Shown here: positions 1-64,000 of the stretch, piece by piece
Numbering within the stretch: position 1 is the stretch's first letter
How the letters are laid out: each line of letters begins with the position of its first letter
Assembly (NCBI GenBank): GCA_024628785.1
Contig: CP102404.1
Span: 558,001 to 622,000, forward strand
Direction: 5' to 3'
DNA length: 64,000 bases
Source: Fusobacteria bacterium ZRK30
GTDB lineage: Bacteria; Fusobacteriota; Fusobacteriia; Fusobacteriales; Fusobacteriaceae
Notes under the pieces: generated by a model
Told to the model about the DNA's origin: nothing
Databases searched by the model: none
What the model saw: the letters and a program-made list of their open reading frames with translations, nothing else
Program-made: the position numbers and the translations under genes

Positions 1-1
1 G

Positions 2-412
2 GTTACTCTTCCTTCAGGGACAGAGTTTACTACAGAAAATCCGAGGGTAAAAACTCTTACTAAGGTCATGGAAAAATTTAACTTTGGGGTAAAAATTCCA
101 AAGGCAAAGAAAAGAGTTAAAGAAAAAGAGATAAAAGTAAGAGTTGGAAGTGTATTCTTCCTAACAGATAAATGGAATGTAAGAGAGGATCAGATAGATA
201 ACCTTAAGAAGATATCGAAGCTCCTTACTGAGTATAGGGGTGGAGTTATTGTGGTAGAAGGAAATGCTGACAGCCGGGCATCGAATAAATATAATGAGAT
301 TTTGGCATTAAAAAGAGCAAAATCTATAGGGAAAGAGTTGGAAAAAATAATGGGGAAAGATATGATTTCTAATGTAAAAATTGTTACAGACCTCTCTGGA
401 GGTGAAAGATAA
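2..412 (+). CDS. OmpA-like domain protein, C-terminal part (5' end outside window)
   Basis: The reading frame is already open at base 2, so this is the last 136 residues of a longer protein. The visible part is an OmpA-like peptidoglycan-binding domain: a beta strand ending in VFFLTDKW, the helix region DQIDNLKKISKLL, a VVEGNADSRAS strand-turn (equivalent to the usual GHTD/GYAD loop) and ALKRAKSIGKEL. Such domains hold outer-membrane or periplasmic proteins to the cell wall. The stop overlaps the next start (TAATG), so the two genes are probably translationally coupled and may form one envelope complex. The internal ATG at 68 has no good ribosome binding site and is not a likely start. What lies upstream, often Ig or DUF11 repeats in such proteins, cannot be seen. 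Confidence 0.75.
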   Translation, partial: VTLPSGTEFTTENPRVKTLTKVMEKFNFGVKIPKAKKRVKEKEIKVRVGSVFFLTDKWNVREDQIDNLKKISKLLTEYRGGVIVVEGNADSRASNKYNEILALKRAKSIGKELEKIMGKDMISNVKIVTDLSGGER

Positions 413-3400
413 TGAGTAAAAATAGAATATTTATGACTATTATCTTTCTTATGTTATTGGGAGTAGATGCTTTAGGTGAAAAAGTTGTTTCTACACAGGG
501 AGATTTTGAGGAATCTCCCGCTGAAAAACAACAGCCATATAGTGTGGAATTAATCTCAAATGGTGAGGAAAAGCCATTGGTTGAAAACAATACTTTTGAA
601 GGTATGAAGCAGAACAGAAGAACAGATGTGATATACAGAAACAGGATAAAGCTTGAAAATAATAAGGGGCTTTTATGGGCTGTTGTAGATCCGGTGACAA
701 TATCTCCTAAGCTGAATATTACTTCTGAAAGGGGAGAAATAGTTCCGGGGATGGAAAGCTGGTTTAAAATTTATACTAACTATAGTGAATTTATAAAAAA
801 ATGGGAAATAGAGATATATAAAAGAGGTGAAGATACACCCTTTGTAAATCTTAATGGAACAGATATTGATTTTTCTAAAAAAATCTTATGGACTCCTCCT
901 AAGGAATTTTTTCCCGGGGATGAGATCGAATACAGGGTTAAAGTCTGGGATGGTCAGGGTAATTTTGATGAGACTTCATTGAAATCTATGGAAGTTGTTA
1001 CAAAAGAAAGATGGGAAAAGAATACTCCAACAGATGAAAAAGGGAAGAGGAAGAAAGAGGGAGGAGAAATTTATGGTAGAAGTTCCCTCCTCATTCATAA
1101 TATTCCTCTAGATGCTGCCAAGGTAAGGTTTTATGGTCGTGATTTTGATGAAGATATGAAACTTTACTTGGGGAAAAAAGAGATTCCTGTTGATAAATAT
1201 GGGAAATTTGCCTTTGAAGAACATTTTTCACCGGGAACTCATATATTGGATCTTAGAATTATAGAAAAAAAAGAAGTATTTAACTATCCATTGGAAATAG
1301 AGGTCCCTGATAAATATAATTTTATTGTGGGAATTGCCGATGTAAAGAGTGGGAAATATGATGTTTCCGGAAACGATGAGATCCTTTCAAAGGATTATCA
1401 TTACGATGAATCTTTTTATACAGACGGTAGGGTAGCTTTTTATTCTAAAAACAGATATAAAAAGTATCTCCTTACTGCCCATATGGATACCAGAGAGGAA
1501 GAACTGAAAAATATATTCAGCAATTTGGATGAAAGGGATAATAGAAGTGTCTTCAGGGATATGCAGAGGGATATGTATTATACAACTTATGGGGATGAAT
1601 CTACAACTTATAGTGATGTAAATACACAGGGGAAACTTTATTTAAAGTTAGAGTGGGATAAAAATAACTTTATATGGGGGAACTATAATACCGGATTTAC
1701 GGGAACCGAATTTGCCAACTATAATAGAAGTCTTTATGGGGCAAAATTAGATTTGAGAAGCAGAAAAAGTACTTCATGGGGAGAGGATAAAAACAGTTTA
1801 AAAGCCTTTATCTCTCAGCCTGGGACAATATTTGCCCATGATTCATTTTTAGGAACTGGGGGAAGTCTTTACTACCTGAAACATACAGATATGGTAGTAG
1901 GAAGTGAAAAAGTCTGGGTGGAGATAAAAGATAAAAAGACCGGATTAGTAGTGGAAAACCTATACCTTACAGGGGGAGAAGACTATGAAATAGAATATTT
2001 CCAGGGAAGGATAATTCTTTCAAGACCCCTTATGCAAATAGTAAAGGATGAACAGGATGGCTCCATAATAAAAGGTGATCCTTTAGACGGGAAGGAAGCT
2101 TATCTAAGAACTGATTATGAATTTTATCCTACAGGAATAGTTGATGATGATCTTTCTGGCGGAATAAGAGGGGGGACTTGGATTAATGAAGGTGTTTATA
2201 CAGGAGGAACCTATGTAGAAGGAAATGACAATAATTTAGATTATACCCTCAAGGAAGCCGACATGATTTTCAGAAAAACTAAAGATACTTTTTTGAGATT
2301 GGAAATAGCAGAGAGTGAAGGACGGGAATCCGGAAGCAAGTTCTATTCCGATGATGGAGGACTTTCCTTTAGAGAAATAAAAGAAAATGAAAAAAATCAA
2401 AGCGGAAAAGCTTACTCAGTGAAGGGGAAAACAAGATTATCAGATCTTAATGAAGGTCTCAGTGATAATATACTTGCTGAAGGTTGGTACAGAAAAAAAG
2501 AAAAAGGATTTTCAACTTCAAATCTCGAAGATGACCGGGAAGAGCTAAATTTTGGAACTAAGGCCAGCTATAAATATTCTAAGAAACTGAAATTGAAATT
2601 TTATTATGATTATTCAGAAGCTGTTACTGACGAAAAAGACGTTGAAGAAAATTTAGGAGCAGCAGCTTACTATAGATATAAAAAACTTCTTTTAAGTACA
2701 GAACTTAAGGGAAACCATGAAGAGGATACAGATGAAAAGGGAGACGGATTTCTTGGAGGAATTAGGGGAGAATATTTCTTTACTCCTTCTACCTCTCTGT
2801 ATACAGCTCTCCAGGGGACCCTCTATAAAGATGGAGATTATGAAACAAATGATATGATAACCCTAGGTGGAAAAACAAAGTTAGGGGATAAATTGAGAGT
2901 TGATTTAGAGTCGAGCCAGGGATCTAGAGGAGACTCTGTTCAGGCAGGGTTGGACTATTCCTTTGGACAAAATCACGATATGTATGTGAACTACCTTTTA
3001 TCTGAAGACGAAGGTGAAAGGGGAAGAAGTATCACATTTGGACAAAAAGCTAAGATGGGCGAAAGATATAATGTCTATCAGGAAAATCAATTTGTTAATA
3101 GTGATTCAGATGGAAGCGGATTAATCCAAAGTTATGGACTAGACTTTGATGCTACAGAAAAACTCAGGACAGGAATCTCCTACCAGCAGGGAGATCTCGA
3201 TAAAGAAGATGATGTAATAAGAAGGCGTAGTGTAAGTCTTTTTTCATCCTATGATGCCAGAGTGATCTTCTTAAGAAATAAATTGGAATATAGGAGAGAT
3301 AAAGGCCAGGATGAAAAGAAACATCAGTGGCTTACAGCCAATAGATTGAAGTATGTTTTCAACAATGAATGGACACTTCAAGGTAAAGGAAATCTATCCT

Positions 3401-3942
3401 ATACACAAGATGAAATTTCTAATAAAAATGATGCAAAATTTGCTGAACTCAGTATTGGTGCAGCCTACAGACCTGTATGGAGTGACAGACTAAATATAAT
3501 CAGTAAATACACTTATTTATACGATCTTCCAAGTGAAGGACAGGATGACTCTGTTAACGATGAAAAAGCACATATTTTTGCTGTGGAAGAGATATATGAT
3601 ATCAATGAAAAATGGAGTTTAGGAGGAAAAGCAGCCTATAAAAAATCTATGCTCAGAGAGGGCAGAGATGATGGAGACTGGTTTAGTAACTCCACTGAAC
3701 TCTATGCTGTAAAAGGCCTATATCATATTATTAAAAAATGGGATCTTATGGGAGAATACCACTGGCTTATTTCCAGAGATGCAGAGGATATGTCAGAGGG
3801 ATGTCTTGTTTCCGTTCAATACCATGTCAATAATAATATGAAGGTAGGAGTAGGATATAACTTTACTTCCTTTGATGATGATCTGACAAAGAGGGATTAT
3901 GATGCAAAGGGATGGTTTATAAACTTTATAGGAAAACTTTAA
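412..3942 (+). CDS. large exported protein with N-terminal Ig-like part and C-terminal outer-membrane barrel
   Basis: 1176 residues. The N-terminus has a signal peptide (MSKNRIFMTIIFLMLLGVDA, likely cut after ALG). Residues about 95-330 look like beta-sandwich modules. Around residues 480-560 there is a conserved-looking stretch of the type GSEKVWVEIKDKKTG...DYEIEYFQGRIILSRPL, which is seen in large surface proteins next to OmpA-domain proteins. From about residue 600 to the end come many alternating aromatic/charged strands separated by acidic turns (KLKLKFYYDYS, SLYTALQGTLY, DMYVNYLLSED and so on), ending GWFINFIGKL; this is a typical large outer-membrane barrel. Substrate and function are unknown. 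It is coupled to the preceding OmpA-domain gene by TAATG overlap and followed by a strong terminator. Assignment as an outer-membrane protein is firm; anything more specific is not. Confidence 0.7.
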   Translation: MSKNRIFMTIIFLMLLGVDALGEKVVSTQGDFEESPAEKQQPYSVELISNGEEKPLVENNTFEGMKQNRRTDVIYRNRIKLENNKGLLWAVVDPVTISPKLNITSERGEIVPGMESWFKIYTNYSEFIKKWEIEIYKRGEDTPFVNLNGTDIDFSKKILWTPPKEFFPGDEIEYRVKVWDGQGNFDETSLKSMEVVTKERWEKNTPTDEKGKRKKEGGEIYGRSSLLIHNIPLDAAKVRFYGRDFDEDMKLYLGKKEIPVDKYGKFAFEEHFSPGTHILDLRIIEKKEVFNYPLEIEVPDKYNFIVGIADVKSGKYDVSGNDEILSKDYHYDESFYTDGRVAFYSKNRYKKYLLTAHMDTREEELKNIFSNLDERDNRSVFRDMQRDMYYTTYGDESTTYSDVNTQGKLYLKLEWDKNNFIWGNYNTGFTGTEFANYNRSLYGAKLDLRSRKSTSWGEDKNSLKAFISQPGTIFAHDSFLGTGGSLYYLKHTDMVVGSEKVWVEIKDKKTGLVVENLYLTGGEDYEIEYFQGRIILSRPLMQIVKDEQDGSIIKGDPLDGKEAYLRTDYEFYPTGIVDDDLSGGIRGGTWINEGVYTGGTYVEGNDNNLDYTLKEADMIFRKTKDTFLRLEIAESEGRESGSKFYSDDGGLSFREIKENEKNQSGKAYSVKGKTRLSDLNEGLSDNILAEGWYRKKEKGFSTSNLEDDREELNFGTKASYKYSKKLKLKFYYDYSEAVTDEKDVEENLGAAAYYRYKKLLLSTELKGNHEEDTDEKGDGFLGGIRGEYFFTPSTSLYTALQGTLYKDGDYETNDMITLGGKTKLGDKLRVDLESSQGSRGDSVQAGLDYSFGQNHDMYVNYLLSEDEGERGRSITFGQKAKMGERYNVYQENQFVNSDSDGSGLIQSYGLDFDATEKLRTGISYQQGDLDKEDDVIRRRSVSLFSSYDARVIFLRNKLEYRRDKGQDEKKHQWLTANRLKYVFNNEWTLQGKGNLSYTQDEISNKNDAKFAELSIGAAYRPVWSDRLNIISKYTYLYDLPSEGQDDSVNDEKAHIFAVEEIYDINEKWSLGGKAAYKKSMLREGRDDGDWFSNSTELYAVKGLYHIIKKWDLMGEYHWLISRDAEDMSEGCLVSVQYHVNNNMKVGVGYNFTSFDDDLTKRDYDAKGWFINFIGKL

Positions 3943-3972
3943 AAAAAGGAGGAGCTCAGCTCCTCCTTTTTG
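3942..3972. terminator. bidirectional intrinsic terminator
   Basis: Inverted repeat GGAGGAG (3948-3954) / CTCCTCC (3960-3966), flanked by an A-tract on the left and a T-tract on the right. It serves the barrel gene and the convergent hutG. Confidence 0.85.
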
Positions 3973-3980
3973 GTATTGTA

Positions 3981-5027
3981 TTATTTTTCTTCCACTTTTA
4001 ATGAAAATCTGCCTAAATTATCTGTTATCTCAAAGATCAAAATAGCAGCTAGTTTAGAAGTGATATTTCCAGAATCATACCTTGGAGATACTTCGGCTAT
4101 ATCAAAGGTAACTGTTTTTCCAGTTCCTGCAATATGTCTTATGAGCTCCCTTCCTGATTTTGGGTGGATTCCAAAGGGCTGAGGGGCACTTACTCCAGGA
4201 GCATAGGCAGATGAAAATACATCTGTGCAGACACTTACATATATATGGTCATTTTCCTCTATAAACATATTTAATTTATTTTTTACTTCTAATTCCTTAT
4301 AGTCATTGATATCCCGGGCTAAAATATATTTAACTCCAAATTTATCTGCTGTTTTGAAGAGGGACCTTGTATTTCCATATTTTTGAATCCCTAACACAAA
4401 GTAAGAAAAATCTAATTCTCTCTCTTTACACTGATCAGCGATTTGTAAAAACATGGTACCAGAACTGGTTTGTTCTTCATATGGTCTCATGTCAAAATGT
4501 GCATCGAAGTTGATTATCCCAATTTTTGGTTTCTTTTGATATCTAGAGACTACATCTAGGAGACCATTATAAGTACCGAAAGCTACTTCATGTCCCCCTC
4601 CTAAAACTATTGGAAACATCCCTAAGGCTATTATCTTAGATACTGCAGTAGATAGAGCTTTTTGAGCACCTTCAAGATCTTCATCGATACAGAATATATT
4701 TCCGGCATCGTAGAGGGTTACATCTTCTCTGGTTTTAGGGAAGTTACACATCTCGCGACGAATAGCATTTGGACCTTCTGCAGCTCCTACATTTCCCTTA
4801 TTTCTTTCTACCCCTTCATCACTGGAAAAACCAATGAAACAGACTGCGTTTTCAAATTTAAGATCCTCTAAGTTCTCTTCTAAGTCAATAACTTGAATGT
4901 TCTGATGCCATCTGAGGGAATCGTGATCCTCACCGTCGATTCTACCTTTCCATACATTTTTTTTTACCCTTCGGTAATTTCTAAAAAACTCTTTATTTAT
5001 ATACTTATATTTCTTTAAAAATTCCAA
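3981..5027 (-). CDS. hutG: formimidoylglutamase (arginase/agmatinase family)
   Basis: 348 residues, arginase fold. It would hydrolyse N-formimino-L-glutamate to glutamate and formamide, the last step of the short histidine degradation pathway, in the cytoplasm with a binuclear Mn centre. Metal-ligand motifs are visible in order: GGGHEVAFG, NFDAHFDMRP (DxHxD) and SVCTDVFSSAYAPG (the SxDxDxxDP-type motif, here in the divergent form typical of HutG). The neighbouring hutH and hutU make hutG much more likely than arginase or agmatinase. The start is TTG at 5027, with AGGGGGA a few bases upstream. It is divergent from hutH across 344 bases. hutI (imidazolonepropionase) is not in the window, so the pathway is completed elsewhere. 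Confidence 0.85.
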   Translation of the reverse strand: MEFLKKYKYINKEFFRNYRRVKKNVWKGRIDGEDHDSLRWHQNIQVIDLEENLEDLKFENAVCFIGFSSDEGVERNKGNVGAAEGPNAIRREMCNFPKTREDVTLYDAGNIFCIDEDLEGAQKALSTAVSKIIALGMFPIVLGGGHEVAFGTYNGLLDVVSRYQKKPKIGIINFDAHFDMRPYEEQTSSGTMFLQIADQCKERELDFSYFVLGIQKYGNTRSLFKTADKFGVKYILARDINDYKELEVKNKLNMFIEENDHIYVSVCTDVFSSAYAPGVSAPQPFGIHPKSGRELIRHIAGTGKTVTFDIAEVSPRYDSGNITSKLAAILIFEITDNLGRFSLKVEEK

Positions 5028-5371
5028 TTTTTCTTCCCCCTAATCGCCTGGAGCGAATTTTTTTTATTATCTAGGAAATTATACCCCCAAGGGGCATCAC
5101 CAAAAACCATTACTTTACAACATAAACATAGGGTTTTAAGATAAAATAAAAATTATAAAAACCTAAATTTTACTTGTTTAGACCTAGTATTACGTTGTTT
5201 TTTTACATAAGTTTCTAACAAAAGTTTACTCCATTTTTCATGAAAAATCAATTTTTACTGACATATTTATACTCTATACAATAGAAATCGTATTACTTTA
5301 GTACTATTCGGTTGACTTTCACATCTAAATAGAGTAATAAAATAGTAGCAAAGAAATATGAGGAGGGAAAA
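5028..5371. other. hutG-hutH divergent intergenic region
   Basis: 344 bases without a gene. It holds the ribosome binding sites of both genes, a short C5-AA-G4 inverted repeat (5084-5094), a weak match to the palindrome-plus-T-tract motif found upstream of tnaA and bioA (5184-5198) and, close to hutH, a promoter embedded in inverted repeats (see separate entry). No RNA gene or riboswitch was recognised. Confidence 0.6.
5292..5347 (+). promoter_or_regulatory. hutH promoter with overlapping inverted repeats
   Basis: -35 TTGACT (5312-5317), 17-base spacer, -10 TAATAA (5335-5340). Two nested inverted repeats frame it: ATTACT (5292-5297) plus CTATT (5304-5308) against AATAG plus AGTAAT (5328-5338), and TACTATT (5302-5308) against AATAGTA (5341-5347). 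The position over the promoter suggests a repressor operator; which regulator binds is unknown. Confidence 0.55.
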
Positions 5372-6904
5372 ATGTCAAAGATACTAATTGATAATCAAAA
5401 ATTATCCATAGAGGATATAGTAAATGTAGCTAGGTTTAACTTCAAGGTGAAATTAGGTAATGGTGCAAAAGATAGAATCAATACAGCCCGAGCTGTGGTA
5501 GATAAATTTGTTGCTGAAGAGAGAGTGTCATATGGTATCACAACTGGGTTTGGTAAATTTTCTGATGTAGTTATCTCAAAGGAAGAGACAAATGATCTTC
5601 AGAGAAATCTTATTATAAGTCATGCTTGCGGGGTAGGAGAGCCCTTTGCAGAAGAGATTGTAAGAGCCATGATGGTCCTTCGTGTAAACTCATTGACAAA
5701 GGGGAATTCTGGTATCAGACTATTAACTGTGGAAAAATTAATTGAACTTTTAAATAAAGAGGTACACCCGGTAGTACCTGAAAAGGGATCTCTGGGAGCT
5801 TCAGGAGACTTGGCTCCATTATCTCACATGGTATTAACAATGCTTGGATTAGGAGAAGCTTTCTATAAGGGTGAAAGGATGGATAGTATTAAAGCTCTTG
5901 AACTGGCAGGAATAGAACCATTGCCATACTTGACTTCTAAAGAGGGATTAGCTTTAATCAACGGGACTCAGGCTATGACAGCTGTAGGAGTTTTGACTAT
6001 CTATGACGCATTAAATTTAGCTAAGATAGCTGATATTGCAGGAGCATTGACTATGGAAGCTCTTACAGGAATTAAATGTGCATTAGACCCTAGGGTACAC
6101 GAGATAAGAGGTCACAGCGGTCAGATAGATACGGCTAAAAACCTTATAAACTTAATAGACGGAAGTAAGATGATTACTAAACAGGGAGACTTAAGGGTTC
6201 AAGATGCATATGCTCTTAGGTGTATGCCGCAAATTCACGGAGCAAGTAAGGATGCACTAAGATTTATAAAGGAAAGAATAGAGATAGAGGTAAACGCTGT
6301 GACAGATAACCCGTTGATCTTCCCTGAAACAGAGGAAGCTATCTCAGCAGGAAACTTTCATGGACAGCCTATGGCACTGCCACTGGATTATATGGGAATA
6401 GCATTGGCAGAATTAGCCAATGTTTCTGAGAGAAGACTGGAAAGACTGGTAAATCCTGCATTAAGTAACGGATTGCCTGCATTTTTAACAAAATATGGAG
6501 GAGTACACTCTGGATTTATGATTGTACAATATAGTGCTGCATCAGTGGTATCAGAAAACAAAGTATTAGCACATCCTGCTTCGGTAGACTCTATACCATC
6601 TTCTGCAAACCAAGAGGATCATGTATCTATGGGAACAATTGCAGGTAGAAAAGCCAGAGATATTATGAAAAATGCAAGAAATGTAATAGCTATGGAGATA
6701 TTAGGAGCTTGTCAGGCAATAGATCTTAGAGAGGAAAACTTCTTAGGAAAAGGAACTGAAATTGCTTATAACTTTATCAGGGAAGATGTGAAGTTTATTG
6801 ATGAAGATGTAGTGATGTATAAATATATAAATAAGTGTTATGAGCTGATTTCTAGCAAAGAGATTATAGATAGAGTAGAGGGAGTAGTAGGAAAACTACT
6901 ATAG
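5372..6904 (+). CDS. hutH: histidine ammonia-lyase
   Basis: 510 residues, normal for the family. It deaminates L-histidine to urocanate plus ammonia, the first step of histidine catabolism. The Ala-Ser-Gly triad that cyclises to the MIO electrophile is at residues 143-145 in GSLGASGDLAPLSHM. Other family landmarks are YGITTGFG near the N-terminus, NGTQAMTA, the QDAYALRCMPQIHGA segment and SSANQEDHVSMG. The start is ATG after GAGGAGGG. The gene is followed 54 bases later by hutU with its own AAGGAG site, so the two form an operon, apparently driven by the promoter at 5312-5340. Tyrosine ammonia-lyase or aminomutase is an alternative for MIO enzymes, but the hut context rules for HutH. Confidence 0.93.
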   Translation: MSKILIDNQKLSIEDIVNVARFNFKVKLGNGAKDRINTARAVVDKFVAEERVSYGITTGFGKFSDVVISKEETNDLQRNLIISHACGVGEPFAEEIVRAMMVLRVNSLTKGNSGIRLLTVEKLIELLNKEVHPVVPEKGSLGASGDLAPLSHMVLTMLGLGEAFYKGERMDSIKALELAGIEPLPYLTSKEGLALINGTQAMTAVGVLTIYDALNLAKIADIAGALTMEALTGIKCALDPRVHEIRGHSGQIDTAKNLINLIDGSKMITKQGDLRVQDAYALRCMPQIHGASKDALRFIKERIEIEVNAVTDNPLIFPETEEAISAGNFHGQPMALPLDYMGIALAELANVSERRLERLVNPALSNGLPAFLTKYGGVHSGFMIVQYSAASVVSENKVLAHPASVDSIPSSANQEDHVSMGTIAGRKARDIMKNARNVIAMEILGACQAIDLREENFLGKGTEIAYNFIREDVKFIDEDVVMYKYINKCYELISSKEIIDRVEGVVGKLL

Positions 6905-6958
6905 TTTTAGAAAAATCAAGGATTAAAAATTTATAACTAATAAAAGGAGATAATCATA

Positions 6959-8983
6959 ATGTTTACAAATAACGATATAAAAGATGCAATGACTATAAAA
7001 TTAACTGATATACCAAAGGAAACTCCTAAATTTGATTCTAAATACAGGAGAGCTCCTAAAAGAGATCTTACATTGTCTCAAGATGAAGTGGAATTAGCTA
7101 TAAAAAATGCATTGAGGTATATACCGGAAGAATTTCATGCTGAACTGGCTCCTGAATTTTTAGAGGAACTATATGAAACTGGAAGGATTTACGGGTATAG
7201 ATTTAGACCAGAAGGAAGGTTATCTGGGAAATCTATAGATGAATATAAAGGTAAGTGTATGGAAGGTAAAGCATTTCAAGTAATGATGGATAATAACTTA
7301 GATTTTGATATCTGCTTATATCCATATGAATTGGTAACTTATGGGGAAACAGGGCAGGTATGCCAAAACTGGATGCAATACCAATTGATTAAAAGATATT
7401 TAGAGGAATTAACTCAAGATCAGACACTGGTGATACAATCAGGGCATCCAATGGGATTATTCAGATCACACCCTTCTGCACCTAGAACTATTATTACAAA
7501 TGCACTTATGGTAGGGATGTTTGATGACGATGAAAACTATATCAGAGCAGCTGCATTAGGAGTTGCAAACTATGGTCAAATGACTGCCGGTGGATGGATG
7601 TATATCGGACCGCAAGGGATAGTTCACGGGACTTATTCTACCATCTTAAATGCAGGTAGATTATTCTTAGGAGTACCTCAGGATGGAGATTTAAAAGGTA
7701 AACTATTTGTAACTTCTGGATTAGGAGGAATGTCAGGAGCCCAGGGTAAAGCTGTTGAGATTGCAAATGGTGTAGGAATAATTGCAGAGGTAGATTATTC
7801 AAGGATAGAAACCAGACATTCACAAGGATGGGTATCTAGTATAGCTCGTTCTCCAAAGGAAGCCTTTGACCAGGTACAGGATTATTTTAAAGCAGAAAAA
7901 CCTGCTGCAATAGCATTTCATGGAAATATCGTGGACTTACTCGAGTATGCAGCAGATAACAATATAAATATAGATCTACTTTCTGACCAGACTTCTTGTC
8001 ATGCAGTCTATGACGGTGGATATTGTCCGCAAGGGATCACTTTTGAGGAAAGAACTAGACTATTAGCAGAGGATAAAGACAAATTTATAGAATTGGTAAA
8101 CAGAACACTGGTTAGTCATTATAATGTAATTAAAAAACTTACAGACAAGGGAACTTATTTCTTTGATTATGGAAATGCTTTCTTAAAATCTGTCTATGAT
8201 GCCGGTGTAAAAGAGATCTCTAAAAATGGTAGAGATGATAAAGGTGGATTTATCTACCCTTCTTACGTAGAAGATGTATTGGGGCCTGAATTATTTGATT
8301 ATGGATATGGACCATTTAGATGGGTCTGCCTAAGCGGTAAAAAAGAAGATCTATTAAAAACAGATGCAGCTGCTATGAGTTGTATCGATCCTAATAGAAG
8401 ATATCAGGATAGAGATAACTATATCTGGGTGAGAGATGCTGATAAAAATGGATTAGTAGTAGGAACTCAAGCCAGAATCTTATACCAGGATGCCATGGGA
8501 AGAACCAATATTGCACTGAAATTTAATGAGATGGTAAGAAATGGAGAGGTTGGTCCTATCATGCTTGGACGTGACCATCATGATGTTTCAGGAACAGATT
8601 CACCATTTAGAGAAACTTCTAATATCAAGGATGGATCAAATATAATGGCAGATATGGCTACCCATTGTTTTGCCGGAAATGCAGCTCGTGGAATGAGTCT
8701 TATTGCTCTTCACAATGGTGGTGGAGTAGGTATAGGTAAATCTATCAACGGTGGATTTGGAATGGTATTAGACGGCTCTAAGAGAGTCGACGACATCTTG
8801 TATCAGGCTATGCCATGGGATGTAATGGGAGGAGTTGCCAGACGTGCCTGGGCTAGAAATAAGAACTCTATCACTACATCTATGGAATATAATAAAAATA
8901 ATGCAGGAACAGATCATATTACCCTGCCTTATATTCCAAGTGAAGATTTGATTAAAAATTTAGTAGCCAAGAAATTTAACTAG
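6959..8983 (+). CDS. hutU: urocanate hydratase
   Basis: 674 residues; the long form of urocanase (many bacterial HutU are about 550). It converts urocanate to 4-imidazolone-5-propionate using a tightly bound NAD. Recognisable segments are GWMYIGPQGIVHGT, the Gly-rich TSGLGGMSGAQGKA nucleotide-binding region, EVDYSRIETRHSQGW, SDQTSCHAVYDGGYCPQG, ALHNGGGVGIGKSINGG and LGRDHHDVSGTDSPFRET. It follows hutH in the same operon and is closed by a strong terminator. hutG, on the opposite strand, supplies the last step. Confidence 0.93.
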   Translation: MFTNNDIKDAMTIKLTDIPKETPKFDSKYRRAPKRDLTLSQDEVELAIKNALRYIPEEFHAELAPEFLEELYETGRIYGYRFRPEGRLSGKSIDEYKGKCMEGKAFQVMMDNNLDFDICLYPYELVTYGETGQVCQNWMQYQLIKRYLEELTQDQTLVIQSGHPMGLFRSHPSAPRTIITNALMVGMFDDDENYIRAAALGVANYGQMTAGGWMYIGPQGIVHGTYSTILNAGRLFLGVPQDGDLKGKLFVTSGLGGMSGAQGKAVEIANGVGIIAEVDYSRIETRHSQGWVSSIARSPKEAFDQVQDYFKAEKPAAIAFHGNIVDLLEYAADNNINIDLLSDQTSCHAVYDGGYCPQGITFEERTRLLAEDKDKFIELVNRTLVSHYNVIKKLTDKGTYFFDYGNAFLKSVYDAGVKEISKNGRDDKGGFIYPSYVEDVLGPELFDYGYGPFRWVCLSGKKEDLLKTDAAAMSCIDPNRRYQDRDNYIWVRDADKNGLVVGTQARILYQDAMGRTNIALKFNEMVRNGEVGPIMLGRDHHDVSGTDSPFRETSNIKDGSNIMADMATHCFAGNAARGMSLIALHNGGGVGIGKSINGGFGMVLDGSKRVDDILYQAMPWDVMGGVARRAWARNKNSITTSMEYNKNNAGTDHITLPYIPSEDLIKNLVAKKFN

Positions 8984-9041
8984 GTTTTTTTATCCTTTAT
9001 TGTCCTAAGGGGCTAGGATGAAACATTAATTTTAATAATAT

Positions 9042-9081
9042 AAAAGAGGTAGATTTCAGTGAAATCTACCTCTTTTTAGGT
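9042..9081 (+). terminator. terminator of hutH-hutU
   Basis: Perfect 16-base inverted repeat (9042-9057 / 9061-9076) with loop AGT, ending in a T-run. The left arm contains AAAAGAGGTAGATTTC. Confidence 0.9.
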
Positions 9082-9519
9082 GGGAAAAAATGTTCTTGCT
9101 AGGAAATTTCACTCTCTCGTAGAGAAAAAAACTCTTTTTTATTCTCAGCCTTGATTTCTCTCGATTCATGAGTGCGAAAAATTTACTTTTAATAAAAGTA
9201 GATTTTACGATGTGAAGGGAGGAAGCTAGGAGGAGGATAATCAAAACTTTTCTTTGTCACAGATTACACAGAATTTTGAAATTTTTTTAACCTTTTATTT
9301 TGAAATTTATAGTCGTTGAGTTTCACTCTTTAATTTTAAAGGCGATACTGCTTTTACATTAATTATTCTACTAAGAGTGATATACAGATTAAGTTCCACA
9401 GTGAAATGAGGATTGTAGCCCATAATCCTTATTGGCGTTTTCTCTAGTATTAGAGAAAACTATAGCGATTCTTTCAAAGAAAAAATATCCAAAGAATCTA
9501 AGGATCACAATATTTTTAA
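9082..9519. other. gene-free stretch with several stem-loops
   Basis: No credible reading frame. It contains short inverted repeats: TACTTTT...AAAAGTA near 9181-9200; AGGATT (9409-9414) / AATCCT (9424-9429); a perfect 10-base arm pair GTTTTCTCTA (9437-9446) / TAGAGAAAAC (9451-9460); and GATTCTTT (9467-9474) / AAAGAATC (9491-9498). The last three follow each other within about 90 bases. It could be a small structured RNA or decayed sequence; no known RNA family was recognised. Confidence 0.4.
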
Positions 9520-9548
9520 TTGACAAAAGAAAGGATAACTAGTATATT
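9520..9548 (+). promoter_or_regulatory. consensus promoter of the ABC-F leader
   Basis: -35 TTGACA (9520-9525), 17-base spacer, -10 TATATT (9543-9548). It lies 38 bases upstream of the leader-peptide ATG. Confidence 0.75.
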
Positions 9549-9585
9549 GAAAAAGTTACAAGAATATGACGGAGGTGATTTAAAT

Positions 9586-9612
9586 ATGGAAACTACAGTA
9601 ATAGGACTATAA
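9586..9612 (+). CDS. leader peptide METTVIGL upstream of ABC-F gene
   Basis: An 8-codon frame (ATG GAA ACT ACA GTA ATA GGA CTA TAA) with a near-ideal ribosome binding site, GGAGGTGAT at 9571-9579. It sits between a consensus promoter and an ABC-F resistance-type gene. Short leader peptides of this kind control several ribosome-targeting-antibiotic resistance genes: a drug-stalled ribosome on the leader alters downstream RNA folding. The end of the frame overlaps the left arm of the first hairpin (9603-9613), the geometry expected for ribosome-mediated attenuation. That it acts in this way here is inference. Confidence 0.6.
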   Translation: METTVIGL

Positions 9613-9674
9613 TTTAAGCAGAAAATAATATATCACTGTTTTATTATAGCCTTAATTTATCTAAAATAAATTAA
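9603..9674 (+). promoter_or_regulatory. two candidate attenuator / RBS-control hairpins
   Basis: Hairpin 1 pairs AGG-A-CTATAAT (9603-9613, one bulged A) with ATTATAGCCT (9643-9652). Hairpin 2 is a perfect 9-base pair, TTAATTTAT (9652-9660) with ATAAATTAA (9666-9674), ending four bases before the GAGGTG ribosome binding site of the ABC-F gene. TTAAG (9614-9618) can alternatively pair with CTTAA (9651-9655). The structures are mutually dependent and overlap the leader stop codon. Confidence 0.5.
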
Positions 9675-9692
9675 TATGAGGTGAGTGATATT

Positions 9693-11291
9693 TTGAATAA
9701 AATAAATATAACAGATTTAAGTTTTTCCTATGAGAATCCCTATAAGGAGATATTCAACAAGTTAAATATAGAGATTGATACATCGTGGAAAACTATAATC
9801 TATGGAAAAAACGGCAGGGGAAAGAGTACGCTGTTAAAACTAATAGATGGCGAACTGATCAAAGACGGAGGAAAGATAAAGTGTGATAAAACATTTTTTA
9901 ACTTCTCTTTCCAGCAGAAAGCAGAGGGAAATACCAGGGTATTGGAGTTTATCAAAGATAATTTAGCCCCCTATAAACTCTATGAAGATGAGATGGAAAG
10001 GCTATTATTAGATCCAACTGAAGATAACTTGATTAAATATGGGGAAATCGAGGAAAAATACCGGGAATTAGACGGGTATCAAATTGAAAATTTAATAGAA
10101 AAAGAGCTGTTAAATATAAAATTAGATCTGAATATCTTAAATAGATTTTATAACTCTCTCAGCGGGGGAGAAAAAACAAAGATACAGTTAATCTCATTAT
10201 TTTTAAAGAAAAACAGTTTCCCCCTTATAGATGAACCGACAAATCATTTAGATATTGAATCCAGAAAATTAATAGGAGAATATTTAAAGGATCAGAAGAG
10301 AGGATTTATCTGTATATCCCATGACAGGAATTTTTTGAATACAGTAGGAGATCACATCCTTCATCTGCACAGTAAAAGAGAGGCTAAAATTTATAATACA
10401 ACATTCTTTAAATTTGAAGAAAACTACCTACAGTTATTAGAATCAGAAAAGAAAAAAAATGAAAATCTAAAATCTAATATAAAGAAAAAAGAAGATAGCT
10501 TTAAACAAAAATCTGAATGGGCTGAAAAAGCTCAGAGGAAGATGGCAAAAACTCCTGCTAGTGGAAGCAAAGGTGGGTTAGAACTTTTAGGAGTAAGGGC
10601 TAAGGCACTTATGAAAAGCGCCAAAGGGTATGAAAAAAAAGCTCGTGAACACATTGAAGCTAAGAAAAAACTAGTTAAAAATTTTGAGAAAGAGTATGAA
10701 ATAAAATTTAAAGATGTTAAACTCTTGCCTCAAAAGATTTTAAGGGTGGATAACCTAGATATCAGCTATGGAGATAAAAAAATCATATCAAATTTATCCT
10801 TTAGTATAGACCGGGGTGAAAGAGTAGCGATTATCGGCCCCAATGGGAGCGGGAAAACAAGTATCTTTAAAGCTGTTTTAAATCAGATAAAGTTTACTGG
10901 AAATATATTTATCGATTCCAGAATAAATATAGGTTATCTTCCTCAGGAGCTTCTGCCGAAGGATATGACACTAGAGGAATTTCTGATCGATTCAAATATT
11001 GATATCAAGTTATTTACTCCTTTTTTAGCCGCTTTTGATATCCGGGGGAACTTACTCGGTAAAGATACATCCCTTCTCAGTCAGGGGGAAACTAGAAAAC
11101 TGTACATGGCACTGAACATCTACTTAGAAAAAGATTTTTTCATATGGGATGAGCCATTAAATTTTTTGGATCTTCATACCCGTACAAGAATTGAGAAAGC
11201 TATATTAAAATACAATCCAACTATTCTATTTATAGAGCATGATGATCTATTTGTAGAAAGGGTAGCAAATAAGATTATTACTTTGAAATAA
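9693..11291 (+). CDS. ABC-F type ribosomal protection ATPase (Lsa/Vga-like)
   Basis: 532 residues from TTG at 9693. This start is chosen because GAGGTG (9678-9683) lies at correct spacing; the GTG at 9681 is itself inside that site. Two ATP-binding cassettes and no membrane segments. NBD1: Walker A GKNGRGKST (about 38-46), signature LSGGEKTK, Walker B PLIDEPTNHLD. NBD2: GPNGSGKTS, signature LSQGETRK, Walker B FFIWDEPLNFLD. The linker between them is long, helical and Lys-rich (KMAKTPASGSKGGLELLG). The WDEPLNFLD form and the linker resemble antibiotic-resistance ABC-F proteins (Lsa, Vga, Sal groups), which remove lincosamides, streptogramins A and pleuromutilins from the ribosome. The leader peptide upstream supports inducible expression. 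A housekeeping ABC-F role remains possible. Confidence 0.8.
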   Translation: MNKINITDLSFSYENPYKEIFNKLNIEIDTSWKTIIYGKNGRGKSTLLKLIDGELIKDGGKIKCDKTFFNFSFQQKAEGNTRVLEFIKDNLAPYKLYEDEMERLLLDPTEDNLIKYGEIEEKYRELDGYQIENLIEKELLNIKLDLNILNRFYNSLSGGEKTKIQLISLFLKKNSFPLIDEPTNHLDIESRKLIGEYLKDQKRGFICISHDRNFLNTVGDHILHLHSKREAKIYNTTFFKFEENYLQLLESEKKKNENLKSNIKKKEDSFKQKSEWAEKAQRKMAKTPASGSKGGLELLGVRAKALMKSAKGYEKKAREHIEAKKKLVKNFEKEYEIKFKDVKLLPQKILRVDNLDISYGDKKIISNLSFSIDRGERVAIIGPNGSGKTSIFKAVLNQIKFTGNIFIDSRINIGYLPQELLPKDMTLEEFLIDSNIDIKLFTPFLAAFDIRGNLLGKDTSLLSQGETRKLYMALNIYLEKDFFIWDEPLNFLDLHTRTRIEKAILKYNPTILFIEHDDLFVERVANKIITLK

Positions 11292-11335
11292 GGTTTAGTG
11301 GGTATTAGTTCAAAGGGTGAATTACTATAGAATGA

Positions 11336-11367
11336 AAAAAAGAGTCTAAATTTTAGACTCTTTTTCC
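11336..11367. terminator. bidirectional terminator between ABC-F gene and recQ
   Basis: AGAGTCTAAA / TTTAGACTCT perfect 10-base inverted repeat (11341-11361), with A-tract before and T-tract after. It separates two convergent genes. Confidence 0.85.
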
Positions 11368-11409
11368 TATATTACCTCTAAATAATTTTACAAAGCAAAA
11401 GGGAAAGGG

Positions 11410-13335
11410 TTAGAAGAATATCTCACTTATAGCCTGAGCTAACTCTTCTACATCTATATTTAAGTTTAAACTTTCCTTAAGGTATTTTACCTTTTCTATT
11501 TCAACCAGGTATTTTTTATCGGCTTTTGAATTTTCCTGAATGCCGTTATTTTTTAAATTTTCAATCTCCACCTCTGTGATCAAAACATCTAAAAATTGTT
11601 GCCCGTAATTTTCAAATTTCTGGTTACCGATTCCCTTAATTTTTAACATCTCCCATCTGTTAATGGGTTTTTTGTCGGCCAATTCCATAAGGGTCACATC
11701 TGATAGGAGAACATATGGAGCTATGCCCTCTTTTTCTGCGATCTCACGCCGTACTTCATTTAACCTTTCAAAGATAGGGTTTTCATAATAATCAAAGGAT
11801 ACAACCTCATTTTTCTTTCGAAGCACCTGAATATTCCCATTGAGAACATCAAATGATTTTTCATTTAATTTAAGTACCGGATAGGATCCAGCTGTTTGAT
11901 CTATATATCCCTCAGAGATAAGGTAGTTGATAAACTCCTCCAACAGGTTCTTATCATAATCTTTAAAAATCCCAAAGGTTGAGATTTTATCCAATCCTTT
12001 TCTAGTGATTTTATCACTTATCTCACCTAACAGGAGACGGATAACCATCCTAATCCCAATGTTTTCCTTGGATCTACCGATACATGAGAGGACTTTTTGT
12101 GTGTCTACAGTATTATTTTCAACATCCTTTAGACCAGTACAATTACTGCAATTCCCACAATAATTTTTTATCCTCCTGTCACCAAAATACTTTAATGAAT
12201 ATTCTCGTAAACAAGATTTTATCTCAGTATAGGCTACCATCTTATCTAATTTTTTTAATTTATTTCTCTTTAACTCCGGAGAGAGATCCCTATTCATATC
12301 TATAAAAAATTCTTGCGTGCCAATATCTTCAGGATAAAACATCAAGATACACTCTGCCTGCCCACCATCACGGCCGCCACGACCAGCTTCCTGGTAGTAA
12401 CTTTCAATATCCTTGGGGATATTCCGGTGGATAACAAATCTTACGTTGGATTTATCGATCCCCATACCAAAGGCATTAGTTGCAATCATAACTCTGATAT
12501 CTCCAGTTATGAATTTATTCTGGAATTTTTTACGTTCCTCATCGGTTAGTCCTGCGTGATATTTTCCAACACTGAAATGCTTTAATCTCAGATAGGCATA
12601 GAGGTTATCTACTTCTTTTCGTGTAGAAGCATAGATGATCCCGGGAGCTTTCCTATGGGTATCTAAATAATCTACTAAAAATGATTCGGCATCTTCATTT
12701 TTTACTACTTTAAAGAATAGATTCTTTCGGTCAAAGCCTCCTACAAATATCTTAGGATTGCTCATCTCTAATAGGTCTATGATATCTTCCTTTACCTTTG
12801 GAGTAGCTGTAGCAGTAAATGCAGTTATCTGTATATTCTGGCCCAATTTTTCAATAAATTTAGGGATCTCCAGATAAGATTTTCTAAAATCATGTCCCCA
12901 TTGGGATATACAGTGGGCCTCATCTACAGCAACCATTCCTATCTGAAGACCAGCCAGCAGATTTGTAAACTTAGCATTGAGAAGCCTTTCAGGAGCTATA
13001 TAAAGAAGTTTCAGTTTGTTTTGCCGTAACTGCCTGATGATATCTACATATTCCTCCTTTGAGAGAGAGCTGTTTATAAAAGCAGAAGGGATATTAGAGA
13101 TCTTAAGGGTATCTACCTGATCTTTCATGAGGGAGATCAGAGGAGAGATGACTATGGTAAGTTTAGGTGAGAGTAATGCCGGAATCTGATAACAAATAGA
13201 TTTTCCGCTGCCGGTTGGGATTATACCTAAAAGATTTCTTCCATCCAAAATAGAGGAGATGATCTCCTCTTGATTGGTTCTAAATTTTTTATATCCAAAA
13301 TATTGAAACAATACCTTCTCAGCTTTTTTTAACAT
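11410..13335 (-). CDS. recQ: ATP-dependent DNA helicase RecQ
   Basis: 641 residues. A 3'-5' superfamily 2 helicase for recombination and repair. Motifs: Walker A TGSGKS (41-46), DEAH box VDEAHCISQWGHDFR (138-141), TAFTATA (motif III), GIIYASTRKEV (IV), ATNAFGMGIDKSNVRFVIH (V) and YYQEAGRGGRDG (VI). A zinc site follows: CLREYSLKYFGDRRIKNYC-GNC-SNC. Winged-helix and HRDC domains come next; the HRDC part is around LMELADKKPINRWEMLKIKGIG. The start is ATG with AAAGAGG upstream. It is probably the last gene of a four-gene minus-strand operon, 48 bases after the MscS gene. Confidence 0.93.
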   Translation of the reverse strand: MLKKAEKVLFQYFGYKKFRTNQEEIISSILDGRNLLGIIPTGSGKSICYQIPALLSPKLTIVISPLISLMKDQVDTLKISNIPSAFINSSLSKEEYVDIIRQLRQNKLKLLYIAPERLLNAKFTNLLAGLQIGMVAVDEAHCISQWGHDFRKSYLEIPKFIEKLGQNIQITAFTATATPKVKEDIIDLLEMSNPKIFVGGFDRKNLFFKVVKNEDAESFLVDYLDTHRKAPGIIYASTRKEVDNLYAYLRLKHFSVGKYHAGLTDEERKKFQNKFITGDIRVMIATNAFGMGIDKSNVRFVIHRNIPKDIESYYQEAGRGGRDGGQAECILMFYPEDIGTQEFFIDMNRDLSPELKRNKLKKLDKMVAYTEIKSCLREYSLKYFGDRRIKNYCGNCSNCTGLKDVENNTVDTQKVLSCIGRSKENIGIRMVIRLLLGEISDKITRKGLDKISTFGIFKDYDKNLLEEFINYLISEGYIDQTAGSYPVLKLNEKSFDVLNGNIQVLRKKNEVVSFDYYENPIFERLNEVRREIAEKEGIAPYVLLSDVTLMELADKKPINRWEMLKIKGIGNQKFENYGQQFLDVLITEVEIENLKNNGIQENSKADKKYLVEIEKVKYLKESLNLNIDVEELAQAISEIFF

Positions 13336-13383
13336 AATCTACCTCTTTCTTTGGGTTACATATTATATATATTATCATTGTTA

Positions 13384-14259
13384 TTAATTATTAGGTGCAA
13401 TTTCTTTCTCTGGATTGTGCATATGGATATCCATCTGCGGGAATGGAATACTTATACCATCTTCATCAAACCTAAGTTTTGCTGATTCCATGACATCGTA
13501 GTAGACTCCCCAATAATCTTCAGATTTACACCAAACTCTAAAGGTAATGTTTACTGAACTATCAGCTAACTCCCTCAACCTAATGGTCTTATCTACCCTC
13601 TGTGAAATTTGAGGGTGAGATTCGGCTATCTCTGTCAATATTTTTATAGCCTTTTTGAAATCATCGTTATAAGAGATTCCAAATAAAAGATCTACCCTTC
13701 TCATCTTATTCTTTGTATAGTTTATTATTTGATGGGAAGTAGCCAGACCATTTGGAACCAGGATCCTCTTATTATCTATTGTATTCAGTGTTGTAGCAAA
13801 AACATTTATCTCGTGGACACTCCCGCTCTGACCGTCAATTTCTATAAAATCACCTATTTCATAGGCTTTAAATACTATTAATATGACTCCGCCGGCAAAA
13901 TTTGCCAGTGTGTCTTTCAGTGCTAAACCAATACCTAAACCTGCACCTCCTAGAAGTCCTACAAAAGCAGTCTGTTTTACACCTATTATCAGAAGTGCAA
14001 TCATGATAGCTATAAAATTTAAAGATAATCTCAAGATCGATCTGGAAAAAGTATGTAGGGATTTATTAGAGTCTTTTCTATCCAATTGTTCATATTTTTT
14101 CATTAGAGTATCTATAATTTTTCTAAAGATAAGAAAGACTAAAACTGCAATAATTGCCCGTACAGAAAATAAGATGATTTGTTCAATAAGTCCTGCAAAT
14201 CTGTCGGTATCGGTAAGTAATTCATATATTTTTTTTAAAAATGTATTTTGTTCTGTCAT
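13384..14259 (-). CDS. small-conductance mechanosensitive channel (MscS family)
   Basis: 291 residues; inner-membrane channel that opens under membrane tension in hypo-osmotic shock. Three predicted membrane segments: about 26-45 (IILFSVRAIIAVLVFLIFRK), 75-95 (LNFIAIMIALLIIGVK) and the pore helix with Gly/Ala packing FVGLLGGAGLGIGLALKDTLANFAGGVILI, the TM3 signature of MscS. The beta domain (FIEIDGQSGSVHEINVFATTLNTIDNKRILVPNG) and the alpha/beta cytoplasmic domain follow, ending FPQMDIHMHNP. Its ATG overlaps the stop of the upstream gene by one base (TAATG), so the two are coupled. Confidence 0.9.
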   Translation of the reverse strand: MTEQNTFLKKIYELLTDTDRFAGLIEQIILFSVRAIIAVLVFLIFRKIIDTLMKKYEQLDRKDSNKSLHTFSRSILRLSLNFIAIMIALLIIGVKQTAFVGLLGGAGLGIGLALKDTLANFAGGVILIVFKAYEIGDFIEIDGQSGSVHEINVFATTLNTIDNKRILVPNGLATSHQIINYTKNKMRRVDLLFGISYNDDFKKAIKILTEIAESHPQISQRVDKTIRLRELADSSVNITFRVWCKSEDYWGVYYDVMESAKLRFDEDGISIPFPQMDIHMHNPEKEIAPNN

Positions 14260-16163
14260 TATTTTTTCTCCTTAATTGTTCTTGCAATTCTAAATCCATA
14301 ATAGATATCCTTGGTATTGGGAGAAAGTTCATCTCTGAAGGTTAATTGAGTATCACTCATTATACTGTTAAATGAACCACCTCTTAATATTTTTAACGAT
14401 CCATACTTAGGTCCTATACTGTTTATCCTCTCTATTCCTGAATAAACACCGCTATTGTCATTAATCCACTCCCAGACATTTCCGCTCATATCATAGATTC
14501 CTAATTCATTTGGCATTTTTGTGGCTACTTCATGAGTTTTATCCATTGAATTGTCGGAATACCAGCTTACTGCTCCTACATCATTTGATCCGCTGAATAG
14601 GGTAGGTCTAGATTTTATACCTCCCTTCCCGGCAAATTCCCACTCAATCTCAGTGGGCAGTCTATATCCTGTAACTTTAGTTATATCCCGGGTTCTATTC
14701 CCGTCTGAATCGATAAGATTCCCATTTTTATCATAGGCCGGCGGCAGATTTTCTTTTTTGGATAACCAATTTAAAAACCCTATAGTGTCATTCCAAGTAA
14801 CATTAATAACTGGTCTAGTCTTACGTCCCCAGCCATTATCATCTACAAGGGGCAGCCTCATATCTCTGGTATATTGATCGTAGATATCAAAAGTCACTGG
14901 TGTTTTCCCGATAAAGTAATCATATTGGATAAAGGCCTCCTGTGTAGGAGATGAAAACTTCCACAGTTTACTAGTCTCGTCTCCTAGTATAAATGAACCT
15001 CTTTCGACTTTAACTGTTTCTAGATCTTTTCTAGAAGTCGTCTCAAATTCAAAGGTGAAATCATTTTTTAATTTATTTTCATCGACTCCTGTAATAGATT
15101 TTTTTAGTTTTACCTTATATGTTGTATTTAATTTTAACGGCTGATCAGGTATAAATCTCAGTGATTTAGAGTTTTTCTCGTATGTAAGGTTGCCTGAAAT
15201 AGGCCTTCCATCCAATAAAACTTCTAAACTGTCCTTATAATTTTTAGGCTCTATATTTAGTGCGACCTCTATCACAGTATTTAAATTTATGGTTTCCCCT
15301 ACTGGGTAGTGTGAAACTACATTGAACTTTTTAGGCAGTTCAGAAATATAGGTTATATAATTGGAATACTCCCCTTTATAAAGAGCTCTAACCCTGTAAT
15401 TACCTGGATTTTTTGTAGTCAATGATTTTGTTTCAGATATATTTTTTCCTTGAGGATCTACCAGGGTAAAATCATCTATATTCCGAGTTATTCCATTCTG
15501 ATCCCTTCCATCCAAGGTAAAGCTTATTTGATCTACTCCATTGGCGAGGAGATCAACTTTATCTGCCTTTAAATTTAAAGTATTAATTTTTTCATATGCA
15601 GTTATTTTTCCCTTCTCACTTTCAAATTTCCCGGATCTGGCAATGACTGTATACTTTCCTGTGTTTTTTGTTTTAAACAGATTAGTGGAAACTTCTTTTC
15701 CATTTATATAGAGGATTACACTGTCATTCCATTTATTTCCCTGGTCATCTGTGGTTCCTATAATTATTTCATCGATTCCATCAGCTAAAATTCTTGATTT
15801 AGAAAGGGAGATCTTTAATTGTTTATTTTCTTTTATAAATTTTACTTTGGTTTTTGTTTTGAGATTTCCATAGATCAGAGTTATTTCAAAAGTTTTATCC
15901 TCGTTGGATCTCAGGATAAATTCACTGCTTTCAACTCCATCAATCAGAAGATTTACTTCTTTTTTATCGATATTTCTAAGGGGGACACCATTATCATCCT
16001 CTATCCTATAGGTAATCCTTATCTCATCTTGTCCATCGGCTAAAGCTGTGGTCTTATTCAGGATCATCTTCATGGATTTTGCCTTAAAACCCTCCTGTCC
16101 ATATGAAAATCCAAACAATATCAATAAGGATAATATTATCCCGATTTTTCTTATATATTTCAT
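14259..16163 (-). CDS. exported protein with Ig-like domains and C-terminal FGE-sulfatase domain
   Basis: 634 residues with a signal peptide (MKYIRKIGIILSLLILFGFS, cut near SYG). Three consecutive Ig-like repeats of the invasin type follow, each opening with a similar phrase: ALADGQDEIRITYRI, ILADGIDEIIIG and LLANGVDQISFTL. Next is an SbsA-like Ig domain (YPVGETINLNTVIEVALN...NSKSLRFIPDQPLKLNTTYKV...FTFEFET, about 275-370). The last 240 residues are an FGE-sulfatase/SUMF1-type domain with GYRLPTEIEWEFAGKGG, ELGIYDMSGNVWEW, LRGGSFN and YYGFRIAR. I cannot identify the active-site cysteine pair of true formylglycine-generating enzymes, so this is more likely a binding or structural version. Coupled to the MscS gene downstream. 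Probably periplasmic or surface-exposed. Confidence 0.75.
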   Translation of the reverse strand: MKYIRKIGIILSLLILFGFSYGQEGFKAKSMKMILNKTTALADGQDEIRITYRIEDDNGVPLRNIDKKEVNLLIDGVESSEFILRSNEDKTFEITLIYGNLKTKTKVKFIKENKQLKISLSKSRILADGIDEIIIGTTDDQGNKWNDSVILYINGKEVSTNLFKTKNTGKYTVIARSGKFESEKGKITAYEKINTLNLKADKVDLLANGVDQISFTLDGRDQNGITRNIDDFTLVDPQGKNISETKSLTTKNPGNYRVRALYKGEYSNYITYISELPKKFNVVSHYPVGETINLNTVIEVALNIEPKNYKDSLEVLLDGRPISGNLTYEKNSKSLRFIPDQPLKLNTTYKVKLKKSITGVDENKLKNDFTFEFETTSRKDLETVKVERGSFILGDETSKLWKFSSPTQEAFIQYDYFIGKTPVTFDIYDQYTRDMRLPLVDDNGWGRKTRPVINVTWNDTIGFLNWLSKKENLPPAYDKNGNLIDSDGNRTRDITKVTGYRLPTEIEWEFAGKGGIKSRPTLFSGSNDVGAVSWYSDNSMDKTHEVATKMPNELGIYDMSGNVWEWINDNSGVYSGIERINSIGPKYGSLKILRGGSFNSIMSDTQLTFRDELSPNTKDIYYGFRIARTIKEKK

Positions 16164-16175
16164 AACTAATCTCCT

Positions 16176-18137
16176 TTATTTAATTTTTTTGAATCCGTTA
16201 TAGAGGAGTCCTCCTTGTCCGTGGCTTCCGCTGGAATATTTAGATCCGTACACATATATATCCCCGTGACAAGACTTCATCAGTCTTCGAAGAATCCCCA
16301 TGGTATTTATTTTTTCAATATAAAACTGGTCCTCTATGGAGAACCTGTCACCCTTCCAAGTTTTAGAAAGTACCCATGAATTTTGAAGGATATTTTTTGT
16401 ATCCGGAATAAAATTTTTATTTCTTATGTCTGTCCAAATTTGATATTTCGAGTCTCTTCCAGAGTTTATATAGGCATAGGGGGTTGATATAGAGAGGTAT
16501 TCTCCGTTTAACCTTTCATCTAACTCTATCAAACTTTCCGATGCTTTGGCACCATCCCGTAAAAACTTTATAAATTCATAGTTAAGGTCCTTGATATTTT
16601 CAAAATTATGGAGAGTTTCAATAAATTTTTTAGATGAGTCAATTAACTCTCTGCATCCCTTTATATTCTTAAAAAACTCTTCTTCACCTGCAATAAGTTC
16701 AATATATAGAGTTTCAAAAAAATCATATAACTCAATATCTTTAGGAATTTCATTAAATATTCCTCTTATTTTATCATATTTATCTATATTTTGTTGAGGG
16801 ATTCGTTTTCTGATCTCCTGACTGTCTATATTGATCAGTCTATACCTGTCTCTGCTGCGGCTTCCTATATAATTAGCCAGAAGTGCACTTCTGATGGAAT
16901 CCAATCCCAGAGCAAGATTGAAAAATACCTTAATTTCGTCAAAATTTAAATTTATTTCTTTAAATTCATAGAATAATATACTGGTTGTAACCAAGATATA
17001 GGCATAGGGATTATCTAAAATTCTCTCATTTCTTCCTATATTCATATATTTAAACCCTCTTTCCTGACTTATCTTTTCTAAGGCAAACTCCAATACCAAG
17101 TCATTTTGAGGAACAATTACCGATATATCTACTGGTGATACAGAATCATCTAGGAGCTCTAAAACCTTTTTAATAACCTTTTTGTTGTTTATACTTTTAT
17201 ATTCGTTTTCTATATCCAGATGGAGCTTCGGAAGACCTTCTATGGTTTCATAGGAATAGATTTTTTCCTCTAATCGGTCTAAAAATTTATTGGTTTCCAG
17301 ATTTCTGATGTCTAATTTTATTCTTTTGTATTCTGAATTTATTATTGTTTTTTCTAAGTAGCCTGTGGAATAACTGTGGATTCCATAGGGCCCGTCTGTA
17401 TTTAGAGTAACAATGAGACCTTTTAAATATTCTTTAATCTTATCTATAAAGTCGACTTCTGCTATTGATCCTATCTCACCTGAATCGACTAAAAGATAGG
17501 AAGTATTACTTTTAAAATTATCTAAGTAAAACTCATCTTCTAAAAGAAAATTGTTATACAGGTAGATAGAGGTTCCATAATCAAAACTTCCATTCTCCAA
17601 TGTTTTTTCCATATATTTATCGATGGTTATGTTCATTTGATCATATAATTCACCCCTTTGAACTTCACCAAATGATTTTAATCTGTCGCCAATCTTAGTA
17701 TATACAAGATTATTTAGGGATGCATCTAAGATATTGGATAGGAGTTTCTTTGAGATCTCTTCATTAGAAATATTTAACTCTCCTAAAAAACCTTGTTTTC
17801 TATAATATTCCACTGTTTTTCCCATGAGGCACTGAGAGGCTTCAAAGGTCATAAAAGTTGGGGTTATATTTAGTTTATGAATTTTTTTACTTTTTTTTAG
17901 GATTACCGGCCAGAATTTATTTAATTCATGCTGAACAAATCCAAAATAGGAATAGATCCTGTTTTCGCTGGAAAATTCCAAAGTTAAATTCTCTTTAAAT
18001 TTTATAGCTTCCATCCTGTTTGCAATGAGTACTAAAATTTTATTTGAATCTATACCACTATTGATCATTTGAATATAATTTTTTTTTAGGAGGGTTGTTT
18101 TTCCAGATTTAGTGTCTCCCTCTATGAGTATTTTCAT
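16176..18137 (-). CDS. UvrD/RecB-like superfamily 1 ATPase, degenerate
   Basis: 653 residues. The N-terminus has a clear P-loop (GDTKSGKTTLL, residues 7-17) followed by NKILVLIANRMEAIKF, the order seen in UvrD-like helicases. The expected motif II (VDEAQD-like) is replaced by LLVDSGEIGS. The C-terminal region has STPYAYINSGRDSKYQIWTD...NSWVLSKTW, which resembles the late motifs of a family of UvrD-related proteins, and ends with a Gly-rich SSGSHGQGGLLYNG segment. A helicase or nucleic-acid ATPase function is therefore uncertain; the ATP site is intact but the hydrolysis motif is altered. The start is ATG after AAGGGGG. The gene ends 12 bases before the Ig/FGE gene and appears to be the first gene of the operon that ends in recQ. 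Confidence 0.6.
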   Translation of the reverse strand: MKILIEGDTKSGKTTLLKKNYIQMINSGIDSNKILVLIANRMEAIKFKENLTLEFSSENRIYSYFGFVQHELNKFWPVILKKSKKIHKLNITPTFMTFEASQCLMGKTVEYYRKQGFLGELNISNEEISKKLLSNILDASLNNLVYTKIGDRLKSFGEVQRGELYDQMNITIDKYMEKTLENGSFDYGTSIYLYNNFLLEDEFYLDNFKSNTSYLLVDSGEIGSIAEVDFIDKIKEYLKGLIVTLNTDGPYGIHSYSTGYLEKTIINSEYKRIKLDIRNLETNKFLDRLEEKIYSYETIEGLPKLHLDIENEYKSINNKKVIKKVLELLDDSVSPVDISVIVPQNDLVLEFALEKISQERGFKYMNIGRNERILDNPYAYILVTTSILFYEFKEINLNFDEIKVFFNLALGLDSIRSALLANYIGSRSRDRYRLINIDSQEIRKRIPQQNIDKYDKIRGIFNEIPKDIELYDFFETLYIELIAGEEEFFKNIKGCRELIDSSKKFIETLHNFENIKDLNYEFIKFLRDGAKASESLIELDERLNGEYLSISTPYAYINSGRDSKYQIWTDIRNKNFIPDTKNILQNSWVLSKTWKGDRFSIEDQFYIEKINTMGILRRLMKSCHGDIYVYGSKYSSGSHGQGGLLYNGFKKIK

Positions 18138-18338
18138 GGTAACCCCCTTGTAATTTTAATCTATGTTTTGATAGGTGTTAATTTACGGCAATAATATATA
18201 TTTTTATATATTATTTTACACTATATTTACTGGGATTAATACCGATATAATTTTTTTATTTTATTGTAGGATTAATCTGGAATTCATAGTATAGTGTTAT
18301 GGAAGTATGAAAAAACAAATTTTTAGGAGGTAAGAAAT

Positions 18339-18902
18339 ATGAAAAGGGTTAAAATTTTATTAGGAATGTTATTTTTGTTATCTAGTATGTCATTTGCAAC
18401 TGGATTCCAATTTAACGTATTGGATAATCAGATGCCGGCTTCTCAAGATGTCAGCGGATTAAGATTAAACTTACTTTACGGTAAGACTGCCAATGTTAGT
18501 GGGTTAGATCTTCCTATTCTAGCTTTGGGAGAAGCTGATAATTTTACTGGGGTACAATTCCCTCTATTATTTATTGGAGCGAACAAGGTTAATAATTCAT
18601 TTAAAGGAGTTGGATTTGGTTTAGCAAATATCCATGGTGGGGAATCTACAGGAGCTATTTTAGGAGCAGTAAATATGACTCATAATGTAAAAGGTCTTCA
18701 ATGGGGAGCAGCAAATATTTCTGATGGAAGAACAACAGCAGATATTGGTTTTGTTAATATCTCAAAGGGAACTACATTCCAATTAGGTGTTTTCAATATG
18801 ACAGATGATCTTACTGGAGTACAAATAGGTCTAATCAACATGGCTAAAACTGGGTTTTTACCAATATTCCCATTCTTTAATATCGATGGAAGAATATTCT
18901 AG
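18339..18902 (+). CDS. exported repeat protein, LA_2272-like (paralogue 1)
   Basis: 187 residues: signal peptide MKRVKILLGMLFLLSSMSFA, then about seven short repeats of 15-20 residues of the form G-x-Q-(F/W)-G-x-x-N-(I/M) (GLQWGAANISDGRT, TFQLGVFNMTDDLT, GVQIGLINMAKTG), closing FPFFNIDGRIF. The pattern resembles the LA_2272-type surface repeat proteins, known only as predicted surface proteins; regular Gly/hydrophobic repeats of this sort may build a beta structure. The start is ATG after AGGAGG. It is followed by its own terminator and by a longer paralogue. Function unknown. Confidence 0.7.
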   Translation: MKRVKILLGMLFLLSSMSFATGFQFNVLDNQMPASQDVSGLRLNLLYGKTANVSGLDLPILALGEADNFTGVQFPLLFIGANKVNNSFKGVGFGLANIHGGESTGAILGAVNMTHNVKGLQWGAANISDGRTTADIGFVNISKGTTFQLGVFNMTDDLTGVQIGLINMAKTGFLPIFPFFNIDGRIF

Positions 18903-18914
18903 AATTTAAATTTT

Positions 18915-18954
18915 TAAAGGGTGTCTCTAATGATTAATAGAGGCACTTTTTTTA
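18915..18954 (+). terminator. terminator of paralogue 1
   Basis: GTGTCTCTA (18921-18929) / TAGAGGCAC (18938-18946), one G-T wobble, followed by seven Ts. Confidence 0.8.
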
Positions 18955-19061
18955 TTATCTAGTAAGTATACCGCAAGGGAGTCATAAAATATCTAGAGAT
19001 AATAGTATATTTCGTGAACATAAGAATTTGCAGTAAAAATTTAGTTTTTACCTGTATGGAT

Positions 19062-19076
19062 GCAAAGTAACGTTGC
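19062..19076. promoter_or_regulatory. imperfect palindrome + T-tract, site A
   Basis: GCAAAGTAACGTTGC followed directly by TTTTTTT. A likely -10 TACAAT lies at 19119-19124, which puts the palindrome centre about 60 bases upstream of the expected start of transcription. It matches sites B (19893) and C (36376) with the pattern GCA-NN-GTNAC-N-TTGC-T(7+). Confidence 0.5.
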
Positions 19077-19153
19077 TTTTTTTATTGAGATAATCTGTAA
19101 CTTTTTTTAAATACGTAGTACAATATTTAAAACACAAAATTAGGAGGAAAAAT

Positions 19154-19759
19154 ATGAAAAGAATTAAAATTTTATTGGGGATGATATGGTTAATTTCTAC
19201 CATGACCTTTGCAGAAACTCCATTTCAATTGGGAGTACCAGGAACTAATATGCCGGCAGATCAAACTGTAAAAGGGGTAAGACTTAACTTGCTTTATGGA
19301 AAAAATACCAATATGAGCGGTTTGGACATAAATATTTTAGCTTTAGGTGAAACTGATAACTTTAAAGGGGTACAGTTAAGTCCATTTTGGATTGGAGCTA
19401 ATAAGGTGAATAATTCATTTACAGGTGTAGGTATAGGTGCAGCTAACATTCATTTGGGACAGTCTACAGGTGTAGCTTTAGGAGTTGTTAACTATACCAA
19501 TGATTTTACAGGTTTACAGTGGGGATTTGTTAACTTTAACCAGAAGAAATCAGTGATTAATTTAGGAGGGATCAACTTTAACCAGGGAGAGTCTATAGTT
19601 GATATTGGTTTTGTGAATTATGCAGAAAAAACTACTTTTCAACTTGGTTTTGTTAACTTTACCAATGACTTACAAGGTGTTCAAGTAGGATTTATTAACT
19701 TTGCAAAAAATGGATTTTTCCCGGTTTTCCCATTTTTTAATATAGATGGAAGACTGTAA
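19154..19759 (+). CDS. exported repeat protein, LA_2272-like (paralogue 2)
   Basis: 201 residues, clearly paralogous to the gene at 18339: same signal peptide type (MKRIKILLGMIWLISTMTFA), same opening (MPADQTVKGVRLNLLYGKN) and same ending (FPFFNIDGRL). It is 14 residues longer; the extra length falls in the repeat zone (GLQWGFVNFNQKKSVINLGGINFNQGESIVDIGFVNY), consistent with gain of one repeat unit. Each paralogue has its own ribosome binding site and terminator, and only this one has the palindrome-T-tract motif upstream, so they are probably regulated differently. Probably an envelope or surface protein of unknown function. Confidence 0.7.
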   Translation: MKRIKILLGMIWLISTMTFAETPFQLGVPGTNMPADQTVKGVRLNLLYGKNTNMSGLDINILALGETDNFKGVQLSPFWIGANKVNNSFTGVGIGAANIHLGQSTGVALGVVNYTNDFTGLQWGFVNFNQKKSVINLGGINFNQGESIVDIGFVNYAEKTTFQLGFVNFTNDLQGVQVGFINFAKNGFFPVFPFFNIDGRL

Positions 19760-19780
19760 GACCTCTTAAATAATTAAAAT

Positions 19781-19826
19781 AAAAATAAGTTTATCTGCCT
19801 GTGACAGATAGACTTATTTTTATTTT
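19781..19826 (+). terminator. terminator of paralogue 2
   Basis: AAAATAAGTTTATCTG (19782-19797) / CAGATAGACTTATTTT (19805-19820), one wobble pair, ending in a T-rich run. Confidence 0.85.
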
Positions 19827-19892
19827 TGGGGTATTTCTAAAATTTATTGATAAATTAAAGCTTATAAATTTTTCTATTACTACTAATTGTAT

Positions 19893-19939
19893 GCAATGTC
19901 ACTTTGCTTTTTTTTTCAATTAATTTTTAGAATTATAAT
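19893..19939 (+). promoter_or_regulatory. palindrome + T-tract site B and promoter of tnaA
   Basis: GCAATGTCACTTTGC (19893-19907) then nine Ts, and -10 TATAAT at 19934-19939. The palindrome centre falls about 46 bases upstream of the expected transcription start, where an activator could contact RNA polymerase. No TnaC-like Trp-containing leader peptide is seen between this promoter and tnaA. Confidence 0.5.
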
Positions 19940-20038
19940 AAAGGATAGGCAGATAAAAGAGAGAATATATAGGGTATGATATAAAAAACTGAAATAATAT
20001 TTAATAGTTATTTAATAAAATATTTTAGGAGGGGAAAT

Positions 20039-21424
20039 ATGTGTGAATACTCGACATTAGCTGAACCGTATAAGATAAAGATGGTAGAAAAGATCAGTCT
20101 TATCTCTAAGGAGAAAAGGGAGGAAAGGATAGTAGAAGTAGGCTATAATCAATTTGGATTGAAGGCCGAAGATATCTTTATAGATCTTCTCACTGATTCT
20201 GGAACTGGAGCCATGAGCGATCACCAATGGTCAGCCCTGATGTTAGGAGATGAATCCTATGCAGGAAGCAGGAGTTTTTATCGACTGGAAAAATCAGTCC
20301 AAAATATTACAGGGTATAAATATTTTGTCCCAACCCATCAGGGTAGGGGTGCAGAAAATGTACTTTTCCCCCTTTTGATAAAAAAAGGCCAGTATAGCAT
20401 ATCCAATATGCACTTTGATACAACTAAGGCACATGTGGAATTAAAGGGTGGGAGAGCTATTGACTGCGTGATCCCAGAAGCCTATGACACTGCCCTCGAT
20501 CATCCCTTCAAGGGGAATATGGACAACGACCGTTTAGAAAGTATCATATTAGAAAAAGGCTCAGAAAATATTGCTTTTATTATAATTACAATTACCTGCA
20601 ACAGTGCCGGAGGACAGCCTGTTTCCCTAAAAAATATAAAAGAAACTAAGAAAATAGCCGACAGATATGGAATTAAAATAATCTTTGATTCTGCCAGGTT
20701 TGCAGAAAATGCCTATTTTATAAAAAAAAGAGAGAAAGAGTATGGGCACTGTTCTATTGTGGAGATTGTAAGAGAGGTTTTTTCCTATGGAGATGCCATT
20801 ACCATGAGTGCTAAAAAAGACGGGATTGTGAATATGGGTGGGCTGATTGCTATAAAGGAAGATTTAGAACTATTTAATGGTGTCAGGGCCATGGTTGTTC
20901 CTATTGAAGGATTCCCTACCTATGGAGGACTTTCAGGGAGAGATATGGATGCTTTAGCCGTTGGATTTACAGAGGTTATAGAGGAATCATATTTGGCATC
21001 GAGAATAGGGCAGGTTGAATACCTTGGAAAACTGCTTTCAGAAGGAGGAGTCCCTATACAAAATCCTGTAGGAGGTCATGCAGTTTTTGTGGATGCCAAG
21101 AAGTTTTTACCTCACATACCCTATTATAATTTTCCTGCTCAGGCACTCTGTATAGAATTATATAGGGAAGCTGGTGTTAGAGGGGTAGAGATTGGATCAT
21201 TTTTATTGGGAAATGACCCAGATACAGGAGAGCAGTTGGAATCTGCTATGGAACTACTGAGATTAACTATTCCTAGGAGGGTATATACTAATAATCATAT
21301 GGATGTAGTGGCTAAGGCCTTGATTAATATCTATAAGAGAAGAGATGAAATAAAGGGGTATGAGATTGAGGAAGAACCAAAAATCCTAAGACACTTTACA
21401 GCTAAATTAAAACCGGTGAAATAA
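20039..21424 (+). CDS. tnaA: tryptophanase (tryptophan indole-lyase)
   Basis: 461 residues. PLP enzyme that splits L-tryptophan to indole, pyruvate and ammonia. The PLP lysine is in [14 protein letters not shown] (second Lys, about K260). The family includes tyrosine phenol-lyase, so specificity matters: here the C-terminal segments read [10 protein letters not shown] and LRHFTAKLK, as in tryptophanase; tyrosine phenol-lyase has Arg at the Val-equivalent position and Phe at the His-equivalent position. An N-terminal stretch (SDHQW...) is more phenol-lyase-like, so some mixing is present, but tryptophanase is favoured. ATG after AGGAGGGG. It stands alone; no tryptophan permease is adjacent. 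Indole production would be expected. Confidence 0.85.
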
Positions 21425-21439
21425 TAATAAGAAAAAAGT

Positions 21440-21490
21440 ATGAAAGGTCTGAAATTTTTCCATTCTCAGGAAAAATTTCAGACCTTTATT
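21440..21490. terminator. bidirectional terminator between tnaA and methyltransferase gene
   Basis: 16-base arms GGTCTGAAATTTTTCC (21446-21461) and GGAAAAATTTCAGACC (21469-21484), perfect. A homologous terminator with two compensated base-pair changes occurs at 23288-23327. Confidence 0.9.
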
Positions 21491-22064
21491 TATTGTTAAG
21501 AATCTCCAAAAGGACAAAATTATTTCCTATATAGTATTCTTTTTGAACTATCTTAAATCCCAGGGCATCTATAATATCTACAGTTTTTCTGTTTAAATGG
21601 CACCCCATAGCTATTTTTTTCCATACTGGAGTCAGGATATCCTGGATCACAGCTAAAATTTTATTCTTGTGTTTGATATGTTCTAAGACTAGGATCTTTC
21701 CGCCAGCCTTACAAACCCTCCTAATTTCCAGAAGTGCTTTTTTATTATCAGGAATTGTACAAAGAACCAGCATCACAACTACTGTATCAAATTCATTGTC
21801 TTTAAATTCTAAATTTTCTGCATCTCCTGAAATAACTTTTATTTTATTATTCTTTACTTTATTCAATGATTCTGTTCTTAATTTTTCGTCTGGTTCAATG
21901 GCAACAACATCATGTTTCCCATATAATTCAAAATTTACTCCTGTTCCCGAACCAATCTCTAAAATTTTGCCCTCAGCTTTAGATAATAATTTTTTTCGAA
22001 GTTTAGTTAAAAATTTTTTCTCTATAGGGTCCATAAAAAAATCATAACAGCATTTATTTCCCAT
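21486..22064 (-). CDS. class I SAM-dependent methyltransferase
   Basis: 192 residues. Motif I is ILEIGSGTGVNFELYG, motif II VVAIEPDEKL, and the later DTVVVMLVLCTIPDNKKALLEIRRVCKAGGKILVLEHI segment is typical of methyltransferase type 11 (UbiE-like). The substrate is unknown; the N-terminus (MGNKCCYDFFMDPIEKKFL) and overall size resemble short phospholipid- or metalloid-related methyltransferases, but this is not decisive. ATG after GGAGGAGG. Its 3' end and terminator have a decayed second copy at 23288-23375. Confidence 0.75.
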   Translation of the reverse strand: MGNKCCYDFFMDPIEKKFLTKLRKKLLSKAEGKILEIGSGTGVNFELYGKHDVVAIEPDEKLRTESLNKVKNNKIKVISGDAENLEFKDNEFDTVVVMLVLCTIPDNKKALLEIRRVCKAGGKILVLEHIKHKNKILAVIQDILTPVWKKIAMGCHLNRKTVDIIDALGFKIVQKEYYIGNNFVLLEILNNK

Positions 22065-22123
22065 TATTCCTCCTCCTTTTCTTAGTAAGAATCATATAAA
22101 TATTTTAATATAACTTATTCTAT

Positions 22124-22171
22124 AAAAATTAAGAGATTTGAGTCTTGTATTTTACAGGAATCAAATCTCTT
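22124..22171 (-). terminator. terminator of OmpA-family lipoprotein gene
   Basis: AAGAGATTTGA (22131-22141) / TCAAATCTCTT (22161-22171). On the minus strand the second arm is followed by AATTTTTAT. Confidence 0.7.
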
Positions 22172-22205
22172 AAATGATTAATTTATTTAAGAGAGAACAT
22201 AAAAA

Positions 22206-22856
22206 TTAGCCTTTTTTTGCTATTATTTCTATTTCAACTCTTCTATTATTTTCTCTTCCCTGTGAAGTAGAATTAGAAGTTATAGGGTATTTAGAACCTA
22301 AACCTTCGCTTGTGATCCTAGTTTTTTGTACTCCTCTTGATTTAAGGTATTTTGCAACACTGTCTGCTCTATTTTTGGATAAAGTCATATTGTAAGAATC
22401 TTTACCTGTGTTATCTGTATGTCCTGAAACAAATACATCAGTTTTATCATATTCGTTCAATACCTTAGATACCGAATCTAGGACTTCGTAGAAATTGCTT
22501 CTAACATCTGAGCTGCTGCTATTAAAAGTTAAGTTTCCTGGCATAACAAGCTGTAATTTATTATCAACTCTTTTTAAAGAAACTCCTGTTTTTTGAAGTT
22601 CTGCTCTCAGAGCTGCCTCCTGTCTGTCAAAATAATAACCCAGTCCAGCCCCTGCTAAAGCTCCTGCTGCTGCTCCTGTTAATGTTGATTCTGTGTCTTT
22701 TCCTGCTATTTGCCCTGCTGCTGCTCCTGCGATAACTCCACCTAGAGCATATTTACTGGTTTGGCTGAACTTTTCCTCACCTGTATATGGGTCGATACTT
22801 TTACACCCTGTGATAGCTATAACACCTAATAATAATAATGATATTTTTTTTTTCAA
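22206..22856 (-). CDS. OmpA-family lipoprotein with glycine-zipper (YiaD-like)
   Basis: 216 residues. Lipoprotein signal MKKKISLLLLGVIAITGC with lipobox ITGC (lipidated Cys18). A glycine-zipper, Ala/Gly-rich segment follows (YALGGVIAGAAAGQIAG...GAAAGALAGAGLGYYFD, about 36-75), then an OmpA-like peptidoglycan-binding domain (LTFNSSSSDVR, VSGHTDNTGKDSYNMTLSKNRADSVAKYL, SEGLGSKYPITSNSTSQGRENNRRVEI). The Asp and Arg of the binding site (GHTD; NRRVEI) are present. It would link the outer membrane to the cell wall. Start TTG at 22856, with GGGGT eight bases upstream. Confidence 0.88.
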   Translation of the reverse strand: MKKKISLLLLGVIAITGCKSIDPYTGEEKFSQTSKYALGGVIAGAAAGQIAGKDTESTLTGAAAGALAGAGLGYYFDRQEAALRAELQKTGVSLKRVDNKLQLVMPGNLTFNSSSSDVRSNFYEVLDSVSKVLNEYDKTDVFVSGHTDNTGKDSYNMTLSKNRADSVAKYLKSRGVQKTRITSEGLGSKYPITSNSTSQGRENNRRVEIEIIAKKG

Positions 22857-23065
22857 TTTAATTACCCCATTTTTTAAAAATTTTTCTCTAAAAGAGATCT
22901 AATTATTATATTACGTAATAAATCTAAATTCAAGAATAAATTTAAAATCACAGATAATAAACTCAAATTGTGTTATTTCAAATTAAGAGAATTTGTCCTT
23001 TTAGATAGAAACTGGTAAACTAATTAAGGGAAAAAATAATTATTTTGATAAAAAGGGAGAAATTC

Positions 23066-23275
23066 ATGAAAAAAATTTTGGTATTATGTATTGCTTTGAT
23101 ATTTACATCATGTATGGGAAAAGAGGTTGAACTAGGTGATTCTAAGTTAGAACTTAGAGGGGGGAAACTTTATTATAAAGAGAAGCTATTTACAGGAACA
23201 CTTACCCAGAATATACCTCTGACCGATAAAAAGATGAAAATTTCATATGAAAAGGGAGTTATCACAACTAAATAA
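23066..23275 (+). CDS. small lipoprotein, one MORN-like unit
   Basis: 69 residues from ATG 23066, chosen because GGGAG lies just upstream; the frame is open further upstream without a better site. Lipoprotein signal MKKILVLCIALIFTSC. The mature part contains LELRGGKLYYKEKLFTGTL, similar to KEKDGLYYKNEKLYTGEA in the truncated MORN-type lipoprotein at 63572, so it may be a short member of that group. Function unknown. It converges on the SulP gene with the methyltransferase relic in between. Confidence 0.6.
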   Translation: MKKILVLCIALIFTSCMGKEVELGDSKLELRGGKLYYKEKLFTGTLTQNIPLTDKKMKISYEKGVITTK

Positions 23276-23287
23276 AAAAATATAAAA

Positions 23288-23327
23288 GGTCTAAAACTTT
23301 TCCCAGATAATGGAAAAGTTTTAGACC
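23288..23327. terminator. bidirectional terminator, homologous to 21446-21484
   Basis: GGTCTAAAACTTTTCC (23288-23303) / GGAAAAGTTTTAGACC (23312-23327). Compared with the copy after tnaA, two base pairs differ (G-C to A-T and T-A to C-G), and both changes keep pairing. Confidence 0.9.
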
Positions 23328-23328
23328 T

Positions 23329-23375
23329 TTATTTATTATTAAGAATCTTCAGCAAGATAGAATTATCTTAAATCT
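23329..23375 (-). pseudogene. relic of the 3' end of a methyltransferase gene
   Basis: Read on the minus strand, this stretch ends D-N-S-I-L-L-K-I-L-N-N-K-stop, against N-N-F-V-L-L-E-I-L-N-N-K-stop of the methyltransferase at 21486-22064. In the first 44 aligned bases after the shared terminator about four fifths are identical. A gap of about 27 bases then follows, and similarity resumes with CTTAAATC, corresponding to the codons of G-F-K-I. Nothing recognisable remains beyond about 23375. The rest of the gene has been lost or replaced. Confidence 0.65.
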
Positions 23376-23413
23376 AAAGCCGCTAAGGAAAGGGCAGAAG
23401 GTTGAGTTACAAC

Positions 23414-25048
23414 TTATTTTAATAGTTGTTTTGAGTAGTCGATAGCCTTTTCAAAGGAGTTATGGATATTGGATTTATCGACCAGTGAAATCAATTGATG
23501 TTTTTCAAAATCTTTTAAAACAGATTCATTAACTCCAGATAAAACAATTGTTACACCGTAGTCTTTTAATATCTTTATGACACCTTTAAGGTTTTCCAGA
23601 CCAGTCGAATCAACAAAAGGGACATGACGCATACGGATTATCAAAACTTTACTCTTTAACCCTATTCTTTTTATTACCTCTGTATACTCCTTTACTGATG
23701 CAAAGAAAAGCGGACCGCTTATCTCATAGATCGAAATATCTTTAGGTAATTTTGAATAATCTTCAATTAGATCACTGTCAATTTCAAGGGGTATTTTCCC
23801 GCTAATATCAGCCATCCGTTTCATAAATAATAGTGCCGACAAAACTATTCCAACCTGTATAGCCACTGTTAAATCAACCAAAACAGTCAATATGAAAGTC
23901 GAAAGCAGAATAATAATGTCAAAAATTGATCCTTTCAGTATCGATCTGAATGAACGCCATTCACTCATATTGAAAGCTACAACAATTAATACTCCGGCAA
24001 GACAAGACATTGGAATTAATTTTGCCCATCTGCCGAATAAAAGCATAATTAATAGTAGTGTTATAGAGTGAACTATTCCTGAGATAGGGGTTCGTCCACC
24101 GATATTTACATTGGTAGCTGTCCTTGCAATAGCTCCTGTTGCAGGGATACCTCCGAAGAATGGAGTAACTATATTTGCTATCCCCTGTGCAATAAGTTCT
24201 GTATTGGATCTGTGGTTTCCGCTTATCATCCCGTCGGAAACAACGGCAGAGAGTAAAGATTCAATACTCCCCAGTAAGGCTATGGTAATGGCAGGGCCTA
24301 TATATATAGCTAAATCACTGAAAGCAAAGGATGGTACTGTAAAGTTAAAATGATTTGGAATCTCCCCAAATGATGACTCTATTGTAGTAACTGGAAGATC
24401 GAATAACTGTACCCCCATTGTCATTACTATGATTGCAATAAATGAGCCTGGTATTTTATTTACTAATTTTTTTGAAAAAATAGTTATTAATATGGTGATC
24501 ACTGTGACAGTTACAGCGGTCATATTTATTTCATCTATATGTGTAAAATAAAGTTTCCATTTTTCAATAAACTCAGATGGAACCTTGGTAATATTTAAAC
24601 CCAGTGCATCTTTTATTTGTGTTGAAAAAATAACTAATGCAATTCCACTTGTAAACCCAATGATCAAAGAATTAGGAAAATATTTTAACAACCCTCCTAA
24701 TTTTAATATCCCAAATACTATTAATATTATTCCGGCCATAATGGATGAAATAATTAAACCATTGATACCATATGTTTCTACGATACCAAATACAATAACA
24801 ATAAAAGCTCCTGTTGGCCCCCCTATCTGTACTCTGCTTCCCCCAAGGAAAGAGATGATGAATCCTGCAATGATTGATGTTATTATTCCCCTTTCCGGTG
24901 AAACTCCTGAAGCAACTGCAAAGGCGATGGCAAGAGGTAAGGCAACAATGGCAACAACAATTCCAGCTAATATGTCAGAAGTGACTTGCTTTTTATCGAG
25001 ACCTCCTTTAAATAAAGTGAATAGCTTTGGATTAAATACATGTTCCAT
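23414..25048 (-). CDS. SulP family anion transporter with STAS domain (copy 1)
   Basis: 544 residues. An inner-membrane transporter of the SLC26/SulP family, which carries sulfate, bicarbonate or other anions. About 10-12 hydrophobic segments span residues 25-410, including the conserved VAIPLAIAFAVASGVSPERGI and SFLGGSRVQIGGPTGAFIV motifs and GGIPATGAIARTATNVNIGGRTPISGIVH. The C-terminal STAS domain spans about 440-544 (ISIYEISGPLFFASVKEY, RMRHVPFVDSTGLENL). ATG after GGAGG. Substrate cannot be told. A second, differently diverged SulP gene lies at 60023. Confidence 0.88.
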   Translation of the reverse strand: MEHVFNPKLFTLFKGGLDKKQVTSDILAGIVVAIVALPLAIAFAVASGVSPERGIITSIIAGFIISFLGGSRVQIGGPTGAFIVIVFGIVETYGINGLIISSIMAGIILIVFGILKLGGLLKYFPNSLIIGFTSGIALVIFSTQIKDALGLNITKVPSEFIEKWKLYFTHIDEINMTAVTVTVITILITIFSKKLVNKIPGSFIAIIVMTMGVQLFDLPVTTIESSFGEIPNHFNFTVPSFAFSDLAIYIGPAITIALLGSIESLLSAVVSDGMISGNHRSNTELIAQGIANIVTPFFGGIPATGAIARTATNVNIGGRTPISGIVHSITLLLIMLLFGRWAKLIPMSCLAGVLIVVAFNMSEWRSFRSILKGSIFDIIILLSTFILTVLVDLTVAIQVGIVLSALLFMKRMADISGKIPLEIDSDLIEDYSKLPKDISIYEISGPLFFASVKEYTEVIKRIGLKSKVLIIRMRHVPFVDSTGLENLKGVIKILKDYGVTIVLSGVNESVLKDFEKHQLISLVDKSNIHNSFEKAIDYSKQLLK

Positions 25049-25318
25049 TTTTTAGCCTCCTAAAATAATTTTATCCTGAATAAGTATGAATAATTGAAAT
25101 AAAAATCAAAAATTCACATTTAATTAATTTCTAATTAAAATTTGCTTAAATCGCTAATATTATACAGATACAAGTCCATTATTGTCAAATAAATAAAAGA
25201 ATAGTTCAAATTTTTTTATTTTAGATAAATTATCGACAGAAAAATATTCATATGTTATTCTTTTATTGAAAGTTTTGAAAGAAACTCTAGAAATTTTAAA
25301 AATAACAGGGGGATAAAA

Positions 25319-25462
25319 ATGAGCTGTAACCAAGAAACATGTACATGCACAAATGTAGATTGCTCCAGACACGGGAAGTGCTGTGAGTGTATAAATTTTC
25401 ATCTTGAGAAAGGAACACCTGTAAGCTGTATGAAAGAGATGTTGAAATCAAAAGAAAATTAA
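25319..25462 (+). CDS. cysteine-rich microprotein (DUF6485-like)
   Basis: 47 residues with eight cysteines: MSCNQETCTCTNVDCSRHGK begins it, then CCEC and a last Cys in VSCMKEM. The pattern of Cys-x-Cys and C-x(5)-CC-x-C around an HGK motif matches small putative zinc-binding proteins of the DUF6485 type. It has an excellent ribosome binding site (AGGGGGATAAAA before ATG) and its own terminator 4 bases after the stop. It lies 157 bases upstream of the permease / thioredoxin-like / GTPase operon, which also carries Cys motifs. A metal-binding role is inference. Confidence 0.7.
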   Translation: MSCNQETCTCTNVDCSRHGKCCECINFHLEKGTPVSCMKEMLKSKEN

Positions 25463-25465
25463 AAG

Positions 25466-25502
25466 AAAAAGATCTCTAAAAGTGTTAGAGATCTTTTTTT
25501 AT
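25466..25502 (+). terminator. terminator of the Cys-rich microprotein gene
   Basis: GATCTCTAA (25471-25479) / TTAGAGATC (25485-25493), preceded by five As and followed by seven Ts. Confidence 0.85.
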
Positions 25503-25619
25503 AAATAGATCTCTGATTTCCTTGTGAAAAATATAAAATTATTTGCAAAAAATATTTTTATAGTATATAACTATATTAGTAATTGCTTATAAACTTATAT
25601 GATGAGGGGGGAGTTAGTC

Positions 25620-26591
25620 GTGCTAAAATATATATTTTCTTTTGCTTGGCTGGATCAGGGAACAACATGGATTCTGAATAGGATTGGAGTAGATACAGGA
25701 GAAAGATTCGGCGGCTCCGTTCATTTCTTTATCTATGATACTATAAAAATTTTAATACTTCTTTCAATGATGGTATTTATAATATCGTATATGAGAAGTT
25801 ATTTTTCTGTAGAAAGAACCAAAAAAATACTGGAGAAATTAGGTGGATTCAAGGCTCATGTGGCTGCCAGTCTCTTAGGAATAGTAACACCTTTTTGCTC
25901 ATGTTCCAGTGTCCCGCTTTTCATAGGATTTATAGAAGGGGGGATACCCCTTGGTGTAACTTTTTCTTTTTTGATAACTTCTCCTATAGTAAATGAAGCT
26001 GCTTTTGTGATTCTTTTGGGAACTTTCGGACCGAAAATAGCCGGATACTATGTATTTTCAGGAGTAGTATTGGGAGTGGTAGGGGGATATATAATTCACC
26101 TTCTAAAATTGGAAAGGTACGTAGAGGAATATGTATATAAAATAAAGATGGGAGATACGGTCATAAAAACTCTTTCTAAAAGGGAGAGGATAGCATTTGC
26201 TAAATCCAATGTAAAAGATATAGTTGGAAGGATATGGAAATATCTCCTTATAGGAATAGGAATAGGGGCTCTCATCCATGGATGGGCTCCTGAAGAGATC
26301 CTTTCAAAGTATGCAGGGCCTGAAAATCCACTGGCAGTATTGTTTGCGACAGTTGTGGCTATTCCTCTCTATTCAAATGCAATGGGGACTATCCCAATTG
26401 CGGAAGCCCTTATAAATAAAGGGGTAGGGATGGGAACGGCAATGGCATTTATGATGGCAACCACAGCTCTGTCACTTCCTGAGATGATCCTTTTGAGAAA
26501 GGTTATAAAGCCTAAATTAATAACTGTATTCACAGGGATAACAGGAGTGGGGATAATAGCAGTTGGATATTTATTTAATATGATTATATAG
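25620..26591 (+). CDS. permease of the YraQ/UPF0718 (DUF318) family
   Basis: 323 residues from GTG 25620, chosen for GGGGGGAG at 25606-25613; an ATG at 25599 lies before that site. Integral membrane protein with about eight hydrophobic segments in two halves. The family hallmark PFCSCSSVPLFIGFIEGGIPLG (Cys93 and Cys95) and SFLITSPIVNEAAFVILLG are intact; the second half has NAMGTIPIAEALINKG and MATTALSLPEM. Family members are linked to metal/metalloid or thiol transport, but none of this is shown here. Followed after 12 bases by the thioredoxin-like gene, so cotranscription is likely. Confidence 0.82.
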   Translation: MLKYIFSFAWLDQGTTWILNRIGVDTGERFGGSVHFFIYDTIKILILLSMMVFIISYMRSYFSVERTKKILEKLGGFKAHVAASLLGIVTPFCSCSSVPLFIGFIEGGIPLGVTFSFLITSPIVNEAAFVILLGTFGPKIAGYYVFSGVVLGVVGGYIIHLLKLERYVEEYVYKIKMGDTVIKTLSKRERIAFAKSNVKDIVGRIWKYLLIGIGIGALIHGWAPEEILSKYAGPENPLAVLFATVVAIPLYSNAMGTIPIAEALINKGVGMGTAMAFMMATTALSLPEMILLRKVIKPKLITVFTGITGVGIIAVGYLFNMII

Positions 26592-26603
26592 GGGGGATTA
26601 AAA

Positions 26604-26834
26604 ATGGAAATAAAGGTATTGGGAACAGGGTGTAAAAAATGTGACGACTTATATGATAATGTAATAAAGGCTCTTTCACAGGCCGGTAAGGATGCAGTGG
26701 TGGAAAAAGTGGAGGATATTGTATCCATAATGTCCTTTGGGGTGATGAGTAGTCCAGCTCTTGTTATCGATGGAGAGGTAGTATTGACTGGGAGAGTTGC
26801 TCAGATCGAAGAGATAATAAATTTTATTAAATAG
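26604..26834 (+). CDS. small thioredoxin-like protein with CxxC (redox-active disulfide protein 2 type)
   Basis: 76 residues. Thioredoxin-fold core: MEIKVLGTGCKKCDD with Cys10-x-x-Cys13, then the cis-Pro strand SSPALVIDGEVVLTGRV and a terminal helix. Proteins of this type are regularly encoded beside YraQ-type permeases and may deliver reducing power or bind metal for them. ATG after AGGGGGG. Immediately downstream of the permease and 36 bases before the COG0523 GTPase. Confidence 0.85.
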   Translation: MEIKVLGTGCKKCDDLYDNVIKALSQAGKDAVVEKVEDIVSIMSFGVMSSPALVIDGEVVLTGRVAQIEEIINFIK

Positions 26835-26870
26835 TAAAATTATTGATTGTATAAAAAGGGGGAAACAATA

Positions 26871-27824
26871 GTGAAAAAGAAAAAACTTTATCTGCTTACA
26901 GGGTTTTTAGGAGCAGGAAAAACTACCACATTAAAGGGAATTTTAAAGGATCTGTCTCAAAGTAAAAATGCCGTTATTATGAATGAATTCGGGAAAACTG
27001 GGATAGATGGAAGTTTATTAAAAGAATTTGATATAGAACTTTCAGAGATCAACAGAGGATCTATTTTCTGCAGCTGTCTTCAAATTAATTTTGTTACTGA
27101 GCTTGCAAGGATATCCGAAACAGATGTGGACAGGGTATTTGTAGAGGGGTCGGGATTAGCAGATCCATCTAATATAGGAGAAATTTTAGAGGCTTTAAAG
27201 GCATATATGAAGGTAGAAGATAATCCGTATATCTATTCAGGAGCAATATGTATTGTAGATGCAAGAACATTTTTAGCTGAGGTAGATGGAATAGAGGCTA
27301 TATCCAATCAGATACAACAGGCTCATATGGTAGTAATAAATAAATCTGATCTTGTAGAGGATACCACTGTTATAAGGGATAAAATAGCACTTATAAACCC
27401 TGATGCTGATATTCATAGAACAACTTTTGGAAAGATAGGAATAGAATTCTTTAAGAGGGAAGGAGATTTTTTACAAAATACCATAAAAAAGAAAACTACG
27501 AATACTGTAGATACAAAACCAAAAACATTTACTATGAATATTAAATCGGAAGTTTCTCATACTGAACTAAATAATTTTTTAGAAGAGATAGGTCCTATGG
27601 TTTACAGGGTAAAGGGGTTTACTCAGATAGAGGGAGACATGATGAAGGTTGATATGGTAGGAAGTATGATAGATATGGAGAAAAGTGCCCAAGGATGGGA
27701 TGAATCTACCCTTGTCTTTCTGACTAAAAAAATAGAAGGAATGAGTGTACCTCAGATATTAAAAGGAATAATCAGTGCGTGGAAGAAAAATACCACAGCA
27801 GAGATGAAGATGATGAATGGATAG
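26871..27824 (+). CDS. COG0523 (CobW/P47K) GTP-binding metallochaperone-like protein
   Basis: 317 residues from GTG 26871, chosen because AAAGGGGG sits eight bases upstream; the frame extends to TTG 26847. G3E GTPase: Walker A GFLGAGKTTTLKG (11-23), NEFGKTGIDG, a metal-binding CSC motif (Cys67, Cys69, where most relatives have CxCC), switch EGSGLADPSN, and NKSD at about 152-155. A short C-terminal domain follows. COG0523 proteins handle transition metals, usually Zn, Co or Ni. With the permease and CxxC protein it suggests a metal- or thiol-linked module; the substrate is unknown. Confidence 0.82.
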   Translation: MKKKKLYLLTGFLGAGKTTTLKGILKDLSQSKNAVIMNEFGKTGIDGSLLKEFDIELSEINRGSIFCSCLQINFVTELARISETDVDRVFVEGSGLADPSNIGEILEALKAYMKVEDNPYIYSGAICIVDARTFLAEVDGIEAISNQIQQAHMVVINKSDLVEDTTVIRDKIALINPDADIHRTTFGKIGIEFFKREGDFLQNTIKKKTTNTVDTKPKTFTMNIKSEVSHTELNNFLEEIGPMVYRVKGFTQIEGDMMKVDMVGSMIDMEKSAQGWDESTLVFLTKKIEGMSVPQILKGIISAWKKNTTAEMKMMNG

Positions 27825-27847
27825 GAGCTAATAAAATTAGTTCGGAA

Positions 27848-27886
27848 TAAAAAAAAGCCAAGATCTCAATTCTTGGCTTTATTATT
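27848..27886. terminator. bidirectional terminator after COG0523 gene
   Basis: AAAGCCAAGA (27854-27863) / TCTTGGCTTT (27871-27880), flanked by an A-run and a T-rich run. A further short inverted repeat, GTAAC-CTTAC-GTTAC, lies at 27902-27916. Confidence 0.85.
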
Positions 27887-27919
27887 ATTACTAATGGGAT
27901 GTAACCTTACGTTACTCTT

Positions 27920-28843
27920 TTATTTAACTTTAGTTATATTTCTGCCGGATTCTTTAGCCAGATAGAGGAGTTTATCGGCAGTTTTAATAACTTCACTTAT
28001 ATCCTGCCCCTTCAGATACTCTGCTACTCCTAAACTAATGGTAGTTCTTGATGAATAGTCATTTATTTTGAGAGTTTCTATTTTTTTTCTCAATTGCTCA
28101 GCATAAAAATAAGCATCTTTGGATGTCATATCAGGCAGGACTATAAGAAATTCCTCTCCTCCAAATCGAGCGGCTAGCCCTTTTTCCCCAATAACATCTT
28201 TTATTATATTAGCAACTTTTTTTAATACAACATCCCCAAAAGGATGGCCATAACTATCATTTATTTTTTTGAAGTGATCGACATCTCCCATGATGATAGA
28301 AAATCCTTTCACTTGAAGTTCTTCATCTGATAAGAAATTGAAGATATATCTTCTGTTAAAAAGACCAGTAAGATCATCGGTTAAGGCCATTTTTTCCATC
28401 TTTCTCCTATTTTCCTCTAATTCGGTTACATCGTTCATGATGAGAAGAGCCATATCGTCACTATTAAATTTAACGTGTTTGCAGGAATAGAGAAAGTATT
28501 TTTTTTTCTTTTCGCCATTCATATAAAATTCTCTGGAAAGAACATTTCCCGAGTGGTTGGATCTGTCAGCAAGGGTTGAAATGATGGTCTTTCTGAGGTT
28601 ACAGGTACTGCAGAAAGTAGTTTCACCGCAATTTTTCCCCTCTTCGACGGCATGACGGCACCCAAGGGCATTTCCACATTTTTTTCCCTCTATCTGATTT
28701 AAATCTTTATGGAGCATATTTTTAAGAAAAGGATTTACGGATTCTACCTTTATATCCTGATTTACTACCATTATATTACTCTCTAGATTATCCATGAGAA
28801 CTTCAAGAAAATTTTCAGATTTTTTTAATTTTTCGATATTCAA
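27920..28843 (-). CDS. PAS-GGDEF diguanylate cyclase with Cys-rich sensor
   Basis: 307 residues. N-terminal PAS-like domain (about 15-140) and a C-terminal GGDEF domain (155-307) with the GGEEF active-site variant (ARFGGEEFLIVLP, 228-232). It would make cyclic di-GMP. No RxxD inhibitory site precedes GGEEF. Within the PAS region is a conspicuous cysteine set, Cys56, 62, 72, 78 and 81 (KKCGNALGCRHAVEEGKNCG then CSTC), that could bind a metal or Fe-S cluster or sense redox state. No transmembrane helix is seen, so it is cytoplasmic. Start TTG 28843 after GGGAGG. Confidence 0.88.
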   Translation of the reverse strand: MNIEKLKKSENFLEVLMDNLESNIMVVNQDIKVESVNPFLKNMLHKDLNQIEGKKCGNALGCRHAVEEGKNCGETTFCSTCNLRKTIISTLADRSNHSGNVLSREFYMNGEKKKKYFLYSCKHVKFNSDDMALLIMNDVTELEENRRKMEKMALTDDLTGLFNRRYIFNFLSDEELQVKGFSIIMGDVDHFKKINDSYGHPFGDVVLKKVANIIKDVIGEKGLAARFGGEEFLIVLPDMTSKDAYFYAEQLRKKIETLKINDYSSRTTISLGVAEYLKGQDISEVIKTADKLLYLAKESGRNITKVK

Positions 28844-29074
28844 GTTATTTCCTCCCTAAGTAAGTATTAAAATTTTATATTATTAATACCGGTTATTTAT
28901 ATGTAATAACAGTATATTATATTTTTGCAATATAATTCAAATTAGAATAATTAAAAAAAAAATATTAACTGTAAGTGATCTAGAGGAAATATCATTTAAT
29001 TATTTTTTAAAGATTTAAAATTACAACACTTTTATCTTCTTCAATTTCTTAAGAGCTCCTTAATATTATTTTTT

Positions 29075-29836
29075 CTAAATAATTTCCACACCATTTTCCC
29101 TTAATTTTTCTTCAAATTGTTTTTCAGGTTTTTCATCGACCACTATAGCATCCAAATCGTCTATAGTCCCGAAGTTATATATTCCATAGGAGTAAAATTT
29201 ATCTTTTTCACATACAAAATAGACCTTTGAGGCCATTTGAATCATGGCTTTCTTTAAGGTTACTTCATTAGAATCAAAGATACTAATATTGCCCTTTTGA
29301 ACATCGATTCCTGCTCCTCCTAAAAAAAGTTTCTGTGTATTAATTTTACGGACTGAATCCAGGGCTAGTCCTCCTAAAAAAGTTCCCAAAACACTGTGAT
29401 ATGTCCCACCGATCCCGATAAGCTCAATCTTATCTACTCCGTCCAGACATTTCATGATATCCAGCATATTGGTTACTACTGTAATTTTTTTAGGGGATTC
29501 AGCCAATTTTTCAGCAAGCATAAGATTTGTACTAGAAGAATCTAAGAATATTATCTCTTCTTCCTCTATAATCTTGTAGAGTTTATTGGTTATCTTTTTT
29601 TTCCCTCCTAAATTAACGACTTTTCTGTGATTAAGGGAGATATCTGCAGGGATCTCTTTTTTTAATATGGCTCCTCCATGGGTTCTTTCTAATTTACCCT
29701 CTTCCTCTAAAAGTTTCAAATCCTTTCGTATTATTACTTCACTTACATCGAAGGTAAGGCTTAACTCTTTTACTCTTACCTTTGTTTTATCCATAAGGAT
29801 CTTTAATATTTCTAATCTTCTTTCCTGTGCAAACAT
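29075..29836 (-). CDS. DeoR-family transcriptional regulator
   Basis: 253 residues. N-terminal helix-turn-helix (RRLEILKILMDKTKVRVKEL, then FDVSEVIIRKDLKLLEEEGK and LERTHGGAIL), the DeoR signature. The C-terminal sugar-phosphate sensor domain has SSTNLMLAEKL and DKFYSYG; these proteins normally respond to a sugar phosphate. ATG after AGGAGGG. Divergent from a microprotein gene, with a tandem direct-repeat operator in the 147 bases between, so it likely controls that promoter and possibly itself. No sugar catabolic gene is adjacent, so the effector is unknown. Confidence 0.88.
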   Translation of the reverse strand: MFAQERRLEILKILMDKTKVRVKELSLTFDVSEVIIRKDLKLLEEEGKLERTHGGAILKKEIPADISLNHRKVVNLGGKKKITNKLYKIIEEEEIIFLDSSSTNLMLAEKLAESPKKITVVTNMLDIMKCLDGVDKIELIGIGGTYHSVLGTFLGGLALDSVRKINTQKLFLGGAGIDVQKGNISIFDSNEVTLKKAMIQMASKVYFVCEKDKFYSYGIYNFGTIDDLDAIVVDEKPEKQFEEKLRENGVEII

Positions 29837-29899
29837 TTAAATCCCTCCTGTTTTTTTATTTGATTATATCATAATTTTTTATAAAAAAATAATTTTTTC

Positions 29900-29953
29900 T
29901 TGACTTTTGAAACTAAATGAAATAAAATACAATCAAAAGAAACTAAATGAAAT
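29900..29953 (+). promoter_or_regulatory. promoter with tandem 15-base direct-repeat operator
   Basis: -35 TTGACT (29900-29905), 17-base spacer, -10 TAAAAT (29923-29928). GAAACTAAATGAAAT occurs twice (29909-29923 and 29939-29953), exactly 30 bases apart, the first inside the promoter. Direct repeats containing GAAAC/GAAAT are usual for DeoR/GlpR-type repressors. Confidence 0.7.
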
Positions 29954-29983
29954 TTATCGAAACATCTTAAAAAGGAGGATCTA

Positions 29984-30145
29984 ATGAAAATTAATTTAAT
30001 GTCTAGTAATGGTGAGGTAGTAACCCTTAATTTATCGTTCCCTTATATCTATAACAGATATAGGGTAAAAAAACTTATGAAAGAAGGATACAGCCTTGTG
30101 GGAGAAGAGGATGTAACAATTGCCATGAAGTTAAAACTTTATTAA
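29984..30145 (+). CDS. 53-residue microprotein downstream of DeoR operator
   Basis: 53 residues, starting MKINLMSSNGEVVTLNLSFP and ending EEDVTIAMKLKLY. ATG after AAAGGAGG. No signal peptide or membrane segment; it looks like a small beta-alpha fold with a basic helix (NRYRVKKLMKEGY). It has its own promoter, an operator, and a long perfect-looking terminator, so it is a deliberately expressed single gene. I do not recognise it. Being the only gene downstream of the DeoR-type operator, its level presumably follows the sugar-phosphate signal. Confidence 0.65.
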   Translation: MKINLMSSNGEVVTLNLSFPYIYNRYRVKKLMKEGYSLVGEEDVTIAMKLKLY

Positions 30146-30169
30146 AAAATTTAGTTTGGAAGTTAAAAC

Positions 30170-30224
30170 AATAACCTGTGGAATAGAAATTGTACCTTAG
30201 TTTCTATCCCACAGGTTATTTATA
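30170..30224 (+). terminator. long terminator after the microprotein gene
   Basis: 20-base arms (30170-30189 / 30201-30220) with a single mismatch; the left arm starts AATAACCTGTGG. Followed by a T/A-rich run. Confidence 0.75.
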
Positions 30225-30348
30225 TATTAATATTATAATAAAAATAAAAAAATTATAGGAAAATAGAATATATCTAGTAAAACATCCTTATAAATGCTAG
30301 GATAAAGAGATCAATTTTTACATTAAATATTAGTTTTCAGGAGGAATT

Positions 30349-31257
30349 ATGACTAAAAAACAACTATTTGCCATCCTCGACCCAAAAACTTGGCCGGCAT
30401 CTGTTATTCCGGTACTTGTAGGAACTCTTTATTCAACGTATCGATTTGGTAACTTTAGATTAGATCTATTTATAGCCATGTTATTTTCGGCAGTAGGAGC
30501 ACAATGTTTTGCTAACGTAATCAATGATTATTCTGATTATATAAGTGGTTTAGACACCATAGATACTGTACATGACAGAGAGGGGAGCATTTTGGTTTTT
30601 GACGGGATTCCCCTCATTCAGGTAAAAAAATTGATGGTATATCTGGTGGTATGTACATTGTTTCCGGCATTCTATCTTCTCTTTCATGGAGGAGTTATAG
30701 TTGCTGTCATTGGCATCGTAGGTTTTCTGGTAGCGTATTTTTACTCAGCAGGGCCCTTGCCGATATCTAAAACATTTTTAGGAGAATTAGTTTCCGGGTT
30801 TACCATGGGGGGACTTATAACCTGGTTAGCATATTATGTTCAGAGTGGTCATATAGATAAAAATATTATATTGATCTCAATACCGTTGATAATCTATATA
30901 GGGTCTATCCTCCTAACAAATGGTCTTTGTGATATAGAAAAAGATCGGGCAACTAGGGTAACCATTCCAATTCTTATGGGGAGGGAGAGATCTATAGATA
31001 TCTTAAAATTCGCCTATATAATGATGTATATTTTTGTATTTTTAAGTATTGTTCTAAAACTTTTACCTTTCTCAATGTTTTTAATCTTTTTATCGGTTCC
31101 ATTGGTTGTAAAAAAGCTTAAGTTTATTGCAGTAGAAAATATATCTTTAAAAAATAGGTCTAATATTATGGGAAATTCAGTTTTATCGGGAATTATCTTT
31201 TTCCTCTTTTATATAATAATTATTTTAGGAGAAATTTTAAGGAGTGAGTTTTTATAA
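30349..31257 (+). CDS. menA: 1,4-dihydroxy-2-naphthoate polyprenyltransferase (UbiA family)
   Basis: 302 residues, about eight membrane segments. UbiA-type prenyltransferase: the first Asp-rich motif is NVINDYSDYISGLDT (around residues 56-70, NxxxDxxxD form) and the second NGLCDIEKDRATR. The N-terminus DPKTWPASVIPVLVGT is typical of MenA, as is the context: a MenG/UbiE methyltransferase starts at the stop codon (TAATG) and a polyprenyl diphosphate synthase follows. It would attach a polyprenyl tail to dihydroxynaphthoate. ATG after AGGAGG. A different quinone or chlorin prenyltransferase cannot be strictly excluded. Confidence 0.82.
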   Translation: MTKKQLFAILDPKTWPASVIPVLVGTLYSTYRFGNFRLDLFIAMLFSAVGAQCFANVINDYSDYISGLDTIDTVHDREGSILVFDGIPLIQVKKLMVYLVVCTLFPAFYLLFHGGVIVAVIGIVGFLVAYFYSAGPLPISKTFLGELVSGFTMGGLITWLAYYVQSGHIDKNIILISIPLIIYIGSILLTNGLCDIEKDRATRVTIPILMGRERSIDILKFAYIMMYIFVFLSIVLKLLPFSMFLIFLSVPLVVKKLKFIAVENISLKNRSNIMGNSVLSGIIFFLFYIIIILGEILRSEFL

Positions 31258-31976
31258 TGACAATTGAAAGGGATAAAGAGAGGAAAGCTCATAATGTGTT
31301 TCAAAAGATTTCATCTTGCTATGATTTTATGAATGATATTATTACCCTTGGAGTACACAGACTATGGAAAAAAGATCTTATTAAAAATATCCCCATGAAA
31401 AGTGAAAGGGTATTGGATGTGTGTTGTGGTACAGGAGATATAGCCATTGGAATAGGAAATAAATTAAAGTCTTCCCAGATAAAAGCCCTTGATTTCAGTG
31501 ATGGGATGCTTCAGGTTGCTAGAAAAAGAGTTGAGGCAGGTCATCTTAAAAATATAGAGTTTATTCTGGGAAGTGCACTTTCTCTCCCCTTTAAAGACAG
31601 TAGTTTTGATACTGTTACTATTTCATTTGGAATTAGAAATACATCTGATTATGGAAAGGTTCTCAGGGAGATAAATCGTGTTTTGACCCCTGGAGGGCTA
31701 TTTTTCTGTATGGAGGCTTCCTATCCGGATCCATTTTTACTGAGGAGAATTCTGAAAGCTTACTGTAAATTTTTAGTTCCCATTATGGGGAAGCTTTTAG
31801 TAAGATCTTACGGGGAATACCGATGGTTGGACGAATCTGTGGAGGCTTTTATATCCAAAGAAGAACTTACAGGACTTATAGAGGAAGCAGGATTTACAGA
31901 TATAAATCTTAAAACCTACCTTTTTGGAAGCTGTACCCTGCATTTTGGAATTAAAGGAGGAGAGGATGGACACTAA
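31257..31976 (+). CDS. ubiE/menG: demethylmenaquinone methyltransferase
   Basis: 239 residues; UbiE family. Motif I is VLDVCCGTGDIAIGIG. The UbiE signatures are both present: YDFMNDIITLGVHRLWKKDLI near the N-terminus, and SFGIRNTSDYGKVLREINRVLTPGG with FCMEASYP later. It performs the last step of menaquinone synthesis. It overlaps the end of menA and the start of the next gene. Confidence 0.9.
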   Translation: MTIERDKERKAHNVFQKISSCYDFMNDIITLGVHRLWKKDLIKNIPMKSERVLDVCCGTGDIAIGIGNKLKSSQIKALDFSDGMLQVARKRVEAGHLKNIEFILGSALSLPFKDSSFDTVTISFGIRNTSDYGKVLREINRVLTPGGLFFCMEASYPDPFLLRRILKAYCKFLVPIMGKLLVRSYGEYRWLDESVEAFISKEELTGLIEEAGFTDINLKTYLFGSCTLHFGIKGGEDGH

Positions 31977-32292
31977 AAAATATTTTGATCTCATAGAGAA
32001 AGAATATTTGAGGGATATTTCTTGTATATCGAAAAAAGGTTATATAGAAGAGGCTTTTAAGATGGCTTACCTTATTCTTTTTTTTCACGACTCTAAAAGT
32101 GATATGGATGGAAAGAAGTTACTTTTAGGAGACCTGTTTATCTCCCTTTTAAACAGGCACCTCCTGCTTTTAGACAGGGGGCTTTTAAAAAAAATTACAG
32201 ACAGGATTACTCTTTGTTATTCTAAAAAAGTTACCTGTGAAAAATACGATTATAAGGAAGACCTCTTAAAACTCCTAAGGGAGGTGAGTTGA
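31966..32292 (+). CDS. small protein, possible HepS-like (prenyl synthase component I) subunit
   Basis: 108 residues from ATG 31966, chosen for GGAGGAGAGG immediately upstream; it overlaps ubiE by 11 bases. Mostly helical. The segment GKKLLLGDLFISLLNRHLLLLDRG resembles the LxGDxxxSxxxxLL motif of component I (HepS/HepPPS-1) of heterodimeric heptaprenyl diphosphate synthases, but those are about 250 residues, so this would be a much reduced form. It is directly followed, one base after its stop, by the catalytic synthase gene, so a partner role is plausible. Similarity is by eye only; it could instead be unrelated. Confidence 0.45.
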   Translation: MDTKKYFDLIEKEYLRDISCISKKGYIEEAFKMAYLILFFHDSKSDMDGKKLLLGDLFISLLNRHLLLLDRGLLKKITDRITLCYSKKVTCEKYDYKEDLLKLLREVS

Positions 32293-32293
32293 G

Positions 32294-33232
32294 ATGATAT
32301 ATATAAAAGAATTGACAGAGATAGAAGAAAATATTGAGATTCTCGTGGAATCCATAAGTGATGGGTTTACCAGGAAAGAAACTAAAAGACTTATAAACTC
32401 AGGTGGTAAACGATTGAGGCCTCTTTTTCTTATCCTGGCTGCTAAGGCTGGAACTATTAATAAAGATTGCTATGAAGCAGCAGCTTCTTTGGAACTTCTC
32501 CATACTTCTTCTCTAATTCATGATGATATAATTGATCATGGAGAGATGAGAAGGGGCCATGAAACTACAGTGAGTATTTATGGAAGGGAAAAGGCTGTTT
32601 CTGCAGGGGGTATTCTTTCTTTTTTTGCCATGGATAATATCATCTCTTTAGGCAGTGAAAAACTTTCTGCTGCTATGATAGATACTTTAGAAACTCTTTG
32701 TTTAGGAGAGTTAAAGCAATTGGATGAAAGATATAATTTTGAAATAGATTATTCTGATTATATAACCAGAATCTCTAGAAAAACAGCTTCTCTTTTCGCT
32801 CTTTCATGTACCATGGGAGGTATTTTATCGGGAGCATCCGAAGATATCATAGAGAAACTCCACAAGATTGGTTTTAATATAGGATGCAGTTTTCAAATCT
32901 TAGATGATATTTTGGATATAATTGGTTCAGAAAAAGATGCAGGAAAGGTCTGCGGTCAGGATATCCGTAGTGGAATAATCACTCTTCCTTATCTGCTTTT
33001 AATGGAGAAAGATCCTGGTTTTAAGAAAAGAATCCTTTCAATAACTTATAAATCCCAGAGTTCGGAGTTTGATAAACTGACAAGTGAAGTCAAAAAAAGT
33101 CCCGCTTTAGAGGAAACCTATGGGGTGAGTAACTTATTTTTAGATAAAGCTTTAAAACTTATCTCTACCCTGGAACCTCCTGAGGTAGAAGAAAACTTTA
33201 CACATATCATAAAAAAATTATATAGAATATAA
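32294..33232 (+). CDS. polyprenyl diphosphate synthase (HepT-like, component II)
   Basis: 312 residues; trans-prenyltransferase. Both Asp-rich motifs are intact: HDDIIDHGEMRRG (D77, D78, D81) and QILDDILDIIGS (D204, D205, D208). GGKRLRP near the N-terminus and the C-terminal Lys-rich end also fit. It makes the C30-C40 side chain used by MenA. The residues ahead of the first motif (ASLELLHTSSLIHDD) allow a long product, but chain length cannot be read off. The gene starts one base after the preceding small gene, and the four genes 30349-33232 form one operon. Confidence 0.85.
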   Translation: MIYIKELTEIEENIEILVESISDGFTRKETKRLINSGGKRLRPLFLILAAKAGTINKDCYEAAASLELLHTSSLIHDDIIDHGEMRRGHETTVSIYGREKAVSAGGILSFFAMDNIISLGSEKLSAAMIDTLETLCLGELKQLDERYNFEIDYSDYITRISRKTASLFALSCTMGGILSGASEDIIEKLHKIGFNIGCSFQILDDILDIIGSEKDAGKVCGQDIRSGIITLPYLLLMEKDPGFKKRILSITYKSQSSEFDKLTSEVKKSPALEETYGVSNLFLDKALKLISTLEPPEVEENFTHIIKKLYRI

Positions 33233-33265
33233 ATTCATCATCTATTATCATAAAGAGACCAAAAT

Positions 33266-33293
33266 AAAAGGGAAAGTCTGACTTTCCCTTTTA
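33266..33293. terminator. bidirectional terminator after prenyl synthase gene
   Basis: AAAAGGGAAAGT / ACTTTCCCTTTT, perfect 12-base arms (33266-33277 / 33281-33292). Confidence 0.9.
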
Positions 33294-33302
33294 AAATATA
33301 TT

Positions 33303-34193
33303 TTATACATCGTACCTCTTCAATATTTCCTCTGAAAGATTTTTTGTATCACCTTTAGGCGGAACCCCTTCCTCTTTTTTTCTTTCATGGAGAGGGATAT
33401 CTCCTAAGATGATATTCGGGCTTATTCCTTCCTTGGTAAGGATGATTTTGGAATTATCCTTTAAAGATTCTTCCACTACCTCCAACCTCTTGAGATCCTT
33501 GGCGTTTCCTACAAAATACTGTCTGGCTGCTTCATTGACAAGTTTTATAGCCTGAGCCTGCCCTTCAGCTACTTTTATTTTAGCTTCCCTTCTACCCTCA
33601 GCAATTTGTATAAGGGCTAATTTATCTTGTTCTGCAGCTTCAAATCTACCTGTAGCCAAAAGACGCATAGCTCTTCTTTCTTGTTCTGCGGTTTTTTGTT
33701 TGTGCATAGCTGCCTTTATATCCGATGGGGGATCAATGACCTTTATCTCTACCTTGGTTACCGTTATTCCCCATTCCTCTGCCAATTTATCCAAAGATAT
33801 CTGCATATCCATAGCTATTTTCCCTCTGGCTGTTAAACTTTCATCTAAAGTCAGTTTACCAAATTCCTGTCTGAGATTTGTCTGGGCTAATTTCATCACA
33901 GCATTCATCCAATTGTCGATATTATAAAAAGTTTTCTTTATTTCTTTTTCAGGATAGAGAGGTCTTGCCCATACTATACCATCTACATTTATCTCTACAT
34001 TGTCCTTGGTTATGACGTTTTGAGGAGCGATATCCATAGTGTGTTCTCTCACATCTCTTATCCTGGTTATCTCAAAAATAGGAAATTGAACGTGAAATCC
34101 TGGTTCTGCAAACCGCCGGTATTTTCCAAAGAGTTCCACTATCCCTCTCTGATATTGTCTGACCCAGTATATTGGGAAATATTTTATCTTCAT
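33303..34193 (-). CDS. band-7/SPFH-domain protein without a membrane segment
   Basis: 296 residues. Central SPFH domain: YQRGIVELFGKYRRFAEPGFHVQFP, IAPQNVITKDNVEINVDGIVWARP, LDKLAEEWGITVTKVEIKVIDPP, then a long heptad-like helix rich in Ala/Glu/Lys (AEQERRAMRLLATGRFEAAEQ). This is the stomatin/QmcA pattern, which normally follows an N-terminal membrane helix; here the protein opens MKIKYFPIYWVRQYQRG with no hydrophobic anchor. ATG after GGAGGCGG. Stomatin-type proteins form oligomeric rings at the membrane; this one may be soluble or bound through a partner. No NfeD-type partner gene is adjacent. Confidence 0.8.
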   Translation of the reverse strand: MKIKYFPIYWVRQYQRGIVELFGKYRRFAEPGFHVQFPIFEITRIRDVREHTMDIAPQNVITKDNVEINVDGIVWARPLYPEKEIKKTFYNIDNWMNAVMKLAQTNLRQEFGKLTLDESLTARGKIAMDMQISLDKLAEEWGITVTKVEIKVIDPPSDIKAAMHKQKTAEQERRAMRLLATGRFEAAEQDKLALIQIAEGRREAKIKVAEGQAQAIKLVNEAARQYFVGNAKDLKRLEVVEESLKDNSKIILTKEGISPNIILGDIPLHERKKEEGVPPKGDTKNLSEEILKRYDV

Positions 34194-34589
34194 AACCGCC
34201 TCCTTTATATTATAAATACAGTAAACTTTTCTATAATATATATGTTATGTTTTTTTGAAGTTTTCCTTTTTTCTTCAGGAATTATATTTTCATAATTCAA
34301 TCTAGGTGTTCTGCATTTCTATCTAAATGAACATAAAAAATTTACACTATATTTTATGGAGGGAGTATATATTAAAAGGAATGGTTAACGATGACAGAGG
34401 ATTTAGATTTAAGTAGAATATGGGTTTGGTATCTTTTACTCCCGCTAATAATTCATGATTTTGAAGTTTTTAGTTAAGCCTAACCGAAATTATATTTATC
34501 TTGATTACTTTCAGTAATTTTTAATCTTTTGAATTAAAAAAAATATAGTGTTATTATAAGTTAGATGAAAATGAATAAGGGGGAATAAA
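34194..34589. other. intergenic region upstream of the metallo-hydrolase gene
   Basis: 396 bases, very AT-rich. It holds the ribosome binding site of the band-7 gene and, near the right end, one good promoter (34529-34557). Only a 28-codon frame starting at 34391 is found in the middle; it lacks a good ribosome binding site and I do not count it as a gene. Confidence 0.5.
34529..34557 (+). promoter_or_regulatory. promoter of metallo-hydrolase gene
   Basis: -35 TTGAAT (34529-34534), 17-base spacer, -10 TATTAT (34552-34557), 32 bases before the GTG start. Confidence 0.6.
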
Positions 34590-35396
34590 GTGAAATTAAA
34601 AGTTTTAGTCGATAATAATACATATATTGACCAATATTATTGTGGAGAACCTGCTGTTTCGTATTATATTGAAGATGAGGATACTAGTTTACTGTTAGAT
34701 GTAGGATATTCTGATTTATTTTTAAAAAATGCAACTGCACTAGGTATAAATTTAGAAAATATAAAAACTATTGTTATTTCACATGGTCACGATGACCATA
34801 CAAGAGGATTAAAATACTATTTTGAAAAAAACAATAAAAAAACAATTTCTGTCATTGCTCATCCAGATGCATTTAACGAAAAAGAAATTGATGGTTTAAA
34901 AATTTGTTCTCCTATTTTAAGAGAGGAGTTGAAAGAAAAATGTAGTTTAATTCTTTCAAAAAAACCTATTAAAGTCAGTAAAAATATAACATTTCTAGGA
35001 GAAATACCTCAAATGAATAATTTTGAAAATCGAAAAGCTATTGGCACACAAACCATTAATGGAGATTCAGTTGAAGATTATGTAATGGATGATTCAGCCC
35101 TTGCATATAAAAATGAAAACGGTATTTATATTATTACAGGATGTTCACATAGTGGGATATGCAATATAATAGAATATGCAAAAAAAATATGTAAAGATGA
35201 CAGAGTATTAGGGGTTATAGGGGGATTTCATTTATTTGAAGTAAATGAACAGATCAATAAAACTATAGATTACCTAGTGCAAAATGATTTAAAGGAATTA
35301 TATCCTTCACATTGCACTTCATTTTCTGTTAGAGCAGAAATAAATAAAACTTTGCCTGTAAAAGAAGTTGGAGTAGGTTTAGAAATAACTTGGTAA
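34590..35396 (+). CDS. metallo-beta-lactamase-fold hydrolase
   Basis: 268 residues from GTG 34590 (AAGGGGG upstream). Zinc-binding HxHxDH motif SHGHDDHTRGLKYYF (His65, His67, Asp69, His70) with later ligands in GCSHSGICN and GGFHLFEV. This arrangement is that of the subfamily annotated as 7,8-dihydropterin-6-yl-methyl-4-(beta-D-ribofuranosyl)aminobenzene-5'-phosphate synthase-like, whose bacterial members have unknown substrates. The codon choice and surroundings look more AT-rich than neighbouring genes, so recent acquisition is possible but unproven. A lactonase or phosphodiesterase is an alternative. Confidence 0.75.
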   Translation: MKLKVLVDNNTYIDQYYCGEPAVSYYIEDEDTSLLLDVGYSDLFLKNATALGINLENIKTIVISHGHDDHTRGLKYYFEKNNKKTISVIAHPDAFNEKEIDGLKICSPILREELKEKCSLILSKKPIKVSKNITFLGEIPQMNNFENRKAIGTQTINGDSVEDYVMDDSALAYKNENGIYIITGCSHSGICNIIEYAKKICKDDRVLGVIGGFHLFEVNEQINKTIDYLVQNDLKELYPSHCTSFSVRAEINKTLPVKEVGVGLEITW

Positions 35397-35442
35397 ATAA
35401 TATGTTATAGGAGGGATTGAGATTAAGTATTTAGGGGAAATA

Positions 35443-36309
35443 ATGGCATTAGTAGCAGCACTTGGAATGGCAGGAGGATCTATTTCTTTTGAAATAGCAG
35501 GGAAAAAAGTAGGATCTCTTACAGTGAATATTGTGAGACTCATACAGGGGATGATTTTTTTGAGTATCACCTCTTTATATATGAGAGGCCTGCCCTTACC
35601 TACAGATGCAAGTTTAAAAGAGTATACATTTTTAGGAATATCCGGCTTCATAGGGATGTTTTTAGGTGATTTATTTATGTTTGAATCATTCGTTTTATTA
35701 GGAGCTCGTATAACTACCTTGATAATGACTACGGTCCCTGTAGTGACTGCACTTTCAGCCTGGATTTTGCTGGGAGAAACCTTGAGTTTTCAAGAAGGAA
35801 TAGCTGTGTTGCTTACCATAGGCGGGATATTTTTGGTGATGTTTTATGGGAATGGAAAGGGAGAAAAAAAAGAAAAATTTCCAATAAAAGGGATCTTTTG
35901 TGCCATAGGTGGAGTTTTAGGGCAATCTTTGGGGATGGTTTTTAGTAAAATAGGTCTGGAATCCTATGATCCTATTGCTGCTACCCAGATTAGAATAATT
36001 ATAGCTACAATAGCCTTTATAATCCTTATATCCATGAGGGGAAAATGGGGAGAAGTAAAAGAAGGAGTAAAAGATAAAAAAGCTTTTAGATGGTTAGTTG
36101 TAGGGTCGTTTTTTGGCCCGTTTATAGGAGTTACAGCAATGCTCATAGCATTAAAAAATGCAAGTGCAGGGATAGTGTCTACCCTATCATCTACAAGTCC
36201 AATATTGGTAATACCATTTTGTATCTTAATATTCAAGGAAAGGGTGAAACCTGTTGAAATTTTAGGAGCTGTTATATCTGTAGGAGGAGCCTCACTGTTC
36301 TTTATTTAA
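35443..36309 (+). CDS. EamA/DMT-family transporter
   Basis: 288 residues with ten hydrophobic segments in two EamA repeats (first about 1-130, second about 145-288; GASFFI-like endings LTIGGIFLVMFYG and GAVISVGGASLFFI). A drug/metabolite exporter; substrate unknown. The annotated ATG has AGGGGA upstream. A stronger site, AGGAGGG (35409-35415), stands six bases before an in-frame ATT at 35422, which would add the residues IKYLGEI (Met if initiating); the true start is therefore uncertain. Followed by a clear terminator. Confidence 0.8.
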   Translation: MALVAALGMAGGSISFEIAGKKVGSLTVNIVRLIQGMIFLSITSLYMRGLPLPTDASLKEYTFLGISGFIGMFLGDLFMFESFVLLGARITTLIMTTVPVVTALSAWILLGETLSFQEGIAVLLTIGGIFLVMFYGNGKGEKKEKFPIKGIFCAIGGVLGQSLGMVFSKIGLESYDPIAATQIRIIIATIAFIILISMRGKWGEVKEGVKDKKAFRWLVVGSFFGPFIGVTAMLIALKNASAGIVSTLSSTSPILVIPFCILIFKERVKPVEILGAVISVGGASLFFI

Positions 36310-36317
36310 CTCCTATT

Positions 36318-36343
36318 AAAGGAACCTGAGGTTCCTTTTTTTA
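36318..36343 (+). terminator. terminator of DMT transporter gene
   Basis: AAAGGAACC (36318-36326) / GGTTCCTTT (36330-36338), then Ts. Confidence 0.88.
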
Positions 36344-36375
36344 GTATAGAAAAATTTAAATTATGCTGTCTGAAT

Positions 36376-36419
36376 GCAGTGTTACGTTGCTTTTTTTATT
36401 TAGATATACATGATATAAT
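36376..36419 (+). promoter_or_regulatory. palindrome + T-tract site C and promoter of the bio operon
   Basis: GCAGTGTTACGTTGC (36376-36390), seven Ts, and -10 TATAAT at 36414-36419. The palindrome centre falls about 43 bases before the expected start, the position of a class II activator site. No classical BirA operator (TTGTAAAC-type) was seen. Confidence 0.5.
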
Positions 36420-36456
36420 TAGTGGAATAAAATTAAATTAAACGGAGGTAAGCAAA

Positions 36457-37680
36457 TTGGAAAATATTTGGTTCCCATATACACAGATGAAGACTATGAG
36501 TAAACCTATCCAAATAGAGAAGGGTGAAGGGGTATATCTATACACTAAGGATGAAGATAAATTAATAGATACCGTCTCTTCTTGGTGGTGTGCAATTCAT
36601 GGATATAACAATATAGAGATAAATAATGCCATAAAAGATCAAGTGGATAAGATGTCCCACATCATGTTGGGAGGTCTGGTACATCAGCCTGTTATGGATT
36701 TTAGCAAGAAGATAGCAAGTATCCTTCCGGGAGATTTAAATCATTGTTTTTTTTCTGACAGTGGATCTGTAGGAGTTGAAGTAGCTCTGAAGATGGCAGT
36801 TCAATATTTTAGTAATCTAGGAAAAAGAAAGACAAAGTTTATATCTTTTACAGATTCATACCATGGAGACACATGGAAAGCCATGGAGGTAGGAGATGAT
36901 CCGGATTATCATAAGGCTTTTAAAGGAGATACTGTTCCCCAAAACTTTTATGTGGAACCGGGAAATATAGAGGAGTTAGAAAATATATTAAAAAAACATT
37001 CTGCAGAGATAGCAGGATTTATAGTAGAACCGATCTTACAGGGAGCAGGAGGGTTTAAGATCCATTCTAGGGAGTATCTGAAAGACGCCCGTAAACTTTG
37101 TGACAGATATGGTGTACTATTTATATTTGATGAGGTAGCTACAGGATTTGGCCGGACAGGAGACCTGTTTGTTGCTTCTGAAGATTTGATTCCAGATATT
37201 ATAGTCCTAGGGAAAGCTCTAACCGGGGGATACTTAGGTCATTCTGTGACAGTTGCTACAGATGATATATATGATAAATTTTATTCTGATTCTCCAGAAG
37301 ACGCTTTTATGCATGGACCTACATTTATGGGAAATCCCCTTGCCTGTGCAGCGGGATTAAAATCAATTGAAATATTTGAGAGGGAAGATTATCTGTCTAA
37401 GATAAAAAAGATAGAAGCAGCTCTTATGAAATTAAAAGAGATAGATCATCCTCTTATAAAGGAAGTCAGAGTAATCGGTGGATGCGGGTGTATTGAGGTA
37501 ACCGATAACAAAATTCTAAAGGGGTTTAAGGACTATTGTTTCTCCAAGGGAATATGGAATAGAACATTTTTAGATTTTGCATATATCATGCCACCCTATA
37601 TAATCTCTACAGATGAATTAAATTATGTAGTTGAAACTTTCAAGACTTGGTTTGAGCAGGAACAGAAAGATGTTTTATAA
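36457..37680 (+). CDS. bioA: adenosylmethionine-8-amino-7-oxononanoate aminotransferase
   Basis: 407 residues, PLP class III aminotransferase. It converts 8-amino-7-oxononanoate to 7,8-diaminononanoate using SAM in biotin synthesis. BioA marks: IWFPYTQMKTM at the N-terminus (equivalent of the WHPYT motif), SSWWCAIHGYNN, FSDSGSVGVEVALKMA, FTDSYHGDTWKAMEVGDD, LFIFDEVATGFGRTG and the PLP lysine in VLGKALTGGYLG. Start TTG 36457, with GGAGG eight bases upstream. First gene of bioA-bioF-bioG-bioC; bioF overlaps its end by 11 bases. Confidence 0.93.
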   Translation: MENIWFPYTQMKTMSKPIQIEKGEGVYLYTKDEDKLIDTVSSWWCAIHGYNNIEINNAIKDQVDKMSHIMLGGLVHQPVMDFSKKIASILPGDLNHCFFSDSGSVGVEVALKMAVQYFSNLGKRKTKFISFTDSYHGDTWKAMEVGDDPDYHKAFKGDTVPQNFYVEPGNIEELENILKKHSAEIAGFIVEPILQGAGGFKIHSREYLKDARKLCDRYGVLFIFDEVATGFGRTGDLFVASEDLIPDIIVLGKALTGGYLGHSVTVATDDIYDKFYSDSPEDAFMHGPTFMGNPLACAAGLKSIEIFEREDYLSKIKKIEAALMKLKEIDHPLIKEVRVIGGCGCIEVTDNKILKGFKDYCFSKGIWNRTFLDFAYIMPPYIISTDELNYVVETFKTWFEQEQKDVL

Positions 37681-38791
37681 GGAGCTTATAGAGGAGTTAG
37701 GGGAGCTGAAAAAGCAAGCTAATTACAGGGAGTTAAAAGTTGTTGAAGATAACTATATTTTGGATTTCTCCTCCAATGATTACCTAGATTTAGATTCAGA
37801 TAAAAATTTCAAGAAAAAATTTACAGATAGTTTAGATCTCAATAACATTTCATTTGGAAGCTGTGGTTCCAGACTTTTAGGAGGAAATCACAGAGAAATC
37901 AGAGATTTTGAAGATGAGATCGATGAAGTTTTTAAAAAAAAATCTCTAGTTTTTGGCAGTGGGTATGATGCCAATACTACAGTTATAGAGACCTTTTATT
38001 CCAAAGGAGATATAATTTTTACCGACAGGTATAATCATGCCAGTATCTATGACGGACTTATAAATTCAGGGGTTAAGATAGTGAGATATAAACATCTGGA
38101 TTATATAGACCTGGAGAAAAAATTAGAAAAATATAGAAACACCTGCAAAAGATCTCTCATTGTAACAGAGAGTATCTACAGTATGGATGGGGATATAGTT
38201 GATTTAGACAGGGTAGTTTCATTAAAAAATAGGTATGATTCTCAGCTCTATTTAGATGAAGCGCATTCATATGGTGTTTTAGGGTATGGGCAGGCCTATA
38301 CCAGATCTTTGGTGAAAGATATAGATTTTATCATGCTGGGCCTGGGAAAGGGAGGTTCAAGTAACGGTGGAATACTGATATTAGATGATATTGCAAGGTC
38401 ATACATAATAAACAGAGGAAGAAAGTTTATCTATACCACAGCTCCATCTCCTATTCAGACCAGCTGGAACAGGTATGTATTTAAAAATATGCCATTTTTA
38501 AAATATAAGAGGGAAAAGTTAAACTTATTGAAAGAGTTATTTTATAAAAAATTAAAAGGAAAAAATATAGAAACTATAAGCACGGAGCAGATCATAAGTA
38601 TAGTCATCGGGGACAATAAAAGGTGTATAGATATATCCCGGACTTTGAGAAGAGAGGGATACCTTGTCTACCCGATTAAGGAACCTACAGTTCCAAAGGG
38701 AACAGCCAGGATAAGGCTTACACTAACAGCAGATATGGGAGTAGAAAAAATAGAAAAGTTTATAGATAAACTCAGCCATGAATTATACTAG
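37670..38791 (+). CDS. bioF: 8-amino-7-oxononanoate synthase
   Basis: 373 residues from ATG 37670, which overlaps bioA (the frame extends 13 codons further up but the short start aligns with the family). Condenses pimeloyl-ACP with alanine. Motifs: DFSSNDYLDLDSD, SFGSCGSRLLGGNHREI, FTDRYNHASIYDG, ESIYSMDGDIVDL, LDEAHSYGVLGYGQ and the PLP lysine in MLGLGKGGSSNGG. The last motif departs slightly from the more usual SKALG form. Clearly AONS-type rather than glycine C-acetyltransferase because of the bio context. Confidence 0.92.
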   Translation: MFYKELIEELGELKKQANYRELKVVEDNYILDFSSNDYLDLDSDKNFKKKFTDSLDLNNISFGSCGSRLLGGNHREIRDFEDEIDEVFKKKSLVFGSGYDANTTVIETFYSKGDIIFTDRYNHASIYDGLINSGVKIVRYKHLDYIDLEKKLEKYRNTCKRSLIVTESIYSMDGDIVDLDRVVSLKNRYDSQLYLDEAHSYGVLGYGQAYTRSLVKDIDFIMLGLGKGGSSNGGILILDDIARSYIINRGRKFIYTTAPSPIQTSWNRYVFKNMPFLKYKREKLNLLKELFYKKLKGKNIETISTEQIISIVIGDNKRCIDISRTLRREGYLVYPIKEPTVPKGTARIRLTLTADMGVEKIEKFIDKLSHELY

Positions 38792-38900
38792 CAGATAAAA
38801 TTGATTTTTACCGTAGAGGGGATCATCAAAATACTGTTAGTTTACTGAGTAGATATAAGGTTTTGAGGTAATTTGATTGAAGACCGTTAGGAGGTGTCAG

Positions 38901-39494
38901 ATGAAGTTAATACTATTTTTTAATGGATGGGGAGTTCCTAAGGAGATCTTTAAATTTTTAGCTTGGGATGATTTTGAAGTCAGGATTATAGATTTGGAAG
39001 AAGAGGTAGATTTTCAAGTTTTGGAAAAATATGAGGAAATAGATGTTATTGCTTGGTCATTTGGGGTATATAATGCTTCCAAGCAGTTAGGGGGCCTTAA
39101 AAACATATCTCTGAATAAAGTAGTTGCAATAAACGGGAGTACAAAGGCTATCCATAGAAGGTATGGGATCTCTCCTATAATATTTGACCGGACTTTGAAA
39201 AATTTAGATATAGATAGATATTTGGAGTTTATGAAAAATACAGGTTTGAATATCTTAGACGTTAAAGATAAAGAAATTATAAAAAAATATAGGAAGATAT
39301 TAGCTGAATTTGGGGAAAATTATCAGGAGATACCATCGATATTTGAATATTCATTGATCTCTACTAAGGACAGGATTTTCCCATCTAGGAGTTTGATGAA
39401 TTACTATAAAGGAACGAAATACAAACTTATAGAGGAGGAGCATTACCCCTTTGATAGGTGGAATAGCTGGGGAGAGATATTGGATGAATTTTGA
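38901..39494 (+). CDS. bioG: pimeloyl-ACP methyl ester esterase, BioG type
   Basis: 197 residues from ATG 38901, selected for AGGAGGTG at correct spacing. Small alpha/beta hydrolase of the DUF452 group. The nucleophile is Ser53 in VIAWSFGVY, with FFNGWGVPK near the N-terminus and a likely catalytic His in the C-terminal EEEHYPFDRW. BioG frees pimeloyl-ACP from its methyl ester after BioC-started chain elongation, replacing BioH. The 109-base gap after bioF is the largest within this cluster and could contain an internal promoter. BioC overlaps its 3' end. Confidence 0.88.
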   Translation: MKLILFFNGWGVPKEIFKFLAWDDFEVRIIDLEEEVDFQVLEKYEEIDVIAWSFGVYNASKQLGGLKNISLNKVVAINGSTKAIHRRYGISPIIFDRTLKNLDIDRYLEFMKNTGLNILDVKDKEIIKKYRKILAEFGENYQEIPSIFEYSLISTKDRIFPSRSLMNYYKGTKYKLIEEEHYPFDRWNSWGEILDEF

Positions 39495-40140
39495 TAAAAA
39501 GTTTGACAGGTATGAGGAAAATGCTCATATTCAAAAGGTTGTAGCAAAAGAATTAGTAAATTTAGTTCCTAAAAAAAAATATAATACTATTTTTGAGATT
39601 GGTGCCGGGACAGGTATTTTGACCAAAAAGATAGTAAAAAACATAGAGTATAAGGATTTAATAGTCAATGATAAATATTTTGAGAGCAAACAATATATAA
39701 AAGATCTACCTTCTGTAGAATTTATAGGAGGGGATATTGAAAAATTAGATATAGAGAAAGCTGATCTAATTATATCTAGCTCGGTATTTCAATGGATAGA
39801 GGATAAAGATAGGTTATTTGAAAAAATATCTAAATCTACAGATACTTTTTTATTTTCCATCTATATAAAGGGAAATTTAATGGAAATTTCAGATCATTTT
39901 GGGATCTCATTGGAATATTTGGATATGAAAGAATTAAAAACACTCCTAACTCCTTATTTTAAAAATATCGGGGGATATGAGGAGGAGTTTGTATTGAAAT
40001 TTGATACTCCAATGGATGGGCTAAAACACCTTAAAAATACAGGGGTAACAGGTATAGGACAGACGAATACGCAGAAGATAAGGAGTTACTTGTCAAAGGA
40101 ATTGACCTATAAGGTTGGATATTTTGTCTGTAAAAAATAA
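39484..40140 (+). CDS. bioC: malonyl-ACP O-methyltransferase
   Basis: 218 residues from ATG 39484, overlapping bioG by 11 bases (GGGGAGAG upstream). SAM-dependent methyltransferase: FDRYEENAHIQKVVAKEL at the N-terminus (BioC-like, sharing the FDR-Y start), motif I IFEIGAGTGILTKK, VEFIGGDIEKLD, and SSSVFQWIEDKDRLF typical of BioC. It caps malonyl-ACP as a methyl ester to start pimeloyl synthesis. With BioG it forms the complete pimeloyl starting module. bioD and bioB are not in the window. Confidence 0.9.
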   Translation: MNFDKKFDRYEENAHIQKVVAKELVNLVPKKKYNTIFEIGAGTGILTKKIVKNIEYKDLIVNDKYFESKQYIKDLPSVEFIGGDIEKLDIEKADLIISSSVFQWIEDKDRLFEKISKSTDTFLFSIYIKGNLMEISDHFGISLEYLDMKELKTLLTPYFKNIGGYEEEFVLKFDTPMDGLKHLKNTGVTGIGQTNTQKIRSYLSKELTYKVGYFVCKK

Positions 40141-40176
40141 TGTTGAAAGATCTTTTGAATATTGAGGGGGAGTATA

Positions 40177-40815
40177 ATGAAAAAATATATAGACATTGAA
40201 TCCTGGCCCAGGAAAGGGCAGTATAAACTTTTTAAACAAATGGATTATCCTCATTTTAACATCTGTGCCAATGTAGATATAACTGAGATGTATTCCTATG
40301 TAAAAGAAAATGACATCTCTTTTTTCAGAGCAATGATATTTCTTACTTCTAAAATTGCAAATAATATAACAGAATTTAAGTATAGGATGGAGGACGATAA
40401 GGTAGTTCAATATGATTTCATCCACCCGGCTTTTACATTTCTGACTCAATCGGAAGTTTTCAGCTTCTGTAATGTAGATTATACAGATGATTTTCATTGT
40501 TTTATGGAGAGAGTTGAAGAAAAAATAGAACAATTAGATGGAAAGGTTGATGTAGAAGATGAACCCAATAGGGATGATCGTGTGTTTATAACCAGTATTC
40601 CATGGGTTTCATTTACAAGTGTGACCCATCCAATAAACTTATCACCCAGTGATTCCGTACCAAGGATAGCATGGGGGAAATATTTTGAAGAAAACGGAAA
40701 ATTAAAACTACCAGTTTCAGTTCAGGTGAATCATGCATTGATGGATGGTCTCCATGTAGGGAGATATTTTTCTTTATTACAGGATAGTTTAGATGATCCA
40801 AGTAAAAACTTATAG
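40177..40815 (+). CDS. chloramphenicol acetyltransferase-like protein
   Basis: 212 residues from ATG 40177 (GAGGGGGAG upstream). CAT fold throughout: SFFRAMIFLTSKIANNI, ITSIPWVSFTSVTHPI and the catalytic signature QVNHALMDGLHVGRYF with His186 and Asp190 (HHxxxDG in classical CAT). It is the same length as classical CAT (about 213-219). It would acetylate a hydroxyl group from acetyl-CoA; chloramphenicol is the known substrate for the family, but this gene's position 36 bases after bioC, in the same direction, suggests it may be a chromosomal enzyme with another role. Resistance should not be assumed. Confidence 0.8.
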   Translation: MKKYIDIESWPRKGQYKLFKQMDYPHFNICANVDITEMYSYVKENDISFFRAMIFLTSKIANNITEFKYRMEDDKVVQYDFIHPAFTFLTQSEVFSFCNVDYTDDFHCFMERVEEKIEQLDGKVDVEDEPNRDDRVFITSIPWVSFTSVTHPINLSPSDSVPRIAWGKYFEENGKLKLPVSVQVNHALMDGLHVGRYFSLLQDSLDDPSKNL

Positions 40816-40918
40816 TTTATTTTTTTTACAGGGAGATACGAAACTATTCTATAGATTATTTAAAAGATAATTTTTGAGATATATGATAGAATATATGTTG
40901 AAATTTTAGGAGGTTAGG

Positions 40919-41773
40919 ATGAATTATTCAGATAAATTATTTATACAGGAAGCAAAGGATATATTAGCCGGAGCTACAAATGACGGATTAGACGGAGTAA
41001 GACCTGTGTGGTCAGACGGAACTACTGCAAACACAGTGGCAAAGTTTGCATCAATTACAAGGTATGACCTGTCTAAGGGGTTGCCGATAACTACCTTAAG
41101 GCGTCAATATTGGAAGGGTGCTATTCAGGAATTGATATGGATATGGGTGAAAAACTCTAATAATATCAAAGATCTGCCGTTAAAGATATGGGATTCTTGG
41201 GCTGATGAAAATGGGAGTATTGGTAAAGCCTATGGATATCAGTTGGCAAAAAAGATAGATTTCCCAGAAGGAAATATGACCCAGGTAGAGAGGGTAATCT
41301 ATCTGTTGAAGAATAAACCCGGGGACAGAAGGATGGTAGTAACTATCTGGAATAATGAAGATATGAAAGATATGGGGCTGGTTCCCTGTGCTCATACCAT
41401 TACTTTTTCTGTAATAGGTGGGAAACTTAATGCAGTTTTAGATCAACGTTCAGGAGATTTTTTAGCTGCTTCAGGGCCTGGAGGATACAATGAGATACAG
41501 TACGCTACTCTAGTATATATGATGGCTCATATTGCAGGGTTAGAAGTAGGGGAGTTTGTTCATCTAACTGTAAATCACCATATCTATGACAGACATATAG
41601 ATTATGTAAAGGAAATGATTGCCATTGGAGAAGAATTTGATACAGAATCAGAACTACCAAAATTAATCATTAAAAATAAGGTAGAGAACTTCTTTGATTT
41701 TACCATCGATGATTTTGACTTAGTGGGATATGAACCGAAATCTAAGTCAAATAAGATTGAGATAGCTATATAG
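40919..41773 (+). CDS. thyA: thymidylate synthase
   Basis: 284 residues. Makes dTMP from dUMP and methylene-THF. The catalytic Cys157 is in LVPCAHTITFSV. The folate and dUMP binding regions are seen as GDRRMVVTIWNNEDM, LDQRSGDFLAASGPGGYNEIQYA and LTVNHHIYDRHIDY. The sequence around the QRS arginine is in the divergent form of some Gram-positive ThyA proteins (QRSGDFLAASG instead of QRSADVFLG). ATG after AGGAGG. It is followed after 11 bases by a DHFR gene, which recycles the dihydrofolate produced. Confidence 0.9.
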   Translation: MNYSDKLFIQEAKDILAGATNDGLDGVRPVWSDGTTANTVAKFASITRYDLSKGLPITTLRRQYWKGAIQELIWIWVKNSNNIKDLPLKIWDSWADENGSIGKAYGYQLAKKIDFPEGNMTQVERVIYLLKNKPGDRRMVVTIWNNEDMKDMGLVPCAHTITFSVIGGKLNAVLDQRSGDFLAASGPGGYNEIQYATLVYMMAHIAGLEVGEFVHLTVNHHIYDRHIDYVKEMIAIGEEFDTESELPKLIIKNKVENFFDFTIDDFDLVGYEPKSKSNKIEIAI

Positions 41774-41784
41774 GAGGAAAATTT

Positions 41785-42360
41785 ATGGTTAATATGATCT
41801 ATTCTATCTCTTACAAAGAGAATATAGTAGGAAATAAAGATACAAATGATTTGGTATTTAGTATCAGGGAAGATCTTCAGTTTTTTAAGGAAATGACCAT
41901 TGGAACTACTATGATAATGGGAAGAAAAACCTTTGAATCTTTGCCTACCGGGGGACTGCCTAAAAGGAAACATGTGATAGTCTCAAATAAAATAAAAACA
42001 GCAGAAGATGCTAAAGAAATTTTAGGTGAAAAATATATTGAAAATCTGACATTTATAAATTTAGATGGTTTAGAAGAGTATATTAAAGGGGAAAGTAAGA
42101 CCAACAATATCTCGATAATTGGAGGAGCTATGCTTTACTCTCATTTTTTAGAGGATAAAAATCTATTTGATCTGGTTTCTAATGTCTATGCTACCGAAGT
42201 GGAAAGAGTACCAGAGATTAAAAATCCCGTAAGGCTCATGGCACATGGTAGTCTAAAAGAAAAGTGCAATTTTGAAGTTGTTAAAATTGGTCAGGGGAAA
42301 GACAGGCTGGATAACAACAATTTAGTTGATTATAAAGTAATCAGATATTTCAAGGGGTAG
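41785..42360 (+). CDS. folA: dihydrofolate reductase, divergent
   Basis: 191 residues. DHFR fold: TMIMGRKTFESLP (NADPH-binding, around residues 45-58) and IIGGAMLYSHFL near the C-terminus are clear. The catalytic acid region reads LVFSIREDLQFFKEMT; the Asp of ADLxxFK is present (ED), but the LPW tripeptide of most DHFRs is replaced by LVF. It is longer than the usual 160 residues, with an insertion between the IGGA strand and the end. Adjacent to thyA (11-base gap), so a folate cycle partnership is expected. ATG after TAGGAGG. Confidence 0.75.
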   Translation: MVNMIYSISYKENIVGNKDTNDLVFSIREDLQFFKEMTIGTTMIMGRKTFESLPTGGLPKRKHVIVSNKIKTAEDAKEILGEKYIENLTFINLDGLEEYIKGESKTNNISIIGGAMLYSHFLEDKNLFDLVSNVYATEVERVPEIKNPVRLMAHGSLKEKCNFEVVKIGQGKDRLDNNNLVDYKVIRYFKG

Positions 42361-42402
42361 TTGAAAAAATAATTACACTAAACTATATAAGTGTTTATAT
42401 CA

Positions 42403-42432
42403 ATAAAAGCAGCCATTTCGGCTGCTTTTATC
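42403..42432. terminator. bidirectional terminator after DHFR gene
   Basis: AAAAGCAGCC (42405-42414) / GGCTGCTTTT (42420-42429). Confidence 0.88.
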
Positions 42433-42441
42433 ATTACTATG

Positions 42442-43614
42442 TTATATTTCTTCTGTACCTATAATCCCCATATATACTTTAATTATTGTTTCCAATGCCT
42501 GAAAATCATAACCAAAGAAAGGACTGTGTAATGGTGCAGTATGTCCCCTCTCTTCATCTCTGATTCCTGTAAAAAACATAAAAGTAGGAGCGATCTCCCT
42601 ATAGAAGGAAAAGTCTTCCGATCCCGTCATTTTTTTGGCGACCTCATATTTAATATCCAAATTTTTTAAGGTCTCAGTTATCTCTTTATATAATTGAGAA
42701 TCATTAACCATAGGAGGGTAGTTTGGTTGAAAATCCATATTAATTTTGATACCATAGGCTTCTTCATATCCACGGTTTATAGACTCCATTCTTTTTTTAG
42801 AGACCTCTATATACTTAGGATCAAACATCCTTATTGTACCTTCTAACTCTATATTATTTGGTATAATATTTCTTGCTCCTCCAGGTTCAAACTTACCGTC
42901 TACCTTAGATCCTGTCAAAAATTTACCTATAGTCAAGATATACATATCATCTGGATCAATATTTCTAGACCTTATTGTCTGATATGCACCTATGAGATCA
43001 GATATCACCACTACAATATCTATTCCCATATGAGGGTAGGCACCATGACACCCCTGCCCCTTAATATCCCAGTTAAGGTTTACATTTTGAGCGGATAAAT
43101 ACCCTTCCTTGATAGATATGACACCCTGAGATATATCTGGTTTTACATGGGTTGCAAAAAAGCACTTTATTCTATCCTTATATTTTTCAAAAGACTCACT
43201 TTTTATTATATATTTAGCTCCTCCTACCCCTTCCTCACCAGGCTGGAAGATAAATAAAAGAGATTTTTTTAGTTTCATTCCTTTTTTTATCCTTTCATCT
43301 ACCCGTAAAATCGTTTCAAGTAAAGCTGATGCGTGTCCTGAATGACCGCAGGCATGGGAGAAACCTGGATTTAAAGACGGAGAGAGATGGTTTGAATCAT
43401 CTGCTAATGGAAGTGCATCTATGTCTGCTCTAAAAGCCGTTATCTCCGATTCCTCCCCTTGAAAATAAACTAAAGTTCCTGTTTCTGCTGAAATATCATA
43501 GGGAATATTATTTTTACTTAAATTTTTTCTTATAAACTCTGCAGTTTTATACTCTTTTAAACCTATTTCAGGGATAGAGTGCAACACCTTATCTATCTCA
43601 CGCAATCTATTCAA
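42442..43614 (-). CDS. M20-family amidohydrolase (hippurate / N-acyl amino acid hydrolase type)
   Basis: 390 residues. Zinc peptidase-like hydrolase of the M20D group. Metal and catalytic motifs: FRADIDALPL, HACGHSGHASALLE, FQPGEEGVGGAKYII (Glu-Glu pair), HVKPD and GSEDFSFY. It lacks a signal peptide and is cytoplasmic. It may remove an acyl group from amino acids or peptides, with N-acetyl-diaminopimelate, hippurate or aminobenzoyl-glutamate as candidates. Start TTG 43614, with GGAGG upstream at good spacing. Single gene with a terminator shared with the DHFR gene. Confidence 0.85.
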   Translation of the reverse strand: MNRLREIDKVLHSIPEIGLKEYKTAEFIRKNLSKNNIPYDISAETGTLVYFQGEESEITAFRADIDALPLADDSNHLSPSLNPGFSHACGHSGHASALLETILRVDERIKKGMKLKKSLLFIFQPGEEGVGGAKYIIKSESFEKYKDRIKCFFATHVKPDISQGVISIKEGYLSAQNVNLNWDIKGQGCHGAYPHMGIDIVVVISDLIGAYQTIRSRNIDPDDMYILTIGKFLTGSKVDGKFEPGGARNIIPNNIELEGTIRMFDPKYIEVSKKRMESINRGYEEAYGIKINMDFQPNYPPMVNDSQLYKEITETLKNLDIKYEVAKKMTGSEDFSFYREIAPTFMFFTGIRDEERGHTAPLHSPFFGYDFQALETIIKVYMGIIGTEEI

Positions 43615-43912
43615 TTTACATTCCTCCTACCAAAATATTTACTATATTTATTTCATCTCTTATTTAAAAATATTTTAATTTTTAATTTTATCTAGAACTT
43701 TAAACCGAGGTTAAGTGTTCGCTATAATGTATATACGTCACAATACTTCAAAAGTCAAATTTTAGAGGGTTACAAGCTGAATTTTTTTAAAAACATAGGA
43801 AAATTTGGAAGCTTTGATCATGAATAAAATAGTTGGTTGAAGGGATTATAGAAGGAAAATTTTAATAAAATTTGTATTCTATAATCAAATGAAAATAAAA
43901 AAGGGGGAATTT

Positions 43913-45079
43913 ATGAAATATCTTATATTAGGAAATGGAATTGCAGGAATATCTGCTGCAATTTCTGTCAGAGAACATGACGAAACAGGGAAAATATCTG
44001 TTGTGACTAAGTCACCTATGCCGTTTTATTACAGGATAAGGCTGATTGAATATCTTGCAAAAAAAACTCCTATAGAAAAGTTGATAGCTTACGGAGAAGC
44101 TTTTTACGATGATAAGGAGATAGAGGTGACTTTAAATAAGGAAGCTGTCAGGATAGATAGTGAAAATAAAAAAGTAGAATTTTCAGATGGAAGTGTAATG
44201 ACCTATGACAGACTTCTCTTAGCTACAGGAGCAAGACCTCGTTACCCGAATATAGAAGGGATGGATAAGAAGGGGATTCTTAAATTTCGTGGAGCTAGTG
44301 ATTCAGATGAGATAATACGGCATATAGAGATATGTGATCGTGTTGTGGTATTAGGAGGAGGGATTTTAGGAATAGAAGCTGCTAATTCTTTGGTAAACTC
44401 AGGTAAACATGTTACCGTAATAGAATCAGCTGACAGGCTGCTCCATAGACAGTTAGACAGGGAAGGGTCTGAAATATTACAAAAGACATTAGAGGAGAAG
44501 AAGATAAAATTTATATTAGGAAAGACCGTCAAAAGAGTTTTAGGTGATAAAAGTGTAAGGGGAATAGAGTTTGAAGATGGGACTATTTTTGACACAGGAT
44601 GCATTGTTCTTTCAGCAGGAATTATCCCAAGGCTGGAGTTGTGTGAAAGTGCAGGGATTGATTTTAATAGAGGAATTATCGTGGACGAACATATGGAAAC
44701 TAATGTAAAGGGTATTTTTGCTGCCGGAGATGCTGCTGAATATAAGGGAACTCTTTATGGACTTTGGGCACCTTCTAAGGAACAGGGAGAAGTAGCCGGG
44801 GGGAATATGACTGGTATTAAAATTCGCAGCTATAACCCTACCTTGCCTGAGGTACGTCTTAAAGTTACAGGGATATCACTGTTTTCAGGAGGGAAGATAG
44901 ACGAGAATGGAGCAGTTATCTACAAATATAATAAAAACGGTATATATAGAAAATTCTTTGTAAGGGAGAATAAAATAGTGGGAGCTATTCTTATTGGTGA
45001 TATAAAAACGTCCATGATGGCAGGCCACTTTATAAGGGCAAAAGAGGGACCTGAAGCTCTGGACGGATTGTATGAATAG
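43913..45079 (+). CDS. FAD/NAD(P)-dependent oxidoreductase (rubredoxin/nitrite reductase-like)
   Basis: 388 residues from ATG 43913, chosen for AAGGGGG at the right spacing. FAD-binding motif LILGNGIAGISAAISV at the N-terminus, second nucleotide motif VVVLGGGILGIEAANSLVNSG (about 145-165), and the FAD Asp-containing GIFAAGDAAEYKG near 275. The layout is that of the NirB N-terminal/rubredoxin-reductase family. In anaerobes such enzymes pass electrons from NAD(P)H to rubredoxin and thereby reduce oxygen or peroxide. No rubredoxin gene is adjacent. Confidence 0.82.
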   Translation: MKYLILGNGIAGISAAISVREHDETGKISVVTKSPMPFYYRIRLIEYLAKKTPIEKLIAYGEAFYDDKEIEVTLNKEAVRIDSENKKVEFSDGSVMTYDRLLLATGARPRYPNIEGMDKKGILKFRGASDSDEIIRHIEICDRVVVLGGGILGIEAANSLVNSGKHVTVIESADRLLHRQLDREGSEILQKTLEEKKIKFILGKTVKRVLGDKSVRGIEFEDGTIFDTGCIVLSAGIIPRLELCESAGIDFNRGIIVDEHMETNVKGIFAAGDAAEYKGTLYGLWAPSKEQGEVAGGNMTGIKIRSYNPTLPEVRLKVTGISLFSGGKIDENGAVIYKYNKNGIYRKFFVRENKIVGAILIGDIKTSMMAGHFIRAKEGPEALDGLYE

Positions 45080-45123
45080 CTTTAATAATATAAATTTTAG
45101 AATAAATTCATAAACTGGAACAG

Positions 45124-45154
45124 AAAAAAGCTGCTTTATAGAGCAGCTTTTTTA
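45124..45154 (+). terminator. terminator of FAD oxidoreductase gene
   Basis: AAAAAAGCTGCT / AGCAGCTTTTTT, loop of six bases (45124-45153). Confidence 0.9.
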
Positions 45155-45264
45155 TTTTTAAATTGATTTTACAGACAAGAGAAACCCTTTCATAACAGGA
45201 TATTTATCTAAGTGCGGTATAAACTTATTGAGATAAAAAATATACTAAAGGGGGAATGAGTTTT

Positions 45265-45792
45265 ATGTCTATAAGTACTAAAGGTGGAGATAAGGGAAAA
45301 ACATCTCTTTGGAGCGGAGAGAGAATAGCCAAGAATAATGCCAGGGTAGAAGCCTATGGAACAATAGATGAGCTGAATTCACATCTTGGAGAAGCAAAGC
45401 ATTATGTAAAACTAGAGAGGGTAAAAGAGATAATAGAGGATATACAGCATGATCTATTCAGGGTCGGGGGAAGTCTGGCTACTGTAGGTGAGTTCAGTAA
45501 ACCGATTGAAAAGCATCATGTGGATCATATCACAGATATGGTGCATGAGCTGGAAAAAGAGTTTGAATTTAAAGGTTTTATAGTGCCGGGAATGACGTTG
45601 CAGTCTGCTAAACTGGATATAGCAAGAACTGTAGCAAGGAGAGCTGAAAGAAGAGTATTATCCTTGGGAGATGAGGCAGAAATAAGTGAGGAAGTGAAAA
45701 AATATGTAAACAGACTTTCTGATCTTATATACCTTTTGGCAAGGATAGAAGAAAAAGCTGAAGGGAAGTTAAAGTTAGAGGAATGGAAGTAA
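45265..45792 (+). CDS. ATP:cob(I)alamin adenosyltransferase (PduO type)
   Basis: 175 residues from ATG 45265; the ATG at 45256 sits too close (2 bases) to the GGGGG site. PduO-type marks: STKGGDKGKTSLWSGERIAKNNARVEAYGTIDELNSHLG at the N-terminus (ATP-binding TKGGDxGxTxL), the core YGTIDEL, and RTVARRAERRV near the C-terminus. It makes adenosylcobalamin, the cofactor of methylmalonyl-CoA mutase and diol dehydratases. In a C4-dicarboxylate fermenter this fits the succinate-propionate route (inference). No B12-dependent enzyme is adjacent. Confidence 0.9.
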   Translation: MSISTKGGDKGKTSLWSGERIAKNNARVEAYGTIDELNSHLGEAKHYVKLERVKEIIEDIQHDLFRVGGSLATVGEFSKPIEKHHVDHITDMVHELEKEFEFKGFIVPGMTLQSAKLDIARTVARRAERRVLSLGDEAEISEEVKKYVNRLSDLIYLLARIEEKAEGKLKLEEWK

Positions 45793-46002
45793 TCAACTAA
45801 GAAGGTATAAGAAAGATTGACCTTATAAAATTAAAGTTACGCTATAATACATAATTATTTTAAAGCTTTACACCATTATCCACTCTTTTATGGGAATTTT
45901 CAGAGGGAGAATTGAGCCATTCTTATTATTTTTTTTCATCTTTTGTAGTATAATAGAATTATAGAAGAGAAAGCTTGTAAACATAAGGACAGAGGTGATA
46001 AA

Positions 46003-46956
46003 GTGAAAAAAGTAAAGTTAATATATAACCCCTTTTCAGGGAATAATAAAATAATAAATGAGATAGATACGATAATAGGAGTATATCAAAAACATGGATA
46101 TCAGCTGATACCCTTTAGAATCTCCTATGAGGCTTCTTTAGAAGATGCTTTTACAGATTTGAATGATGGCAGCTGGGATCATCTTCTCCTGGCCGGCGGA
46201 GATGGATCTGTCAGTGATAGTATCAATATGATGAAAAAAGAGAAAATAGATCTACCGGTTGGTATCCTGCCCACAGGGACAGCCAATGATTTTGCTAAGT
46301 GTATAGGAATACCAGCTACTCTAAAGGAAGCCTGTGAACAGATAATAAATTCTAAATCAAAAAAGATTGATCTGGGATACGTCAATGGAAAGTTTTTTAT
46401 AAATGTATTGAGTTTTGGATTGTTTACGGAAGTATCTCAAAATACTCCTACAAACCTAAAAAATACCATGGGGAAACTGGCTTATTATATCAATGGAATC
46501 AAAGAACTTCCAAAATTTAAGAAATTAAAGGTATTTGTAGAGGGAGAGGAATATTTTTATGTAGGAGATGCTTTTTTAGTATTTATTTTTAACGGGAAAA
46601 CAGCCGGGAATATTAATATTGCATATAAAGCGGAGTTAGATGACGGGATGTTAGACGTGATAATAGTAAAAGCAGATCTAGTACATACAGCTAAATCATT
46701 TTTAAATTTTTTAATTAGAAATCACTTGGAAGACAGCGATGACGGGATAACTTATTTTAGGACTAATAATATCAGGATAGATTGTGCTGAGGAGATCCGT
46801 ACCGATATAGATGGAGAAAAAGGACCAGAGTTTCCACTGCATATAAGCTGCAAAGAACATAGTTTAAATATCCTAGGATATAGGAAGGCCGAACCTAAAC
46901 ACATAGATAAATTTTTAGAAAATCTGAGATCGAGCTTACCTAAGAAAACAAAGTAA
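46003..46956 (+). CDS. diacylglycerol kinase-like lipid kinase (YegS/DagK family)
   Basis: 317 residues from GTG 46003 (AGAGGTGATAAA upstream). The ATP/phosphate motif GGDGS is at 65-69 in LLAGGDGSVSD, with ILPTGTANDFAKC downstream, and the C-terminal beta domain has DIDGEKGPEFPLHI (GDG/DGE metal region). Soluble kinase that phosphorylates diacylglycerol or a related lipid at the membrane surface. 24 bases before the nucleoside kinase gene; the two are likely cotranscribed. Confidence 0.85.
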   Translation: MKKVKLIYNPFSGNNKIINEIDTIIGVYQKHGYQLIPFRISYEASLEDAFTDLNDGSWDHLLLAGGDGSVSDSINMMKKEKIDLPVGILPTGTANDFAKCIGIPATLKEACEQIINSKSKKIDLGYVNGKFFINVLSFGLFTEVSQNTPTNLKNTMGKLAYYINGIKELPKFKKLKVFVEGEEYFYVGDAFLVFIFNGKTAGNINIAYKAELDDGMLDVIIVKADLVHTAKSFLNFLIRNHLEDSDDGITYFRTNNIRIDCAEEIRTDIDGEKGPEFPLHISCKEHSLNILGYRKAEPKHIDKFLENLRSSLPKKTK

Positions 46957-46980
46957 TTTATACTAGAGGAGGGGGTAACT

Positions 46981-48441
46981 ATGAACCTAAAATATTTTTC
47001 AACATTAAAATTTATATTTATTAAAGCTACAAATGACCTGTTTCCAAATTCCCAGGTAAAGATACTTCATTCACTAAATAATGGGGTTTTAGGAGAAATC
47101 ATAAGGGAAAATAGTATCACAGAAGAGGAAGTCCAGTTGATCAAAGAGAGGATGAGTGAGATAATACATTCAGATATTCCTGTAAAGAGACAGGATATGA
47201 AAAGCTGTAAATTTGTTAAAAATTCATGTTTTGATCGTAGGGAAGATATAGCAAGACTGGTTGAATACTCTCCTGATCATGATATAAGTTTATATGAGAT
47301 GGATGGATTTTATGACTTTTTCCATAACGGGTTATTTCCCAGTACTGGTTATATCAATTTATTTGATATTTTAAAATATGAGGATAATAATGGAATAATT
47401 TTAAAGGCTCCTGTGAAAGAGGGAGTATACACTCTTCCTAAAACTGTAGATCACCCTAAATTAGCAAAGATATTTTGTGAGAGCGAAAGATGGGGTGAAA
47501 TCTTGGGTATTCCAGATGTAGGAGCACTAAATAAAGTAAGCCAAGAGGATGATATCGGGGAGTTAATCAGGGTCAACGAGGCATTGCATGAAAAAAAATT
47601 AGCTTATATAGCAGATGAGATAACTAACTGTAAGGATATTAAACTGGTTACGGTAGCGGGACCCTCTTCATCGGGGAAAACTACATTTACCAAAAGGCTG
47701 GCTATTCAGTTAAGGGCAAATGGAGTAAAACCAGTAGTGGTATCCTTGGATAACTACTATAGAGGAAGAAAATATATCCCTTTAGATGAAAATGGGGAAA
47801 AAGATTTTGAATCTATAGATGGTTTGGACTTAAATTTATTGAATGAGCATTTGGTTAAGTTAACTGCAGGAAAGGAAGTAGAAATTCCCATATATAATTT
47901 TCATACTGGCCAGAGGGAAACCAAGGGAGTCAAGACTCAGCTTTCTGAAAATGGACTTCTTTTGATTGAGGGAATTCATGGGCTGAATGAAAAGTTGACT
48001 AGTCATATTGAAAAAAAACATAAATTTAAAATATATATCAGCTGTCTGACTGCATTAAATATTGATGATCATAATAGGATCCCAACCAGTGAAGTTAGGA
48101 AATTAAGGAGAATTGTGAGGGATTCACTATCTCGTGGAACTTCTGCCAATGGTACTTTGGATATGTGGGACTCTATACGAAAGGGAGAGGGGAAAAATAT
48201 TTTTCCATACCAGGAGGAAGCAGATGCTATATTCAACTCCAATTTAATCTATGAATTGGGAGTGTTAAAAAGGTATGCAATAAAGGAACTGAAGAAGATA
48301 GACTCATCTAGTCAGCACTATGAGGAAGCTATAAGACTCATAAAATTCTTGAGTTACTTCAGGGAGATAGATAAGGAATTGGTTCCGGATAATTCCATAT
48401 TAAAGGAATTTATAGGTGGCAGTTATTTTTATAAATATTAG
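46981..48441 (+). CDS. uridine kinase-like nucleoside kinase with N-terminal TGS/SAD-like part
   Basis: 486 residues. The second half is a P-loop kinase of the uridine kinase/phosphoribulokinase family: GPSSSGKTTF (227-236), SLDNYYRG, DGLDLNLLNEHL, IPIYNFHTGQRE, LLIEGIHGLNE, RKLRRIVRDSLSRG. The first 200 residues resemble the N-terminal editing-associated part of threonyl-tRNA synthetases (a known fusion in this protein class). ATG after GAGGAGGGGG. It may act in nucleoside salvage, but the exact substrate is not shown. Confidence 0.8.
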   Translation: MNLKYFSTLKFIFIKATNDLFPNSQVKILHSLNNGVLGEIIRENSITEEEVQLIKERMSEIIHSDIPVKRQDMKSCKFVKNSCFDRREDIARLVEYSPDHDISLYEMDGFYDFFHNGLFPSTGYINLFDILKYEDNNGIILKAPVKEGVYTLPKTVDHPKLAKIFCESERWGEILGIPDVGALNKVSQEDDIGELIRVNEALHEKKLAYIADEITNCKDIKLVTVAGPSSSGKTTFTKRLAIQLRANGVKPVVVSLDNYYRGRKYIPLDENGEKDFESIDGLDLNLLNEHLVKLTAGKEVEIPIYNFHTGQRETKGVKTQLSENGLLLIEGIHGLNEKLTSHIEKKHKFKIYISCLTALNIDDHNRIPTSEVRKLRRIVRDSLSRGTSANGTLDMWDSIRKGEGKNIFPYQEEADAIFNSNLIYELGVLKRYAIKELKKIDSSSQHYEEAIRLIKFLSYFREIDKELVPDNSILKEFIGGSYFYKY

Positions 48442-48452
48442 ATGGAGGTTTT

Positions 48453-48764
48453 ATGAAAAAACTAATTTTAATAGGTGTATGTTTAATGGTATTAGGAGGC
48501 TGCACCTCAAATAGAATTAAAGATGAAGGGGTAAAGAGAGATGGTGTTTTAACTGCTGTCCAGATGTCTACTTGGATGTATGGTACCCATGTTTTATCAG
48601 ATGATACAGGGAAACCCTTGACTGCTCTAAGTGGTCAAAAAATTGATTTAGATGAGTATGAGGGGGAAAAAGTAGAGGTAAGAGGAATTTTAAAGGATGG
48701 GTATCCTGTAGATTCAGGGCCTGAATATTTAGAAGTTCAGTCCATAGAGATAATAAAAGAATAA
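48453..48764 (+). CDS. small lipoprotein
   Basis: 103 residues with a lipobox (MKKLILIGVCLMVLGGCTSN, Cys17). The mature part is a likely OB-like or beta fold (KIDLDEYEGEKVEVRGILKDGYPVDSGPEYLEVQSIEII); this closing phrase resembles the OB-like small lipoproteins that recur in several bacteria, but the identity is uncertain. GATGGAGG ribosome binding site; 11 bases after the nucleoside kinase, so likely cotranscribed. Function unknown. Confidence 0.6.
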   Translation: MKKLILIGVCLMVLGGCTSNRIKDEGVKRDGVLTAVQMSTWMYGTHVLSDDTGKPLTALSGQKIDLDEYEGEKVEVRGILKDGYPVDSGPEYLEVQSIEIIKE

Positions 48765-48767
48765 GTT

Positions 48768-48810
48768 ATAAGAGGGTAATGATCAAATGATCATTACCCT
48801 CTGTTTTTAT
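48768..48810. terminator. bidirectional terminator after small lipoprotein
   Basis: 15-base perfect arms: AGAGGGTAATGATCA (48771-48785) and TGATCATTACCCTCT (48788-48802), loop of two bases, then CTG-TTTTT. Shared with the convergent SIR2-like gene. Confidence 0.92.
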
Positions 48811-50927
48811 TGTATAATCTCTTTATATGTTGTGTTTTGAACAGCATTGAAAGCTTGAATTTCCAATTGATCTTCTGTATGAGTTATGTTTGAACTGTCT
48901 ACGATAATCTCTGTTGATTCTATAAAGGATCTTGTGAACCCTAAAAAGTTGATACTGATAGGGTAACTTAATACAAGTTTTTCTGTCTTACTTATATCTC
49001 CTGAAAAATTGGTTCTGATGGTAATATTTCCAGATGTTAGCTTAGGAGTATTATTATAATAACTAAATAAAACCTGTAAACTTCTAGTATTTTTTAGAAG
49101 TTCCTTTAAATTAATGTCTCTGGTTTTTATCTGCTTCTTTATAGAGAGGTATTTATCTATTGTGTCTAAAATTATATCTAATTTTTCTACATATTCATTT
49201 GAAATAATCTTGAAATTTCCACTGATTTTTTTATTTTTAAAATTTAGTTCAAATCCGCTGAATAAATTTTTAAAGAATATATAAATATTTCTTCCCTTTA
49301 TATTGACTGTATTTTCAGAAATTTTGTAGGCGAACTTCATGACACTATCATTTTCTAATAGAAGTCTCAAAGTGAAATCATGATTTTTAAAATCTACAAC
49401 TTGATGTTTACCTGACATATGAGATTTAATTGCAACTCCATAGATTGTCTGGTCATTACACCTTATATCCACCTTTCCGGCAAATATTTTTTTCTCTAAT
49501 TTTACCTGAGGAAATTCAGCAGATTCAAAAGGAATCTTTATATCCAAAGCTTTATAGTGAACGATCTCTGAAAAATCATCAACCTTGTAAGATGGATATC
49601 TTTTTTCCCTAAACTCAACTAATCTTCTTTGTCTATTTCTAACTTCTGTTTCAATTATCTCCCCTTTTAGTGTGTTCCCATCCAGGTATAGGGGGATTTC
49701 TAAGTTTTCTACGATATATTCCTCTTCTATCGATTCGTTCTCTGCTGTTTTAACTTCTACATCTTCAAGAGTGTTTTCTTCTATCGTGAACTCGTCTTGA
49801 ACTTCTGTTGATCCATTCTCTATTGTTTTAATCTTTACATTTTCTTCTACAGTCTCAAAGGTGTCCTCAGTTATTGTTTCTTCCTTTTCTGTAGGAACCT
49901 CATGGATCTCCAGGTTATCTGTTTTTTCGTCTGTTACTATGACTTCTTCCTTTAGTTCAGTTGATTCGATATCTATAGTTTCAACTTCTAAATTATTTTC
50001 TACAGTCTCGCAAGGTTCCTCAACTACAGCTTTTTCTTTTTCTGTTTCTGTAGGGATCTCATGGATCTCTAGATTATCTGCTTTTTCATCTATTGCTGTA
50101 ACTTCCTCTGAAATTGTAGAATTTAATTCACATTCTTCAACTGCTTCAACCTTTTTTTTAATGGGGTCGATGCTTTCATTATTAAAATATAAAGCCATTT
50201 TTTTTACAAAATTTAAATCATCTTCGTAGATAAATTCGAATTCATTTGAAATTAACCATGATTCATCTTCCAAAGAGATAGGGTTAGAAGTTACAAAATA
50301 TCTAGCTGTATTGGATAAATCTGTTTTAGAAAATACCAAGCTAAGAATATCTTTGGTATCTTCATCCAGGTTAACTCCCAGTAAGATCAAATTTTTATTT
50401 TCTAATTCTTTGTTTAACTTTTCCCAAAAATGATTGTATAACTTCAATTTTTTAACCTTTCTCATATTTTGAGAGGTTAATATAATCCTTTCTGTATGAT
50501 TATAATCTCCTAAGATCTTAAATAAATTAACATTGGATCTTGTGATCTCTTTTTCGCAAAAGACATTATGGATCTCTCCTTCTTTCCATATAGATTCTAA
50601 AATTTCAGAATGGTCGTGGGTGATTATAGTGTCTATAGCACCGATCTCTGAAAGATAGGAATAGGGATTTGATTTCCCTTCTAATTCTAATTCGCTGCTG
50701 AGAAGTGAGATTAAATTCATCATATTTCCAGTAGCACTGTCTAAAAATACCTGGGAAACTTCGGTCAATCTCTCCCTGTTTTCTACCTTTTCTTTTGTAT
50801 CCTCGCTGAGTTCCTTATAGATCGTTAAGGCTAACTCGTTTTTTGTAGGAATATTTAATTTTTTATTTATATTATCGCCCATCCAAAGTGCATAATTGTT
50901 ATAATTTACATTTTTAAAAATTTCCAA
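48807..50927 (-). CDS. SIR2-like protein with degenerate catalytic motifs, repeat linker and unknown C-terminal domain
   Basis: 706 residues. Residues about 10-245 read like the SIR2-like NAD-binding fold used in bacterial immune proteins: YALWMGDNINKKLNIPTKNEL (normally a GAG...S motif), IDTIITHDHSEILES (normally TTNYD...LE), NLFKILGDYNHTERIILT (normally KLHG) and NLILLGVNLDEDTKDIL (FlGyslsD). The catalytic Asn and His are replaced, so enzyme activity is doubtful. Residues about 255-405 are a Glu/Thr-rich linker with two 53-residue tandem repeats (274-326, 327-379) and a partial third. Residues 410-706 form a separate beta/alpha domain I do not recognise. No membrane segment. TTG start after GGAGGG. 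Defence or regulatory function is inference. Confidence 0.6.
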   Translation of the reverse strand: MEIFKNVNYNNYALWMGDNINKKLNIPTKNELALTIYKELSEDTKEKVENRERLTEVSQVFLDSATGNMMNLISLLSSELELEGKSNPYSYLSEIGAIDTIITHDHSEILESIWKEGEIHNVFCEKEITRSNVNLFKILGDYNHTERIILTSQNMRKVKKLKLYNHFWEKLNKELENKNLILLGVNLDEDTKDILSLVFSKTDLSNTARYFVTSNPISLEDESWLISNEFEFIYEDDLNFVKKMALYFNNESIDPIKKKVEAVEECELNSTISEEVTAIDEKADNLEIHEIPTETEKEKAVVEEPCETVENNLEVETIDIESTELKEEVIVTDEKTDNLEIHEVPTEKEETITEDTFETVEENVKIKTIENGSTEVQDEFTIEENTLEDVEVKTAENESIEEEYIVENLEIPLYLDGNTLKGEIIETEVRNRQRRLVEFREKRYPSYKVDDFSEIVHYKALDIKIPFESAEFPQVKLEKKIFAGKVDIRCNDQTIYGVAIKSHMSGKHQVVDFKNHDFTLRLLLENDSVMKFAYKISENTVNIKGRNIYIFFKNLFSGFELNFKNKKISGNFKIISNEYVEKLDIILDTIDKYLSIKKQIKTRDINLKELLKNTRSLQVLFSYYNNTPKLTSGNITIRTNFSGDISKTEKLVLSYPISINFLGFTRSFIESTEIIVDSSNITHTEDQLEIQAFNAVQNTTYKEIIQ
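49791..50108 (-). repeat. two tandem 159-base units encoding the acidic linker
   Basis: Each unit encodes 53 residues, with shared EKADNLEIHEIPTE / EKTDNLEIHEVPTE and CETVENNLEVETI / FETVEENVKIKTI segments. The DNA is also similar, so this is a recent duplication; a third, partial unit follows at the gene's downstream side (residues about 380-403). Confidence 0.7.
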
Positions 50928-51067
50928 ATCATTCCCTCCTGCATAAATATGTTCGATTTATTATACTTTATTTTTCCTCTATTCACAATGAAATTTAATA
51001 AAAGCATATATATAATTTATTACTTTTGTTAAGATGTATATATATTTTTAAAGTGTTGTTAAGTTCA

Positions 51068-51096
51068 TTGAAAAAAAAAGTTAAATAGTGTAGTAT
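51068..51096 (+). promoter_or_regulatory. promoter of the fumarase genes
   Basis: -35 TTGAAA (51068-51073), 17-base spacer, -10 TAGTAT (51091-51096). Downstream, ATATTGGGAA (51142-51151) is shared with the malic enzyme leader. Confidence 0.6.
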
Positions 51097-51193
51097 TAAA
51101 GTGAAAATTGTTTGATGATGATTAAAAATGTTAAAAAAGTGATATTGGGAAGATTAAATTGATATCGTGCTAAATAATTTAAGAGGTGGTTGT

Positions 51194-52036
51194 ATGAAAA
51201 ATTTAGATTTAAATAAAGTGACGAATGCTGTAGAGAAAATGTGTATGGAAGCAAATTTTTACCTGGGTTCAGATGTTTTAAATAATTTAAAAAAAATTGC
51301 TGAAACTGAAGATTCTCCTGTAGGGAAAAATATATTAAAGCAAATAGTAACTAATCATGAAATTGCTCAGGAAAATGAAGTGCCTATGTGTCAGGATACT
51401 GGAATAGTAGTAGTATTTTTAGAGATTGGTACAGAGGTTTATATGGATGGAGATATCTATGAAGCTGTAAACGAAGGGATCAGAAGAGGTTATGAAAAAG
51501 GATTCTTGAGAAAATCAGTTGTAAAAGATCCATTGGACAGAGTAAATACAAAGGATAATACACCTGGAATCATCCATACTAAGTTAGTACCTGGAAGCGA
51601 TAAAGTGAAAATTATCGTAGCTCCAAAGGGTGGCGGAAGTGAAAACATGAGTGCTATAAGAATGTTAAAGCCAGCTGACGGTATTGAAGGAATTAAGGAA
51701 TTTGTTGTAGAAACAATTAAAAAAGCTGGTGGGAATCCATGTCCTCCAATCATTGTAGGTGTAGGAATCGGAGGTTCTTTTGAAAAAGCTGCATTATTAG
51801 CTAAAGAATCTTTAATGAGAGATGTAAATGACAGCAGTTCTAATCCTATAAATGCTAAATTAGAAGATGAATTATTGGAGTTAGTAAATAAAACAGGAGT
51901 AGGACCTATGGGGTTAGGTGGAAGAAATACAGCACTATCAGTAAAGGTAGAAACTTATCCTTGTCATATTGCGTCATTACCAGTTGCTATTAACTTAAAC
52001 TGTCATGCTGCTAGACATAAAGAAATAATCTTATAA
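51194..52036 (+). CDS. fumA-N: class I fumarate hydratase, alpha subunit (N-terminal domain)
   Basis: 280 residues from ATG 51194, chosen for AGAGGTGG upstream; the upstream frame extends nine codons. Fumarate/malate interconversion with an Fe-S cluster; this is the two-subunit form where the catalytic protein is split. Family signatures: VPMCQDTGIVVVFLEIG, APKGGGSENMSAIRML, GNPCPPIIVGVGIGGS, TGVGPMGLGGRNTALSVKVE and the terminal HIASLPVAINLNCHAARHKE. The beta subunit gene follows after 131 bases containing a stem-loop. Class I tartrate dehydratase alpha is very similar, so tartrate cannot be wholly excluded, though the malic enzyme/aspartase context argues for fumarase. Confidence 0.85.
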   Translation: MKNLDLNKVTNAVEKMCMEANFYLGSDVLNNLKKIAETEDSPVGKNILKQIVTNHEIAQENEVPMCQDTGIVVVFLEIGTEVYMDGDIYEAVNEGIRRGYEKGFLRKSVVKDPLDRVNTKDNTPGIIHTKLVPGSDKVKIIVAPKGGGSENMSAIRMLKPADGIEGIKEFVVETIKKAGGNPCPPIIVGVGIGGSFEKAALLAKESLMRDVNDSSSNPINAKLEDELLELVNKTGVGPMGLGGRNTALSVKVETYPCHIASLPVAINLNCHAARHKEIIL

Positions 52037-52090
52037 GAGTGTCTTAAAATTATTGGAATTGATAAATTAAACTACGAATAAAAAATAAAA

Positions 52091-52134
52091 TTTATGTTGA
52101 ATATTTTAAATTAATTTATAATACTCAACATAAA
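52091..52134 (+). promoter_or_regulatory. stem-loop between the fumarase subunit genes
   Basis: TTTATGTTGA (52091-52100) pairs perfectly with TCAACATAAA (52125-52134). No strong T-run follows, so it is not a clear terminator; an mRNA processing or stability role is possible. Confidence 0.5.
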
Positions 52135-52167
52135 AGAATTTTAGAATTTAATATATGGAGGTTTAGA

Positions 52168-52716
52168 ATGAAATTAACAACACCATTAAAAGATAGTGAT
52201 GTAGAAAAATTAAAAACAGGAGATACAGTGCTGATCTCTGGAACTATATATACAGCAAGGGATGCAGCTCATGCAAGATTAGTTAAATTATTAGACGAGG
52301 GAAAGGAATTACCATTTGATCCAAAAGGACAAATAATTTATTATGTAGGACCAACTCCTGCTAAGCCGGGAAATGCAATTGGAAGTGCAGGACCGACAAC
52401 TTCTTATAGAATGGATCCATATGCACCAAGATTAATCGAAGTTGGATTAAAAGGAATGATTGGAAAGGGTGCTAGAAGTGATGAAGTAAAGGGATATATA
52501 AAAAAACATAAAGCTGTATATTTCGCAGCAGTAGGTGGAGCAGCAGCTCTTATAGCAAAGTCTATTCAAAAAGCTGAAGTTATTGCATATGATGATTTAG
52601 GAGCAGAAGCTATCAGAAAGATGGAAGTAGTAGATTTTCCTGCTATCGTTATAAATGACATCTATGGAAATGATCTTTATGAGATGGGTCAAAAAGAATT
52701 TAATCGTGAAGATTAA
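52168..52716 (+). CDS. fumA-C: class I fumarate hydratase, beta subunit (C-terminal domain)
   Basis: 182 residues. Beta subunit of the class I hydro-lyase: VLISGTIYTARDAAHARL, IIYYVGPTPAKPGNAIGSAGPTTSYRMDPY, MIGKGARSDEVKGYI and AVYFAAVGGAAALIAKSI are family motifs; the C-terminus has AIVINDIYGNDLYE. Own GGAGG ribosome binding site. Works with the alpha subunit to form the active enzyme. Confidence 0.88.
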   Translation: MKLTTPLKDSDVEKLKTGDTVLISGTIYTARDAAHARLVKLLDEGKELPFDPKGQIIYYVGPTPAKPGNAIGSAGPTTSYRMDPYAPRLIEVGLKGMIGKGARSDEVKGYIKKHKAVYFAAVGGAAALIAKSIQKAEVIAYDDLGAEAIRKMEVVDFPAIVINDIYGNDLYEMGQKEFNRED

Positions 52717-52837
52717 TTTAGAAGAATTATAGAATCTTTAGTAGTATAAATGATTTTTCTTATCTAATCCCTCACTTAATTACTCTAGTATATTATATTA
52801 GGGTAATTAGGAGGGATTTTTTATTTTAAATGTTTTT

Positions 52838-53701
52838 TTAATCACTTTTAACAAAGAAATTATTTTCATTTGCAAACTTTTCAAACCTTTTAAGGTACTT
52901 TTCCGTCTTGTCTTTATCTTTATAAGAAAGGGAAAAGATTAGAGCGTTGATAAGACACATCACTGCAGAAAGATGATCTACAAAGAAGGCCTTTTTTACA
53001 GGGATAATAAATAAAAAATCTGCATATTCTGCTAGAGGCGATACGACGCTGTCTGTGACAACTATGAGCGATACTTTCCTTTTTTTTAAAGTTTCTGCTA
53101 TTGTCACTACATTCTGGGGATACCTTGGGAATCCAAAGAGTATAGCTGCAGTATTGTCACTGAGATCGTTTAAATAATTAAACCACCTCTCATTCCATTC
53201 ATCTATAATCTGCACCTTAGCATGAATCTTACTGAGGTTATATCCTGCATAGCTAGAAAGGCAATATGACCCCTTAAATCCTACTGTGAGTATACTTTCT
53301 TTATCATAAAGGGCTTCCACTGCATTATTAAAAGTTTCAGAAGATAACTCCTTTAGTGTCCTGTTGATTATTCCTACTTCTGATTCAAAGATGTCCTGGT
53401 AGACAGTAGAAGTATCTTCAACTTTTTCTATGGAAAACTTATCCAAGGCAGACAATTCATTTTTCAGAGATTCTCTCAGCTCCTGTTGAAAATCAGGGTA
53501 CCCTTTATATCCCATATATGAAGCAAACCTTATTACTGTGGATTCACTTACTCCTGCGGCTATACCTAGAGCTGTAGAAGTCATGAAGGCACATGGCTTC
53601 AGATTCTTCAAAATATACCCTGCCAGCTTCCTCTGTTTTGGTGGAAGATTTGATACCATATTTTGAATTTTATCTTCTAAATTAAACTTATTTTTTTTCA
53701 T
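52838..53701 (-). CDS. RpiR-family transcriptional regulator
   Basis: 287 residues. N-terminal RpiR helix-turn-helix (LEDKIQNMVSNLPPKQRKLA, then ALGIAAGVSESTVIRFASYMGYKGYPDFQ, about 40-70) and a C-terminal SIS sugar-isomerase domain (LTVGFKGSYCLSSYAGYNLSK, FGFPRYPQNVVTIAETLKKRKVSLIVVTDSVVSPLA). Binds sugar phosphates or other small molecules. ATG after GGAGG. Divergent from the malic enzyme gene with palindromes and a promoter between, so it may control that gene, itself or both. Confidence 0.88.
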   Translation of the reverse strand: MKKNKFNLEDKIQNMVSNLPPKQRKLAGYILKNLKPCAFMTSTALGIAAGVSESTVIRFASYMGYKGYPDFQQELRESLKNELSALDKFSIEKVEDTSTVYQDIFESEVGIINRTLKELSSETFNNAVEALYDKESILTVGFKGSYCLSSYAGYNLSKIHAKVQIIDEWNERWFNYLNDLSDNTAAILFGFPRYPQNVVTIAETLKKRKVSLIVVTDSVVSPLAEYADFLFIIPVKKAFFVDHLSAVMCLINALIFSLSYKDKDKTEKYLKRFEKFANENNFFVKSD

Positions 53702-53860
53702 GTCTCCTCCTTCTAATTACCTTTAAAATAGCCTGTTCCCTTAAAAAAACTTATTTTTTTATATTTGATTTAGGATATAATTTTTCCCCTAATTTGTCAA
53801 GAATTCTAAAGAAAAAAGTGGAGTTCTATTCTGTATTTTATTATTAATTTTGATCGAAAT

Positions 53861-53905
53861 AAGAATTTTATTCTTCAAAATAAAAAAAATGAATAATTTT
53901 ATTCA
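53861..53905. promoter_or_regulatory. two perfect palindromes, candidate RpiR operators
   Basis: AAGAATTTTATTCTT (53861-53875) and TGAATAATTTTATTCA (53890-53905). Both have a GAAT/ATTC core and lie about nine bases upstream of the -35 at 53914. Confidence 0.55.
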
Positions 53906-53913
53906 AAAATATG

Positions 53914-53942
53914 TTGACATTTTTTATGACTTTTTGTAATAT
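53914..53942 (+). promoter_or_regulatory. promoter 1 of malic enzyme gene
   Basis: -35 TTGACA (53914-53919), 17-base spacer, -10 TAATAT (53937-53942). Confidence 0.7.
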
Positions 53943-54018
53943 ACATTTAGTTAGAAAAACCGAAATTGTACATATTTTTTTAACTGTCATTAAATTAAAT
54001 AAAAAAAGTAAAATAGTT

Positions 54019-54066
54019 TAGAATTAAGTCGAATTTTATTTCAATGATTATCAAAAATATTGGGAA
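54019..54066 (+). promoter_or_regulatory. promoter 2 / leader of malic enzyme gene, like that of fumarase
   Basis: -10 TAGAAT (54019-54024), preceded by AAAAAAGTAAAATAGTT and followed by ATATTGGGAA (54057-54066). The fumarase leader has AAAAAAGTTAAATAGTG-TAGTAT and ATATTGGGAA in the same order. The -35 here is weak. Confidence 0.5.
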
Positions 54067-54244
54067 AGCAATATAAAATAATTTGAAAGTTTTCTATAAG
54101 ATGGCTGGGAAGAGCATGGTTGGAAAATTAATTTATAAAATTAAAAAAATAATAAATAAATTAAAAAAAGCTAGTAAAAAACCATTTATAGAGATAAACT
54201 AAGGATAAGAGTCATTAAAATAAGAAAAACGGAGGAGTATAACT

Positions 54245-55432
54245 ATGTCAGTATATGAAGAATCGTTAAAATTGCACATCGAAAACAAGGGTAAGATTGA
54301 AGTTATTTCAAAGGTAAGTGTTAAAAATGGAGATGATTTAAGTTTAGCTTATTCACCAGGTGTAGCAGAACCTTGTAAGAAGATAGCAGAAAATAAAAGT
54401 GATGTTTATAAGTATACATCTAAAGGAAATATGGTTGCAGTAATCACTGACGGTACAGCAGTATTAGGATTAGGAGATATCGGTCCTGAAGCAGCACTGC
54501 CTGTAATGGAAGGAAAAGCAATTTTATTCAAAGAATTCGGAGGAGTAGATGCATTTCCTATCTGTTTAGATACTACAGATACTGAAGAAATCATCAAAAC
54601 TTGTAAGTTATTAGCACCTACTTTTGGTGGAATAAACTTAGAGGATATAGCAGCACCTAAATGTGTTGAAATTGAAAGAAGATTAATCGAAGAGCTAGAT
54701 ATTCCTGTATTCCATGATGATCAGCATGGTACAGCAATAGTTACTACAGCAGCAGTAATAAACTCAGCTAAATTATTAGGAAAGAATATCTCTGACCTAA
54801 AAGTTTCTATGATAGGAACTGGTTCTGCGGGATCATCTATCGCCAGAATGCTTAAGGGATTAGGAGTTAAATCATTATATGCTTATAACTCAAAGGGTGT
54901 TGTAATGCAGGATAAATATGACAAATATAGATTCTTAGTAAAGGAACTATTGGATCAAAATATCATTGATACACCAGAAAATTTAGAGGAAGATACAGTT
55001 GCCGGGATGATTAAGGGAACAGATGTATTTGTAGGAGTATCTGCAGCAGGAATGGTAACTAAAGATATGGTTAGAACAATGAATGCAGATCCTATTATCT
55101 TAGCTATGGCAAACCCTACACCTGAGATCATGCCTGAAGATGCATTAGAAGCTGGAGCAGCAGTAGTAGGAACAGGAAGATCGGATTACCCTAACCAAGT
55201 AAACAATGTATTGGCATTCCCAGGATTGTTCAAAGGGGCATTAGAAGCTGGAGCTACAGTAATTAACGATGAGATGAAGATAGCAGCTGCCTACGGTATT
55301 GCTAACGTATTAAAGGAAGAGGAATTAAGAGCAGATTACATTATTCCTAGTCCATTTGATGAAAGAGTAGCATCAGTAGTAGCTGAAACTGTTAAAAAGA
55401 TCGCTATAGAGAACAACTTAGTTAGAAAATAA
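54245..55432 (+). CDS. malate dehydrogenase (oxaloacetate-decarboxylating), malic enzyme
   Basis: 395 residues; the short bacterial type. Converts malate to pyruvate and CO2 with NAD(P). Family signatures: YSPGVAEPCKKIAENK, VITDGTAVLGLGDIGPEAALPVMEGKA, ICLDTTDTEEII, FGGINLEDIAAPKCVEIERRL, PVFHDDQHGTAIV (metal/acid region) and MIGTGSAGSSIARML (nucleotide-binding). NAD versus NADP cannot be judged safely. Sits between fumarase and aspartase, so aspartate, fumarate and malate can be drawn to pyruvate. AACGGAGGAG ribosome binding site. Confidence 0.92.
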   Translation: MSVYEESLKLHIENKGKIEVISKVSVKNGDDLSLAYSPGVAEPCKKIAENKSDVYKYTSKGNMVAVITDGTAVLGLGDIGPEAALPVMEGKAILFKEFGGVDAFPICLDTTDTEEIIKTCKLLAPTFGGINLEDIAAPKCVEIERRLIEELDIPVFHDDQHGTAIVTTAAVINSAKLLGKNISDLKVSMIGTGSAGSSIARMLKGLGVKSLYAYNSKGVVMQDKYDKYRFLVKELLDQNIIDTPENLEEDTVAGMIKGTDVFVGVSAAGMVTKDMVRTMNADPIILAMANPTPEIMPEDALEAGAAVVGTGRSDYPNQVNNVLAFPGLFKGALEAGATVINDEMKIAAAYGIANVLKEEELRADYIIPSPFDERVASVVAETVKKIAIENNLVRK

Positions 55433-55622
55433 TAATTTAAATTTTAGCACTATTTTCAGATAAAGATTTAAAGAAAAATTTAGTGTTTAAAAAAATTTAA
55501 TTATTATAAAACATCAATAATTAAAATAAAACTTATATATTTTCCTGTTTGATTTAGGAGAGAGACATAATTTAATTATGTAAGTTTAATTTAAAATATT
55601 AAATATTAAAAGGGGAATTAAA

Positions 55623-57047
55623 ATGATTAAATTTAGGACTGAAGGAGACTCATTGGGAACAATGGAAGTCCCTGCAAATGCATATTATGGAATCCAATCA
55701 CTCAGAGGGAGAAATAACTTTGGTATCACAGGATATAAATTATCATCTACATTTATAAAATCAATGGCAATGGTAAAGAAAGCTACATCACTTATGAACT
55801 TAGAAGCTGGAGTAATAGAGAAAGATGTTGCTGAAGCGATGATTCAAGCTAGTGAAGAGATCATAGATGGTAAATTCCATGATCAATTTATTACAGATGT
55901 AATTCAAGGTGGAGCAGGAACTTCTATGAATATGAATATCAATGAAGTTATTGCTAATAGAGCCAATGAACTTATGGGTGGAAAATTAGGAAAATATGAA
56001 TTTGTTACTCCTAATGATCATGCTAATTACGGGCAATCAACAAATGATGTAATTCCTACAAGTGGAAAATTAACTGTAATTCAATTATGTGAATCATTAT
56101 TAAGTGAATTAGAAGCTTTAAAAGAATCTTTATATGAAAAAGGTGCTGAATTTGATCATGTTATCAAGATGGGAAGAACTCATCTTCAAGACGCCATCCC
56201 TATTAGATTGGGACAAGAATTCAAAGCTTATGCCAGACCGATAAGAAGAGACATAAAAAGAATAAAAGAAACGTTAGAAGATTTTTACTTTGTTAATATG
56301 GGAGCTACAGCAGTAGGAACTGGATTAAATGCAGATACTACATATGTAAAAGATATCGCTGCTAAATTAGGTGAAGTAACGGGGATGGACTTTAAGCAGA
56401 GTACAGACCTTGTAGATGGGACTAGAAACTTAGATGGTTTTGTATGGTTATCATCGGCATTAAAAGTGTGTGCTGTAAACTTATCTAAGATGTCAAATGA
56501 CCTTAGATTGATGGCATCTGGACCTAGAGCTGGATTCTTTGAAATCAACTTACCTATGAGACAACCAGGATCATCTATCATGCCAGGAAAAGTAAATCCA
56601 GTTATTCCCGAAGTAATGAGTCAAGTTTCATTCCAAATATTTGGAAATGATCTTACAATAACTAAGGCTGCAGAAGCAGGACAATTGGAATTAAATGTAT
56701 TTGAACCAGTGTTGTTCTTTAACTTATTCCAATCTATTCAAATCTTAAAAAATGGTGCTCAAACATTGAACTACAACTGTATCAAGGGAATCACTCCTAA
56801 TGCAGATAGAACTGAAGAGATGGTTCAAAGTTCAATTGGAATCATCACTGCTATTAATCCTCATGTAGGGTATAAAAATGCATCTGAGGTTGCTAAAGAG
56901 TCATTAAAAACAGGTAGAACAGTAAGAGAACTTACAGTAGAAAAAGGATTATTAACTAATGAGGAATTAGACGTTATATTAGATGTATATAATATGACTA
57001 ATCCTGGAATCTCTGGAAAAGAATTATTGAAAAAAAAGAATAAATAG
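55623..57047 (+). CDS. aspA: aspartate ammonia-lyase (aspartase)
   Basis: 474 residues; fumarase/aspartase superfamily. Catalyses aspartate to fumarate plus ammonia. Landmarks: GTMEVPANAYYGIQSLRG, GAGTSMNMNINEVIANRA, ANYGQSTNDVIPTSGKL, GRTHLQDAIPIRLGQEF and the signature GSSIMPGKVNPVIPEV with its mobile-loop serine. Length and this signature fit AspA rather than fumarase class II (which would read GSSIMPGKVNPTQCE). AAGGGGAA ribosome binding site. Supplies fumarate to the nearby fumarase and malic enzyme. Confidence 0.9.
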   Translation: MIKFRTEGDSLGTMEVPANAYYGIQSLRGRNNFGITGYKLSSTFIKSMAMVKKATSLMNLEAGVIEKDVAEAMIQASEEIIDGKFHDQFITDVIQGGAGTSMNMNINEVIANRANELMGGKLGKYEFVTPNDHANYGQSTNDVIPTSGKLTVIQLCESLLSELEALKESLYEKGAEFDHVIKMGRTHLQDAIPIRLGQEFKAYARPIRRDIKRIKETLEDFYFVNMGATAVGTGLNADTTYVKDIAAKLGEVTGMDFKQSTDLVDGTRNLDGFVWLSSALKVCAVNLSKMSNDLRLMASGPRAGFFEINLPMRQPGSSIMPGKVNPVIPEVMSQVSFQIFGNDLTITKAAEAGQLELNVFEPVLFFNLFQSIQILKNGAQTLNYNCIKGITPNADRTEEMVQSSIGIITAINPHVGYKNASEVAKESLKTGRTVRELTVEKGLLTNEELDVILDVYNMTNPGISGKELLKKKNK

Positions 57048-57062
57048 TTTAAATTTAATTAT

Positions 57063-57094
57063 TGGGAGCTGGAATTTTCTGGCTCCTTTTTATA
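57063..57094 (+). terminator. terminator of aspA
   Basis: GGAGC (57065-57069) / GCTCC (57082-57086), then five Ts. Short stem. Confidence 0.65.
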
Positions 57095-57199
57095 TTAAAT
57101 TAATTGAATCTCAGGCTAAATTTGGGTATACTTAGACTGAGAAAAGATCTATTTAAAATAAGGATTAAAAAATGTATGTAGGATATAAGGAGGAAGATT

Positions 57200-57634
57200 A
57201 TGAAATATATATTGACAATATCACTGCTATTACTTGTAGGATGTACTTCTGCTACAAAAAAAGAAATAGGAATAACAGAAGGAAAATTTTACCCGTGTCC
57301 AACCACTCCAAACTGTGTGTCCTCTATGGCCCCTAAGGAGGACTCCCACTACATAGAGCCTATTGTTTATAATAATATTACAAGAGACCTTGCTGTAGAA
57401 AAGATCACTGTAATTTTAAAGGGATTAAAAAATACCACTATTGTAGAAAAAAGTGATGAATATATCCATGTAGAGGTAAGATCATCATTTTTTAAATTTG
57501 TAGATGATGTGGAATTTTACTTTCCTGAGGGCAAAAATATTATCCATATCAGATCTTTAGCTAGAACTGGATATAGTGATTTTGGGGTAAACAGAAAAAG
57601 AATGGAAAAAATAAGAGTGCGATTCTATGAATAG
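57200..57634 (+). CDS. DUF1499 family lipoprotein
   Basis: 144 residues. Lipoprotein signal MKYILTISLLLLVGCTSAT (Cys15). DUF1499 core: CPTTPNCVSSMAPKEDSHYIEP (start of the domain with its conserved Cys-Pro and SSxxxxxxxxIxP), KSDEYIHVEVRSSFFKFVDDVEFYF and HIRSLARTGYSDFGVNRKRMEKIR. Function of DUF1499 is unknown. ATG after AAGGAGG. The cardiolipin synthase gene starts within its last codons. Confidence 0.82.
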   Translation: MKYILTISLLLLVGCTSATKKEIGITEGKFYPCPTTPNCVSSMAPKEDSHYIEPIVYNNITRDLAVEKITVILKGLKNTTIVEKSDEYIHVEVRSSFFKFVDDVEFYFPEGKNIIHIRSLARTGYSDFGVNRKRMEKIRVRFYE

Positions 57635-59066
57635 TATTTTGACAGGGGTTTATATATTAAATATTATCTTTATTATCATCATTATATTCTTTGAAAAAAA
57701 AAAAAATACAAGTACTATAATATGGATTCTTATCCTTAGCTTAACTCATATATTTGGTTTTATTCTCTATCTTTTTTTTGGATTAAGTCTAAGAAAAAGA
57801 AGGTTTACCCGTAAATATTATAAAAAATTTTCATTTGATAAGAAGAAATTTAAACAGGACATAGTGAGTGATACAAGCTCCCACCCGCAGAACAACCTGA
57901 TTCAGTTATTTAATGTAAAGAATCATGCCTATTTAAGAACCAAAAATGATATTAAATTATATAATCATGGGGAGAACCTCTTTAAGGATCTCAAAGAATC
58001 GATCAGTTCTGCTGAAAGATATATTCATATGGAATACTATATCTTTGAAAATGATGATATAGGTAATGAAATTATGGATCTGCTGATAAACAAAGCTGAA
58101 AAAGGAGTAGAGGTAAAGCTGATCTATGATGGTATGGGTTGTATTCACGTATCCAATAGTTTTTTTCAAAGACTTCAGGATGCAGGGGGGGAGGTACTTA
58201 ACTTTTTTCCTCCGTTATTTTCCCGATTTGGTCTGAGAGCTAACTATAGAACTCATAAAAAAATAGTTTTGGTTGATGGGAAGTGCGGTTTTTTAGGTGG
58301 TATGAATATAGGTGATGAATATTTAGGGGAAAATAAAAAAATTGGTTATTGGAGGGATACCCACCTCCGGATAAAGGGATCTGGGGTTTTAGGATTAGAA
58401 AAAGAATTTTTAATAAACCTGGATTTTATGAGGGAACAAAAATCATTTTTTAAGAGAAGGAAGAAGAAATTAAATTATTCCATAGATGATTACCTCCACT
58501 TTGAAAAAAGCAGTGGCCATAGTGATCTACAGATAGTCAGCAGCGGTCCGGACTATGAAGAGCCATTTATAAAAAATGGTATCTTTAAGATGATTACAGG
58601 GGCAAAAAAAAATATCTATATACAGACACCGTATTTTATCCCCGATGAGGCTATCTTAAATGCCTTAAAAATTGCTGTTATGGGTGGGATAGAAGTAAAT
58701 ATTATGATTCCCTCTAAACCTGACCATATTTTTGTCTACTGGGCAACCCTCTCCTATATTGGAGATCTGGTTAAGTTAGGAGCTAAGTGCTACACCTATG
58801 ACAATGGATTTTTACACTCCAAAGTTGTGATAGTTGATGATGAAATTTGTACTATCGGATCTACTAATATGGATATCAGGAGTTTTTTATTGAATTTTGA
58901 GATAAATGTTTTTATCTATGATCCTGAGATAGCACTTCAATTGAAGGAGGCTTTTTTAGAGGATATCGAGAGCTCTACCCTGATTACTTCTAAAAAATAT
59001 AAAAATAGAAATTTCGTAATCCGGTTTAAAGAATCGGTTTCAAAACTTCTTTCGCCAATAATGTAA
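57627..59066 (+). CDS. cls: cardiolipin synthase
   Basis: 479 residues; phospholipase D superfamily. Two N-terminal membrane segments (residues 2-22 and 35-52). The first HKD motif is THKKIVLVDGKCGFLGGMN (about residue 210) and the second LHSKVVIVDDEICTIGSTN (about 397). Produces cardiolipin by condensing two phosphatidylglycerols. It overlaps the DUF1499 gene by 8 bases and lacks a strong ribosome binding site of its own, so it is probably translationally coupled. PlsC follows 78 bases later. Confidence 0.92.
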   Translation: MNSILTGVYILNIIFIIIIIFFEKKKNTSTIIWILILSLTHIFGFILYLFFGLSLRKRRFTRKYYKKFSFDKKKFKQDIVSDTSSHPQNNLIQLFNVKNHAYLRTKNDIKLYNHGENLFKDLKESISSAERYIHMEYYIFENDDIGNEIMDLLINKAEKGVEVKLIYDGMGCIHVSNSFFQRLQDAGGEVLNFFPPLFSRFGLRANYRTHKKIVLVDGKCGFLGGMNIGDEYLGENKKIGYWRDTHLRIKGSGVLGLEKEFLINLDFMREQKSFFKRRKKKLNYSIDDYLHFEKSSGHSDLQIVSSGPDYEEPFIKNGIFKMITGAKKNIYIQTPYFIPDEAILNALKIAVMGGIEVNIMIPSKPDHIFVYWATLSYIGDLVKLGAKCYTYDNGFLHSKVVIVDDEICTIGSTNMDIRSFLLNFEINVFIYDPEIALQLKEAFLEDIESSTLITSKKYKNRNFVIRFKESVSKLLSPIM

Positions 59067-59144
59067 AAAAAACTTATATTCGTTGACTTTACTGACTTAA
59101 GGTGTTAAAATGACAGGTGTAATTTAAAAGATAGGAGGAAGGCA

Positions 59145-59873
59145 ATGACATTATTAAGAGTAACATTATTTGGATTTTTATACTTTTTAAAACTGAACAT
59201 ATTTAAACTGTCTAAGGTGAAAAAAATAGATGTTGAAAAAGATCGTGTTTTTTATGCTAGAGATCTATTTAGAGGATTTGGAAGGGGAATTATTGAGAGA
59301 ACTAATTCTAACGTAGAAGTCATCTATGAAGATGAGGAGGAGTTTAAGAGCCTTTCTATGGATGAACCTATGGTTTTAATATCCAACCATCAAAGTAATA
59401 TAGATATTCCTGCTATTCAAGGATATTTTCCTTTTGTACCTGGATTTATGGCTAAAAAAGAGATGGAAACCTGGATGTTTTTTAAAACCTGGATACCGAT
59501 TACTAACTCTATATTTATAGATAGAAAAAATCCCAGAGAAGGGATAAAAGCTATAAGAAAATCTGTGAAATTTATCAAAGATGGTTACCCTATGCTGGTT
59601 TTTCCAGAAGGAACCAGATCTGATACTGGAGAGATAGGAGAGTTTAAAAATGGTGGATTTAAGGTTGCCATTGATTCTAAGGCAAAAATTATACCAATCA
59701 CATTAAAGGGTACCTATGACATTCAAAATAAAAAGAGTGTTAAGATGTTTAAAAATAAAAGTGTAAAGTTGATCATTGGGAAGGTAGTGGATACCAAAGA
59801 TTATGATAAGGAAGGTTTAAAGAATATTCATAATGTAGTTAAGGAAATAATCGTAAATAACTACAATAGATAA
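59145..59873 (+). CDS. plsC: 1-acyl-sn-glycerol-3-phosphate acyltransferase (PlsC family)
   Basis: 242 residues. Makes phosphatidic acid from lysophosphatidic acid. Catalytic motif NHQSNIDIPAIQ (H-x4-D), then FIDRKNPREGI and FPEGTRSDTGE. One N-terminal hydrophobic stretch (VTLLFGFLYFLKL region) attaches it to the inner membrane. AGGAGGAAG ribosome binding site. Pairs functionally with the cls gene upstream in phospholipid synthesis. The specificity is inferred from the family. Confidence 0.88.
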   Translation: MTLLRVTLFGFLYFLKLNIFKLSKVKKIDVEKDRVFYARDLFRGFGRGIIERTNSNVEVIYEDEEEFKSLSMDEPMVLISNHQSNIDIPAIQGYFPFVPGFMAKKEMETWMFFKTWIPITNSIFIDRKNPREGIKAIRKSVKFIKDGYPMLVFPEGTRSDTGEIGEFKNGGFKVAIDSKAKIIPITLKGTYDIQNKKSVKMFKNKSVKLIIGKVVDTKDYDKEGLKNIHNVVKEIIVNNYNR

Positions 59874-59875
59874 TA

Positions 59876-59908
59876 GGGATAGGGTAGATTTATCTACCCT
59901 ATTTTATT
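59876..59908 (+). terminator. terminator of plsC
   Basis: ATAGGGTAGA (59879-59888) / TCTACCCTAT (59893-59902), then TTTTATTTT. Confidence 0.85.
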
Positions 59909-60022
59909 TTATAAAATTTAAATTCCTAAGATTTATCTAAGAAAAGTTGTAAAACTTTAAAGAAGATGATACAATATTGTTTGTATATAAAATTATATGT
60001 TTTTAAAAAATAGGGAGGAAAA

Positions 60023-61546
60023 ATGATATCAATAATTCGTAATATAAACCTCAAGAATGAAGTTCTTGCAGGTATTACAGTAGCTTTAGCTTTAGTTCCA
60101 GAAGTTATAGCTTTTGCCTTTGTAGCCGGAATCGACCCATTAATAGGTCTTCATGCATCGGTTATCATCGGTCTTTGTGCTTCAATATTTGGGGGACGTC
60201 CTGGGATGATCTCTGGAGCAGCCGGAAGTGTGGCGGTAGTTTTTGTAGCTTTAGTTGCCAGACATGGGGTAGAATATCTATTTGCCACAGTGGTATTGAT
60301 GGGTTTAATACAAATACTGACAGGTGTATTTAAATTAGGGAAATTTGCACGTATGATTCCCCATCCGGTAATTTTAGGGTTTGTAAATGGTTTAGCTATC
60401 GTGATCTTCTTAGCTCAATTAAATCAATTCAAAGTTGATGGGAAATTGATGCAAGGGGCACAGCTATATGTAATGGTAGCTTTAGTATTGTTAACTATGG
60501 CAATAGTTCATTTTTTACCAAAATTTACAAAAGCTATACCGGCATCTCTTGTAGGAATAGTAGTAACAACTGGTTTAGCTATGTGGTTAAATAAAATAGG
60601 AATTCATATGCCTAATGTTAAAGAATTTGCTAAAGGTGGAATATCTGGCGGGTTACCGCAATTTCATATTCCTAACCTGCCAATCAACCTTGAAACTCTA
60701 GAGATCATAGTTCCGTTTGCAGTAACAGCTGCATTGGTTGGACTTATTGAATCACTGTTGACACTTTCACTGGTTGATGACCTTACAGATACCAGAGGAC
60801 AGGGGAACCGTGAATGTATTGGACAGGGAATAGGAAATCTCCTCAATGGATTTATGGGTGGTACCGGTGGTTGTGCTATGATCGGTCAGTCAATTGTTAA
60901 TATTACCAGTAATGGTAGAGGGAGACTTTCAGGGATTGCCACAGCGTTATCACTTTTATCATTTGTTTTATTTGGTTCTAAGATAATCGAAATTATTCCA
61001 CTAGCAGCCCTTGTAGGAGTAATGTTCATGGTAGTTATAGAAACTTTTGCCTGGGATAGTTTAAAGTTAAGAAAAAAAGTTCCCACAAAAGATATCGTTA
61101 TAATATTGATCGTTGCAATTATTACAGTTTTACATGACCTGGCTCTTGCAGTAATTATCGGTGTTATCATATCAGCATTAATTTTTGCCTGGGAAAAAGG
61201 TAAAAAAATTGGTGCCAGAACTGAAGTTAGAGAAGATGGTGCAAAAGTATACAGATTAGACGGGCCGTTATTCTTTGGTTCAGCAGTAAGTTTCAAGGAG
61301 ATATTTACTCCAAAGGAAGATCCAAAGGAAGTATATATTGATTTTGCTAATTCTCATATAAGTGATCATTCTGCCATTGAGGCAATAAATGCCATCACAG
61401 AAAAATATAGTGAGTTAGGAAAAAAAATTCATCTAAAACATCTCAGTCCAGATTGTTTAGTATTATTAAAAAATGCAGAGGAAATCATAGAGGTAAATGT
61501 ATTGGAAGACCCTCAATATCATGTTGCAGATGATAGCTTAGCATAA
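60023..61546 (+). CDS. SulP family anion transporter with STAS domain (copy 2)
   Basis: 507 residues. SulP-type transporter: VALALVPEVIAFAFVAGIDPLIGLHASVI (family motif), SIFGGRPGMISGAAGSVAVVFVA, GLIESLLTLSLVDDLTDTRG, GGTGGCAMIGQSIVNI, and a C-terminal STAS-like domain (YRLDGPLFFGSAVSFKEI, YIDFANSHISDHSAIEAI). The GRPGMISGAAGS and short STAS make it unlike copy 1 at 23414; the two probably carry different anions, for example bicarbonate versus sulfate (inference). ATG after AGGGAGG. Confidence 0.85.
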   Translation: MISIIRNINLKNEVLAGITVALALVPEVIAFAFVAGIDPLIGLHASVIIGLCASIFGGRPGMISGAAGSVAVVFVALVARHGVEYLFATVVLMGLIQILTGVFKLGKFARMIPHPVILGFVNGLAIVIFLAQLNQFKVDGKLMQGAQLYVMVALVLLTMAIVHFLPKFTKAIPASLVGIVVTTGLAMWLNKIGIHMPNVKEFAKGGISGGLPQFHIPNLPINLETLEIIVPFAVTAALVGLIESLLTLSLVDDLTDTRGQGNRECIGQGIGNLLNGFMGGTGGCAMIGQSIVNITSNGRGRLSGIATALSLLSFVLFGSKIIEIIPLAALVGVMFMVVIETFAWDSLKLRKKVPTKDIVIILIVAIITVLHDLALAVIIGVIISALIFAWEKGKKIGARTEVREDGAKVYRLDGPLFFGSAVSFKEIFTPKEDPKEVYIDFANSHISDHSAIEAINAITEKYSELGKKIHLKHLSPDCLVLLKNAEEIIEVNVLEDPQYHVADDSLA

Positions 61547-61547
61547 A

Positions 61548-61590
61548 TAAATAGGAGGAAAGTTCATCTGAACTTCCCTCCTATTTTTAT
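61548..61590. terminator. bidirectional terminator between SulP copy 2 and threonine aldolase
   Basis: AATAGGAGGAAAGTTC (61550-61565) / GAACTTCCCTCCTATT (61570-61585) with one mismatch, then TTTT. Confidence 0.88.
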
Positions 61591-62622
61591 TTATTTACTT
61601 ACTAATTCTTTTATTTTTTCTATGAAAAGGTCTATGTCTTCCTTTAGAATATCAAAGGACATAACGAATCTGACCTCTGAAGTATTGGGATCCCAGACAT
61701 AGAAATAACAAAATTCCTGTAATGGTTCTATAATTTTTTCAGGTAAAATTGCAAAAACAGTATTTCCTCTGACCTCGTTGGTTATAGAAATATCAATTTT
61801 TAGGAGTTCAGTTTCTAGATACTTTGCCATCTCATTTCCAGCTTTGGCATTTTCATGCCAAAGATTACCCTCTAAAAGGGTTAGGTATTGAGCCGAGATA
61901 TATCTCATCTTTGAATGAAGCTGTAAATTTTGCTTTCTGAGGTATTCAAATTCTTTTACTTTGTCTTTTAGTTTTTCATTAAAGATAACCAAAGCTTCGC
62001 CAAACATAATACCGTTTTTAGTGCCTCCAAAGGAAAGAATATCTACTCCGCATCCCCTTGTCATCTCCTCCAATGAACATTCTAAAGCCACTGCGGCATT
62101 GGAAATTCTGGCACCATCCATGTGAAGATACATTCCATGTTTTTTAGCAAAATCAGAAATCTCTCTGATCTCGTCTAAAGTATAGATAGTTCCATTTTCT
62201 GTGGCCTGGCTGATGGAGATGATAGACGGGCTGGGTCTATGAAAAGTATCTTTAAACAATAGGTATTTTTTAGCTTTTTCTATGTCTAATTTTCCGTTTG
62301 TAGTAGGGACGGTTAACATCTGCATCCCGGTCACTTTAGCTGTAGAGCCGGTCTCGTCTGTAAATATATGAGCAGTTTCAGGACAGATAACAGCGCTGCC
62401 TATCTCCTTCATTATATCCAGAGCAAAAACATTTGATGCAGTTCCGTTGTATACGAATAAGGTTTCTACCGGGCCAAATACTTCATTGAACTTTTGCTTG
62501 GCTTTTGTGGTGTATTCATCTCCTCCATATGGAGATTGATGACCACTGTTGGCATCGATTAAGCTTTTCATAATATTAGGATGTACTCCGCTGTAGTTGT
62601 CACTTGCAAAACTTTTTTTCAT
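61591..62622 (-). CDS. ltaA: low-specificity L-threonine aldolase
   Basis: 343 residues from ATG 62622; the longer frame to 62634 begins inside the GGGAGG ribosome binding site. PLP enzyme splitting L-threonine or L-allo-threonine to glycine and acetaldehyde. Marks: SDNYSGVHPNIMKSL, GSAVICPETAHIFTDETGSTAK, YLHMDGARISNAAVAL and the PLP lysine in SFGGTKNGIMFGEALV. Adds to the amino-acid-degrading character of the genome. Single gene. Confidence 0.9.
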   Translation of the reverse strand: MKKSFASDNYSGVHPNIMKSLIDANSGHQSPYGGDEYTTKAKQKFNEVFGPVETLFVYNGTASNVFALDIMKEIGSAVICPETAHIFTDETGSTAKVTGMQMLTVPTTNGKLDIEKAKKYLLFKDTFHRPSPSIISISQATENGTIYTLDEIREISDFAKKHGMYLHMDGARISNAAVALECSLEEMTRGCGVDILSFGGTKNGIMFGEALVIFNEKLKDKVKEFEYLRKQNLQLHSKMRYISAQYLTLLEGNLWHENAKAGNEMAKYLETELLKIDISITNEVRGNTVFAILPEKIIEPLQEFCYFYVWDPNTSEVRFVMSFDILKEDIDLFIEKIKELVSK

Positions 62623-62640
62623 ATTTCCTCCCAAATAAAA

Positions 62641-63453
62641 TTATTTTTTTCTTAATTCATTATATTCAGCTAGTTTTTCTTTTAATTTTTCTATCTGTGC
62701 AGGGGTAAAGTTTTCCTCTTTTAGAGCTTCAAAATTAAAGCTTTCTAATTGATAGATAAACTTCATTCCTATTTCTGTAAGGTAGGAAACAAAACTTCTG
62801 TATCTGAAAAATACTTTGGATACTTTATGTCCGTAAACTAAGTATTCCTCGATATCGGAATTAAATTCGCCATTTTTAAATTTGATATATTCATTTTCAG
62901 CATTGTTTATTTTTGTTTTAGAGATCCCGTCTGCTATTAATTTTTCAAAATTTAAATTTTCTAACTCACTTACATATATGTATCCTGAATTTTCACAGAT
63001 CTTCTTAAATTCGTCATGTTTTCTTGCCGAATAGAGATCCTTAATTAAAACTCTATATCGAGGTTCTTCTATCACTGTTTCAGTTTCTTTAGATTGTTTT
63101 AAAACCTGATTTTCTTCCCTTAAACTATTTGCCATCTTTTCAATTTCTGTTATTTTTTCAATGATTTCATGATTTTCAGCCATCAATTTCATATTTTCTA
63201 ACCTAAAATTTTCATTTAAAATTTTTAGATCTGTATTTTCTTTTTTTACCTTATCAAACTCTAAGGTGATCTTTTCAAATTGTCTGTCATGGGGAGATTT
63301 AGATATTTTCTCTATTTTTTTATCTTTTTCCTGGATGAGGTTTACTAACTCCTCCTCTTTGGTCTTACTTTCTATTATTTCTTTTTGCAGGCTATCGATC
63401 AATACATTTAACTCAGCAATTTTCTCTTTTTCTTTAATTCCAAATAAACTCAT
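62641..63453 (-). CDS. coiled-coil protein of unknown function
   Basis: 270 residues from ATG 63453, chosen for GGAGG five bases away; the frame runs 12 bases further. Residues 15-130 form a Glu/Lys/Leu-rich coiled coil. Residues 140-270 contain two similar segments: SARKHDEFKKICENSGYIYVSELENLNFEKLIADGISKTKI and KVFFRYRSFVSYLTEIGMKFIYQLESFNFEALKEENFTPAQI, which looks like an internally duplicated helix-hairpin-type module. No signal peptide or membrane span. It lies 18 bases upstream of ltaA on the same strand and may be cotranscribed. I do not recognise the family. Confidence 0.55.
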   Translation of the reverse strand: MSLFGIKEKEKIAELNVLIDSLQKEIIESKTKEEELVNLIQEKDKKIEKISKSPHDRQFEKITLEFDKVKKENTDLKILNENFRLENMKLMAENHEIIEKITEIEKMANSLREENQVLKQSKETETVIEEPRYRVLIKDLYSARKHDEFKKICENSGYIYVSELENLNFEKLIADGISKTKINNAENEYIKFKNGEFNSDIEEYLVYGHKVSKVFFRYRSFVSYLTEIGMKFIYQLESFNFEALKEENFTPAQIEKLKEKLAEYNELRKK

Positions 63454-63571
63454 AGGCTCCTCCATATTTTTCCTTTTATTATAAGTATAGTAGAAAAAAA
63501 AAATAAATTCAACTTTAAATTATTCTAGAAATAATTTTTTAAAAACTGTATAATAAGCAGGGAGGTGGAAT

Positions 63572-64000
63572 ATGAAGTTAAAACAATCTATGATTATTCT
63601 GATATTATTAATTTTAGGAGGGTGTACAAGCCTTGATTTTTTTATCAAAGAAACAAAATTTAACAACCTAAAGGAGAAAGACGGTCTTTACTATAAAAAT
63701 GAAAAACTCTATACAGGTGAGGCTAGGTCTTATTATGAGAATAAAAATAAAAAAGCCTTTGGAACTTTTAAAAACGGGGAATTTGATGGAGAATTTTTAT
63801 TTTACTATGAAGATGGTAATTTGAGATCGAAGATGAATTTTGTTGAAAATAAGTTAGATGGGACAAAATATCAGTATTATTCCAACGGAAATAAAAAAAT
63901 AGTAGAGAATTACAACCAGGGAAGGTTAAACGGGATGCTGACAGAATATTATGAAAATTCAGCTATTAAATTTGAAGTCCGATTTAAAGATGACGTTATG
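63572..64000 (+). CDS. MORN-repeat (YwqK-like) lipoprotein, 3' end outside window
   Basis: 143 codons are visible and the frame is open at the window's right edge. ATG after GGGAGGTGG. Lipoprotein signal (MKLKQSMIILILLILGGCTS, Cys18). The mature part has repeated MORN-like units: GLYYKNEKLYTGEA, AFGTFKNGEFDGEFLFYYEDGNLR, LDGTKYQYYSNGNKK, LNGMLTEYYENSAIKFEVRF. This pattern is that of YwqK-type proteins, sometimes called antitoxin-like; function is unknown. The small lipoprotein at 23066 resembles its first unit. Confidence 0.8.
   Translation, partial: MKLKQSMIILILLILGGCTSLDFFIKETKFNNLKEKDGLYYKNEKLYTGEARSYYENKNKKAFGTFKNGEFDGEFLFYYEDGNLRSKMNFVENKLDGTKYQYYSNGNKKIVENYNQGRLNGMLTEYYENSAIKFEVRFKDDVM

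Follow-up and report, generated by a model that had tools for sequence, protein, structure and literature searches.

Bacterial SIR2_2-type domains have mostly been studied as NAD-depleting effectors of defence, and the locus described here raises the question of what such a domain might do when it lacks its canonical catalytic motifs and is joined to a second domain of no named family. The gene lies in a stretch of 64,000 nucleotides from Fusobacteria bacterium ZRK30 (contig CP102404.1, positions 558,001 to 622,000 of the forward strand), which we refer to as the window and to which the coordinates below belong unless another locus is named. The reading that we prefer, and to which we would give about an even chance, is that the protein is a conserved, non-catalytic SIR2-like sensor or scaffold that would control its partner domain in the housekeeping stress physiology of the cell.

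Organization of the window gene

An ORF of 706 aa occupies 48807-50927 of the minus strand and begins with TTG. A TATAAT-like element and then GCAGGAGGGAATGATTTG are found 5' of this codon, so that the TTG start is well supported, and an AGGAGG ribosome-binding site lies a few bases 5' of the TTG at 50932..50937 of the same strand. Three parts can be distinguished in the protein, namely an N-domain of residues 1-250 (50178..50927, minus strand), which the Pfam SIR2_2 and PDB profile matches and a census of motifs mark as SIR2_2-like without the canonical catalytic motifs; an acidic, fast-evolving linker of residues 251-400 (49728..50177, minus strand), which contains a 53-codon tandem duplication; and a C-domain of residues 401-706 (48810..49727, minus strand), which belongs to no known family and which in most relatives is a separate downstream gene.

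Acidic residues make up 34% of the linker of the window protein. The 53-residue tandem repeat that a preliminary description of this DNA had noticed there is real at the DNA level, where nucleotides 70-222 and 229-375 of the linker, offset by 159 nt, are 76% identical across 155 columns (E 2e-17) and a partial further copy is present. The ungapped repeat is barely above shuffled sequences at the protein level (19/53 identities versus a shuffle mean of 15 and a maximum of 20), and it was not reported by Tandem Repeats Finder. Neither is the repeat conserved between species; the linkers of the relatives differ from one another, are mostly acidic and range from 9 to 577 residues. The N- and C-domains of the genus designated g12 (L051-L053) are fused through very long acidic linkers of low complexity, of 381-577 residues.

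The genes assigned by Pfam in the flanks of the window gene are those for a DAG kinase, a member of the PRK/uridine kinase family, a fumarase, a malic enzyme, a lyase and a PLD-type protein; a flanking gene of 103 aa has no match in Pfam. The PLD-type cardiolipin synthase is encoded at 57627..59066 of the plus strand, 6.7 kb from the window gene (PLDc_2, 1.2e-46). Between the window gene and the convergent gene at 48453-48764, a stem-loop of 14 pairs with a T-rich tail on the plus strand (48771..48802) might possibly serve as a shared terminator of both genes, with the reservation that such sites are no more numerous than chance would predict for the region.

Ancestry of the N-domain and the loss of its catalytic motifs

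The preliminary description had recognized in the N-terminal region the order of a SIR2-like domain and had proposed that a top match to proteins of the SIR2_2, ThsA or DSR type would support the fold; both Pfam and the family profile support the assignment. Residues 121-227 of the window protein match SIR2_2 (PF13289) with an E-value of 1.9e-8 and a score of 35 bits, where the curated cut-off is 24.5, and relatives of the protein score up to 78.9 bits. When a profile built from 22 N-domains was compared with the PDB, the best match was to ThsA (4.3e-13), with further ThsA chains also found, and positions 10-252 of the profile aligned over nearly the full length of the KomC chain (residues 9-256, 2.5e-9). 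Individual N-domain relatives match the ThsA models of PADLOC, the best at 2.6e-24; the window protein itself matches no PADLOC model. AlphaFold models made from an input of three sequences are of low confidence for both the N-domain (pLDDT 43) and the C-domain (pLDDT 37). A Foldseek search with the poor N-domain model placed DSR2, FAM118B, AVAST5 and ThsA among the top entries, all at E values of 0.02 or above and none at or below 0.001. Because neither model is usable, the assignment of the SIR2 fold derives from the sequence profiles, which support the view that the N-domain is SIR2-like and a relative of the NAD-destroying enzymes of bacterial immunity.

The motifs of the window protein read MGDN in place of GAG, ITHDHS in place of TTNYD and KILGD in place of KLHG, exactly as had been reported earlier. 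The proposal that the protein is a pseudoenzyme is supported as well, and its basis has widened from one protein to 51 sequences. Both the A and the second G of GAG are kept in 0/51 aligned N-domains, as is the catalytic His before G (ThsA H152), which is replaced by L, F, M, N or Y. The Asn of TTNYD (ThsA N112) is D in the window protein and is retained in 32/51 copies; TTNYD is lost in all Psychrilyobacter copies. When four intact SIR2 proteins of the same phylum, one of them encoded by this genome (G000:C2), are placed in that alignment, none of their motifs is missing, and the losses in the N-domain family are thus not an artefact of alignment. Studies of ThsA have shown that the N112A and H152A substitutions each abolish NAD+ cleavage, that neither mutant bound NAD+ and that H152A also disturbs oligomerisation (PMC7272460). 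We infer from these comparisons that the N-domain family is without NADase activity. Since the Asn is present in 32 of the 51 copies, some residual nucleotide binding or an unusual chemistry is conceivable.

Four positions of the N-domain profile, D64, Q156, Y167 and D194, are invariant or nearly so within the family and are absent from the intact controls. These positions bring up the alternative that the N-domain is an enzyme of altered chemistry, in which newly conserved residues would have replaced the lost ones. The substitution of GD for GAG and of GxD/N for GYS, the invariant D and Q, all new with respect to the intact controls, and the low dN/dS of the N-domain (0.06-0.12) would be in keeping with such an enzyme. 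The window protein has nevertheless lost both the general base and the Asn that binds NAD, the conserved residues may be structural, and we know of no example of such a switch of chemistry among SIR2 proteins; we regard this alternative as very unlikely.

A second, motif-intact SIR2_2 gene (VGAGVS, TTNYD, FHGD and GYS) is present in the same genome at 6493-7335 of locus L159 (contig C2 of G000, about 1156492-1157334) and has relatives in two other Psychrilyobacter genomes. Judging from its motifs, it is likely to encode a real NADase.

A constant partner and its inheritance

The preliminary description had called the C-terminal region of about 300 residues unrecognised sequence, and so it has proved, in that comparisons with Pfam, NCBIfam, PADLOC and PHROGs gave no consistent family for it and the PDB no match; the scattered weak matches to Pfam and PHROG entries involve one or two members each. 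In Pfam and the PDB the C-domain family shows no sign of the C-terminal SLOG domain of ThsA, and no member has a HAM1-type match in Pfam, although a remote homology to either is conceivable. A conserved C-terminal family, which the preliminary description had named as a sign of a new architecture, is nonetheless supported, and in most relatives the C-domain is a gene of its own. The gene had also been described as single and without a known partner, which is correct for the window locus but misleading for the family, as the C-terminal part is the partner gene in the relatives.

The distribution of the two domains was surveyed with family profiles in 98 Fusobacteriota genomes, of which 61, in 14 genera, are Fusobacteriaceae. 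One or both domains are present in 54/61 Fusobacteriaceae genomes and 11/14 genera (the union was counted by hand), with the C-domain in 52 and strong N-domain matches in 51 of the 98 genomes searched. All 52 genomes with the C-domain are those of Fusobacteriaceae, and none was found elsewhere in the phylum; one scan of genome contigs returned close relatives only, so that the restriction of the C-domain to this family is established within Fusobacteriota. Full-length fused orthologues are found within Psychrilyobacter, the genus of the window gene (g1), while most other Fusobacteriaceae have a gene of ~275 aa for the N-domain that is followed by a gene for the C-domain. This order, or a fusion, occurs at every locus that can be read across both parts, i.e., among the relatives, at 32 loci where the genes are separate and at 14 where they are fused, in addition to the window gene. 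The separate genes are adjacent on the same strand, in some cases with small spurious ORFs of the opposite strand between them, and their frames overlap by 7 nt at some loci. On the tree of N-domains the fused forms fall at five separate places, namely in g1, in a single species each of g11 and g2, in g12 and in a subclade of g8. The two domains have thus been joined or split on about five separate occasions, which argues that they function together.

Two genomes have an interrupted or shortened C-gene, with an in-frame TAA in one (G015) and a late start of the C-frame in the other (G078). Sequencing error and real change are both possible at the loci concerned, L050 (7162-8201) and L146 (6996-8492).

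On the tree, all genera represented by two or more copies are monophyletic, and the intact SIR2 genes fall outside the N-domain family, which is the pattern of vertical inheritance. The dN/dS ratios within Psychrilyobacter are 0.06-0.12 for the N-domain and 0.09-0.18 for the C-domain, with 0.21-0.47 for the linker where it could be computed; the low values mean that the protein is under strong purifying selection and that its gene is not in decay. Nearly all genomes that carry the module have a single copy of it. On contig C1 of G027 the module occurs twice together with its neighbourhood (L054/L055), at about 14.0 kb and 1799 kb; the copies are nearly identical, lie close to the two ends of the contig and are probably a circular overlap left in the assembly and not a duplication. 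The module was not found by tblastn in phage records, single-protein scans of viral contigs detected no relative of it, and among plasmid records it was found by tblastn only on pILYOP01 of Ilyobacter, a secondary replicon of 961 kb.

These patterns weigh on the suggestion, also made in the preliminary description, that the protein belongs to a defence system or is a decoy. In such a protein the dead SIR2 domain would be a sensor of phage or nucleotide, or a decoy, and the C-domain the effector. The closest relatives of known function, ThsA and KomC, are indeed phage-defence NADases, and core defence genes exist. A strongly constrained module that is inherited vertically, mostly as one copy, by most genomes of the family, that is absent from the phage and viral collections searched and that keeps to a conserved housekeeping synteny, with metabolic genes on either side of the window gene, fits such a role poorly, and the suggestion is weakened to the point where we consider it unlikely. 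ThsA of the Thoeris system (a SIR2-SLOG NADase; PDB 6lhx and 8bto) is the best match of the N-domain family in both the PDB and PADLOC; unlike ThsA, the family has no SLOG match, no GAG and no catalytic His, and its module is core and not accessory. The TIR partner of Thoeris, ThsB, was not found among the Pfam-assigned genes that flank the window gene. KomC of the Kongming system (PDB 8zsf and 9xvc), a stand-alone SIR2 NADase of 264 aa, has the size of an unfused N-gene and, like the N-domain, works with a separate partner protein. KomC's partner, KomB, is HAM1-like; the N-domain differs from KomC in the loss of its catalytic residues, and its partner, the C-domain, matches no known family.

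Genomic neighbourhood and possible roles

The housekeeping role that we prefer for the module is proposed because of its core status and its location beside genes for a small alarmone synthetase and a cardiolipin synthase. In 35 genomes, which represent 7 genera, a gene for a RelA_SpoT small alarmone synthetase lies no more than 100 bp downstream of the C-gene, and the two frames overlap at some loci; the synthetase domain (PF04607) was matched at 4.7e-21 in the L040 gene and at 8.5e-19 in the unlinked copy of the present genome. Rel plus fpRel have been listed for Fusobacteria (Atkinson 2011, PMC3153485), and the synthetase, a neighbour and not a homologue of the module, is therefore probably of the fpRel type. 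A cardiolipin synthase gene is situated within 3 kb of the N-gene at 40 loci, often in divergent orientation. The synthetase gene is not at the module locus in Psychrilyobacter, in the Ilyobacter-like g14 and in g5, where it is encoded elsewhere in the genome; the N-C pair of g14 and g5 lies downstream of a gene for Lon protease and upstream of one for glutamine synthetase III. Module without a detected synthetase of this type is found in g12, and synthetase without a detected module in g7 and g10. Module and synthetase can therefore occur apart, and their link is suggestive but not obligate. A second RelA_SpoT protein, of 420 aa, is encoded at 6140-7402 of locus L170 (contig C4 of G002); its first ~250 residues share 42% identity with the small alarmone synthetase, and it has extra C-terminal sequence.

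The close linkage invites the thought that the N-C pair might be dedicated to regulating the adjacent synthetase, which it would bind directly so as to switch (p)ppGpp synthesis on or off, and the short distances, the recurrence in seven genera and the occasional overlap of frames are what one would expect of it. The unlinked genes of g1, g5 and g14 and the genomes with one component but not the other mean, however, that neither absolutely needs the other, and a dedicated regulator of this kind seems to us rather unlikely. An obligate toxin-antitoxin pairing of the two was considered and rejected, since each occurs without the other.

According to the reading that we prefer, of a non-catalytic sensor or scaffold, the N-part would have descended from a SIR2 protein like ThsA or KomC and would have lost the canonical NAD-cleaving residues before the Fusobacteriaceae diversified. 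It might have been retained as a sensor of a nucleotide or an NAD-derived ligand (a nucleotide sensor was among the options of the preliminary description), as an oligomeric scaffold, or as both, and might act on the C-domain, its constant partner, through the flexible acidic linker, which where long would be a tether. The pair might thereby tune alarmone or envelope metabolism as parts of housekeeping stress physiology. The ligand binding, the oligomerisation and the regulatory output of the module are steps that we infer. A possible model for the scaffold role is offered by FAM118A and FAM118B, human noncanonical sirtuins that resemble bacterial antiphage SIR2 proteins and act via filament assembly and a partner (PMC12700824); unlike what we propose for the N-domain, these proteins process NAD and depend on a catalytic Asn, and they have no such C-domain.

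A more specific version, which we consider distinctly unlikely as it stands, is that an immune SIR2 fold, now retired, serves as a core sensor of NAD+, ADP-ribose or an alarmone and governs the synthesis of alarmones or the envelope physiology linked to cardiolipin, with the undescribed effector domain carrying out the control. No paper on the N-C module was found in the literature searched. The loss of catalytic motifs, together with vertical retention and an unnamed partner domain, suggests the domestication of an immune enzyme. The module is mostly single-copy and its neighbourhood yields concrete hypotheses, so that these ideas are directly testable; if the specific version were true, it would represent a housekeeping link between the SIR2-type proteins of immunity and the stringent response.
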